Assembly: GCA_946623785.1 (NCBI GenBank)
Contig: CAMORM010000009.1
Location: forward strand, 1-40,144
Direction: 5' to 3'
Length of the DNA stretch: 40,144 nt
Origin: an uncultured Verrucomicrobiota bacterium
GTDB taxonomy: Bacteria; Verrucomicrobiota; Kiritimatiellia; RFP12; UBA1067
Part shown: positions 1 through 40,144 of the stretch, piece by piece
Layout: each line of letters starts with the position of its first letter
Numbering within the stretch: the first letter of the stretch is position 1
Notes under the pieces: model-generated
Databases searched by the model: none
What the model was told of the DNA's origin: nothing
Seen by the model: the letters and a program-made list of their open reading frames with translations, nothing else
Program-made: the position numbers and the translations under genes

Positions 1-70
1 CGAAATCACCTCACCCGCATAAACATTGGGCGAAGTCTCATTCTGCCTTCAAAAAGTGGGTAAACTCCAG

Positions 71-100
71 TTGCAATCCACAAGGGCGCATTGGTATACT
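71..100 (+). promoter_or_regulatory. Sigma-70 type promoter, no obvious gene directly behind it
   Basis: TTGCAA (71-76), 18-nt spacer and TATACT (95-100), with GCGCATTGG just before the -10 as in other promoters of this window. The predicted start is near 107. The first good gene begins 275 nt later and has its own promoter, so this site may drive a small RNA or a longer leader. Confidence 0.5.
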
Positions 101-267
101 TTCGGCAGACTGAAACATAAGCGCGCCGCTATGGGGAGCCGCCGTCCCGGCCGTTCAGAACGGGCGAGACACTCGTTCCCCCAGTGTGCTTCCCAGTGCA
201 CACTCCCAGTAATTTCCTAGCGTATGAGCGCGTGTCAGAAAGTAAAAGCCGATGTCAAATTGTTATA

Positions 268-297
268 TTGCGGGTCCCCCCGCCATTATTGTACAAT
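268..297 (+). promoter_or_regulatory. Promoter of the exported beta-helix protein gene
   Basis: TTGCGG (268-273), 18-nt spacer and TACAAT (292-297). The CATTATTG before the -10 is identical to the segment before the -10 at 4345-4350, upstream of the SGNH-GH99 gene. The two genes therefore share promoter as well as leader sequence. Confidence 0.65.
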
Positions 298-381
298 ACG
301 CCCAAAAGCGCAAAGAAAGTTGTTGTTGATATCTGTCATAAAATGAAAGATGTTAACGGCCCAGCTAAAGGAGGGAAAGAA

Positions 382-3009
382 ATGAAGTCTGTCCGTAACT
401 GCATGAACCCAATGGTGCGAGCGTTTGCCGCAATAGGCGCTGCTGCGCTTGCCGCTGGCGTTTCCCGCGCGGCGGACTTCACGGTGTCCGAGCCCACGAC
501 ACTGAGCGCAGAACAGTCTCAAGTCATATACGACAATGTCTATGTCAACGCCGACTTGACCATTGATGGAGCCGACCGGGGGCTTACCAACAAACAGTCG
601 ATCACGATCGGCGGAAGTGCAACGGCACCAGTCACCGTTACGATCACAAATGGCGCGAGCTGGTATGTGAAGACAAGGAAGACGTTGACATTTTCCGGCA
701 AGGGCGGCACAATCGTGGTGTCTGAACCAACTGTGCCCCCGAATTCCAGATGGAACTGGGGAGACAGGGTGGACATACTTGGCGACAACGACAAAGTTTA
801 TCTGGGCGGTCTTGGAACATTTGGCCAGTATACCGACGTCAAGATTGACTCCAACGCGGAAGCGGAGGGTGGGGTTATGGACATAGCCCGGCTCCTTCCT
901 AACGGCACGGTCTCTTTCGGACGGGTGGAGAACACTAATCCAGATGTTGCAGCGAGAATTCTTTTCGAGGGAGGTACGTATTGGGTGATGAATGACGACC
1001 AGTACAGAAACCGCTTCAAGACAGGGGACAGCTCCCGCATCATCCTTGAAAGCGTCGGCGGCAAACCGATCTACATTCGCAGCCTTGCACAGAACTACGA
1101 CCTCTTCAAGGGGACTGGCGTTCTCGAAACGAGGGGAAGCGGTGACTTTGTGTTGCATCATAACCATGCCGATCTCGCCTATCGCGTGATTACGCTGTCG
1201 GAAGACGAGGGTTCCATTGAATGGGGACACCATGGCTCCACGTATTTGAGAGGTTCGGCGGTGTGGAAGGTCGGATCCGACGACGTGTTGCCGTATGGGA
1301 CAGAAACTGGGCCTGTGGTTATCGACAGCGTATATACAACTGTGCCGATATTGCTTGATCTCAACGGCAAGTCTGTCAAGGTCAACGGACTCTTTACTGC
1401 CGGAAATTACGGCAACTACTGTTTTGTGACCAACTCGTCCGAAACGGTTGCCTCGCTTTGCCTTAATGTCGAGACAAACGCCGTGTTGAGCGGGTTGCTT
1501 ACGACGAAGCTCGCCGCGAACGCCTCTTCCAACATCCGACTCCAGAAGTGTGGCGCGGGAACGCTGACGATCGACAAAAAGGTCAACGTGGCCGGACTTG
1601 ACGTTCTGGAGGGGGCAGCCGTGGGCAATGTCAATGCTGCGGACCTCTCTTATCCAAGCGTAGGGGTAACGAACGGCGCAACCATCATGGCCAAAGCTCC
1701 TTGCTATAACCAGGCGGGGTGTAATATTGGTTTTGCAGCAGGCGAGTTCGTTGTCAATGCAGGCGACGGCGCCGCAGTGCTTTCCAACGTATGGCAGAAC
1801 GCGTTGACGGTGCGGAGCGGAACGGCGCGCATCGAAAACAGCGAGGGGAACGTTACCGCGGCGGAGCGCCTCTGGCGTCCGACCAGGTCGCAGTTTGGCG
1901 AGGTGTCCGTTGAAGGTGGCGACATCGATGTCGTTCGTGGATGCCTCTCGGCGACGAACATCAGCGTAGCCGCTGGATCGACTCTGCGCATACGCGGCGG
2001 AGAAGGCGCGACCAACCGCGTCGATTTCTACACGGCTGCGCTGCCCGACAGGTACTTCAGGTTCATTTTCAAGGAAAGCGCGAGCAAGAAGTCGTTTGCA
2101 TTAAACCACATATACCTTTGGGCGGCCGACGGCACGCGGGAATTCGGTTTGGCACATGCCAATAATTCCACCGAGCAGCCTACATACACGCTGAATAGTT
2201 CTGCAACGGCGGCTTCCGACTTGGCGGCAGGAGAATATATGTACTCATGCCCGAACGGGCTGAACTTCACAGATGACACGCGCCAGAGCGGGAATTGTGT
2301 GTATTCGGCAGATGGTCTGTCGCATCGCGCCTGGTGGGGCGGTGTTATAATTAACGAGAACGCAGGTTTTTCGCTCGCCAATCCGGACACATGGGTTACG
2401 CTGACCATCCGTTTGCGGAACGAGGCGTCGTCGCCTATGGTTGGCTATGTATTCAACAGAGACTGGGTGGTCGACAAGCTCACGGTCTGGGAAGTGCAGG
2501 CCAGCAGCGACGGCAATTCGTGGCGGACCGTCGACCAGCGGACGAAGGCGGACATCTACACCTATTCAAATGCGAACGGCGCCAGCGAGGGCTATGGATA
2601 TTTGAACGGCGGCGAGCCGTTCGTCTGGCGCAGCGCAGCGGCCGGCAACGCGTTCAACTGCGAGGGGTCGGTGCAGGTCGACGAAGGAGGCGTGCTTGAC
2701 TTGTCCGCCGTGCTGGACGCGAACATATCCATCAAGGGCGTCACGGTTGACGCTACTGCTTCTGGCGGAGGCACTATCGTCAAGTTCCGTCCTGCCGCCA
2801 ACGGCATCCTGAACATCACGGGGCTTGTGGGCGACCCGCCTCCGAACTACAGGGCAGCCGTCAAGATCGTAGATGCTGTCGATGAGGCGAACCTTGGATC
2901 GTGGCGCGCCGCGATTGACGGAGAGGTTGTCCGGGTGTCGACTGTTTCGCTTGCAGACGGCACCCTCACTGCGCATCTGACGAGCGGAATGCTTATAATT
3001 GTTAGGTAG
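382..3009 (+). CDS. Exported beta-helix / adhesin-like protein with discoidin-like C-terminal part
   Basis: Predicted protein of 875 aa. I chose ATG 382 because AAAGGAGGG lies 7 nt upstream; an in-frame ATG at 343 is possible but lacks a site. The N-terminus is a signal peptide (basic start, then an Ala/Gly-rich core ending SRAAD at about residue 30). Most of the protein is Thr/Asn/Gly/Val-rich with regularly spaced short hydrophobic strands, as in right-handed beta-helix or autotransporter-associated repeats. Around residues 550-760 it looks like a galactose-binding (F5/8 type C) sandwich, with phrases such as YFRFIF and DKLTVWEVQASSDG. I see no PEP-CTERM, LPxTG or beta-barrel domain at the C-terminus, so how it is retained at the surface is unclear. 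It is less GC-rich than the genes from 7.4 kb on. It probably binds or displays on the cell surface; the ligand is unknown. Confidence 0.75.
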   Translation: MKSVRNCMNPMVRAFAAIGAAALAAGVSRAADFTVSEPTTLSAEQSQVIYDNVYVNADLTIDGADRGLTNKQSITIGGSATAPVTVTITNGASWYVKTRKTLTFSGKGGTIVVSEPTVPPNSRWNWGDRVDILGDNDKVYLGGLGTFGQYTDVKIDSNAEAEGGVMDIARLLPNGTVSFGRVENTNPDVAARILFEGGTYWVMNDDQYRNRFKTGDSSRIILESVGGKPIYIRSLAQNYDLFKGTGVLETRGSGDFVLHHNHADLAYRVITLSEDEGSIEWGHHGSTYLRGSAVWKVGSDDVLPYGTETGPVVIDSVYTTVPILLDLNGKSVKVNGLFTAGNYGNYCFVTNSSETVASLCLNVETNAVLSGLLTTKLAANASSNIRLQKCGAGTLTIDKKVNVAGLDVLEGAAVGNVNAADLSYPSVGVTNGATIMAKAPCYNQAGCNIGFAAGEFVVNAGDGAAVLSNVWQNALTVRSGTARIENSEGNVTAAERLWRPTRSQFGEVSVEGGDIDVVRGCLSATNISVAAGSTLRIRGGEGATNRVDFYTAALPDRYFRFIFKESASKKSFALNHIYLWAADGTREFGLAHANNSTEQPTYTLNSSATAASDLAAGEYMYSCPNGLNFTDDTRQSGNCVYSADGLSHRAWWGGVIINENAGFSLANPDTWVTLTIRLRNEASSPMVGYVFNRDWVVDKLTVWEVQASSDGNSWRTVDQRTKADIYTYSNANGASEGYGYLNGGEPFVWRSAAAGNAFNCEGSVQVDEGGVLDLSAVLDANISIKGVTVDATASGGGTIVKFRPAANGILNITGLVGDPPPNYRAAVKIVDAVDEANLGSWRAAIDGEVVRVSTVSLADGTLTAHLTSGMLIIVR

Positions 3010-3048
3010 TTAGGTAGTTAGGTAGTTAGGTGGTTAGGTGGTTAGGTG
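3001..3048. repeat. Six tandem copies of an 8-bp unit
   Basis: Three copies of GTTAGGTA followed by three of GTTAGGTG, without gaps. The last two codons and TAG stop of the preceding gene lie in copies 1-2, and the array ends 3 nt before the GAGGAG ribosome binding site of the next gene. Gain or loss of copies would leave the upstream protein unchanged but alter the distance between the two genes. Confidence 0.95.
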
Positions 3049-3063
3049 GTAGAGGAGGCTGTT

Positions 3064-4257
3064 GTGAATGTCGGTCATAGAATAAAAGCGTGCGCGCTTT
3101 GCGTGGCGGCGGTTTTCGGGCTTGCATTAGCCACCTATGCCGCGGAGTATGACGTTGCCGCTTACGTGTGGCCCGCATACCAGCCTGAGCCGCGCTGGGC
3201 GGAGCTTGGCATATTCGGGGACGGCAAGGGCGAATGGCAGAACCTCTACGAGGCGAAGAAGCGCCAGGAGTGCGACTACCAGGGAGTCAAGCCGCTCTGG
3301 GGATACGAGGACGAGTCGGATCCTGTTGCCGTTGCGCGGAAAATCGACGCCGCAACAGCAGCGGGCGTAAACGTGTTCATCTACGACTGGTACTGGTACG
3401 GCGGGCGTCCGTTCCTCGAGAACGCATTGGACAAGGGCTTCCTCGGCGCGAAGAACTGCGAGAGGATGAAGTTCTACGTCATGTGGGCGAACCACGACGT
3501 GACAGGACTGTGGAACAACAAGATGTCCACTGCGGACGGCAAGAACGACGTGATATGGCCCGCGAAGGTCTCGGACGAAGACTTCAACGCGATCGTGGAC
3601 CGCTGGATCAAGCTGTACTTCTCGCGTCCGAACTACTACAAGATCGACGGCAAGCCAGTCCTCTCCATCTACGACATCGAGGGATTCGTGAAGTGGGACG
3701 GTCTCGGCAAGGCGAAGGCGCGCCTCGCCTATTTGCGCGAACGCGTGAAGTCGGCGGGATTCCCGGGGCTTCATCTTCAGGTGGTCGGTGGGTATTTCCT
3801 GGTGAACGCGAAGGACGCGCTGCCCGAGCTCGGGGTCGACTCCTTCACGAGCTACAGCTGGAACGACGGCACATGGGGGCAGATCAACGACAAGGCCAGA
3901 CCGGAGTTCTCGTATTCGGAATGGGGCGACGCGGCCGTGAAGTTCCACGACAGGTACATGGCAGGCGCGAAAGCGCTCGGCGCGGTGTACTTCCCGAACC
4001 TGACCGTCGGGTGGGACACGAACGCACGCTACCCGATGACCGAGACGCGGCGGATCGTCCGCAACTCGAACCCAGTCGACTTCGAGTGCTTCGCGAGGCA
4101 TGTCAAGTCGTGGGCTGATGCCAACATCCCCGCGAACATGCCGAAGCTGATAACTGTCAACTCGTGGAACGAGTGGACGGAGGGCACGTACCTCGAGCCA
4201 GACGACCGCTTCGGCTACGGATATCTCAACGCATTGTGGAACGTGTTCGGCCGGTAG
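3064..4257 (+). CDS. Secreted WbsX / GH99-like family protein
   Basis: Predicted protein of 397 aa starting at GTG 3064, with GAGGAG at 3052-3057. The start is supported by the matching GTG start and surrounding sequence of the gene at 4379. Residues 1-27 form a signal peptide. The mature part is a single (beta/alpha)8-type domain of the WbsX family, related to GH99 endo-mannosidases and glycosyltransferase WbsX: an N-terminal AAYVWPAYQPE strand, VFIYDWYWYGGRPFLE near residue 110, and the hallmark VNSWNEWTEGTYLEPD near residues 365-380. Stand-alone exported members are abundant in polysaccharide-degrading gut bacteria and probably cleave a mannose- or fucose-containing glycan; the substrate cannot be read from sequence. 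It is co-oriented with, and resembles the C-terminal domain of, the next gene. Confidence 0.85.
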   Translation: MNVGHRIKACALCVAAVFGLALATYAAEYDVAAYVWPAYQPEPRWAELGIFGDGKGEWQNLYEAKKRQECDYQGVKPLWGYEDESDPVAVARKIDAATAAGVNVFIYDWYWYGGRPFLENALDKGFLGAKNCERMKFYVMWANHDVTGLWNNKMSTADGKNDVIWPAKVSDEDFNAIVDRWIKLYFSRPNYYKIDGKPVLSIYDIEGFVKWDGLGKAKARLAYLRERVKSAGFPGLHLQVVGGYFLVNAKDALPELGVDSFTSYSWNDGTWGQINDKARPEFSYSEWGDAAVKFHDRYMAGAKALGAVYFPNLTVGWDTNARYPMTETRRIVRNSNPVDFECFARHVKSWADANIPANMPKLITVNSWNEWTEGTYLEPDDRFGYGYLNALWNVFGR

Positions 4258-4344
4258 CCCAATCACAACGCCCCTGCCTCGATGACTTCAAGAAGCGGCA
4301 CGTTGTGGAAGTGACGGTCGAACGTGCAAAGAGGCGCATTATTG

Positions 4345-4350
4345 TATAAT
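4345..4350 (+). promoter_or_regulatory. -10 box upstream of the SGNH-GH99 gene
   Basis: A perfect TATAAT preceded by GCATTATTG, as at 281-297. No good -35 hexamer lies 16-18 nt upstream, so this promoter may need an activator or work through its extended -10. The imperfect match to the first gene's promoter suggests a duplicated control region. Confidence 0.55.
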
Positions 4351-4378
4351 CAGCTAGCAAAACATCAAGGAGACTGTT

Positions 4379-7336
4379 GTGGATATCGGCCATAAACTGA
4401 AAGTATGCTTGCTTAGCGCGGCCACGGTGGTTCTCGGGCTTGCGTTTTCCGCGGATGGCGCCGTTGTGGACGATGCGACGCGGATGGGTTCGGAGATGAT
4501 GAACCCCAGCGGCTCGATCGGCATCACGGAGAAGTCGAAGTCCGGCGACTTCAAGATACTGTTCTACGGCAACTCGATCACCAGCCACGCGCCATGCCCG
4601 GGCATCGGGTGGACGAACGACTGCGGCATGGCGGCGAGCTCGAAGGAGAAGGACTACGCGCACATCGTCATCGCGGAGCTTGAGAGGCGGCTCGGGAAGA
4701 AGGCGGACTTCCGAATCCGCAACCTGGCGCCGTTCGAGCGAAACTACACTACGAACGTCGCGTCCGTCGCCGAGATCGTCGCCGACGCCGCGTGGTCGCC
4801 GGACTACGTGGTCATCGCGCTCGGCGAGAACGCCCCGAACGTCAACGATTCGACCGCGGCGGACTACACCAAGTTCCTCGTCGATCTTGCGCGCCCGTTC
4901 GCGGGCAAGGGGAAGAAGGTCGTGCTGCGCTCGCCGTTCTGGGTGAACCCGAAGAAGGCCGAGTGCACGGAGAAGGCGGCTGCCGAAGTCGGCGCGGTGT
5001 ACGTCGACGCTGGCCCGCTCGGGCGGGTCGCGGAGAACAAGGCCCTGGGACTTTTCAGCCACAAGGGCGTCGCAAACCACCCGGGCGACCTTGGGATGAA
5101 GCGCATTGCGGAACTTGTCCTCTCCGGGTTCTTCCCGCAGGCGGAGTCTGGATCGTCCATCGGGCGCGTGCGGGAGCTCCTTGCGAAGGTCGAGGGGCGC
5201 GAGGAGTGCAAGAAGATGGACTTCTTCGACCTCGAGCAGCCGGTCGCAGTGACGGGCGACACGGCGGTGGCGCTCAAGCTCAGGTGCGAGGTCACGGGCG
5301 ACTGCGTAATGTACTGGCGCTCGGAGAGCATGCCCAACTTCGTGTCGGAGTGCGGCGTGCGGTTCTCCGCGATAGGCGACGGGCAGTACCACTCGTACGT
5401 CCTCCGTCCCGACTGGAAGGTTAGCGACAGGATCGTGAAGCTCAGGATCGACTTCCCGTACGACAGGAAGAACCCGGACCGCCAGGTGTCGAACGACATA
5501 AAGGGCGTCATATTCGTGCGCAACGGCTTTGCGCCGTTCGACTCGAAGGACGCGGACGGAATCGTGTTCCGCATGAAGTCAGACAAGTTCGAGTACCTTT
5601 CGATGAACTGGAAGGCGAGGAAGGGCGAGAAGGACGCCAAGCCTTTCTACATGGGCTTCACCACGATCCCGGACGGCCGCGAGCATACGTTCTGGTTCGA
5701 CCTCAGGAACACGAAGGAGCGCATCACCTTCGGTGCCCCGCACTGGTATGGGACGATCGAGGGCTTCTGCTTCCGCGCAAACCTTAGGGCCGCTGAGTTC
5801 ACGCCAAAGGGCGTGGAGTTCGTGAAGGGCGTTCCTTCCATTCCCGCCGATCCCGTCGTTCGCCAGGTCTTCCCCGAGGACGCGATTCCGCGCACGGGTC
5901 GTCCGCTGCCGATTGAGATCGTCGTCAGGAACTACGGCACGGAGCCTGCGGAGGGAATCCGCTTTGCGGTCGAGGGGCTTCCGGAAGGCGTTCGCGTCCT
6001 CGATCCGTCCGACCTCTCGCCGAAGGGGTCTGTCGCGCCGAGCGCAGGCTACGACTACATACGCGACGACTACATGCCGAACGGGCTTCCCAACGAGCGG
6101 CGCTTCCGCATCACGCTTTCCGATCCGGGGCGTCCGGTCGACTTCACTGCGAAGCTCGTCCTATCCGCGAACGGCGGCGCGCGGAGCGAGAAGTCGTTCC
6201 ACGTCAAGGTGCTGCCGTCGCTTGGACTTGCGAAGTGCGCGTATCCGCCTGAGCCGAGGCCGCTGGACACAGGCGACGTGGAGATTGGCGTCTTTCTCTT
6301 TCCCGGCTGGGTGCGCCACCAGTGGTATCCGGCGTGGGATGCGAAGCCGGAGCGCAAGCCGATGCTCGGCTGGTACGACGACCGGCTGCCCGAAGTGCGC
6401 GACTGGCAGATCAAGTGGCTTGTGGAGAACGGAGTCTCGTATGCGTTCGTCGACTGGTACTGGGATCCGGGCAAGGGCCCGCGGCCAGGCTACTGGTTCG
6501 AGGGAATCGCAAAGGCGCGCTACCGCAAGTACCTGAAGTACGCGGCGCTTTGGTGCAACGAGGGGTCGTACCGACATTCGGAGAAGGACCAGGAGGAGGT
6601 TACGAAGTACTGGATAGACAACTTCTTCTCCGACCCGCAGTACATGAAGATCGACGGCAGGCCCGTCATCGGAATGTGGGGGCTCAACATGGACAAGGCG
6701 CTCGGGCCGGGCGGCGCGAAGAAGCTCCTCGCAATCTCCCAGCAGCTTGCACGCGACGCAGGGTATCCCGGCATCTACTTCGTGAGCATGCACGGCGACG
6801 TGAAGCTGGCCGACGTCCGCCGCCGGCTGAAGGACGACGGGTTTTCTGCGAGCTTCGAATACTGCTACACCTCTCGCTGGTCGGTACACTGGCCGGGGCT
6901 CGTCAACGGCGCGATCGACTATTCCGCGGTGGCAGACTCGTCGCTTGCGCACTGGCGGGAGCTTCGCGAAGGGTGCGACCTGCCGTTCTTCCCGTCGCTT
7001 TCGACCGGATGGGGCAATCTGCCGTGGCTCGGCGACAGGGGATGGGAGATCGCGAACAAGACGCCCGGGAAGTTCGAGAAGGTCTGCCGCGACGCGAAGC
7101 GCTTCAGTGACGAGACCGGGGTGAAGCGCCTCCTTCTGGGGCCGCTCGACGAGTGGTGCGAAGGCGAGATCGGCTGGCCGAACGCCGAGCACGGGTTCGG
7201 CATGCTCGAGGCCGTGCGCGAGACGTTTGCGAAGAAGCCGCCGGAGGGCTTCCCGCTCAACTACGGGCCTCAGGACGTCGGACTAGGCCCGTACACCAAG
7301 GACGCGTCAGTGATCGACCCCACCGCCAGCCGCTGA
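4379..7336 (+). CDS. Exported SGNH hydrolase fused to a GH99/WbsX-like domain
   Basis: Predicted protein of 985 aa starting at GTG 4379, with AAGGAG at 4367-4372. Residues 1-28 are a signal peptide. Residues about 58-260 are an SGNH/GDSL hydrolase: ILFYGNSIT carries the nucleophile Ser66, and NHPGDLGM carries the catalytic His234. The usual Asp two or three residues before that His is absent (GVAN precedes it), as in some divergent subfamilies. Residues about 280-610 are beta-sandwich-like, including a CARDB/NEW3-like stretch (IEIVVRNYGTEPAEG). Residues about 635-955 are a second catalytic domain of the WbsX/GH99 type, with AFVDWYWDPG and, near the end, PLDEWCEGEIGWPNAEHG in place of the NSWNEWTEG of the 3064 gene. 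An esterase joined to a glycosidase suggests that it de-esterifies and then cuts the same exported glycan. The architecture is inferred by eye. Confidence 0.82.
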   Translation: MDIGHKLKVCLLSAATVVLGLAFSADGAVVDDATRMGSEMMNPSGSIGITEKSKSGDFKILFYGNSITSHAPCPGIGWTNDCGMAASSKEKDYAHIVIAELERRLGKKADFRIRNLAPFERNYTTNVASVAEIVADAAWSPDYVVIALGENAPNVNDSTAADYTKFLVDLARPFAGKGKKVVLRSPFWVNPKKAECTEKAAAEVGAVYVDAGPLGRVAENKALGLFSHKGVANHPGDLGMKRIAELVLSGFFPQAESGSSIGRVRELLAKVEGREECKKMDFFDLEQPVAVTGDTAVALKLRCEVTGDCVMYWRSESMPNFVSECGVRFSAIGDGQYHSYVLRPDWKVSDRIVKLRIDFPYDRKNPDRQVSNDIKGVIFVRNGFAPFDSKDADGIVFRMKSDKFEYLSMNWKARKGEKDAKPFYMGFTTIPDGREHTFWFDLRNTKERITFGAPHWYGTIEGFCFRANLRAAEFTPKGVEFVKGVPSIPADPVVRQVFPEDAIPRTGRPLPIEIVVRNYGTEPAEGIRFAVEGLPEGVRVLDPSDLSPKGSVAPSAGYDYIRDDYMPNGLPNERRFRITLSDPGRPVDFTAKLVLSANGGARSEKSFHVKVLPSLGLAKCAYPPEPRPLDTGDVEIGVFLFPGWVRHQWYPAWDAKPERKPMLGWYDDRLPEVRDWQIKWLVENGVSYAFVDWYWDPGKGPRPGYWFEGIAKARYRKYLKYAALWCNEGSYRHSEKDQEEVTKYWIDNFFSDPQYMKIDGRPVIGMWGLNMDKALGPGGAKKLLAISQQLARDAGYPGIYFVSMHGDVKLADVRRRLKDDGFSASFEYCYTSRWSVHWPGLVNGAIDYSAVADSSLAHWRELREGCDLPFFPSLSTGWGNLPWLGDRGWEIANKTPGKFEKVCRDAKRFSDETGVKRLLLGPLDEWCEGEIGWPNAEHGFGMLEAVRETFAKKPPEGFPLNYGPQDVGLGPYTKDASVIDPTASR

Positions 7337-7376
7337 CGCCTCGGCTGTGCGGATGCCACTAAAAACATACTTGGCA

Positions 7377-7405
7377 TTGATTTCCGCGCGGTTTTGGGGT
7401 AAAAT
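7377..7405 (+). promoter_or_regulatory. Promoter of serS
   Basis: TTGATT (7377-7382), 17-nt spacer and TAAAAT (7400-7405), preceded by GCGGTTTTGGGG. It begins the run of housekeeping genes starting with serS. Confidence 0.65.
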
Positions 7406-7446
7406 ACCTGGTTGATTTCACGATAAGGCAGAAACCAGGTGCAACA

Positions 7447-8748
7447 ATGATAGACATCAAGAAGATCAGGGACGATTTCGAAGAGACAGCCGCGCAGCTG
7501 GCGCGCCGCGGCGTGGAGAAGGAGACCGTAAAGAAGGCGTTCGACCTCGACATCAGGCGCAGGTCGCTCATTTCGCGCACGGAGGAGCTCAAGGCGAAGC
7601 GCAACGCGGCCTCCAAGGAGATCGGCGCGAAGGCGAAGGCTGGCGAGGACGTAGCGGCGGCGAAGGCCGAGGTCCGCTCGATTGGCGACGAGATCGCGGC
7701 ATGCGACAAGGAGCTCGCGGAAGTCGAGACCTCGCTGCGCGACACGATGCTGATGATTCCCAACCTCCCCGCGCCCGAGATTCCCACCGGCCCAGACTCC
7801 ACCTGCAACAAGGTCGTCCGCTTCGTAGGCGAGGAGCGCAAGTTCGACTTCGAGCCCAAGGACCACATTGCGCTCGGCGAGGGGCTCGGCATATTCGACT
7901 TCCCGCGCGGGGTGAAGCTCACGGGAACGGGATTCCCCGTCATCCTCGGCCAGGGCAGCCGCCTGCAGCGCGCGCTCATCCAGTACATGCTCGACGTCCA
8001 CACGCAGACCCAGGGCTACACCGAGATGATTCCGCCGTATGTCGTTAACTCCGCTTCGATGACCGGCACCGGCCAGCTGCCGAAGTTCGCCGAGGACCTG
8101 TACCACTCGAACGCAGACGACTTCTGGCTGATCCCCACGGCCGAGGTGCCCGTCACGAACTTCTATCGCGACGACGTGTTCGACGGCGTGAAGCTCCCGA
8201 AGATCACGCCCGAGAGCCCGGTGAAGCTCACGGCCTACACGCCGTGCTTCCGCCGCGAGGCGGGTTCCGCGGGCAAGATGACGCGCGGCATGCTGCGCGT
8301 CCACCAGTTCGACAAGGTGGAGATGGTGAACTTCGTGCATCCCGAGTCGTCCTTCAAGCAGCTCGAGACGCTCGTCGGCGAGGCGGAGTCGATTCTCACG
8401 GGTCTTGGCCTGAACTTCCGCGTGCTGCTGCTCTGCTCCGGCGACATGGGCTTTTCCGCGGCGAAGTGCTACGACCTCGAGCTTTGGGCGCCAGGCACCA
8501 AGCAGTGGCTGGAGGTCTCGAGCTGCTCGTGCTTCACCGACTACCAGGCCCGCCGCCTCAACTGCCGCTTCAAGGATTCGGACGGGAAGACGAAGCTCGT
8601 CCACACGCTCAACGGCTCGGGCGTGGCGCTTCCGCGCCTTATGGTGGCTCTGCTGGAGCAGTGGCAGAACGAAGACGGGTCGGTAACCCTTCCTCCGGCG
8701 ATACGTCCTTACCTCGGCGGACAGGAAAAGCTCGAACTCGTCAAGTGA
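7447..8748 (+). CDS. serS: Seryl-tRNA synthetase
   Basis: Predicted protein of 433 aa, the usual length for the bacterial enzyme (about 420-435). It charges tRNA-Ser with serine in the cytoplasm. Residues about 1-105 form the N-terminal tRNA-binding arm, a long antiparallel coiled coil (IKKIRDDFEETAAQLARRG, then Lys/Glu/Ala-rich helices). The class II catalytic core follows: TGTGQLPKFAEDLY near 201-214, motif 2 FRREAGSAG near 264-272, and motif 3 GSGVALPRLMVALLE near 396-410, ending in LPPAIRPYLGG. The ATG has only a weak ribosome binding site, but protein length and the N-terminal arm agree with this start. Confidence 0.97.
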   Translation: MIDIKKIRDDFEETAAQLARRGVEKETVKKAFDLDIRRRSLISRTEELKAKRNAASKEIGAKAKAGEDVAAAKAEVRSIGDEIAACDKELAEVETSLRDTMLMIPNLPAPEIPTGPDSTCNKVVRFVGEERKFDFEPKDHIALGEGLGIFDFPRGVKLTGTGFPVILGQGSRLQRALIQYMLDVHTQTQGYTEMIPPYVVNSASMTGTGQLPKFAEDLYHSNADDFWLIPTAEVPVTNFYRDDVFDGVKLPKITPESPVKLTAYTPCFRREAGSAGKMTRGMLRVHQFDKVEMVNFVHPESSFKQLETLVGEAESILTGLGLNFRVLLLCSGDMGFSAAKCYDLELWAPGTKQWLEVSSCSCFTDYQARRLNCRFKDSDGKTKLVHTLNGSGVALPRLMVALLEQWQNEDGSVTLPPAIRPYLGGQEKLELVK

Positions 8749-8783
8749 ACTAGTGCGCTTCGGCGCGAAACGGAGGCTGAACA

Positions 8784-9848
8784 ATGCGGATATTCTGGCC
8801 CATCTTCCTGGGTGTGTCCCTGGTGAGCGTCGTGGTCATGTGGATTGTGGCGCCTTCGTTCCGCAGCCATGTCCCAGAGGGGATGCGCGCCAGCTGGGCG
8901 AACGGAATTGCGACGATCAACGGCGTAGACCTTGAGCAGATGGAGAGGCAGCAGGCCGAGCGTAAGGACGCATACGCAGAGGCCGAGCGCGCGCGGGCAT
9001 CCGCGGCTGCCGAAGCCACGGCAAAGCCGTCCGAGATGTCGGTGAGGCGCCGTCCGAAGGCCGAAGCGACGAGGAGGGTCGCGACAGCCGTTGCCTCCCG
9101 CACGCTTCCGGCGCAGGAAGAGCCGCGGACAGTCGCCACGCCTCCCCCGGCCGTGGAGCAGTCGTCCGACCCCATTCCCTCGACCCGCGGCATCATGCAG
9201 ACCGACTACAAGGAGGCCGCGTGGGGGATCGTGAACGCGATCGCGCCGTACATGTCGCTCGCGGACGGCGAGGAGATGGGCAAGGCCGCGGTCGGCGCGG
9301 TGTTCGTGATCGAGCAGCGCCAGCCGGCCTCCGGCGGCGGGGTGGAGTTCATCGGCAACTTCTGCAACAAGCCGATCGAAGAGCCCGTCGTCATTTCGGC
9401 GTCCAAGCTCTACTGTTTCACCGGGTCCTACGACTCGCTCACGCCGCGCCAGAAGCTCGCGCTCCAGTCGTACTACAGGAAGCGCGCCGAGGCGGAGCGC
9501 CTCAAGCGCGAGATCACGAAGGAGATCGGCGCCAAGAGCCCGTTCTTCGCCAAGGCCGTCGACGCGAAGGAGAAATGGGACGCGATGGTCAAGAAGGCGG
9601 AGGCGCTCGAGGTCGCGCTCCGCACGGACAAGAACGCCAACGCCAGCAGGATACGCGACCAGCTTGCCCGGATGAAGGGCGAGATGGCCGTGCAGCAGGC
9701 GAAGCTCAAGGACCTTTCCTCCAAGCACAAGGAGTGGAAGGAGAAGAACTCCTCGCAGATCGGCGATCCCGAGGACGATCCGCGGTTGCAGAAGCTCCGC
9801 GCGGAGATGCAGAGCTTTGCGAGTGCAATACCTGGCCTCGCCTTCTGA
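8784..9848 (+). CDS. Membrane-anchored coiled-coil protein, unknown function
   Basis: Predicted protein of 354 aa with GGAGG at 8772-8776, 7 nt before the ATG. Residues 5-24 are one transmembrane helix or uncleaved signal anchor (IFWPIFLGVSLVSVVVMWIV). Then come a Glu/Ala/Arg-rich charged helix (about 50-85), a proline-containing low-complexity linker, a short possibly globular part (about 130-220, with YKEAAWGIVNAIAPYMSLAD), and a long Lys/Glu/Ala coiled coil to the end. I do not recognise the family. It sits 35 nt after serS and 8 nt before tgt, so it is probably co-transcribed with both. A cell-envelope or secretion-linked role is only a guess from its shape and nearby yajC. Confidence 0.8.
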   Translation: MRIFWPIFLGVSLVSVVVMWIVAPSFRSHVPEGMRASWANGIATINGVDLEQMERQQAERKDAYAEAERARASAAAEATAKPSEMSVRRRPKAEATRRVATAVASRTLPAQEEPRTVATPPPAVEQSSDPIPSTRGIMQTDYKEAAWGIVNAIAPYMSLADGEEMGKAAVGAVFVIEQRQPASGGGVEFIGNFCNKPIEEPVVISASKLYCFTGSYDSLTPRQKLALQSYYRKRAEAERLKREITKEIGAKSPFFAKAVDAKEKWDAMVKKAEALEVALRTDKNANASRIRDQLARMKGEMAVQQAKLKDLSSKHKEWKEKNSSQIGDPEDDPRLQKLRAEMQSFASAIPGLAF

Positions 9849-9856
9849 AACCCCCG

Positions 9857-10984
9857 ATGCCTGAGAATGCACGCCAGCCCGGAGAGTTCGAGCTCCTGAA
9901 GCGAGACGCCGCGACAAAGGCGCGGCTCGGGGTCCTGCACACGGCCCACGGACCGGTCGAGACCCCTGCGTTCATGCCGGTCGGAACGCAGGCCACGGTC
10001 AAGGCGCTCGAGCCGCGCGACCTCGCAGAGGCCAAGGCCCAGATCATCCTCTCCAACACCTACCACCTGTTCCTGCGTCCTGGAATGGACGTCATCGCGA
10101 ACGCTGGCGGGCTTCACCGCTTCATGGGCTGGGAAGGCCCGATCCTCACCGACTCGGGTGGGTTCCAGGTGTTCTCCCTTGCGAAGATACGCAAGCTGGA
10201 CGAGCGCGGCGCGAGGTTCAGCTCGCACATCGACGGCCACGAGTTCTTCATGGGGCCCGCGGAGTCGATGGAGGTCCAGAGGATACTCGGCAGCGACATC
10301 GCGATGGTGTTCGACGAATGCCTCCCCTGGCCATGCGACAGGGCGCGCGCGGAGAAGAGCGTGGAGACGACGCTCAAGTGGGCGCAGGCCAGCAAGGACG
10401 CGCCGCACGCGGAGGGGCAGCTCGTGTTCGGGATCGTGCAGGGCGGGGAGTTCGCGGACATCCGCAGGCACTGCGCCGAGGAGCTGGTGAAGATCGGGTT
10501 CCCCGGATATGCGATCGGCGGCGTTTCGGTGGGCGAGCCGGAGGAGACGATGTACGCGGCCGTCGAGGCGAGCGTGCCATACCTGCCCGAGGACAGGCCG
10601 CGCTACGTGATGGGGCTTGGGGTGATGCACCAGATGGCGGAGTGCGTGGCGCGCGGCATCGACATGTTCGACTGCGTGCTGCCAACTCGCATCGCGCGAC
10701 ACGGCACGGCAATAACGCGCCACGGCAACGTGGCGATAAAGGCGGCGAAGTGGGCGAAGGACCTCGGCCCGGTCGAGGAGGGGTGCGGGTGCTACTGCTG
10801 CCGCAACTTCTCGCGGTCGTACGTGCGCCACCTGCTCGCGGCGGGCGAGATACTCGGCGTGAGGCTCCTTACGATACACAACGTCCACCGCCTGCTGCGC
10901 TTCATGGAGGAGATGCGCGCGGCCATACGGGAAGGGCGGTTCGACGAATGGCGCGCCATGGTGCGCGCCGAGACGCATGGCTGA
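9857..10984 (+). CDS. tgt: tRNA-guanine transglycosylase (queuosine biosynthesis)
   Basis: Predicted protein of 375 aa. It exchanges guanine-34 for preQ1 in tRNAs for Asp, Asn, His and Tyr. The reading frame stays open upstream to 9221, but ATG 9857 gives the normal length and a typical FELL-x-RD-A start. Key residues are present: Asp99 in TDSGGFQVFSL, Asp272 in GIDMFDCVLPTR (the nucleophile in the family), and the zinc ligands Cys310, Cys312 and Cys315 with the His of LLTIHNVHR. It precedes yajC, as in the common bacterial queA-tgt-yajC-secDF order. Confidence 0.97.
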   Translation: MPENARQPGEFELLKRDAATKARLGVLHTAHGPVETPAFMPVGTQATVKALEPRDLAEAKAQIILSNTYHLFLRPGMDVIANAGGLHRFMGWEGPILTDSGGFQVFSLAKIRKLDERGARFSSHIDGHEFFMGPAESMEVQRILGSDIAMVFDECLPWPCDRARAEKSVETTLKWAQASKDAPHAEGQLVFGIVQGGEFADIRRHCAEELVKIGFPGYAIGGVSVGEPEETMYAAVEASVPYLPEDRPRYVMGLGVMHQMAECVARGIDMFDCVLPTRIARHGTAITRHGNVAIKAAKWAKDLGPVEEGCGCYCCRNFSRSYVRHLLAAGEILGVRLLTIHNVHRLLRFMEEMRAAIREGRFDEWRAMVRAETHG

Positions 10985-11024
10985 TTTCCGGGACAAGTTT
11001 TTTGGCAAACAGAAAGGAAAGACG

Positions 11025-11465
11025 ATGAAAGGGATGATGGTGTTCGCGCAGGCCGAGGCTCCGGCGGAGACGGCTGCGACGGTATCGGCCGCGGGCGAGG
11101 CCGCGGCAGGCGAGGCTACGGCGACCGTAGAGGTTCCGGCCGGAACGGACGAGGCTGCGGCCGCTGCGCCGGCCGCCCCGAAGCAGGGCGGTTTCGGCAT
11201 GATGGTGCCGATGCTGGTGATCTTCGGCATATTCTACTTCATGGTGATCAGGCCGCAGCAGCGCAAGGAGAAGGAGCGCCGCAAGATGATCGAGGAGCTC
11301 CGTGCCGGCGCGAAGGTCGTCTGCGGGAACGGGATAGTTGGCACGATCGTCGAGGCGAACGAGCGCACGTTCCGCATCCGCACGGCCGACAGCGAGGTCG
11401 AGGTGCTTCGCGGCTCCGTGCAGGACGTGTTCACGGACAAGCCCGCGGAACCGGCCGCGAAGTGA
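11025..11465 (+). CDS. yajC: YajC-family preprotein translocase subunit with a long N-terminal extension
   Basis: Predicted protein of 146 aa. I chose ATG 11025 because AAAGGA lies 6 nt upstream; an in-frame ATG at 10977 overlaps tgt and has no site. YajC associates with SecDF and helps Sec-dependent export. Residues 57-76 are the membrane helix (GMMVPMLVIFGIFYFMVIRP), followed by the family signature RPQQRKEKERRKMIEELRAG and a small basic-to-beta domain. Before the helix are about 50 residues rich in Ala, Glu and Thr, longer than in most YajC proteins. secD and secF, which usually follow, are absent from this window; the next gene encodes a LysM protein. Confidence 0.92.
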   Translation: MKGMMVFAQAEAPAETAATVSAAGEAAAGEATATVEVPAGTDEAAAAAPAAPKQGGFGMMVPMLVIFGIFYFMVIRPQQRKEKERRKMIEELRAGAKVVCGNGIVGTIVEANERTFRIRTADSEVEVLRGSVQDVFTDKPAEPAAK

Positions 11466-11495
11466 CCTGACTGCGGCAGAGGGGGTCGGCTCGGC

Positions 11496-12434
11496 ATGTA
11501 CCGCCGCGGCAAATACGGGATTGCGATCAAGGTCACGCCTCGCAAGAGCGGGCCGGGACCGCTGCAGTTCGTCATGGCGGCGGGCCTTGCGCTCGTCGTC
11601 GTGGCGTTCTTCTCGTTCCGCGGGTGCTTCCGCCGCCGCGAGATGCCGAAGCCGGTCCCGCCACCAACGAGCATAGTGCGCCTCGAGTCGGACGTGCGCC
11701 CGCCGATCGTCGCGCCGGGTGCGCAGGAGCAGCAGGGACAGCCGTCCATGCCGGAGATCCCGCCTGACGAGGTCGAGGAGGTCAAGAGCGCGCCTGGCGG
11801 TTCCGACGAAGTGCGGTGGCTCGCCGAAAGTGGCGAAAACCGTCCGCCTGCCATACGCGCGCTCCTGGAGCGTCTCGAGGTGGCGGACCAGCAGGGCAAC
11901 GTGGGCCTGCAGATAGACACCATCGAGAGGCTGCGCCAGAACAAGGACTCCGTTGCGGACATCGACGACCTTCTCGCGCGCCGCCTCGGGAACCTGAACC
12001 GCAAGCTTTTCCTCGAGGGCAAGACGAATCCGTGGGTCGAGGCCTACACGGTGAGAAACGGCGACACAGTCCACCAGATAGCGCGCGAGCACGGCGCAAC
12101 GATTGCGGCTGTTCTCATGCTCAACGGCGTCGGCGATCCGCGCCGTCTGCGCCCAGGCCAGACGCTTCGCGTCCCCAACAAGCTCAAGGCGAAGCTCAAG
12201 GTGCACACCGCATCGCAGATCGCGGACCTCGAGATCAACGGCAAGTTCTTCCGCCGTTACGACGTTGCCGTAGGGAATGGCGCGGAGCTTGGCGAAAGGT
12301 CCGTAACGCGCAAGGAAGGCGAAGGGGCGAAGCAGCTCATCGAGAAGTCCAAGGTCCGTTTCTCCGATCCGGACCTCAAGGAAGTTGCGATCATGCTGCC
12401 TCCAGGGTCGAGCATAGTTCTCCTCAACCCGTGA
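11496..12434 (+). CDS. Membrane-anchored LysM-domain protein
   Basis: Predicted protein of 312 aa beginning at ATG 11496, after a G-rich ribosome binding site. A basic N-terminus leads into one transmembrane helix (residues 23-42, LQFVMAAGLALVVVAFFSF), then a proline-rich linker and a helical region. A LysM peptidoglycan-binding domain occupies about 182-230 (YTVRNGDTVHQIAREHG to LRPGQTLRVPN). The C-terminal 80 residues begin like the first strands of an L,D-transpeptidase domain (ADLEINGKFFRRYDVAVGNG) but lack the catalytic His-x-Cys motif, so any such domain is reduced and non-catalytic. Its likely role is attachment to peptidoglycan in the periplasm. It lies 30 nt after yajC. Confidence 0.82.
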   Translation: MYRRGKYGIAIKVTPRKSGPGPLQFVMAAGLALVVVAFFSFRGCFRRREMPKPVPPPTSIVRLESDVRPPIVAPGAQEQQGQPSMPEIPPDEVEEVKSAPGGSDEVRWLAESGENRPPAIRALLERLEVADQQGNVGLQIDTIERLRQNKDSVADIDDLLARRLGNLNRKLFLEGKTNPWVEAYTVRNGDTVHQIAREHGATIAAVLMLNGVGDPRRLRPGQTLRVPNKLKAKLKVHTASQIADLEINGKFFRRYDVAVGNGAELGERSVTRKEGEGAKQLIEKSKVRFSDPDLKEVAIMLPPGSSIVLLNP

Positions 12435-12463
12435 TTGCCCTGCGGCGCATTCTTTGGTAAAAT
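12435..12463 (+). promoter_or_regulatory. Promoter of the nfnAB-bamD-lptE-like operon
   Basis: TTGCCC (12435-12440), 17-nt spacer and TAAAAT (12458-12463), preceded by GCGCATTCTTTGG. The -35 begins one base after the stop codon of the LysM gene, so the operons are packed almost end to end. Confidence 0.65.
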
Positions 12464-12512
12464 ACCAATTTCGACCCCGAAAAAGTCAGAAACAGGGAAA
12501 AGAAGCAAAGCG

Positions 12513-13364
12513 ATGAACAAGATTCTGGAGAAGAGGCAGCTTTCCGCCAACGTGTGGCGCATGAAGCTCGAGGCGCCTCTCATAGCGCGCGAGCGCAAGG
12601 CGGGCCAATTCGTCATAGTGCAGGTCGTCGAGGAGTTCGGCGAGCGCATCCCCCTCACCATAGGCAACGCCAGCGCGGAGGAAGGCTGGATCGAGATCAT
12701 TTTCCAGACGGTCGGCGAGACCACGATGAAGCTCTCGCGCCGCGAAGTCGGCGAATACCTGCCTGCCGTCACCGGGCCGCTCGGGCGCCCCACCGAGATC
12801 ACCAACTACTCGAAGGACGGCAGGAAGGGCTGGGTCGTGGTCGTTGGCGGCGGCATAGGCGTCGCGCCGAGCCATCCGATCGTTCAGGCGTTCCGCGCCG
12901 CCGGAAACCGCGTCACGATGATCATGGGCGCGCGAACGAAGGAGCTCATCATCATGGAGGAGGAGATGCGCAAGGCGGCCGACGAAGTCGTTATCGTGAC
13001 GGACGACGGCTCGTACGGGCGCAAGTGCCTCGTCACCGAGCCGCTGAAGGAGTTCTGCGAGCTTCCGGAGAAGCCGGACGAAGTCGTGATCATCGGGCCG
13101 CCGGTGATGATGAAGTTCGCGGCGCTTGCGACGAAGCCCTACGGCGTGAAGACGATTGCCTCGCTCAACTCGATCATGATCGACGGCACCGGGATGTGCG
13201 GCGGCTGCCGCGTGACGGTCGGCGGGCAGACGAAGTTCGTCTGCGTGGACGGTCCAGAGTTCGACGCGCACCAGGTCGACTTCGACAACTTCATCAAGCG
13301 CCTCGGGTCCTTCAAGAAGGAAGAGGCGGACCACAAGTGCAGGTCCGGCCTGTTTGCCAACTGA
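12513..13364 (+). CDS. nfnA: Ferredoxin-NADP reductase-type subunit (NfnA / sulfide dehydrogenase small subunit-like)
   Basis: Predicted protein of 283 aa from ATG 12513; longer upstream frames have no start signal. It is a ferredoxin-NADP reductase-fold subunit, with an FAD domain (RKAGQFVIVQVVEEFGERIPLT near 27-50), a nucleotide-binding domain (VVVVGGGIGVAPSHPIVQA near 107-125), and a C-terminal [2Fe-2S] site (IDGTGMCGGCRVTVGG, then FVCVDGPEFDA). With the next gene it matches NfnAB, the electron-bifurcating NADH-dependent ferredoxin:NADP+ oxidoreductase that balances NADH, NADPH and reduced ferredoxin in anaerobes. The pair is also often annotated as sulfide dehydrogenase or glutamate synthase subunits; direct neighbourhood and length favour Nfn. 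Confidence 0.88.
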   Translation: MNKILEKRQLSANVWRMKLEAPLIARERKAGQFVIVQVVEEFGERIPLTIGNASAEEGWIEIIFQTVGETTMKLSRREVGEYLPAVTGPLGRPTEITNYSKDGRKGWVVVVGGGIGVAPSHPIVQAFRAAGNRVTMIMGARTKELIIMEEEMRKAADEVVIVTDDGSYGRKCLVTEPLKEFCELPEKPDEVVIIGPPVMMKFAALATKPYGVKTIASLNSIMIDGTGMCGGCRVTVGGQTKFVCVDGPEFDAHQVDFDNFIKRLGSFKKEEADHKCRSGLFAN

Positions 13365-13399
13365 AGAGGCCAGCCAGAAGAAGAAACCGGAGATTTCAG

Positions 13400-14815
13400 A
13401 TGACCCCACAGGAGAGAATGAAGATACCGCCGCAGGAGATGCCCCAGCAGGATCCGCATGTCCGCGCGCACAACATGGACGAAGTGGCCCTTGGCTATAC
13501 AGCCGAGATGGCGAAGACCGAGGCGAGCCGCTGCATGAACTGCCCCACGAAGCCGTGCATGAACGGCTGCCCGGTGGCGGTCAACATACCGGGGTTCCTC
13601 GCCAAGGCGGCAGAGGGCGACTTCGCGGGCGCGCTTGCCATAATCAGGGAGACGTCCCTTCTCCCGGCGGTGTGCGGACGCGTCTGCCCGCAGGAGAAGC
13701 AGTGCCAGAAGTTCTGCACGATGGGCAAGCTGCTCAAGGACCAGTCGAAGGCCGTCGCAATCGGGCGCGTGGAGCGCTTCTGCGCCGACTTCGTGCGCGT
13801 CTCGGGCGAGCAGGCGAAGACAGGCGTCCTCCCGCCGACAGGCAAGCGCGTGGCCGTTGTCGGCTCTGGCCCCGCGTCGATCACCTGCGCGGCCGACTGC
13901 GCAAGGGCGGGGCACGAGGTTACGATGTTCGAGGCCTTCCACAAGCCGGGCGGAGTGCTGGTGTACGGCATCCCGGAGTTCCGTCTCCCGAAGGCGATCG
14001 TTTCCGAGGAGATCGACGGCCTCAAGAGGCTCGGCGTGAAGATAGAGACGAACTTCGTCGCAGGCCGCACGCGCAAGGTGCGCGACTTCATCGACAAGGA
14101 CGGCTTCGACGCCGTGTTCGTGGGCACCGGCGCGGGCCTTCCGAAGTTCATGGGCATTGAGGGCGAGAACCTCATCGGGGTGTTCTCCGCCAACGAGTAC
14201 CTTACGCGCGCCAACCTCATGAAGGCCTACGACGAGAGCCATGCCGACACTCCGTTCTGGCACGGCAAGCGCGTGGTGGTGCTTGGCGGAGGAAACGTGG
14301 CGATGGACGCCTCTCGCATGGCGCTCCGCCTCGGAGCGGACGCGGTCTATCTCGTCTACCGCCGCGGCGCAGGCGAGATGCCGGCGCGCGCGGAGGAGGT
14401 GGAGCACGCGAAGGAGGAGGGAGTCGAGTTCCACCTTCTGCAGAACGCGAAGCGGATATTGGGCGACGAAAACGCGCGCGTTACCGGAATCGAGTGCCTC
14501 AAGTACGAGCTCGGCGAGCCGGACGCGTCCGGACGCCGCAGCCCTGTGGCGATCGAGGGCAGCGAGTTCACGATCCCCTGCGACACGGTGATCGTCGCCG
14601 TGGGCAACGGGTCGAACCCGCTCATCGCGTCGACCACGGCCGGACTTGACGTGGACAAGCGCGGGCACATCGTGACCGACGGCAGCGGACGCACTTCGGT
14701 CAAGGGCGTCTATGCAGGCGGCGACATCGTGCTCGGCGCGGCGACAGTAATCCTGGCGATGGGCGAAGGAAGGCGCGCAGCCGCTTCGATCAACGCCGAC
14801 TTGGCGGAGAAATGA
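13400..14815 (+). CDS. nfnB: NfnB-type / GltD-like NADPH oxidoreductase large subunit
   Basis: Predicted protein of 471 aa, close to NfnB (about 465 aa), from ATG 13400 with GGAG 8 nt upstream. Residues about 40-115 are a Cys-rich ferredoxin-like domain for two [4Fe-4S] clusters (SRCMNCPTKPCMNGCP, then VCGRVCPQEKQCQKFC). A FAD-binding Rossmann motif follows (VAVVGSGPASITCAADCARAG) and then an NADPH-binding one (VVVLGGGNVAMDASRMALRLG); GVYAGGDIVLGAATVILAMG near the end is typical of the family. No glutamine amidotransferase or synthase domain is present, which argues against a glutamate synthase. It follows nfnA by 35 nt and overlaps the next gene by 4 nt (ATGA), so export and envelope genes are translationally tied to this metabolic pair. 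Confidence 0.92.
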   Translation: MTPQERMKIPPQEMPQQDPHVRAHNMDEVALGYTAEMAKTEASRCMNCPTKPCMNGCPVAVNIPGFLAKAAEGDFAGALAIIRETSLLPAVCGRVCPQEKQCQKFCTMGKLLKDQSKAVAIGRVERFCADFVRVSGEQAKTGVLPPTGKRVAVVGSGPASITCAADCARAGHEVTMFEAFHKPGGVLVYGIPEFRLPKAIVSEEIDGLKRLGVKIETNFVAGRTRKVRDFIDKDGFDAVFVGTGAGLPKFMGIEGENLIGVFSANEYLTRANLMKAYDESHADTPFWHGKRVVVLGGGNVAMDASRMALRLGADAVYLVYRRGAGEMPARAEEVEHAKEEGVEFHLLQNAKRILGDENARVTGIECLKYELGEPDASGRRSPVAIEGSEFTIPCDTVIVAVGNGSNPLIASTTAGLDVDKRGHIVTDGSGRTSVKGVYAGGDIVLGAATVILAMGEGRRAAASINADLAEK

Positions 14816-15876
14816 ACATGACGAAGTTCGTGAAGAGCGCGGCCTTTGCCGCAGTCGCGGCGCTATGCGCCTCAGTATACGGCGGAGTGGGTGACCGTCC
14901 CGTCAGCGCGGACGGCCTTGACGCTGGCTATGCCACCGACGCGTATCCCGGGTTCGAGCCGCGGCAGAGCCGCGAGCCCGAGTTCAAGGACAAGAGCTGG
15001 TGGTATTCGGTGAAGCGCGACTCCCCGGAGGCGCAGCTGGAGTTCGCCCACGTGTTCGAGACGAACGGCAACAGCAAGGCGGCCGCGAAGGCGTACGAGG
15101 CGCTCGTGCGCGAGTGGCCCTCCTCGCCTGTAGCCGCCGAGGCGCAGCGCCGCAAGGCTTCCGTGCTAGCGCGGATGGCCGCGGACAAGGGCGACATGTC
15201 GCTCTACGAGGACGCGTTCGACGAGTACGAGTACCTCATGCACTACTTCCCCGGGCTCTGCAGCTACGCGAAGGTGGCGGAACTCCAGTACAAGATAGCA
15301 TGCCACCTCAAGGACGACACGAAGTCCATCTTCGGGTTCAAGTACGACACCAACCGCGAGAAGCGCCTGCGCTTCGAGAGCGTGGTGCGCCGCGCGCCCG
15401 GCGCCACGTGGATCCCCGACGCGATGCTGGAGATCGCCAACCTGCGCGCCGGCGACAACGAGCTCGCCGAGGCGGCCGAGGTCTTCGACAACATAGTCAC
15501 GCGCTTCCCGGACTCGAAGCAGGCGCGCGAGGCGGCGTTCAAGGCCTGCAAGTGCCGCTATGAACTCGTCAAGAAGATGGACTACAACGCAAGCCGCTGC
15601 CGCAACGCGCTCAACGGCGTGAACATGGCGCTGAAGCGCTATCCCGACATCGACGAGGCGGCTGCGCTCAGGGCGTGGGCCGACGAGCTTTCGGGGATGC
15701 TCGAGGAGAACGCGTGGAAGAACGCCGTGTTCTACGACACGCGCCAGCGCACGAAGCAGGCCGCCGTGTCGGCCTACGAGCGCTTCCTCGCGGAGTTCCC
15801 GGAGTCGTCCCATCGCGGCGAGGCGGTGGCGCGCATAGAGGCAATCAAGGGCGGGGCTGCGCCGCTCAGAAAGTGA
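14812..15876 (+). CDS. BamD-like TPR protein of the cell envelope
   Basis: Predicted protein of 354 aa. Translation probably starts at ATG 14812, overlapping the nfnB stop as ATGA; ATG 14818 is the alternative. Residues 1-24 are a signal peptide without a clear lipobox. The rest is helical and TPR-like: AAAKAYEALVREWPSSPVAAEAQ, EAAEVFDNIVTRFPDSKQAREA and QAAVSAYERFLAEFPESSHRGEA have the spacing seen in BamD/YfiO and YbgF-type proteins. BamD helps insert outer-membrane beta-barrels. The LptE-like gene directly downstream fits an outer-membrane assembly unit, but BamD is normally a lipoprotein of about 245 aa, so I call it BamD-like only. Confidence 0.78.
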   Translation: MNMTKFVKSAAFAAVAALCASVYGGVGDRPVSADGLDAGYATDAYPGFEPRQSREPEFKDKSWWYSVKRDSPEAQLEFAHVFETNGNSKAAAKAYEALVREWPSSPVAAEAQRRKASVLARMAADKGDMSLYEDAFDEYEYLMHYFPGLCSYAKVAELQYKIACHLKDDTKSIFGFKYDTNREKRLRFESVVRRAPGATWIPDAMLEIANLRAGDNELAEAAEVFDNIVTRFPDSKQAREAAFKACKCRYELVKKMDYNASRCRNALNGVNMALKRYPDIDEAAALRAWADELSGMLEENAWKNAVFYDTRQRTKQAAVSAYERFLAEFPESSHRGEAVARIEAIKGGAAPLRK

Positions 15877-15885
15877 GTTTCCCTG

Positions 15886-16425
15886 ATGAGCTTCGCAAAG
15901 ACAGCGATCCCGTTTGCGTGCGCATTCGCGCTTCTCGCCGGATGCCTCGGGTACTCCTGGACGTCTGACGTCCCGAAGTCCATGCGCACGGTGTCCGTGC
16001 CTGCGTTCGAGAACCGCACGAACTACGCCGAGTTCGGCGCCACGGCGACGAAGCACGTCCTTCGCGAGTTCCAGCGCGAGGGCACGTTCAAAATCCGACG
16101 CACGGGCGATTCCGCGCTTGAGCTGCAGGGCGTGGTCTCCAAGGTCACCCTCAACGGCATCGACTACGACCGCGGGTACGACAGGCGCGCGAGCGAGTAC
16201 CGCATGCGCGTCACCGTCGAGTGCTCGCTCGTCGACAAGGTTTCCAACAAGGTGCTCTTCGACAACCGCAAGTTCGTGGGCGAGACCACGTTCCTCTCGC
16301 AGCGCGACGTCCTCACGGGCCAGCGCAACGCCTCGGACCGCGTTGCGCTGGACATTGCCCGCCAGGTCGTGGACGCAGTCCTTGGGCATTACGCCGAGCA
16401 GCCCGAACCGCCGAAGGGGGAATAG
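15886..16425 (+). CDS. LptE-like lipoprotein (LPS assembly)
   Basis: Predicted protein of 179 aa. Residues 1-20 are a lipoprotein signal with lipobox LLAGC (Cys20). The mature part opens with GYSWTSDVPKSMRTVSVPAF followed by EFGATATKHVLREFQREG, the pattern of LptE-family proteins, which plug the LptD barrel that places lipopolysaccharide in the outer membrane. The remaining residues alternate beta-strands and end in a proline-rich tail. It follows the BamD-like gene by 9 nt and is the last gene before a strong terminator. Assignment is by overall pattern; LptE is poorly conserved. Confidence 0.8.
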   Translation: MSFAKTAIPFACAFALLAGCLGYSWTSDVPKSMRTVSVPAFENRTNYAEFGATATKHVLREFQREGTFKIRRTGDSALELQGVVSKVTLNGIDYDRGYDRRASEYRMRVTVECSLVDKVSNKVLFDNRKFVGETTFLSQRDVLTGQRNASDRVALDIARQVVDAVLGHYAEQPEPPKGE

Positions 16426-16450
16426 CCGCATTCCGCGTTCCCCGATGCCG

Positions 16451-16485
16451 TCGGCTTCCGCCAAAAGCGGAAGCCGATTGCTTTT
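16451..16485 (+). terminator. Rho-independent terminator after the nfn-lptE operon
   Basis: A perfect 11-bp stem (TCGGCTTCCGC / GCGGAAGCCGA) with a CAAAA loop is followed by TTGCTTTT. The first bases of the T tract are also the -35 box (TTGCTT) of the next promoter. Confidence 0.88.
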
Positions 16486-16507
16486 CAGAGGGGCGTTTTG
16501 CTATAAT
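16478..16507 (+). promoter_or_regulatory. Promoter of the metallophosphoesterase gene
   Basis: TTGCTT (16478-16483), 18-nt spacer and TATAAT (16502-16507), preceded by GGCGTTTTGC. It is fused to the terminator of the upstream operon. Confidence 0.72.
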
Positions 16508-16546
16508 GGCCAGGCGCGTTTAAACTGCAAACATGGAGATAGGCAA

Positions 16547-18058
16547 ATGAACATACTCGTTTCAAGAAGGTCCTTCCTTGCCGGCGCCGCGGCGTTTTCG
16601 CTCTCTGGCTGCATGAGCGGGAAAGGCGGGTTCCTTTCGGGGAAGCCCAACATCAGGTTCGGCGTGATAAGCGACATACACATAACCGACTGGAACTCCA
16701 CGGAGATATTCCGCAAGACGCTGCGCTGGTACCGGGACCAGGGGGTTGATGCCGTCATGATCGTCGGCGACATGGCGGACCACGGCATTCTGCCGCAGCT
16801 CGAGAACGTGGCGAAGGCGTGGTACGAGGTGTTCCCCGAAGACCGCGCGCCGGACGGGCGCCGAGTGGAGAAGCTGTTCGTCTACGGCAACCACGATCCA
16901 GAGGGGATCGACTACCGCGACAGGTGGATGGACGCCGCCTTTGCTGTGCACGGCATGACGCGCGAGCAGGCGAAGGAGCTCGACCTCAGGAAGGTCGGAA
17001 TGGGCGAGGCGTGGGAGCAGTGCTTCCACGAGCAGTACTCGCCGATATACCGCAAGAGCGTGAAGGGCTACGACTTCATCGGCGGGCACTGGGACACGTG
17101 GAGCGGCATCCGCGGGCTCGAGGACTGGTTCAAGGCGAACATCCAGAAAGTCGACACCGGCAAGCCGTTCTTCTACTTCCAGCACCCCCACCCGAAGGAC
17201 ACGGTGTACGGACCCTGGGCGTGGGGGCACGACAACGGCCAGTCCACGCGCTCGCTCGCGCCGTATGCGAACGCAGTCGCTTTCTCCGGCCATTCGCACA
17301 CCTCCCTTACCGACGAGCGCTCGGTGTGGCGCGGGGAGTTCACGTCGATCGGTACGGCGTCGCTCAGCTACACTTGCCTAAGCGGCCCGCGCGAGAACGC
17401 GCACGGGGCGAGCTGGATCACCGCCAAGAAGCAGATGCCGGCGGTAAACGAAGGCACTAGGGCGGCAGTGCACGGACAGGGCGGCGTGCCGGTGCGGCAG
17501 GGGCAGCTCGTGGACGTGTTCTCCGACCGGCTCGTGGTACGCCGGCGCGACTTCGACCGCGACGAGGACCTTGACGAGGCGTGGAACCTCGAGATGCCGA
17601 CGAAGGCGAGCCCGTTCTCCGCGCGCGCTGCGCGTTCTGCGGCACCGGCGTTCTTCAGCGGCGCAGGCATGGCGCCCATTGTCACGTTCGAGCGCGGAAA
17701 GGACAGGGACGGCAAGGAGACGGACCAGGTGATTGTGTCGTTTCCGCCTGCCGTGGCCGAGAAATCGGCAAGGCCGTTCGACTACGAACTCACGCTCGAG
17801 GCGCGTGAGTCGGACGTCGAGGCCGTGGTGAGGTCATACCGGTTCTACAGCCCCACCGCGGCGCTGGCGAAGTGCCACGACGAAGAGGCGGAGCCCCATG
17901 GCTGCTTTCGGTATCTCAAGTACTTTCTACCCCGTTCGGAGATGCCGCAGAAGGCGGAGTTCCGCTTCGCGGTGCGTCCGCTCAACTGCTACGGCAAGAA
18001 GGGCGAGCCGATCTTCTCCGACTGGACTCGCGTCCCCAAGCCGCCGAAAAAGGCGTGA
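16547..18058 (+). CDS. Exported calcineurin-like metallophosphoesterase, Tat-type lipoprotein
   Basis: Predicted protein of 503 aa; ATG 16547 has GGAGATAGG upstream. The N-terminus combines a twin-arginine signal (SRRSFLAGA, Arg7-Arg8) with a lipobox (SLSGC, Cys22), so it is probably exported folded by the Tat system and lipid-anchored. The catalytic domain shows the full metallophosphoesterase set: SDIHITD (Asp43, His45), VGDMADH (Asp75), YGNHD (Asn115, His116) and SGHSH near residue 263. Residues about 370-500 form a second, beta-rich domain with unclear role. The substrate is unknown; related secreted enzymes act on nucleotides, phospholipids or sugar phosphates. It is a single-gene unit with its own promoter. 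Confidence 0.87.
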   Translation: MNILVSRRSFLAGAAAFSLSGCMSGKGGFLSGKPNIRFGVISDIHITDWNSTEIFRKTLRWYRDQGVDAVMIVGDMADHGILPQLENVAKAWYEVFPEDRAPDGRRVEKLFVYGNHDPEGIDYRDRWMDAAFAVHGMTREQAKELDLRKVGMGEAWEQCFHEQYSPIYRKSVKGYDFIGGHWDTWSGIRGLEDWFKANIQKVDTGKPFFYFQHPHPKDTVYGPWAWGHDNGQSTRSLAPYANAVAFSGHSHTSLTDERSVWRGEFTSIGTASLSYTCLSGPRENAHGASWITAKKQMPAVNEGTRAAVHGQGGVPVRQGQLVDVFSDRLVVRRRDFDRDEDLDEAWNLEMPTKASPFSARAARSAAPAFFSGAGMAPIVTFERGKDRDGKETDQVIVSFPPAVAEKSARPFDYELTLEARESDVEAVVRSYRFYSPTAALAKCHDEEAEPHGCFRYLKYFLPRSEMPQKAEFRFAVRPLNCYGKKGEPIFSDWTRVPKPPKKA

Positions 18059-18111
18059 TTATCGCAGCGAACCGCGGTTTTCCCGCGCTAAATGTTGTCT
18101 CCAGTCACCCA

Positions 18112-18141
18112 TTGCGGGACGGGGCCGATAAATGATATAAT
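18112..18141 (+). promoter_or_regulatory. Promoter of rpiB-glyA
   Basis: TTGCGG (18112-18117), 18-nt spacer and TATAAT (18136-18141). The coding start lies 28 nt after the -10 box. Confidence 0.7.
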
Positions 18142-18169
18142 ACTTAGACTAAACTCAAAAGGAGACCAA

Positions 18170-19843
18170 ATGAATATCTTTATCGGTTCGGATCATGGCG
18201 GATACGCGCTCAAGGAGCACATCAAGGGCGCTTTCGCGGATGCGGACTTCACGGACGTTGGCTGCTCCGGGGCGGCCTCGTGCGACTATCCTGATTTTGC
18301 CGACGCCGTTGCCGAGGCTGTTGTGAAGGGCGATGCCGACTTCGGCGTGCTCGTGTGCACGACCGGCGAGGGCATGGCGATGGCCGCAAACAGGTTCGAC
18401 TACGTGCGCGCTGCGATCTGCCGGGACGTTGACGACGCGAAGATGGCGCGCGCGCACAACGACGCCAACATCCTCGTCCTTGGCGCCTCGAAGACGGGCC
18501 CCGAAGCCGCGCTGGAGATACTCAAGGCATTCGCCACCACTGCTGCCGACGACGCAGAGCGCCATGTCCGCCGCCGCGCGAAGGTCGACCGCGCGAAGCG
18601 CCTCGCCGACTTCTCGGCCCTCGCTAAGGACGATCCCGAGGTGTGGGCGGCCATCAAGGCGCAGGTTGTCCAGGAGGACACGGAGATCAACCTGATCGCG
18701 TCGGAGAACACGTCCTCCCGTGCGGTCCGCCTAGCGGCCGGCTCAGTGCTGATGAACAAGTATGCCGAGGGGTATCCGGGGAAGCGCTGGTACTCGGGCT
18801 GCCTGCCGGTCGACGCTGCGGAGGAACTTGCCCGCAAGCGCGCCTGCGAGCTCTTCGGCGCGGACCACGCGAACGTGCAGCCCCACTGCGGAAGCGCGGC
18901 CAACATGGCGGTCTACTTCGCGACGATCAAGCCGGGCGACACGATCCTCTCGCTTTCGCTCGACCAGGGCGGGCACCTCTCGCACGGCTCGCCGGTGAAC
19001 TTCTCGGGCAAGATCTACAACATCGTGCCGTACACCGTTGACCGCGAGACCGAGCGGCTCGACTACGACGTACTCGAGCGCCAGGCGCTCGAGGTCAAGC
19101 CGGCGATCCTCCTCACCGGCGCTTCCGCCTATCCTCGTGCCCTCGACTTCAAGCGCATTCGCGAGATCTGCGACAAGGTCGGCTGCATCATGATGGTCGA
19201 CATGGCGCACATCGCCGGTCTCGTCGCCGGCGGAGCGCACGAAAGCCCGGTTCCGTACGCCGACTTCGTGACGACCACCACGCACAAGACGCTTGGCGGC
19301 CCGCGCGGCGGCATGGTGCTCTGCAAGGAGAAGTGGGCGAAGGCGCTCGACAGCGCGGTGTTCCCCGGAATGCAGGGCGGCCCGCTCGAGAACATCATCG
19401 CCGCGAAGGCCGTGTGCTTCCGCGAGTGGATGCAGCCCGCCAAGAAGGACTACGCGCAGCAGGTCGTCAAGAACTGCAAGGCGATGTGCAAGGCCGTGCA
19501 GGACCGCGGCTTCAGGATCGTTTCCGGCGGAACGGACAACCACCTCTTCCTCGTCGACGTCAAGCAGAAGGGCATGACGGGCAAGGACGCCGCGGCAGCT
19601 CTCGACAACGCCGGCATCGTGGTCAACAAGAACACGATCCCGTACGACACCGAAAGCCCGTTCAAGACCTCCGGCATCCGCGTTGGAACCGCGTCCATAA
19701 CGACCCGCGGAATGAAGGAGAACGAGGCCGCCATGATCGGCGGCTGGATTGCCGACATCCTCTCAGACATCGGCAACACCGAGCTCCAGGCCAGGATCAA
19801 GGTCCAGGCCGCGGAGCTTGCGGCCGAGTTCCCCGTTCCGTGA
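18170..19843 (+). CDS. glyA: Fused ribose-5-phosphate isomerase B and serine hydroxymethyltransferase
   Basis: Predicted protein of 557 aa from ATG 18170, with AAAGGAG 7 nt upstream. Residues 1-145 form a complete RpiB domain interconverting ribose- and ribulose-5-phosphate: GSDHGGYALKE (His9), VLVCTTGEGMAMAANR (Cys63), ARAHNDANILVLGA and RHVRRR are all present. Residues about 150-557 form a complete PLP-dependent serine hydroxymethyltransferase: INLIASENTSS, GYPGKRWYSG, and TTTTHKTLGGPRGG with the PLP-binding Lys373. This makes glycine and methylene-tetrahydrofolate from serine. The normal SHMT is about 415 aa, so this is a true two-enzyme fusion with no stop or frame change between them. 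It would couple pentose phosphate supply to one-carbon supply, both needed for purines. The next gene overlaps its stop codon (TGATG). Confidence 0.95.
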   Translation: MNIFIGSDHGGYALKEHIKGAFADADFTDVGCSGAASCDYPDFADAVAEAVVKGDADFGVLVCTTGEGMAMAANRFDYVRAAICRDVDDAKMARAHNDANILVLGASKTGPEAALEILKAFATTAADDAERHVRRRAKVDRAKRLADFSALAKDDPEVWAAIKAQVVQEDTEINLIASENTSSRAVRLAAGSVLMNKYAEGYPGKRWYSGCLPVDAAEELARKRACELFGADHANVQPHCGSAANMAVYFATIKPGDTILSLSLDQGGHLSHGSPVNFSGKIYNIVPYTVDRETERLDYDVLERQALEVKPAILLTGASAYPRALDFKRIREICDKVGCIMMVDMAHIAGLVAGGAHESPVPYADFVTTTTHKTLGGPRGGMVLCKEKWAKALDSAVFPGMQGGPLENIIAAKAVCFREWMQPAKKDYAQQVVKNCKAMCKAVQDRGFRIVSGGTDNHLFLVDVKQKGMTGKDAAAALDNAGIVVNKNTIPYDTESPFKTSGIRVGTASITTRGMKENEAAMIGGWIADILSDIGNTELQARIKVQAAELAAEFPVP

Positions 19844-22137
19844 TGCGCAGCGCAGCCTACATCTTCGCGGCCGCGCTTCTGGCGGCATCCTCCGCGGCGG
19901 CGGCCGCGGAGGGTTCGGCCGCCCTCGCGGCAGACAGGCTCAAGCTCGCCGACAGCATGCTGGCGCGCGGAATGGCGTCAGCCGCTGCTGTGGAGTACGA
20001 GGCTCTCCTGGGAGAAGACGGGGTTTCGAAGGCCGACGTCCTGTACAGGCTCGGCGAAAGCCGCCGCCAGATGGGCGAGGCCGCGAAGGCGCGCGAGGCG
20101 TACGAACGCGTGATCAGGGAGTTCCCGGCGTCGCCGCTCATGCACCGCGCCCGCTTCGGACGCGCGCTTCTCCTTCCGCCCGACCAGGCGGAGGCGGAGC
20201 TCCTCAAGCTCGACGCCGGCGGAATACCGGACGACATAAAGGCCGCGGCGCTGTACCAGCTCGGGACGATCTCCGAGAAGAAGCCCGGCGGCGCGAAGGA
20301 GGCCGCGGCGCGCTATGCGAAGCTTGTGGCCGCCTATCCAAAGCACTCCCATGCGGACTACGCCCGCATACGCACGGCCGCGCTGCTCTCCGCCGAGCCC
20401 GACCTCGCCTCGCACCGCAAGGCGCTGGGGATATACCTCGACCTCGCCGCGTCGAAGGACCAGTCCATCGCCGAGGAGGCGCTCTACTTTGCGGCGCGCC
20501 AGAGCTTTTCGGACGCACGCTACGAGGAGGCGCTGACGCTCTTCCGCCGTCTCAAGGAGAGGTTCCCTAAGGGGCGCCGCGCCGCGGAGACGCGCGTGTC
20601 GCAGGCATGGGCGCTGTACTGCGCCGGACGCCACAACGACGCGCTGCTTACGCTTCGGTCCGACGTCCCCGCAAAGAGGGGGGAGGACGAGCTCTACCTC
20701 GAGGCCGCATCGCTCAGGATGCTCGCGCGCCACGACGAGGCCCTGCGTGCGTACGACGAGGCGCTCAAGGCCTACCCCAGTGGACGCTACGCGGCCGACG
20801 AGTGGCTAGAGAGGCTCCAGGTGCTTTCGTCGATGCGCGACCACGCAGGCGTGCTCAAGACGCTTGCCGACCGCCCAGACCCGCCTCCGTCGGTCGCCGA
20901 GCGCGCCTGGTGGATAGCAGGCGAGTCCGCGCAGGCGGTGACGAACATCCCGCTCGCCGTGCAGTACATGAGGCTCTGCTCCAGCAAGAAGGACGGCGTG
21001 AACGCGAAGGAGGCGACCTACACCCTCGCGTGGCTCCTTTCGAAGAGCGGCTCGCACAAGGACGCCGCCGCGGTGTTCAGGTCCGTTGCCGACGGCTGGC
21101 CGGCGGACAGGCTTGCCGCGCAGTCGCTGTACGCCGCAGGCGATTCCGAGTCGAAGGCCGGCGACATCGCCGCGGCCAGGCGCGACTGGACTCGCCTCCT
21201 GTCCTCGCATCCGGAGTCGCCTTTCGCCGCAGACGCGCTCTACCGCCGCGCGACGGAGGAGATACGCGGCAAGGAGTACCGCCAGGCGCGCACCACGCTC
21301 GCCGAGTTCCTCAGGCGGTTTCCGTCGGACCGGCGCAGGGCCGAGGCTTGCTACTTCGCCGCGTTCGCGGCCGAGCGCGTGAACGACGACTCCGAGGCCG
21401 AGAAGCTCTACCGCGCCTCGCTCGCGGCCGACCCGCCGCCGGAGTTCCGCCGCGAGAGCACGCTTGCGCTCGGCACGCTCCTCAAGAGGACTGGACGCGA
21501 CGCCGAGGCGGCGGAGACGTTTTCGGCGCTCATAAAGGACGGCGCCGTGGATCGCATTGCCGCCGACAAGCTCGCCTGGGTTGGGGACTCGATGATAGCG
21601 GCCGGCAGGCCGGACGACGCGATAATGGCGGCCGAGGCGCTGCGCCGCCGCGATTCGGACCCCGGATGGAACCAGGTCGCCGAGGCGGAGATCGGATACG
21701 CGCGCCTTGCGAAGGGCGAGCGCGATGCCGCGCTCGAGGCGTTCCGCCGCGCGCTCCGCTTCAAGAGCCGCACCGTATACGGCGCGCAGGCGGCGCTTGA
21801 GGCCGGCAAGCTCGAAAGCGAGGCCGGGCACTACGACGAGGCGAAGAACCTCCTAAGGGACGCGGTCGAGCGTTCGCAGAGCGACGAGCTGCTGGCAATC
21901 CGCGCGCGCGCCTACACCGCGCTTGCCGCGAACGAGGATTCGCGCGGCGACAAGAAGGCCGCGCTGGAGTACTACATGATCGTGGGCTCGCTGTTCGACG
22001 ACCCCACGCTTGTGCCCCCGGCCCTCTGGAGGGCGTCAAGGCTCCTCGACGAGCAGGGCAGGGGCAGGGAGGCCGCCGATCTGGCGGCCGAGCTGAAGAA
22101 GCGCTATCCAGACTCCGCAGAGGCGAAGTCGCTGTAG
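19843..22137 (+). CDS. Large exported TPR-repeat protein
   Basis: Predicted protein of 764 aa. ATG 19843 overlaps the glyA stop, so translation is probably coupled. Residues 1-22 are an Ala-rich signal peptide. The rest is an almost unbroken series of TPR-like helical hairpins: AREAYERVIREFPASPLMHRA, EALTLFRRLKERFPKGRRA, ALRAYDEALKAYPSGRYA, ARTTLAEFLRRFPSDRRRAEA. They fit tol-pal YbgF/BamD-type periplasmic TPRs, which act as protein-interaction scaffolds. Partners are unknown; the vWA protein begins 20 nt downstream and is the first candidate. Confidence 0.82.
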   Translation: MRSAAYIFAAALLAASSAAAAAEGSAALAADRLKLADSMLARGMASAAAVEYEALLGEDGVSKADVLYRLGESRRQMGEAAKAREAYERVIREFPASPLMHRARFGRALLLPPDQAEAELLKLDAGGIPDDIKAAALYQLGTISEKKPGGAKEAAARYAKLVAAYPKHSHADYARIRTAALLSAEPDLASHRKALGIYLDLAASKDQSIAEEALYFAARQSFSDARYEEALTLFRRLKERFPKGRRAAETRVSQAWALYCAGRHNDALLTLRSDVPAKRGEDELYLEAASLRMLARHDEALRAYDEALKAYPSGRYAADEWLERLQVLSSMRDHAGVLKTLADRPDPPPSVAERAWWIAGESAQAVTNIPLAVQYMRLCSSKKDGVNAKEATYTLAWLLSKSGSHKDAAAVFRSVADGWPADRLAAQSLYAAGDSESKAGDIAAARRDWTRLLSSHPESPFAADALYRRATEEIRGKEYRQARTTLAEFLRRFPSDRRRAEACYFAAFAAERVNDDSEAEKLYRASLAADPPPEFRRESTLALGTLLKRTGRDAEAAETFSALIKDGAVDRIAADKLAWVGDSMIAAGRPDDAIMAAEALRRRDSDPGWNQVAEAEIGYARLAKGERDAALEAFRRALRFKSRTVYGAQAALEAGKLESEAGHYDEAKNLLRDAVERSQSDELLAIRARAYTALAANEDSRGDKKAALEYYMIVGSLFDDPTLVPPALWRASRLLDEQGRGREAADLAAELKKRYPDSAEAKSL

Positions 22138-22156
22138 TCCCGGAAAGGAGGATGCC

Positions 22157-24070
22157 ATGTCCACGAGAAGGGGTTCCGGAGAATCGGCAGAGCGCAGCCT
22201 GATGGTCGCGCTCGCCGCAGTGGTTCTCTCGCTAGGCTTCCACATCGGCGGCATCTACGCGCTTTCAAGCGTCGACTTCGCCACGAAGCTGCGCGGCGAG
22301 TGGAAGACCAACCGCTTCCAGGGCCTTCCCCCGATGACCGTACAGAGGTTCGAGGGCGATCCGATGTCGGAATCGCCAGACCGCGGCGGCGAAAGCCTTC
22401 CCGCGCCGAAGGAGGATGCCGACGATGCCGCCAAGGTCGACCGCCTGGAGTCGAGCTCGGACGCTCCCGCGGCCGCGCCGCTTGAGGTGAGCTCCGACTC
22501 GGAGATGCTAAAGCCGCTTGAGGTCAGGCCAACGGCCTCGGACGACGTGTGGATGCCCCGCCAGGAGATTGCCGAAGTCATCGCTCCGGCGGTCGACGAC
22601 GGTGATGCCGCGATTCCGCGCATGGTCGTGCCGAAGGTCGACAGGGTCAAGTTCGCCGAAGACGTTGTTCCTGCCGCGGATCTTCTTGCCGCCGGGACCT
22701 CCTCAGGAAACCTCCAGCCTGTCGCGCTTCCGCCTTCGCCGCTTTCGTCAACCGGCACTGGCGCAGGTGGCTCGGAGGACCGCTTCGGGTTCGCCCCCGC
22801 CGTTCCGCCGCCGATCCCGCCAACGGAGCCCGCGGCTGTGCTCCCGCCGCCGATCGAGGTGGCGACTGTCGGGGCGTCCGCCGAGTCGGCCGCGGAGGCC
22901 GCCGCGAAGTCGCAGGCAGCCGAGGTCCCTGCCGCAACGGAGATTCTCGGGAGCGTGGACGAGATGGTCATCGCCAGCGAGAAGAGCGCGGTGGAGAAGC
23001 TCAAGGACGAGCTTCCATCGAAGGCCCTCGCCCCGGAGGTCAAGACGGGCGTGGTCTGGTGGGACGACGTGCAGGATCCCGGCCGCCGCTATTTCCGCGT
23101 GACCATCGAGCCGGGCGGCAACACGTCGCTGCCGGTCATCAAGAAGGACGTCCTCTTCCTTGTCGACGCCTCGGGCTCGGTGTACAACTCCTTCCGCCCC
23201 ACCTGCGACGGCATATCGAGGATGATGCGCCGGCTTAACGAGGGAGACAGGTTCAACATCGTGTTCTTCCGCAACAGGTTCACCTCGGTGTTCTCCGGCT
23301 GGCGCGAGGCAACCGACACGTCGTTCCAGCTTGCCGACGTTGCGCTCAAGCGCGAGAAGGCGCACGGCACGACCGACGTGTTCGCCTCGCTCACCTCCAT
23401 CCTCAAGATGCCGCGCGACCCGGCGCGTCCGATCATCGCGGTGATGGCGTCTGACGGAAAGCCGGAGGGCGAAGGCGTTGGAGTGACGCGCTCGGCGGAC
23501 ATCATCTCGCGCTTCTCCTCGCTCAACGGCGGAATGTCGTCGGTGTACTTCTACGGCATAAGCTCCTCGGCCAACGCTTATCTCATCGACATGATCGCGG
23601 CGCGCAACCGCGGCGACTCAACGATACAGAGGGGCATGTTCTCGTCGATAGCGGACGGCCTTGTGCGGTTCAACGCCAAGTTCGCCTCCCCCGTGGTGTC
23701 GGACTTGTCGGTGACGTTCGCCTCGTCGTCCAGGGCCGAGACATATCCGCAGCTCGTTCCGAACCTTTGCCTCGGCCAGCGAGTTGAAATATACGGGACG
23801 TGCCCCACGGATGTCCGCGAGGTGCTGTTCTCGGTCAAGGGGCTTGCGGGCGACACGGCGTACGAAAGCGTGTTCAGGCTCGGGTTCGACGCGATGCAGC
23901 GCGGGACAAGCCAGCTCCGCGAGGGCTGGGCGAAGAAGAAGATGCACGAGATGGTTTCGCGCTACACGGTTAACCCGGATCCCGTGCTGATGACGGAAAT
24001 GCGCGCTTTTTCCGTGCGGTACGGGGTTGAAATCCCGTATCTCTCGGCGCTGAAGGAGTCAGGAAGGTAA
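22157..24070 (+). CDS. Membrane-anchored von Willebrand factor A domain protein
   Basis: Predicted protein of 637 aa with a strong AAAGGAGG site 6 nt before the ATG. Residues 16-36 form one membrane helix (LMVALAAVVLSLGFHIGGIYA), giving a TonB-like layout with most of the protein in the periplasm. Residues about 40-290 are a long Pro/Ala/Ser/Glu-rich linker. A vWA domain begins near residue 325: DVLFLVDASGSVYNS contains the metal-binding DxSxS (Asp337, Ser339, Ser341), and PIIAVMASDGKPEGEG supplies a further acidic residue. The C-terminal 100 residues are helical. vWA domains bind protein partners through a metal ion. With the TPR protein and the thioredoxin-like protein it forms a probable envelope module of unknown purpose. 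Confidence 0.83.
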   Translation: MSTRRGSGESAERSLMVALAAVVLSLGFHIGGIYALSSVDFATKLRGEWKTNRFQGLPPMTVQRFEGDPMSESPDRGGESLPAPKEDADDAAKVDRLESSSDAPAAAPLEVSSDSEMLKPLEVRPTASDDVWMPRQEIAEVIAPAVDDGDAAIPRMVVPKVDRVKFAEDVVPAADLLAAGTSSGNLQPVALPPSPLSSTGTGAGGSEDRFGFAPAVPPPIPPTEPAAVLPPPIEVATVGASAESAAEAAAKSQAAEVPAATEILGSVDEMVIASEKSAVEKLKDELPSKALAPEVKTGVVWWDDVQDPGRRYFRVTIEPGGNTSLPVIKKDVLFLVDASGSVYNSFRPTCDGISRMMRRLNEGDRFNIVFFRNRFTSVFSGWREATDTSFQLADVALKREKAHGTTDVFASLTSILKMPRDPARPIIAVMASDGKPEGEGVGVTRSADIISRFSSLNGGMSSVYFYGISSSANAYLIDMIAARNRGDSTIQRGMFSSIADGLVRFNAKFASPVVSDLSVTFASSSRAETYPQLVPNLCLGQRVEIYGTCPTDVREVLFSVKGLAGDTAYESVFRLGFDAMQRGTSQLREGWAKKKMHEMVSRYTVNPDPVLMTEMRAFSVRYGVEIPYLSALKESGR

Positions 24071-24085
24071 CCAAGGAGGGCAAGA

Positions 24086-25114
24086 ATGAAGGCAGGGAAC
24101 TTGGCGGTTGCGCTTGCAGCCGTTTTCGCAGCAGCCGCTGCAGCTGGTGCAGTCGAGTGGCGCAATCTTGACGACGCCCACTGGGTTTCCGGGCCCAAGC
24201 TCACGCCCGAGTCGCTCGAGGGGAAGGTCGTGCTGGTCGACGAATGGGGCGTAGACTGCCCGCCCTGCCGCGCGCTGCTTCCGCGCATCGAGGACATATG
24301 GCAGTCGTTCCGCCCGAAGGGGCTGGTCATCATCGGCTCGCACCGCCAGGGCGACCAGAGGGCGCGCATCCTCCAGCTCAGGGCCGAGAACAAGCTCACA
24401 TACCCGATCTACCTGGACGCGGGCATCGTCGGGGAGCCGCCCAGCCCTGGCAACAGCATTCCGTTCGTGTACGTGATCAACTCGGTTGGCGAGGTCGTGT
24501 ATTCCGGGCGCGACGAGCGCGCGGCGACCGCGGCCATCGTGAACGCAATCACGGAAATGCCGGCCCCCAATTCGCTCATCGGCAGCATGATCCCCGTCAA
24601 GTTCAAGTCGATGGCGAAGGACCTCGTCCTCGGCAAGAACGTGGAGAACAAGATCCCCACGCTCAAGTCCGCCGCAAAGAAGACGAATGCCGAGGGCAAG
24701 GAGGCGGACGCGATCCTCAAGGCGCTCGACAAGTCGAAGGAGCGCATCGCGGAGCGCATCAAGAAGAACCTCGAAAAACGTCCCGGCGCAGCGCTCACGG
24801 ACATCACACTCTACTCGCGCAGCTGGCCTTCGTCCGCGGCCGAGTTTGCCGAAGACAGGAAGAACCTCGAGGCCATCCCCGAAGTGCGCAAGCTCCAGCA
24901 GGTGGCCGCGTCCCTCGCGAAGGTCACGTCGAAGCCGCCGCGCAACTCCGGCGGGGCCAAGGCGTCACTCGCCGCCCTCGCGCCAATCGAGAAGCAGCTC
25001 GATGCTCTTGCCGCAAGCGAGAACGCTGCGGTCAAGGCGGAGGTAGCGTCGATCCAGGCGACAGTCAAGTCCACTAAGGCCGAATACGAGTCCATGATGC
25101 CGAAGAAGAAGTAG
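24086..25114 (+). CDS. Exported thioredoxin-like (TlpA-type) protein with helical C-terminal half
   Basis: Predicted protein of 342 aa, with GGAGG 8 nt before the ATG. Residues 1-22 are a signal peptide. Residues about 30-165 are a thioredoxin fold of the TlpA/ResA kind: KVVLVDEWGVDCPPCRALLP carries the redox pair Cys58/Cys61, and NSIPFVYVI carries the cis-proline. The remaining 170 residues are Lys/Ala/Glu-rich helices, probably a coiled-coil interaction module not normal in TlpA. It likely reduces or shuffles disulfides in the periplasm. It is the last gene of the run started by rpiB-glyA. Confidence 0.87.
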   Translation: MKAGNLAVALAAVFAAAAAAGAVEWRNLDDAHWVSGPKLTPESLEGKVVLVDEWGVDCPPCRALLPRIEDIWQSFRPKGLVIIGSHRQGDQRARILQLRAENKLTYPIYLDAGIVGEPPSPGNSIPFVYVINSVGEVVYSGRDERAATAAIVNAITEMPAPNSLIGSMIPVKFKSMAKDLVLGKNVENKIPTLKSAAKKTNAEGKEADAILKALDKSKERIAERIKKNLEKRPGAALTDITLYSRSWPSSAAEFAEDRKNLEAIPEVRKLQQVAASLAKVTSKPPRNSGGAKASLAALAPIEKQLDALAASENAAVKAEVASIQATVKSTKAEYESMMPKKK

Positions 25115-25131
25115 GTTGCAGAAAAGGCGTA

Positions 25132-25160
25132 TTGGCAACGGGCGGGAAATAGGGTATAAT
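25132..25160 (+). promoter_or_regulatory. Promoter of the csgG-like / tatA / uvrC / comF run
   Basis: TTGGCA (25132-25137), 17-nt spacer and TATAAT (25155-25160), one of the best promoters in the window. The start codon is 26 nt downstream. Confidence 0.75.
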
Positions 25161-25186
25161 GTGAGCAATCCAAACAAAGGAGGAAT

Positions 25187-26104
25187 ATGATGAAGAAGAC
25201 GATAATGCTGGCGGTTGCGGCGATGTCTGCGGCAGTTGCGTTTGCGGACGCGGGGAACCTCAGGTACACGATTACGGTGTCCAAGTTTGAGAACAAGGCC
25301 AACTGGACTGGGCGCTGGGACCTCGGCGACGCGTGGGGCACGATCCTTACCGACCAGCTCGTCCAGAGCGGCAAGTTTATCGTTCTCGGCGAGAAGGACA
25401 TGCGCGGCGAGGCGCTGGCGGAGCAGGACTTCGCGGCGTCGGGACGCACCGCGCAGGGCAAGAAGGCCCCCAAGATGGGCCGCATGACCCCCGCCCAGCT
25501 GCTCGTGAAGGGCGCAATCACGCATGTGCAGGAGACGAAGGGTGCAGGCGGCGGATTCGGCCTCAGCAGGGGCCCGCTCGCCGGGCTCCGCATCGGCGCG
25601 GACACCGGCTCGGCGGAGATCAACGTGACGATCTACGTGGTCGATTCCGCGACAGGCCAGGTGAAGGGCTCGAAGAGCGTCGTTGGCAAGAGCGGCAAGA
25701 AGGGCCTCAAGCTCGGCTACGGCGGCAGCAAGCTCGGCGGCCTCACGGGCGACCTCGGCGGATTCGAGAAGGACAACATGGGCCTTGCCACGACGGACGC
25801 CATCAACCAGGCGATGGAATACATCATCTCCCAGCTCGGCGGCATCCCGTGGGAGGGAAGCGTCTCGCTCGTGAAGGAGGACAAGCTCATCATAAACCGC
25901 GGAACGCGCGAGGGCGTGGCCGTCGGAATGAAGTTCGACATCGGCAAGGTCGAGGAAGTGGTCGATGAAGACACCGGCGAGGTCCTCGACAGCGCGATGA
26001 CGAAGCTCGGCACGGTGACTGTCACCGAGGTGAAGGAAAAAGTCGCATACACCACGCCGCTTGCCGGCGCCGAGAAGGGCATGGGGGTCCACCCCGCGAA
26101 GTGA
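25187..26104 (+). CDS. CsgG/HfaB-family protein
   Basis: Predicted protein of 305 aa. AAAGGAGG precedes two adjacent ATG codons (25187 and 25190). The N-terminus is a signal peptide (about 1-21, ending AFADA) without a lipobox Cys, whereas E. coli CsgG is a lipoprotein. The CsgG-like core is YTITVSKFENKANWTG, GTILTDQLVQSGKFIVLGEK and a glycine-rich centre followed by AEINVTIYVVDSATGQVKGS. CsgG forms an outer-membrane export pore for curli, but the wider family contains many envelope proteins of unknown role, and no curli subunit or csgE/F is near. The last 70 residues (NRGTREGVAVGMKFDIG) resemble a small SH3-like domain. Promoter and ribosome binding site suggest high expression. Confidence 0.83.
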   Translation: MMKKTIMLAVAAMSAAVAFADAGNLRYTITVSKFENKANWTGRWDLGDAWGTILTDQLVQSGKFIVLGEKDMRGEALAEQDFAASGRTAQGKKAPKMGRMTPAQLLVKGAITHVQETKGAGGGFGLSRGPLAGLRIGADTGSAEINVTIYVVDSATGQVKGSKSVVGKSGKKGLKLGYGGSKLGGLTGDLGGFEKDNMGLATTDAINQAMEYIISQLGGIPWEGSVSLVKEDKLIINRGTREGVAVGMKFDIGKVEEVVDEDTGEVLDSAMTKLGTVTVTEVKEKVAYTTPLAGAEKGMGVHPAK

Positions 26105-26151
26105 CGCGGGATGGCAGGCTAACAGGCAAGGACAGAAACAGGAGAAGGAAA

Positions 26152-26364
26152 ATGGCAAACTGGGGTCCCTGGCAGATTCTCATCGTGGCGCTTGTCGTCG
26201 TGGTTCTCTTCGGCAGCAAGAAGCTTCCCGAGCTCGCCCGATCGCTTGGAAAGGCGAAGGGCGAGTTCAAGAAGGGCTGCGAGGAGGGCGAGAAGCTCCT
26301 CAAGGAAGAGGACGAGAAGAAGAAGCTCGCCGAAAAGCAGGACGAGGATTTCGCCGAAAAGTGA
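26152..26364 (+). CDS. tatA: Sec-independent protein translocase TatA
   Basis: Predicted protein of 70 aa, typical of TatA/TatE. ATG 26152 follows AGGAGAAGG; an in-frame upstream start at 26101 would add an unlikely basic leader. Residues about 6-20 are the short membrane helix (WQILIVALVVVVLFGSKKLP, with the FG hinge), then the amphipathic helix (LPELARSLGKAKGEFKKG) and a Glu/Lys-rich tail. TatA oligomers form the pore for folded proteins carrying twin-arginine signals, such as the metallophosphoesterase at 16.5 kb. tatC is not in the window. Its last codons overlap the start of uvrC. Confidence 0.93.
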   Translation: MANWGPWQILIVALVVVVLFGSKKLPELARSLGKAKGEFKKGCEEGEKLLKEEDEKKKLAEKQDEDFAEK

Positions 26365-27833
26365 ACGACGTCCTCAGAGAGCGGCTCAAGTCCGTTCCCA
26401 ACCGCCCCGGCTGCTATCTCATGAGAGACGGCCGGGGCGAGATCATTTACGTGGGCAAGGCGAAGAACCTGCGCAGGCGCGTGCTGTCGTACTTCCGCAA
26501 CCGCGCAAGGCACGCGCCGAAGGTCCGCTCGATGGTGAACACCGTGGCGGACCTGGAGTGGATGACAGTGAAGAACGACGCCGAGGCGCTGCTTACGGAG
26601 GCGTCGCTCATCAAGAAGTACAAGCCGCGCTTCAACATACTCATGCGCGACGACAAGCGCTACCTGGCGCTCAGGGCGGATGCGTCCGCCGAGTTTCCGC
26701 GCTTCACCACCTGCAGGATAGTGCGCGACGACGGGGCGGAGTACTTCGGCCCGTTCCCGAGCGCACCCGTGGTGCGGGCCGCGAAGGACTTCTGCGAGAA
26801 GCGCTGGGGGCTTCGCGGGTGCGATGCGCCTTCGCCGGACGAGGAGTCGCACAGGCACTGCCATTCCGACGTGATCCGCAGCTGCACCGCGCCGTGCCTC
26901 GGGAAGATATCGCCGCAGGAGTACCGCGCCAGGTTCGACGAGGCGTGCGCGTTCCTCCGCGGCGAGCGCCCCGGCGAACTTGCGGCGCTCGACGGACGCA
27001 TGCGCGAGGCCGCGCAGTCGGGCGACTTCGAGAAGGCCGCTCGCCTGCGCGACACCATCGCGGCGCTGAAGGAGATGACGAAGCGCCATTTTGTGCGCAA
27101 GACCCCCGCCTCGACGAGGGCCGACGCCGAGAGGGGGCTGGCCGAGCTCGCCGCGGCGCTCGGCATGGAGAAGCCGCCGCGCGTCATCGAGTGCGCCGAC
27201 ATATCGAACCTCTTCGGCACGCACAACGTGGCGTCGATGGTCGTTGCCGTGGACGGCCTTCCGGACAGGCGGTTCTACCGCCACTTCAGGATCGAGTCGT
27301 TCGAGGGAGCGGACGATCCGCGCGCGATGGCGGAGGTGGTGCGCCGGCGCTACGGCCCGGAGTCGACGCTCCTCGCGAAGAGCCCCCGCGCAGACCTCTT
27401 CATCTGCGACGGCGGCATAACGCAGCTTCGTGCGGCGCGCGCGGCGTTCGCCGAGATCGGTGTGACGGACATCCCGACAGTGGGGCTCGCCGAGCGCATG
27501 GAGATCATCGTGACGGACGACGAACGTGGCGACATATTCCTGCCACGCGACTCGCAGGGGTTGTTCGTGGCGACGCGCCTTCGCGACGAGGCTCACCGCT
27601 TCGCGATCACGTACCACAGGAACCTGCGCGAGAAGACGATCAGGGAATCGGTCCTGGACGAAGTCCGCGGGATCGGCCCCGCCAAGAAGGCCGCTCTTCT
27701 CAGGTGCTTCCGGAGCGTGCGCGGAATCGCGCGGGCGTCCGAGGAGGAGATCGCGGCCGCGGCGGGCGTCTGCATTGCGGTCGCGCGGGAGGCGAAGCGG
27801 GCGTGCGCGAACGCGGCGGGGGGGAGGAGATGA
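26361..27833 (+). CDS. uvrC: Excinuclease ABC subunit C, short form
   Basis: Predicted protein of 490 aa from GTG 26361, which overlaps the tatA stop as GTGA. UvrC makes both incisions in nucleotide excision repair. In order: the GIY-YIG nuclease (PGCYLMRDGRGEIIYVGKAKN, about 14-34, and onwards), a Cys cluster (Cys-x6-Cys, then HCHSDVIRSCTAPCLG) matching the iron-sulfur ligands of UvrC, a UVR helical hairpin (about 208-240), the RNase H-like nuclease with its acidic and His residues in CADIS, VAVDG, CDGGITQL and RDEAHRF, and a helix-hairpin-helix end (GIGPAKKAALLRCFRSVRGI). At 490 aa it is about 100 aa shorter than E. coli UvrC, yet all catalytic parts are visible. Confidence 0.95.
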   Translation: MNDVLRERLKSVPNRPGCYLMRDGRGEIIYVGKAKNLRRRVLSYFRNRARHAPKVRSMVNTVADLEWMTVKNDAEALLTEASLIKKYKPRFNILMRDDKRYLALRADASAEFPRFTTCRIVRDDGAEYFGPFPSAPVVRAAKDFCEKRWGLRGCDAPSPDEESHRHCHSDVIRSCTAPCLGKISPQEYRARFDEACAFLRGERPGELAALDGRMREAAQSGDFEKAARLRDTIAALKEMTKRHFVRKTPASTRADAERGLAELAAALGMEKPPRVIECADISNLFGTHNVASMVVAVDGLPDRRFYRHFRIESFEGADDPRAMAEVVRRRYGPESTLLAKSPRADLFICDGGITQLRAARAAFAEIGVTDIPTVGLAERMEIIVTDDERGDIFLPRDSQGLFVATRLRDEAHRFAITYHRNLREKTIRESVLDEVRGIGPAKKAALLRCFRSVRGIARASEEEIAAAAGVCIAVAREAKRACANAAGGRR

Positions 27834-28573
27834 TCCTGCGCAAGCTTGCTGATGCGGCCATGGACGTCGTGTGGCCGAGGCGCTGCGCGGTCGAGGGGTG
27901 CGGAAGGCCGGTTGACCGTCCAGGCCGCCACGTTTGCTCTGCGTGCTTCGCTACGCTGCCGTACCACGACCGCCGGGGGTGCAGGATATGCGGTTCCGTG
28001 CCGGAAGCCGACGAGCCGAACGACTTCACCTGTGCCGACTGCCTCGAGAGCCCGCCCGCCTACGACCTCTGCCGCAGCGCGGTGCGCCACGAGTTCGCCG
28101 CGCGCCAGCTGGTGCTGGACCTCAAGTTCCGCCGGTGGACGTGGCTTCAGGAGGATCTGGTGGACCTTCTCGAGGGCGCCGCGCGTGCCAAGCTCGACTT
28201 GCCGGAGGTGGACGTCGTTGTGCCTGTGCCGCTCTGCCGCGGACGCAGGTTCGTGCGACGCTTCAACCAGGCGGAGCTCCTTGCGGAGGGGCTTGCGGCG
28301 CGGATCGGGCGGCTCTGCCTCCCCGGGGCGCTCGCTCGCACGAGAGACACGGGGCACCAGTCGCGGCTTGGCGGAAAGGCTCGGCGCGACAACGTGAAGG
28401 GTGCGTTCGAGGCTCGCCTCCCCGAGCTTCTGAGGGGCAGGACCGTCCTGCTTGTTGACGATGTTTCCACTACTGGGGCCACGCTTTCGGAGTGTGCGGC
28501 GACCATGAAAAAGGCTGGCGCGGCGCGCGTCTGGTGCCTCACGGTGTCGCGGAGCGTCAGGGAGCAATCTTAA
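27830..28573 (+). CDS. ComF-family phosphoribosyltransferase-like protein
   Basis: Predicted protein of 247 aa; ATG 27830 overlaps the uvrC stop (ATGA) and is preceded by GGGGAGG. An N-terminal zinc-finger region has Cys pairs (CAVEGCG, CSACF, CRICG, CADC). The C-terminal phosphoribosyltransferase fold has the PRPP loop VLLVDDVSTTGATLSE and the ComF-typical FNQAELLAEGLA and HQSRLGGKARRDNVKGAF. ComF proteins act in DNA uptake during natural transformation in some bacteria, probably with the ComFA helicase; in others their role is unknown. Its linkage to uvrC suggests DNA metabolism. Confidence 0.92.
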   Translation: MILRKLADAAMDVVWPRRCAVEGCGRPVDRPGRHVCSACFATLPYHDRRGCRICGSVPEADEPNDFTCADCLESPPAYDLCRSAVRHEFAARQLVLDLKFRRWTWLQEDLVDLLEGAARAKLDLPEVDVVVPVPLCRGRRFVRRFNQAELLAEGLAARIGRLCLPGALARTRDTGHQSRLGGKARRDNVKGAFEARLPELLRGRTVLLVDDVSTTGATLSECAATMKKAGAARVWCLTVSRSVREQS

Positions 28574-28591
28574 ATTTAAGTAATTTCGCAC

Positions 28592-28620
28592 TTGCGGCTC
28601 CGCCCGAAATTCATTATACT
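28592..28620 (+). promoter_or_regulatory. Promoter of the surface repeat protein gene
   Basis: TTGCGG (28592-28597), 17-nt spacer and TATACT (28615-28620). A perfect 12-bp palindrome, CTTAAATTTAAG (28569-28580), overlaps the end of the ComF gene just upstream and could be a regulator site. Confidence 0.62.
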
Positions 28621-28661
28621 AGCACTTGTTAAAAGATTTTCAACACACAAGGATGAGTAAA

Positions 28662-29222
28662 ATGAAGAAACTGCTCGCTGGTATTTGTGCTTTGGCCGCC
28701 ATGACCACAATGTCTCTGTACGCCCAGGAGATGAGTTCCGCCGCTGCTGACAAGAAGGTCGTTGAATACAAGGGAGAAAAGGCCTCCTGGCCTATCTGGC
28801 TCGCGTTCAACGACACGTCCGACATCGATGTTGTCGGCCTGCGCATCAACATCCCGTACGGTGCCTGCGAGGATGTCACGGGCATTGACCTCGGCTTCCT
28901 CGGCCGTTGCCGCTACATGTACGGTCTTCAGCTGAACATCCTCCGCAACGACATCACCGACTTCGGCGGAGGCCTTCAGGTCGGCATCTACAACTCCATC
29001 GGCCGTGCGGACGAGATATCGTTCCAGGTGGGTCTGTGGAACGAGGCGAACCGCTTCTACGGGATTCAGGCTGGCGTCATCAACATCTGCGACGAGGGAA
29101 CCGGCTTCCAGGTTGGCCTCATCAACCGCGCCGAGGGCTTTTACGGCTTCCAGGTTGGCGCAATCAACGTGATCCGCGGCGGCGACTTCAAGTTCCTCCC
29201 GATCGTCAACTTCGGTTTCTGA
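28662..29222 (+). CDS. LA_2272-type surface repeat protein
   Basis: Predicted protein of 186 aa. I chose ATG 28662 (AAGGA 8 nt upstream, and MKKLLAGICALAAM makes a good signal peptide); ATG 28653 is also in frame. After the signal come about 40 residues of linker, then short repeats in which Gly-Xaa-Gln-Xaa-Gly phrases alternate: YGLQLNILRND, GGLQVGIYNSIGRA, SFQVGLWNEANRF, YGIQAGVINICDEG, GFQVGLINRAEGF, YGFQVGAINVIRGG. This matches the LA_2272/LA_2273 surface-repeat family of Leptospira and PVC bacteria, thought to be outer-membrane or surface beta structure; function unknown. The protein ends in an aromatic residue (NFGF), as outer-membrane barrels often do. Confidence 0.82.
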   Translation: MKKLLAGICALAAMTTMSLYAQEMSSAAADKKVVEYKGEKASWPIWLAFNDTSDIDVVGLRINIPYGACEDVTGIDLGFLGRCRYMYGLQLNILRNDITDFGGGLQVGIYNSIGRADEISFQVGLWNEANRFYGIQAGVINICDEGTGFQVGLINRAEGFYGFQVGAINVIRGGDFKFLPIVNFGF

Positions 29223-29235
29223 GAAGCCGCCACAG

Positions 29236-30435
29236 ATGAACATCCGTCCTTTCGCAGCCCTCCGCCCAGAGCCGGCCAAGGCCGCGGCGGTGGCTGCTGT
29301 GCCGTATGACGTCGTGGACACGTCCGAGGCGAAGGCGCTCGCCGAAGGCAATCCCGACAGCTTCCTCCACGTCTCGCGTCCCGAGATAGACCTTGCCGAC
29401 GGCACGGACTGCTCGTCTCCCGAAGCATACGCGCAGGCCTACAAGGCGCTTTCGGACCTCGAGGCCCGCGGCACTCTTGTGCGCGAGGCCGGGCCGCGCT
29501 TCTACGCATACCGCCAGACGATGGGCGGCCATTCGCAGACCGGCGTTGTCGGGTGCTTCGCTGCGGCCGACTACCGCGCGGGCGTGCTCAAGCAGCACGA
29601 GAAGACGCGTAAGGACAAGGAGGACGACCGCACGCGCCACATCTTTACGCTCAAGGCGCACACGGGCCCAGTGTTCCTCACGTACCGCGACGAATCGTCT
29701 GTGGACACCCTGGTGGCGAAGGCCTGCGAGACCGAGCCGCTCTACGACTTCACGGCTTCGGACGGGATACGCCACACGGTGTGGACTTTCGACCCTTCGC
29801 TGAACGAGGCGGTCGAGAAGGCTTTTGCGGCGGTGCCTGTCGCCTACATTGCCGATGGCCACCACCGCGCCGCCGCGGCTTCGCGCGCGTCGGCGGAGCG
29901 TGGAGGGGAGTACGACTGGTTCATGGCCGTGATATTCCCGGCGTCCCAGCTTAACATTCTTCCGTACAACAGGCTGCTCAAGGACCTCAACGGGCTTTCC
30001 GCGGAGGAATTCCTCGCGCGCGTGAAGGAGGTCTTCGCCGTTTCGCCGGCGGCAGACGGGCGACCCGCATCGGGGCGCAGCTGCCGCATGTACTTCGGCG
30101 GCGCGTGGTACGACCTCGGCTGGGATGTGCCGGAAGGGTGCGACCCGGTTTCGTCGCTCGACGTGTCGGTGCTGCAGGACCGCCTGCTTGCGCCCGTCCT
30201 GGGCATAGACGACCCGCGGACGTCTCCGCGTATTTCGTTCATGGGCGGGATTAGGGGGCTTGGCGAGCTTCAGGCGAGAGTCGACGACGGCTCGAACGCG
30301 GTGGCGTTCTCGATGTATCCGGTCACCGTAGGCGAAATGATGGACATAGCGGACGCGCAGGCCGTGATGCCCCCGAAATCAACCTGGTTCGAGCCGAAGC
30401 TGAGATCGGGTCTCTTTGTCCACACGGCGGAATGA
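29236..30435 (+). CDS. DUF1015-family protein
   Basis: Predicted protein of 399 aa, the normal length for DUF1015. The family signature is clear: an N-terminal IRPFAALRPEPAKAAAVAAVPYDVV, then LKQHEKTRKDKEDDR, a central VAYIADGHHRAAAA, and LPYNRLLKDLNGLS. The family is distantly linked to ParB/SerK-like nucleotide-binding proteins, and a kinase role has been proposed for relatives, but the activity is not settled. It is cytoplasmic, with no signal or membrane helix. It follows the surface-repeat gene by 13 nt and overlaps the DUF2062 gene by 4 nt. Confidence 0.93.
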   Translation: MNIRPFAALRPEPAKAAAVAAVPYDVVDTSEAKALAEGNPDSFLHVSRPEIDLADGTDCSSPEAYAQAYKALSDLEARGTLVREAGPRFYAYRQTMGGHSQTGVVGCFAAADYRAGVLKQHEKTRKDKEDDRTRHIFTLKAHTGPVFLTYRDESSVDTLVAKACETEPLYDFTASDGIRHTVWTFDPSLNEAVEKAFAAVPVAYIADGHHRAAAASRASAERGGEYDWFMAVIFPASQLNILPYNRLLKDLNGLSAEEFLARVKEVFAVSPAADGRPASGRSCRMYFGGAWYDLGWDVPEGCDPVSSLDVSVLQDRLLAPVLGIDDPRTSPRISFMGGIRGLGELQARVDDGSNAVAFSMYPVTVGEMMDIADAQAVMPPKSTWFEPKLRSGLFVHTAE

Positions 30436-30965
30436 TATTCAAGTACAGACTGAAGAAGCTGTATGTCAGGGCGGTCCGGGAGAAAAAGCCGCCGGAGTAC
30501 ATAGCGAAGGGCTGGGCGATTGGGATGTGCATAGGATGCGCAATCCCGTTCGGCGTCCAGCTCTACATATCCATCCCCCTTTCGTTCTACTTCAAGGCTA
30601 GCAAGATCGGCGCCACGCTCGGGACATTAATAACCAACCCGTTCACGATAATCTTCCTCTACCCCGCGCAGTGCTGGCTTGGGGCGCGCGCCCTTGGCCG
30701 GGACATCGAATACGGCGCGATCGCCTCGCAGATGAAGCAGATGCTCGCGGCGCAGGACTGGGCGTCCCTGAGTAGCCTGAGCGGGGCGCTGGTGACTTCG
30801 TTCTTCGTCGGCGGGTTCATCTTCGCCGCCGTCATGACGCCGCTAACCTACTACGGAATGCTCACGCTCGTGAGGCGGTACCGCGACGAGCGCGCGCGCG
30901 TTCGCCGCGAGCGGGTGATGGCGTTCATCAAGAAGCGCCTCACTCCGCGAAGCTTACGGAAATAA
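30432..30965 (+). CDS. DUF2062-family membrane protein
   Basis: Predicted protein of 177 aa; ATG 30432 overlaps the DUF1015 stop as ATGA. It has the DUF2062 pattern: a basic N-terminus, KGWAIGMCIGCAIPFGVQLY, a second helix, TLITNPFTIIFLYPAQCWLGA with the conserved NPxT, and a last helix near residues 118-140. Function unknown; members often sit beside glycosyltransferases or lipid enzymes in the inner membrane. The last 26 bases overlap the end of the - strand gene. Confidence 0.9.
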   Translation: MIFKYRLKKLYVRAVREKKPPEYIAKGWAIGMCIGCAIPFGVQLYISIPLSFYFKASKIGATLGTLITNPFTIIFLYPAQCWLGARALGRDIEYGAIASQMKQMLAAQDWASLSSLSGALVTSFFVGGFIFAAVMTPLTYYGMLTLVRRYRDERARVRRERVMAFIKKRLTPRSLRK

Positions 30966-32211
30966 AACCCTCGTCTGTAGCGCGCTGGAGGTCGGCGCGG
31001 GTGACCCGACCCTTGGTGGGCGCCTGTTCTTGCTGCTTCTCCGCGGCGGGTTCCGTCTTCTGCGCGGACGATTTGCCGTCGAACGACCTGTAGTTCTCGC
31101 CGAGCCTGCGCGCCGCCCGCCGTCCGCCCGCGAACGAACTGCCGTTCGACACGAGGGACGGATGCTGCTTCGCGGGTTTCGCCGCCTTCCTTGTCTTTGT
31201 GGCGGCGGCGTAGGACGCGTCCATCTCCGCCTGCAGCGTGTTCTCGATCGCGGTGTTCATCGTCGACCGGCTGAGCGTCTCCCTGAACTTGAGCCTCCAC
31301 GAGAGCGGCGTTCGCGATTCGCCGCGCCAGTGGAACTCCATGTTGCAGTCGAGCCTGTCGAGCCTGTTCTGCGTGTCGAAGTTGCTTTTCACGAGCCGGT
31401 AGAGCGATTCGCCCATTAGCATTTCCGAGGGGTAGAACAGGTTGCCCTGCTGCGGGACCGACATGTGCGAGGCCTTCTCCATGACGGGCTGGGGAAGCCG
31501 CACCCACGCGGCGCGGTCCATTATGACGAGGTGCGGCCTCTGGGCGACGGCTTCGTCGAGCAGCTTGCGCTCGAACGGGCGCATGTAGCCACTGCCGTCC
31601 GCGAGATCAATCGCGGCAGGCGCCTTGTCGGCTCCGACCTTCACGCGCACCATGGTGTCGCTGCGGCCGTCGGTGAAGACGCACCAGTATTCGTCGCCCT
31701 CCCTTCTCGACGCGAACTTCGGCGGCTCGCCCTTGCCCCACCAGCGCACTCCGGCCGTCTGCTGCTGTTTCTCGAGGTCGGACACGCGGCGTGGTCCCTT
31801 TTCGCGCGACTCGAGCTCCTTGCGCCTCTGCTCCTGCTCCGCCCTGCGCTGCGCCTCTGCCTCCTGCTTTTCGCGGCGGATGCGCTCCTTCTCTGCCCTG
31901 GCCTCGGCGCGCGCCTTTTCGCGCGCCTCCCTCTCGGCCTTTTCCCTGGCCTCCTTCGCCTCGCGCACCTTCGCCTCCTCGTGTTCGCGCAGGCGCTCCT
32001 CCTGCGCGGCCGCCTCGAGCCGCTGCCTGCGCTCCTTCCACTTGCCGATGGCGAACGAGGCGCCGAATCCGGCGGCTCCGAGCAGCAGCACCGAGATGAT
32101 GCCCCATTTCACGAACACGATCCACCACTCCGGCTTTTCGTAGAAGCGGCGCGTGTCCTTCACCGGCATCCGGTAGCGCTGCGGAATGAAGTTGTCGTCG
32201 TAGTTTCCCAT
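30940..32211 (-). CDS. Membrane coiled-coil protein, unknown function
   Basis: Predicted protein of 423 aa and the only - strand gene of the chromosomal part. The open frame extends to 32247; I prefer ATG 32211, while a GTG at about 32232 after GGAGG is possible. Residues 30-54 form a membrane helix (VFVKWGIISVLLLGAAGFGASF). About 58-150 is an almost pure Glu/Ala/Arg/Lys coiled coil, as in TolA. About 165-300 is a compact domain (VRWWGKGEPPKF; DEYWCVFTDGRSDTMVRVKV) that I do not recognise, and the tail is Lys/Ala/Gln-rich. It is transcribed towards the DUF2062 gene and divergently from the histidine kinase gene. Confidence 0.78.
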   Translation of the reverse strand: MGNYDDNFIPQRYRMPVKDTRRFYEKPEWWIVFVKWGIISVLLLGAAGFGASFAIGKWKERRQRLEAAAQEERLREHEEAKVREAKEAREKAEREAREKARAEARAEKERIRREKQEAEAQRRAEQEQRRKELESREKGPRRVSDLEKQQQTAGVRWWGKGEPPKFASRREGDEYWCVFTDGRSDTMVRVKVGADKAPAAIDLADGSGYMRPFERKLLDEAVAQRPHLVIMDRAAWVRLPQPVMEKASHMSVPQQGNLFYPSEMLMGESLYRLVKSNFDTQNRLDRLDCNMEFHWRGESRTPLSWRLKFRETLSRSTMNTAIENTLQAEMDASYAAATKTRKAAKPAKQHPSLVSNGSSFAGGRRAARRLGENYRSFDGKSSAQKTEPAAEKQQEQAPTKGRVTRADLQRATDEGFISVSFAE

Positions 32212-32275
32212 GCCGAAAAGTTTACCATCCACTGCGCCTCCGTTCAAGGCAAAACGGCGCCAGGTCTGTTTGACC

Positions 32276-32304
32276 TTTATTTCCGCCTGTGGATGGTGTA
32301 TAAT
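32276..32304 (+). promoter_or_regulatory. Promoter of the two-component operon
   Basis: TATAAT (32299-32304), a 17-nt spacer and a poor -35 (TTTATT, 32276-32281). It lies in the short divergent space between the - strand coiled-coil gene and the kinase gene. Confidence 0.5.
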
Positions 32305-32348
32305 TTCCGCGCGTTCTCCGTATGGGGAGCTGCGCAGGAAACATCTCG

Positions 32349-33512
32349 ATGTCAGGATTCTTCCATAAGGTTGCAGGACACGTCGACAAGCTCGACGCGG
32401 AGGGGCTTCGCCGCCACTACAGGGCGCTCACGGACCAGCTGGACTTCTTCAAGTCGGTTTTCGAGGCGCTGGACGAGGGGGTGCTCGCGATTGGCGAGGA
32501 CGACACTCTGCGGTACGCGAACGGAGCGGCGTCGCGGCTAACGGGCATGAAGGTCGACGAGTGCGAAGGCCGTCCGATCGACAAGGCGCTGCCGGGCTGG
32601 GACTGGAAGGAGCTCCTCGCGCCGCCCGTCGCCGGGAAGGGCTGGGCGCGCAGCGCAACGCGCGAGTTCCAGATCACGTACCCCGAGAGGCGGATACTAG
32701 CCGTGAACTCGATGCCGTCCGAGCGCGGGACCGTCGTGCTGCTGCGCGACGTCACCGCCGAGCACGCACGCGAAAACGCGGCGATGGACGACGAGCGGGC
32801 GGGCGCGGTGAGCGACCTCGCGGCGGGCGTAGCGCACGAGATAGGCAACCCGCTCAACGCGATTTCGCTCAACCTCCAGCTCCTTGAGCGCGAGTTCCGC
32901 CGCGAGCCGGACGAAAAGCGCCGCGAGAGGCTCCTTGCCGACATAGAGGTGTCGCGCAGCGAGGTGAAGCGTCTCGACGGCATCATCAGGGGGTTCCTCG
33001 CGGCGATGCGCCCCGTCCGGCCGAACCTTGTGCCGGGAACACCCGCGGACGCTCTTTCGGCGGCCCTCGCCGCGCTGAGGCCGCAGCTCGAGAACAGGGG
33101 GATCAGCGTTACCGTGGACCTTCCTTCGGCGCTCCCTCCCGTGATGGTCGACCGCGAGCAGCTGCAGCAGGTCTTCTTCAACCTCGCGAAGAACGCGATG
33201 GAGGCGATGAAGGACGGCGGGACCCTCTCGGCCGGCGTGAAGGCGGACGACGAAAGCGTGGAGTCGTACATACTCGACTCCGGCGAGGGCATGGACAGGG
33301 AGTCGCTTGCGCGCCTCTTCGAGCCGTACCGCACCACGAAGAGCGGCGGCAACGGGCTGGGTCTTGTCATCTGCAGGCGCATCGTGCGCGCACACGGAGG
33401 CGAGATAGACGTGGAGTCCAAGCCCGGTGAGGGCACGCGCTTTTCCGTTGTGCTCCCGCGCCTCGAGAAGCGCGTTAGGGAGATTGGCGTGAGCAGTCCC
33501 GCGCAGGGCTGA
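32349..33512 (+). CDS. PAS-domain sensor histidine kinase
   Basis: Predicted protein of 387 aa from ATG 32349 (CAGGAAA upstream; the in-frame ATG 32322 would leave a leader of only about 11 nt). No membrane helix is present, so it is a cytoplasmic sensor. About 40-110 is a PAS domain (FEALDEGVLAIGEDDTLRYA). The dimerisation domain has the H-box VAHEIGNPLNAISLNLQLLE, with the phosphorylated His163. The ATPase domain has NLAKNAMEAM, LDSGEGMD and GGNGLGLVICRRIV. This is the NtrB/HydH-like type that partners sigma-54 activators, and such a regulator follows 28 nt later. The signal sensed is unknown. Confidence 0.94.
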   Translation: MSGFFHKVAGHVDKLDAEGLRRHYRALTDQLDFFKSVFEALDEGVLAIGEDDTLRYANGAASRLTGMKVDECEGRPIDKALPGWDWKELLAPPVAGKGWARSATREFQITYPERRILAVNSMPSERGTVVLLRDVTAEHARENAAMDDERAGAVSDLAAGVAHEIGNPLNAISLNLQLLEREFRREPDEKRRERLLADIEVSRSEVKRLDGIIRGFLAAMRPVRPNLVPGTPADALSAALAALRPQLENRGISVTVDLPSALPPVMVDREQLQQVFFNLAKNAMEAMKDGGTLSAGVKADDESVESYILDSGEGMDRESLARLFEPYRTTKSGGNGLGLVICRRIVRAHGGEIDVESKPGEGTRFSVVLPRLEKRVREIGVSSPAQG

Positions 33513-33540
33513 CTATTCAGGAGGCGTGACATCCGGAAAC

Positions 33541-34878
33541 ATGGCTACGATACTCATAGTTGACGACGAAAAGCCGATACGCGACCTGCTTGCTAGGGCG
33601 CTCGGCGCGGACTACGATGTCGTCACCGCGGCGGACGCGGAGCTGGCGATGAAGGCGCTCGACGAGAACCCGTCGATCTCGCTGATGCTCTCCGACGTCC
33701 GCATGCCCGGCGCGGACGGCATAACGCTGCTGAAGGCGGCGCGCGCGAAGCGGCCCGACCTGCCCGTCGTGATGCTCACGGCGTACGGCAGCGTTGAGCT
33801 TGCCGTGGAGGCGATGAAGAACGGCGCGAACGATTTCCTCACTAAGCCCGTGGAGCTGGACCAGCTCGACCTGCGCATAGCAAAGGCGCTTGGCGACGCG
33901 GCCGCTCCTCCTCCTCCGGTGCAGGGACAGGGGGAAGGGGCCGGGTGGCCGGGGCTCGAGGAGATCGTCGGCAACTCGCCCGCGATGGAAAAGGTGTTCC
34001 GCATGGTACGCCAGGCGGCGCCAACTGACGCGACGATCCTCCTCGAAGGCCCGAGCGGCACGGGCAAGGAGCTCTTCGCACGTGCGATCCACAGGCTTTC
34101 GAAGAGGGCGGACGGCCCGTTCGTCGCCGTGGAGTGCGCGGCGCTCAACCCGAACCTCCTCGAGAGCGAGCTGTTCGGGCACGTGAAGGGCGCGTACACG
34201 GGAGCCGATTCCGACAGGGTCGGCCGCTTCGAGGCGGCGAACGGCGGAACGCTCTTCCTGGACGAGATATCCGAGATACCTGCATCCACGCAGGTGAAGC
34301 TCCTGCGCGCGCTCGAGTCGCGCTCGTTCGAGCGCCTCGGCAGCAGCAAGACGATCTCCACCGACATCCGCATTGTGGCGGCGTGCAACCGCAGCCTCAA
34401 GAAGCTGGCGCAGGAGGGCAAGTTCCGAGAGGACCTCTACTACCGCCTCAACGTGATCGACCTCCACCTCCCGCCGCTTTCGGAGCGCAGGAGCGACATA
34501 GCCCTGCTCGCCGGGAAGTTCGTGAAGGAGTTCTCCGGGCGCAACGGCGGCCGCGTCACCGGGATATCCCCCGAGGCGACTGCTGCGCTCGAGGCGTATC
34601 CATGGCCCGGCAACGTGCGCGAGCTGAGGAACGTCGTGGAGAAGATGGTCGTGCTGTCGCATGGCGGGGACCTCGGCACGGATGACATACCGGACGACAT
34701 CCGATCACCTGCGGCCCTCGCGTCTGGCGCGGCGGCGGGCGATTCGCTCGAGGCGGCCGAGAAGGCGAAGATACTCGCCGTGCTTGACGAATGCGGCGGC
34801 AACATCACGCGCGCCGCCGAGAAGCTGGGCATCTCGCGCCGCACGCTCCACCGCCGTCTGAACGAGTGGAAGATGTAG
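33541..34878 (+). CDS. NtrC-family sigma-54-dependent response regulator
   Basis: Predicted protein of 445 aa. ATG 33541 gives the standard MATILIVDDEKPIRDLL start; GTG 33526 is closer to GGAGG (33520-33524) and would add five residues. The receiver domain has the phosphorylated Asp52 (LSDVRMPG), Thr in VVMLTAYGS and Lys in DFLTKPVE. The AAA+ domain has Walker A EGPSGTGKE, the sigma-54 loop GAYTGA (residues 217-222; a Tyr variant of GAFTGA), Walker B GGTLFLDEISEIP and the arginine-finger region. The C-terminus is a Fis-type HTH (GNITRAAEKLGISRRTLHRRL). It is paired with the kinase just upstream. I found no convincing sigma-54 promoter among the intergenic regions. Confidence 0.96.
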   Translation: MATILIVDDEKPIRDLLARALGADYDVVTAADAELAMKALDENPSISLMLSDVRMPGADGITLLKAARAKRPDLPVVMLTAYGSVELAVEAMKNGANDFLTKPVELDQLDLRIAKALGDAAAPPPPVQGQGEGAGWPGLEEIVGNSPAMEKVFRMVRQAAPTDATILLEGPSGTGKELFARAIHRLSKRADGPFVAVECAALNPNLLESELFGHVKGAYTGADSDRVGRFEAANGGTLFLDEISEIPASTQVKLLRALESRSFERLGSSKTISTDIRIVAACNRSLKKLAQEGKFREDLYYRLNVIDLHLPPLSERRSDIALLAGKFVKEFSGRNGGRVTGISPEATAALEAYPWPGNVRELRNVVEKMVVLSHGGDLGTDDIPDDIRSPAALASGAAAGDSLEAAEKAKILAVLDECGGNITRAAEKLGISRRTLHRRLNEWKM

Positions 34879-34912
34879 CGTTGCGCAAGCCGCGTTTTTT
34901 CCGCGTCCTCTT

Positions 34913-34942
34913 AATATTCCCTTAACATACCTTTGCTAGAAT
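34913..34942 (+). promoter_or_regulatory. Possible weak promoter of the 293-aa exported protein gene
   Basis: TAGAAT (34937-34942), preceded by CCTTTGC as in the extended -10 pattern of other genes here. The -35 (AATATT, 18 nt upstream) is poor, in an AT-rich pocket. Confidence 0.35.
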
Positions 34943-35003
34943 TGCGGCGTTTCCCAGGGGACATGATGCCCGCGGGAAACGCAAAAAGAAAGGAGCAAAG
35001 GTC

Positions 35004-35885
35004 ATGAATGGAAAAGGAATAGCAGTAGCGTCGGTGGCGGTTGTCGCGCTGGCGGCGCTTGTGACATGCGGCAGGGCGGCGTCGGACGAGCAGAAGGACG
35101 TTTCGTCGAAGACGGCCGAATCCACTGTCGTGACCAACGACAACGGGTCCGTGTCGCGCTCGTTCGTTGAGTGCACGGTCACCACCAACGGCAGCATGGT
35201 GATAGAGCACCGCCGCGAAACGCGCACCAACATGGACGCGGAGGGCAACATGCTCGAGACGAGCACGAGCGAGTACACGCAGAGCTATCCCGTTGGGGAC
35301 GGCCCGATGGCGGTGCCGGGGCTTGGCAGCAGGCAGCAGCCCGCCCTCACCCTGTCCAAGCCGAAGGACGACAAGCCGGCGGTGAACACGGACTCGTTCC
35401 TCGGGCTCAAGTTCGGCGACGAGTTCAAGTGCGACAAGTTCGAGCAGGATCCCGCCAACAGCCAGCTTCTGCGCGCGAAGTTCACGCCGAAGAAGCCGCT
35501 CGTCGACTTTGACGACTACTTCGTCTACGTGACGCCCACCACGCACCGCGTGGCGATGGTCCGCGCGTGCGCGAAGGAGGCCGTTGACCCGGGCCTGCGC
35601 CCTCGCCGCCACTACCTCGTGGAGGCGCTCGAGAAGAAATACGGCACATGGGCGCGCCTGCGCAGCTACTGGCTGCCGCTCTACGAGCTCGACATCGGGT
35701 CCGACCGCCATGTGAGGCTGTGCCTCTCCGGGGCGACTGACGACTACGAGACCGTGATAGCGGCGTGGGACAACGCAATCCTCTCGATTGCCGACGACGA
35801 ATACGAGGCGATCCGGGAAGAGGCGCGCAAGGCAGCGGCCGACAGGCGCGCAAAGCGCATGTCGGAAGCGCAGGAAGCCTTCTGA
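35004..35885 (+). CDS. Exported protein, unknown function
   Basis: Predicted protein of 293 aa, with AAAGGAG 8 nt before the ATG. Residues 1-25 are a signal peptide; a Cys at 22 (ALVTC) is a poor lipobox, so it may be a soluble periplasmic protein. Residues 30-130 are Thr/Ser/Glu-rich and probably disordered (STVVTNDNGSVSRSFVEC). Residues 130-270 look globular: FLGLKFGDEFKCDKFEQDP, then FDDYFVYVTPTTHRVAMVRA and YLVEALEKKYGTWARL, followed by a beta-rich stretch and a charged C-terminal helix. I do not recognise the family. It is a single-gene unit with its own terminator. Confidence 0.8.
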   Translation: MNGKGIAVASVAVVALAALVTCGRAASDEQKDVSSKTAESTVVTNDNGSVSRSFVECTVTTNGSMVIEHRRETRTNMDAEGNMLETSTSEYTQSYPVGDGPMAVPGLGSRQQPALTLSKPKDDKPAVNTDSFLGLKFGDEFKCDKFEQDPANSQLLRAKFTPKKPLVDFDDYFVYVTPTTHRVAMVRACAKEAVDPGLRPRRHYLVEALEKKYGTWARLRSYWLPLYELDIGSDRHVRLCLSGATDDYETVIAAWDNAILSIADDEYEAIREEARKAAADRRAKRMSEAQEAF

Positions 35886-35913
35886 CCGCGTCAGGCCCGC
35901 AATCCGGGCAAAA

Positions 35914-35966
35914 GCCGTCCGCATGCAGTTTGATTCAGTTTGCGCTTGCATTGCGGACGGCGTTTT
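35914..35966 (+). terminator. Terminator of the 293-aa exported protein gene
   Basis: GCCGTCCGCATGCA (35914-35927) pairs with TGCATTGCGGACGGC (35947-35961), leaving one bulged T, and is followed by GTTTT. The 3' arm overlaps the tRNA promoter, so terminator and promoter are interlocked as at 16,451-16,507. Confidence 0.75.
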
Positions 35967-35974
35967 GGCATAAT
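35946..35974 (+). promoter_or_regulatory. Promoter of tRNA-Val
   Basis: TTGCAT (35946-35951), 17-nt spacer and CATAAT (35969-35974), preceded by GGCGTTTTGG. The tRNA begins 22 nt after the -10 box. Confidence 0.7.
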
Positions 35975-35995
35975 ACGCCCCGCTTTCAGCACCCC

Positions 35996-36072
35996 GGGCG
36001 CTTAGCTCAGTTGGTTAGAGCATTACCTTCACACGGTAGGGGTCACTGGTCCGAGTCCAGTAGCGCCCACCA
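35996..36072 (+). tRNA. tRNA-Val, anticodon CAC
   Basis: A 77-nt gene with encoded CCA. The acceptor stem GGGCGCT/AGCGCCC is perfect. The D arm is GCTC/GAGC, the anticodon arm TTACC/GGTAG has loop TTCACAC (anticodon CAC, reading GTG), and the T stem ACTGG/CCAGT is perfect. The T loop is TCCGAGT instead of the near-universal TTCGAGT/TTCAAAT, so position 55 is C and cannot become pseudouridine. The gene is likely still functional because all stems are intact. It marks the switch from chromosome-like to element-like sequence. Confidence 0.93.
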
Positions 36073-36089
36073 TTCGGGGTGTCCGCAGA

Positions 36090-36111
36090 CCCGCCTCCCC
36101 GGCGGGTTTTT
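36090..36111 (+). terminator. Terminator of tRNA-Val
   Basis: CCCGCC/GGCGGG 6-bp stem with TCCCC loop, followed by TTTTT. It begins 18 nt after the tRNA CCA end. Confidence 0.85.
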
Positions 36112-36208
36112 CGCTTTCGTGGACTGGCTTATTCGCCTTTCGCCTCAAGTCCGTAGTCTCGCCTCGTCCTTTGTGTCAGTTCGTGCAAGGTGGTGTTCCC
36201 TTGCGGCA

Positions 36209-36230
36209 GTACGGACAAAAGTACGGACAA
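36209..36230. repeat. Direct repeat GTACGGACAA, two copies
   Basis: Identical 10-bp copies at 36209-36218 and 36221-36230, 12 bp apart in phase, about 140 bp from the tRNA end. Short direct repeats at this position are often arm-type binding sites of an integrase or excisionase. Confidence 0.6.
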
Positions 36231-36336
36231 TCTTTCGCTCCCTTAGACCAAAGAGCCTTTCGGTATCTTGTGTTCCAAGTAATGTGTAGTGTAGCATAAT
36301 CGCAGGTATGGGCCAATGGTAAAATGCGCTCATACG

Positions 36337-36357
36337 TGCGCGTACGCGCATGCATGC
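36337..36357. repeat. Overlapping perfect palindromes
   Basis: TGCGCGTACGCGCA (36337-36350, 14 bp, perfect) overlaps GCATGCATGC (36348-36357, 10 bp, perfect). Alternating purine-pyrimidine runs of this kind can form cruciform or Z-DNA or bind a dimeric regulator. Confidence 0.7.
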
Positions 36358-36466
36358 GATGGAAGCCAGGGGCAATGTACACGGCAAACTCCCATATGGG
36401 GCGTGGCACTTGTTACGCCACTCAAGGTTGAGAGGATAATCGTAAGGGGTCCAATAGCTAGGCACC

Positions 36467-36778
36467 TTATTTCCTGCCGTACTTCTTGCGGGCTTCGGCA
36501 AGCCCCCATTTCGCCATGCCCCAATGGACATGGCTGATGATATAGTCCCAATCCTCATCGGTTAGATTCTGGTATACGGCGATGAGGTCTTGTCGGATTT
36601 GCTCGTTCTCTTCTTTCGTGTCATTGAAAGAGGCGGGCGAACCGCTATAGAAGCTGATTTCGTAGTATCTTTTGGCTTTGTCGGAAGCACCAAGGTACAC
36701 TCCCCGAAAACCCCGCTTCTGGTAGAAGTCCAATCCAGCCTGATACCTTGGATTGAGGGCAATGACTTTGTTTGACAT
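36467..36778 (-). CDS. Small unrecognised protein sharing a WDYII-x-H motif with its neighbour
   Basis: Predicted protein of 103 aa and the last gene of the leftward operon. ATG 36778 has a perfect GGAGG 6 nt upstream; the frame stays open further upstream but that part lies over the previous gene. Sequence features: a basic N-terminal part (MSNKVIALNPRYQAGLDFYQ), an aromatic-rich strand (KRYYEISFYSGSP), an acidic helix, then DEDWDYIISHVHWGMAKWGL and a basic tail (ARKKYGRK). The WDYII-x-H block and the preceding aromatic stretch resemble residues 134-170 of the 305-aa protein just upstream. I do not recognise the family; no signal, membrane helix or known catalytic motif is visible. A DNA- or protein-binding accessory role is conjecture. 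Confidence 0.75.
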   Translation of the reverse strand: MSNKVIALNPRYQAGLDFYQKRGFRGVYLGASDKAKRYYEISFYSGSPASFNDTKEENEQIRQDLIAVYQNLTDEDWDYIISHVHWGMAKWGLAEARKKYGRK

Positions 36779-36780
36779 GG

Positions 36781-37698
36781 CTATCCTCCTTGTTCCGTTT
36801 CTGCCCACATTGCATGGGCGGTATCTATAAGACGCTTTTGGGATGATTCGTCCCAATAGTGCAAGTCCCAGAACGGGCCGCGGAAGAAGAAGCTTCCGCT
36901 TCCATAGCCGGTCTTACGCATGTCGAGGCATAGTGCCTTGAGGCCGCTTCTCCGTATATCCGCAAGTGTAACGTCGTGGTATTTCGCCGTAAACCATCTG
37001 CGGCCGCTGTCGTAGCCTATCTTGGCAAGGGCGAGTTCTTCAAGGATCTTCCGCATTTGATTCTCACCGAAAGAATCCGCATTCTTCGGACGATGCCGCC
37101 CTCGCCACCAAAACATATTCGTGCCGTCGGGCTGACCTTGCATGTGCTCCCGTATGTCCATGAGGTCGGACTTGAGATGCTTTGTCTCGGCATGGGCGAT
37201 GATGTAGTCCCAAGAGACATCGTTCATAACTCTGTAGTGGTCATATATGGTCTTTTCGCTATACTCGCTACCACCAAGGCTTCGCTGGTAGAATAGCCTT
37301 GCTCCCTCCGGGGCATTGTCGTATATCATCCGCCCGTATTCCGTGCGGCGGAACTCCGCGACACGGCTCTTGGCGACATTGCTCCAATCATGTGGCAACA
37401 ATTCTTTCGCGGCAATTATGGACGGTTCTCGCATATAGAGCCATTCAGTTCCCTTTGGCATGAACTGGAGGAATGCCCGCAGTTGGCCGTAGCCGCATAT
37501 TGCTGCACCGCAACTTGCACCGGGAATGAAGCGGTCCCATGATTCGTCGTCCATGAGGCACATTCTGCCGTCAGGCGAGAGAACTCTACCATGATTGACG
37601 GTAGTTCCGCTGAATGTGTCATTGAGTCGCCACATCCGTATGCACTCGTCGAGTGCTGCGTTGTCTTTCAATGTCATTATGCTTTCTTTCATGTTCAT
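36781..37698 (-). CDS. Unrecognised 305-aa element protein
   Basis: Starts at ATG 37698 with GAGGG just upstream, overlapping the stop of the previous gene (ATGA), and ends 2 nt before the next ATG, so translation is tightly coupled. No signal peptide or membrane helix. It is rich in Trp, Tyr and Arg. Notable phrases are RVLSPDGRMCLMDDESWDRF near 38-57, SWDYIIAHAETKHLK at 162-176 (shared motif), MFWWRGRHRP near 197-206, and a C-terminal YGSGSFFFRGPFWDLHYWDE followed by a helix. The C-terminal strand-helix piece looks like the middle of the 103-aa protein, so the protein may hold two or more related modules. Function unknown and no nuclease, ATPase or protease motif is evident. Confidence 0.78.
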   Translation of the reverse strand: MNMKESIMTLKDNAALDECIRMWRLNDTFSGTTVNHGRVLSPDGRMCLMDDESWDRFIPGASCGAAICGYGQLRAFLQFMPKGTEWLYMREPSIIAAKELLPHDWSNVAKSRVAEFRRTEYGRMIYDNAPEGARLFYQRSLGGSEYSEKTIYDHYRVMNDVSWDYIIAHAETKHLKSDLMDIREHMQGQPDGTNMFWWRGRHRPKNADSFGENQMRKILEELALAKIGYDSGRRWFTAKYHDVTLADIRRSGLKALCLDMRKTGYGSGSFFFRGPFWDLHYWDESSQKRLIDTAHAMWAETEQGG

Positions 37699-38252
37699 CC
37701 CTCTAGGTTTTTTCTTTCGGATCGGGCGTGAGCGGAATACAGCTCAAGAAACTCAGACATCCTTTTCCGCTCCGCCGCCGTGAACAGGTCTGCATCGCAT
37801 GACAGCCTTCTTATCTGCTCAAACTCGCTGGTTGCCGATTCCACTTCGACATTGATCCGCAAAGGCTCTCTCCCGTCCTCGGAGGCCATGAACAGCCCGA
37901 GACACCTTTCCGCGGTTGCAGTGTCGCCCTCTGCCTGCGCCCGCATTCCGGAAGCCTTAAGCCACTGGTCGATGCACACGGTCTTTTTGTAGTGGCGCCA
38001 ATGCCTTTCGACATCCATCTGCCGCCAGTCTGCCGCATCCTGCAGTGCGGGGAAGCCGCCATCCTTGAGCGTGTTGACCAGCCGCACCAGTCCTTCGCGG
38101 AACACGTTGCTCTCCGCCGTGAAGTGCCAGACATAGCAGTTGAGGTTGTATTCGACGAGGAAGGTCAGATTGCCGTCGTGTCGCTCGCCTATCGCCTGGA
38201 AGAACGACGGGCAACCCTTTTTGCTGACGATGAAGAAATCGTCCTTGTCCAT
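37695..38252 (-). CDS. Unrecognised element protein, main part of a gene interrupted by a probable frameshift
   Basis: Read alone, this frame gives 185 aa from ATG 38252, but GGAG touches that ATG directly, leaving no spacing for a ribosome. A better start at 38379 lies one frame away and encodes the missing N-terminus (next entry). Joining the two at a GGGG run (38264-38267, read as CCCC on +) by removing one base gives 227 aa. Contents: FFIVSKKGCPSFFQ, LTFLVEYNLNCYVWHF, a helix (VFREGLVRLVNTLKDGGFPA), RHWRHYKKTVCIDQWLKA, and a C-terminal helix with Cys residues. No known motif. It may be a sequencing or assembly error, a genuine pseudogene or programmed slippage. Confidence 0.6.
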   Translation of the reverse strand: MDKDDFFIVSKKGCPSFFQAIGERHDGNLTFLVEYNLNCYVWHFTAESNVFREGLVRLVNTLKDGGFPALQDAADWRQMDVERHWRHYKKTVCIDQWLKASGMRAQAEGDTATAERCLGLFMASEDGREPLRINVEVESATSEFEQIRRLSCDADLFTAAERKRMSEFLELYSAHARSERKNLEG

Positions 38253-38379
38253 CTCCTTTCGTACCCCTCGTCGTCACGAGATGCGTGTACATCTCGATTT
38301 CGTTCGCAACCCGCTCCCTCAGCGCCGCGTGTCTAAGCCGCAGGCTTTCGAATTCGCCGTTGAATCCAACTTCGTTCAT
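38253..38379 (-). other. Likely N-terminal piece of the frameshifted gene
   Basis: ATG 38379 has GGAG 8 nt upstream and begins MNEVGFNGEFESLRLRHAAL, continuing as a plausible helix (RERVANEIEMYTHLV) up to the G-run. After the run this frame becomes low-quality basic sequence, whereas the +1 frame continues as a normal protein. On its own the frame stays open to 37957, but I do not consider that extension a gene. Confidence 0.55.
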
Positions 38380-38403
38380 CGTCTGTTCTCCGTGTTATTT
38401 TTG

Positions 38404-38787
38404 TTAAATTAGTACATTGCGGGACTGCTCTATGAAGGCATTTCGGCGAGCCTTCGTCATCCTTTCGCGGACTTGTATGTGGCATGTCTCTGCGTCCATG
38501 TCGGCATTCCTCCGCTGTTTCTCCACAACGGAATCATCCTGCGTGATTGCAATGGGCCTGACTGGCCGCCGGGAGAGGTTGAGACGGGTTGATTGCGCTT
38601 CCGCCGCAAGCAAGTCCTTAAGGCGAGAAAGCACGGCATCAATGAAAGCGGGGTTGCCTGAAATGCGAATGCCGCAAGCCCCCAATGTGGAGCCCTTGGC
38701 ACCTGCGGCTATCGGGGTGAAGTGCGGCAGGATGGGCTGGTCGCCTTCTAGCAATTGCCAATGGCGGAGCGCTTCTTTCTTGTTCAT
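38404..38787 (-). CDS. Unrecognised 127-aa element protein, first gene of the leftward operon
   Basis: ATG 38787 is chosen because AAGGAGAAGGG lies just upstream; the open frame extends to 38961, and ATG 38961 could add 58 basic residues but has only a distant GGAG. The core is well formed: LRHWQLLEGDQPILPHFTPI, KGSTLGACGIRISG and AFIDAVLSRLKDLLAAE, then TRLNLSRRPV and a charged C-terminus. The GSTxGACGIRI-G-x-P-x-FIDAVLSRLKDLL stretch has the look of a conserved small family of mobile elements, but I cannot name it. It is cytoplasmic, with no membrane segment. It is separated by only 24 nt from the frameshifted gene. Confidence 0.7.
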   Translation of the reverse strand: MNKKEALRHWQLLEGDQPILPHFTPIAAGAKGSTLGACGIRISGNPAFIDAVLSRLKDLLAAEAQSTRLNLSRRPVRPIAITQDDSVVEKQRRNADMDAETCHIQVRERMTKARRNAFIEQSRNVLI

Positions 38788-38990
38788 TCTAAGTCCCTTC
38801 TCCTTCGTCGAGCCTTTCAGGAGAGGGACCATTCCCCGCAAACGATTGGCCGCCCACCTTGCAATCAAGACGAGCGGCCTACTGAAACATGTTTCCCTTG
38901 TCGGGCACATCGCCTCTCGGCTACCACCGTGGTGTTTCAACTCGGTTGGTGTAACCAGCATCTCTGCCGATTAACTCCTGATGTCTTGAC
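38788..38990 (-). other. Long 5' leader of the element operon with a palindrome
   Basis: About 200 nt separate the predicted transcript start (near 38,990) from ATG 38787. It contains the perfect palindrome GAAACATGTTTC (38884-38895) and a near-palindrome ACCACCGTGGT (about 38931-38941), and the reading frame of the operon's first gene stays open through it up to 38961. It could be a regulatory leader with operator sites or, less likely, an N-terminal extension of the first protein. Confidence 0.45.
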
Positions 38991-38997
38991 GGGCGGG

Positions 38998-39027
38998 ATT
39001 GTACCAAACCCCCGCTGAGGCTGTCAA
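38998..39027 (-). promoter_or_regulatory. Strong leftward promoter of the element operon
   Basis: Read on the - strand: TTGACA (39027-39022), 18-nt spacer and TACAAT (39003-38998), with GGGTTTGG before the -10. It has the best -35 of the whole window. It faces away from the rightward promoter at 39,369, giving the divergent layout typical of phage and plasmid control regions. Confidence 0.75.
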
Positions 39028-39132
39028 TGGGGTAAGCGCGAATTTTTTGGACGGGGAACAAATCTTGTCGCACTATGGTATCCTGAGCCGAGATTTGCTA
39101 TACCACCATCCTCAGTTGAGGAGTTGGGAATG

Positions 39133-39153
39133 CCCCCCCCCCCCCCCCCCCCC
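39133..39153. repeat. Run of 21 C residues
   Basis: An uninterrupted 21-nt C tract, by far the longest homopolymer in the window. Its length is unreliable in any sequence. It sits in the control region between divergent promoters, so it may be a slippage switch, a structural element or an assembly artefact. Confidence 0.9.
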
Positions 39154-39368
39154 GAGGTCCACGCCTCAGATACTCGAACCAGGGGTGTTGTGGTGTTCGT
39201 TTTTTGCAATTGCAGCCTATGAGCCGATTCCTTCCGAACCTGTTTCTCTACATTGTCGACTTTTCCGACGTCGTTAGGTGGGTTCACTTTAATATTTAAT
39301 TTGATTACCCCTTTGCAATTCACACCCAATGAAATCAGGCTTTTTTGAAGAAATCCTGTTTTGCCCTC

Positions 39369-39398
39369 TTGCAAACCTAACGTGGGCAATGATACAAT
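39369..39398 (+). promoter_or_regulatory. Rightward promoter of the replication-initiator-like gene
   Basis: TTGCAA (39369-39374), 18-nt spacer and TACAAT (39393-39398). The predicted start near 39405 leaves an approximately 120-nt leader. Confidence 0.62.
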
Positions 39399-39525
39399 GC
39401 TTCATGCTGTCAAAAGCAGATGGGTGTCTGCTGGAAGATAGCTTAATAGCAACAAATAAGGAGATCGACAAAACCAACGAGAACCATATTTGCTGCGACA
39501 ACTACAAGCATAGAGAATTCAAAAA

Positions 39526-40144
39526 ATGGACTTTGTTATGATGCAAGCGGTTTATTACCGCACTGTAGAACTATCGCAAATTGAGGTTGCGGTATTGTTC
39601 GCATTAGCGGGTGCGGCAAAGGATAGCAAGACCAACCCTTCGCCCTCGCTGAATACTATAGCGCATCGGACTGCACTATGCAGAAGATCCGTGAGTCGTG
39701 GTATCAAGTCGCTTGAGGCCAAGGGCATTATTGCAGTTAGAAAGCGGGCGACAGAGCATGGGAAATTGTGCAATGAGTACTGTGTGGATTGTACCACGCT
39801 TAAGGCGAGTGTTCCTAATGACTGTAAGTCCAATGTGGACTATGAGTCCAACTATAATAAGAGTCTTAATATGAGTCTTAATAATACCAACTATGTAATA
39901 TGTAGTAAGACTCAAGGGGGGCTTGAGGGCGATGCCGAGGAAGAAAGCAAACCCAAAGAGAAAACCCATGCCCGTAAGACCGAACCGAGAAACCTTGAAG
40001 AGATATTCGCGGTGCTCCGCAAGGAATTCAAGCAAGAATATCCGGGAATGGGAAAGTACATAGATAGGATTGTATCTACCGAATTCCACGGGGGAGAACT
40101 GCCCGAGAAGTTGCTAAAGGAGCTGCGCGAGCAAGAGTTAAAGG
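39526..40144 (+). CDS. Replication-initiator-like protein with N-terminal HTH, cut off by the window end
   Basis: The frame is open from ATG 39526 to the last base (206 codons, no stop). It has no strong ribosome binding site; ATG 39538 and 39541 are alternatives. Residues about 10-95 form a winged helix-turn-helix of the HTH_36 kind found in phage and plasmid replication proteins: VYYRTVELSQIEVAVLFALA, PSLNTIAHRTALCRRSVSRG, and IKSLEAKGIIAVRKR. Residues 100-150 are a Ser/Asn/Lys-rich linker whose DNA holds GAGTC repeats. Then comes a Lys/Glu-rich stretch and LEEIFAVLRKEFKQEYPGMG, after which the window ends. By analogy with lambda O it may bind the repeats inside its own gene to start replication. 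The family assignment is by pattern only. Confidence 0.72.
   Translation, partial: MDFVMMQAVYYRTVELSQIEVAVLFALAGAAKDSKTNPSPSLNTIAHRTALCRRSVSRGIKSLEAKGIIAVRKRATEHGKLCNEYCVDCTTLKASVPNDCKSNVDYESNYNKSLNMSLNNTNYVICSKTQGGLEGDAEEESKPKEKTHARKTEPRNLEEIFAVLRKEFKQEYPGMGKYIDRIVSTEFHGGELPEKLLKELREQELK
39823..39915. repeat. Cluster of (T)ATGAGTC-TTAA-like repeats, possible iterons
   Basis: Copies: TGTAAGTCCAA (39823-39833), TATGAGTCCAA (39841-39851), TAAGAGTCTTAA (39858-39869), TATGAGTCTTAA (39870-39881), and an inverted TAAGACTCAA (39906-39915). The third and fourth are adjacent 12-bp units differing at two bases. Four of the five contain a GANTC site. They lie within the linker-coding part of the HTH gene and the surrounding sequence is AT-rich. 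Confidence 0.6.

Follow-up and report, generated by a model that had tools for sequence, protein, structure and literature searches.

Riboswitches are known mainly as metabolic regulators, and the SAM-I/IV class normally senses the methyl donor SAM (S-adenosylmethionine). The RNA that heads the operon analysed here resembles the described SAM-I/IV riboswitch (RF01725; Weinberg et al., 2010, PMC2864571) in scoring above the Rfam cut-off, in its helices and pseudoknot, in a P2 without an internal loop and in its position in a 5' leader. It differs in the genes that follow, as it heads uncharacterised cargo of a mobile element, whereas the recognisable downstream genes in the phylum are methionine and SAM genes. 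The nearest described case is RCd22 (PMC12373285), which precedes the prophage abortive-infection gene AbiF and which its authors call riboswitch-like. It is comparable as a structured leader RNA, there of a prophage defence gene, but falls within another RNA family (abiF motif, RF03085), for which a small-molecule ligand is not known. A search of the open-access literature, with incomplete coverage, gave no publication that places a SAM riboswitch in a defence island or mobile element.

Two further systems bear on the locus. Phages deplete SAM as a counter-defence against type I restriction, and their anti-restriction SAM lyases would supply the falling-SAM signal for such a switch (PMC7877911; PMC8406200). 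Integrative elements and defence islands borne on tRNA genes share with the present elements, as seen in the relative L003, a tRNA 3'-end target, a tyrosine recombinase, an att repeat and type I restriction-modification (R-M) cargo. Unlike these, the present elements carry a cargo operon behind a metabolite riboswitch, and one shared leader heads differing cargo.

The tRNA-Val(CAC) element and its gene array

The window, that is, the whole stretch of DNA analysed, is an entire MAG contig of 40,144 bases, and the contig end cuts the element. A leftward array at 36467-38787 on the minus strand adjoins tRNA-Val(CAC) and comprises, in order, P0004, a J-domain stub, P0003, P0002 and P0001 (Table 1). 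The four-gene operon described in an earlier note on this DNA stands as an array with ORFs of 103, 305 and 127 aa, but not as four intact genes, since the supposed gene of about 227 aa has no single ORF. In its place, the stub runs in frame for 41 codons and then passes out of frame into the 185-aa ORF of P0003; either recombination left a scar here, or a frameshift or an indel in the assembly broke the frame. The tight coupling claimed for the operon is true of P0003-P0002, which overlap by ATGA, and of P0002-P0001, which are 2 nt apart, but not of the 127-aa gene, which is separated from the stub by 24 nt.

Table 1. Features of the window that belong to the operon, its leader and the surrounding element.
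Feature	Position	Strand	Remarks
tRNA-Val (CAC)	35996..36072	+	ARAGORN; same tRNA adjoins operon in L002 and L003
Non-coding flank containing repeats (e.g. GTCCGTACTTTTGTCCGTAC)	36180..36330	.	Kept in L003
P0001, 103 aa	36467..36778	-	One copy of new helical domain
P0002, 305 aa	36781..37698	-	Helical domain (residues ~110-195) with uncharacterised flanking parts
P0003, 185-aa ORF, kind unassigned	37695..38252	-	ORF list; start +1 relative to stub
J-domain (HPD) protein gene, N-terminal stub of ~41 codons	38257..38379	-	Full-length gene in L002 and L003
P0004, 127 aa	38404..38787	-	First gene 3' of riboswitch; homologues in tailed phages
Predicted hairpin, GUCCCUCUCC pairing with GGAGAAGGGAC	38792..38830	-	RNA fold; covers P0004 Shine-Dalgarno region
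14-bp hairpin directly 3' of aptamer	38848..38879	-	RNA fold and leader comparison
SAM-I/IV riboswitch aptamer (P1, P2, P3, P5-like hairpin, loop-tail pseudoknot)	38879..38989	-	RF01725
Promoter TTGACA-18-TACAAT, TG before -10	38998..39027	-	Conserved in L002, largely in L003
Divergent replication-initiation gene, O-like/DnaD type, cut by contig end	39526..40143	+	PHROG 270, E 2.3e-12

In a search of GTDB genomes, P0002, P0001 and the leader were found again in two other MAGs, L002 (a Verrucomicrobia MAG) and L003 (RUG11483), in both cases beside tRNA-Val(CAC). The two P0002 relatives are 82% (L002) and 65% (L003) identical, while P0001 is 63% identical in L003 and, in L002, a truncated form of about 35 aa. 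Purifying selection acts on both P0002 and P0001, whose dN/dS values against their relatives are 0.21-0.24 and 0.13, respectively, over 18-37% protein divergence. The four-gene order whose recurrence the earlier note had proposed as a check does not recur, as the genes 5' of P0002 differ between copies. In L003, the order is J-domain protein, HIRAN, a 273-aa protein, Sel1-like, P0002, P0001 and a 332-aa protein; in L002, it is p108, the 273-aa protein, J-domain protein, HIRAN, Sel1-like, ADP-ribosylglycohydrolase, P0002 and the truncated P0001. The copy in the window is the shortest. Its stub is 72% and 62% identical to the N-terminus of the J-domain protein in L002 and L003, respectively, over 39-40 aa. 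Only these N-terminal residues (about 39 aa) are retained, and the stub lacks the HPD region present in both relatives, and with it the HPD motif and J-domain that mark a J-domain co-chaperone. The DnaJ match of the L003 J-domain protein is itself slightly below the Pfam cut-off (E 2.3e-5). The window operon is best read as a shortened, partly decayed version of the longer array seen in its relatives.

The boundaries of the element are visible in L003, where 22.4 kb lie between copies of a 57-bp direct repeat of the 3' part of the tRNA, and the att copy distant from the tRNA adjoins an integrase. Between the att copies are hsdM, hsdS and hsdR, uncharacterised genes and then, at the tRNA, the switch operon. 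The window contig covers the tRNA end only and ends before the place where any hsd genes would lie; among the other contigs of the assembly, neither an overlap nor a second att copy was found for the remainder of the element. The 3' end of tRNA-Val is the presumed attachment site. The repeat-bearing non-coding flank next to it is probably the integrase arm-site region; in L003, the second att copy is accompanied by a comparable sequence, GTCCGTACTTTTGT. Both the tRNA-linked mobile element and the replication module next to the operon, as proposed in the earlier note, are borne out, the former by the bounded relative with its integrase and type I R-M genes, the latter by the O-like/DnaD-type initiator that extends to the contig end.

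The leader RNA

The promoter, rightly called near-perfect at first reading, is of the extended -10 type with 11 of 12 matches. Directly 3' of it, in a 200-nt leader 5' of P0004, sits the SAM-I/IV riboswitch. The earlier note had found no nameable motif in the operon, which holds for its proteins, as Pfam, PHROGs and NCBIfam give no match over the cut-off for any of the four, but not for the leader RNA. With the RF01725 covariance model (gathering cut-off 41.1 bits), the aptamers of the window and L002 score 50.9 and 53.1 bits, whereas that of L003 falls below the cut-off (34.3 bits) and is without a clear pseudoknot. Promoter, aptamer and downstream segment can be aligned between the window and L002, and largely with L003. 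A search for the SAM-I class (RF00162) found none in the three genomes.

In the window, helices P1-P3 are present, P2 is a continuous 9-bp helix without an internal loop in the predicted fold, and the P3 loop pairs with the 3' tail in a pseudoknot (UUGAAACA/UGUUUCAG). The pseudoknot partners have changed together across the window, L002 (UUGGAACA/UGUUCCGA), L182 and L009/L184 (UGAGAACA/UGUUCUCA in L184). Their covariation gives a summed score of 281; shuffled partners averaged 226, and none of 5000 shuffles scored as high. J1/2 of the window aptamer reads CAUCAGGAG instead of CAUCAAGAG. A change of ligand specificity from this AGGAG was considered and set aside, because two metK leaders from the same family, L026 and L028, have this G as well.

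The 14-bp hairpin that follows the aptamer has equivalents with compensatory changes in L002, L182, L003 and both switches of L213 (six leaders including the window). Further downstream, the predicted window fold places the P0004 ribosome site in a helix, whereas the global folds of L002 and L182 leave the ribosome site not fully covered. A scan for an intrinsic terminator after the aptamer hairpin found none, and the U-tract there is weak. Upstream of the leader, a run of 21 C at 39133-39153 lies between the two divergent transcription units and is missing at the matching place in L002; it is possibly a phase-variable tract or an assembly artefact.

The shared helical domain and phage homologues

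One domain recurs in P0001, in a section of P0002, in the 273-aa protein and twice, once per half, in the 332-aa protein. The predicted model of the P0001 domain is all-helical (pLDDT 84.1, pTM 0.76); an AlphaFold2 model of P0002 from three sequences had a mean pLDDT of 45.7 and was left out. The Foldseek check suggested in the earlier note was carried out with the P0001 domain model and returned no neighbour at E <1 in PDB or BFVD. Weak sequence matches in the PDB were at chance level, and a DinB_2 match of P0001 was weak and below the cut-off (E 0.042). This is an undescribed helical domain and a new domain family. It is present in five of 388 genomes of the phylum, all five in the family of the window.

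Domain proteins also follow a SAM-I/IV switch beside a tRNA-Ala in L213, from the genome of L002. L209, in another genome, is nearly identical to L213, but lacks some 120 nt with the aptamer and hairpin, while promoter and gene are kept. The loss is clean between otherwise near-identical leaders (L209 430-925 against L213 2040-2560), and may be an assembly error. The contig of L208 starts within the leader, and its first gene is common to a further SAM-led operon of L213.

Homologues of P0004 are found in tailed-phage contigs (L038 and L039, 48-49% identity) and in a 595-kb phage (32%). One 223-kb phage carries a one-domain protein together with a 50% identical homologue of p108, the first gene of the L002 operon. 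For P0003, no relatives were found, including in the phage collection; P0002 had no match in the phage collection, and neither P0002 nor P0004 had one in the plasmid collection. Given the occurrence of P0004 homologues and of the P0001/P0002 domain family in phages, the operon proteins appear as small phage-type proteins. Against the PADLOC-DB defence models, P0001, P0002 and P0003 had no match and P0004 had one weak match, to a type I specificity model (E 0.006); none is a convincing match to a known anti-phage defence system in that database.

Viral contigs were also scanned for the riboswitch. A short pattern gave 80 loci, mostly chance, of which three over the Rfam cut-off were retained; stricter patterns gave no loci. 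The three SAM-I/IV aptamers are in L077 (319-427), L087 (about 3223-3325) and L124. Those of L077 and L087 lie upstream of small uncharacterised genes, and the one in L077 adjoins a serine resolvase and terminase.

SAM-led loci and the proposed function of the operon

The SAM-I/IV class heads metY and metK in many genomes of the phylum. Apart from methionine genes, eight SAM-led loci of the clade were examined (window, L002, L003, L182, L184, L185, L212 and L213). L182, in a genome of the family of the window, has the same aptamer and platform; within 3474-5145, this element-type leader is followed by a MoxR-like ATPase gene, an uncharacterised gene and a DUF2201-like metallopeptidase gene. 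Defence genes adjoin four of the eight loci, which, in so small a set, is a lead rather than a statistic. L003 and L185 have type I R-M, L213 has type IIG/ISP, and L184 has Druantia III DruE together with an HNH gene. The contigs of the window, L002 and L182 end too early to show defence neighbours. A tRNA-Pro adjoining L184 was rejected as an att site, as the operon lies on the tRNA 5' side and no repeat was found. In L212 (117-1596), the switch precedes two genes near rnpA that have homologues among the accessory genes carried by the L003 element. Elsewhere in the phylum, SAM-I/IV switches in L023, L027, L030, L032, L033 and L035 are followed by short ORFs that look like an integrase arm-binding domain on its own (NHHLWNNNGTWFIHYT..RIRRSLGT), and those in L006, L012, L014 and L021 by another small uncharacterised family (PKTIRNWAVCE..).

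The element (bounded in a relative), the leader, the aptamer with its pseudoknot, the domain family and their recurrence were obtained by computation. From these we propose, as a reasonably probable reading, that the operon, led by a SAM riboswitch, is accessory cargo of an integrative element at tRNA-Val(CAC), placed at the end next to the tRNA, and that it likely acts on phage or restriction when SAM falls. Transcription from the strong promoter would run through the riboswitch, and expression would track host S-adenosylmethionine as that of host metK should. We infer SAM as the ligand, and likewise the sign of control, from the switch class: at high SAM, the leader would be closed and the operon off, and at low SAM, it would be open and the operon on. 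The platform probably exerts its effect where the first gene begins, through the hairpin after the pseudoknot and then the predicted helix over the ribosome site. In the window's own genome, the same switch class precedes metK (G000:C47, L215; 38.8 bits, below the cut-off), and the element therefore appears to have joined the host SAM regulon by means of a portable promoter-riboswitch leader. The cargo would most likely act on incoming phage or restriction once SAM is drawn down, because of the phage homology, the island context and the fact that phages degrade SAM to counter type I restriction. The setting described in the earlier note stands; the defence, anti-defence or maintenance role that it suggested, which we still infer, is strengthened by the four SAM-led loci with defence genes and by the phage homologues. 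An anti-phage or anti-restriction role is plausible though unproven.

A rather unlikely alternative holds that the switch is a captured host promoter and leader, that SAM times the cargo to growth state with phage irrelevant, and that the genes serve element maintenance or transfer. The shared switch class of host metK would fit this, as would the varied cargo behind one leader type (P0004, p108, the J-domain protein and the MoxR/DUF2201 pair), the O-like replication gene adjoining the operon and L209, where promoter and gene were kept without aptamer and hairpin. However, the sequences of metK leaders in the window's family are unlike those of the element leaders, which have their hairpin and platform in common across separate loci; furthermore, the switch is kept in most copies, and half of the loci examined have defence genes nearby.

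According to another explanation, which we consider unlikely, the operon is a phage-satellite module whose factors, made from captured phage genes, take over or block a helper phage. Phage homologues of P0004, p108 and the domain, two of these in the single 223-kb phage, are consistent with it, and the part of the element within the window has an O-like replication initiator, a gene to be expected of a PICI-like satellite, with structural genes not seen. Against this, no capsid- or packaging-interference gene was seen, and L003, the sole complete element, has R-M and no recognisable packaging genes of satellites. That the operon is a non-functional remnant, as the out-of-frame J-domain stub and the P0001 of about 35 aa in L002 might suggest, is very improbable given the dN/dS values of P0002 and P0001 and the intact promoter, aptamer and pseudoknot.

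The reading of the operon as SAM-led accessory cargo can be extended to a SAM-depletion alarm, a bolder proposal that we hold to be doubtful. Mobile elements of the family would then carry a portable promoter-riboswitch leader through which cargo with anti-phage or anti-restriction action is turned on when a phage drains SAM, for example with a SAM lyase, and would thereby guard the co-encoded SAM-dependent restriction.

The riboswitch over mobile-element cargo, missed at first reading, is the more interesting feature of this locus. Here, one riboswitch class precedes phage-related and variable cargo of integrative elements; in several loci it stands beside SAM-dependent restriction systems. 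Related switch-led operons adjoin anti-phage genes in kindred bacteria, and this suggests a coupling, through mobile elements, of accessory genes to the SAM level of the cell. Additionally, the domain family supplies new proteins open to assay. If control by SAM is true, a central cofactor would be linked to the conflict between phage and bacterium, and a direct question would follow: does a SAM-degrading phage turn the operon on?
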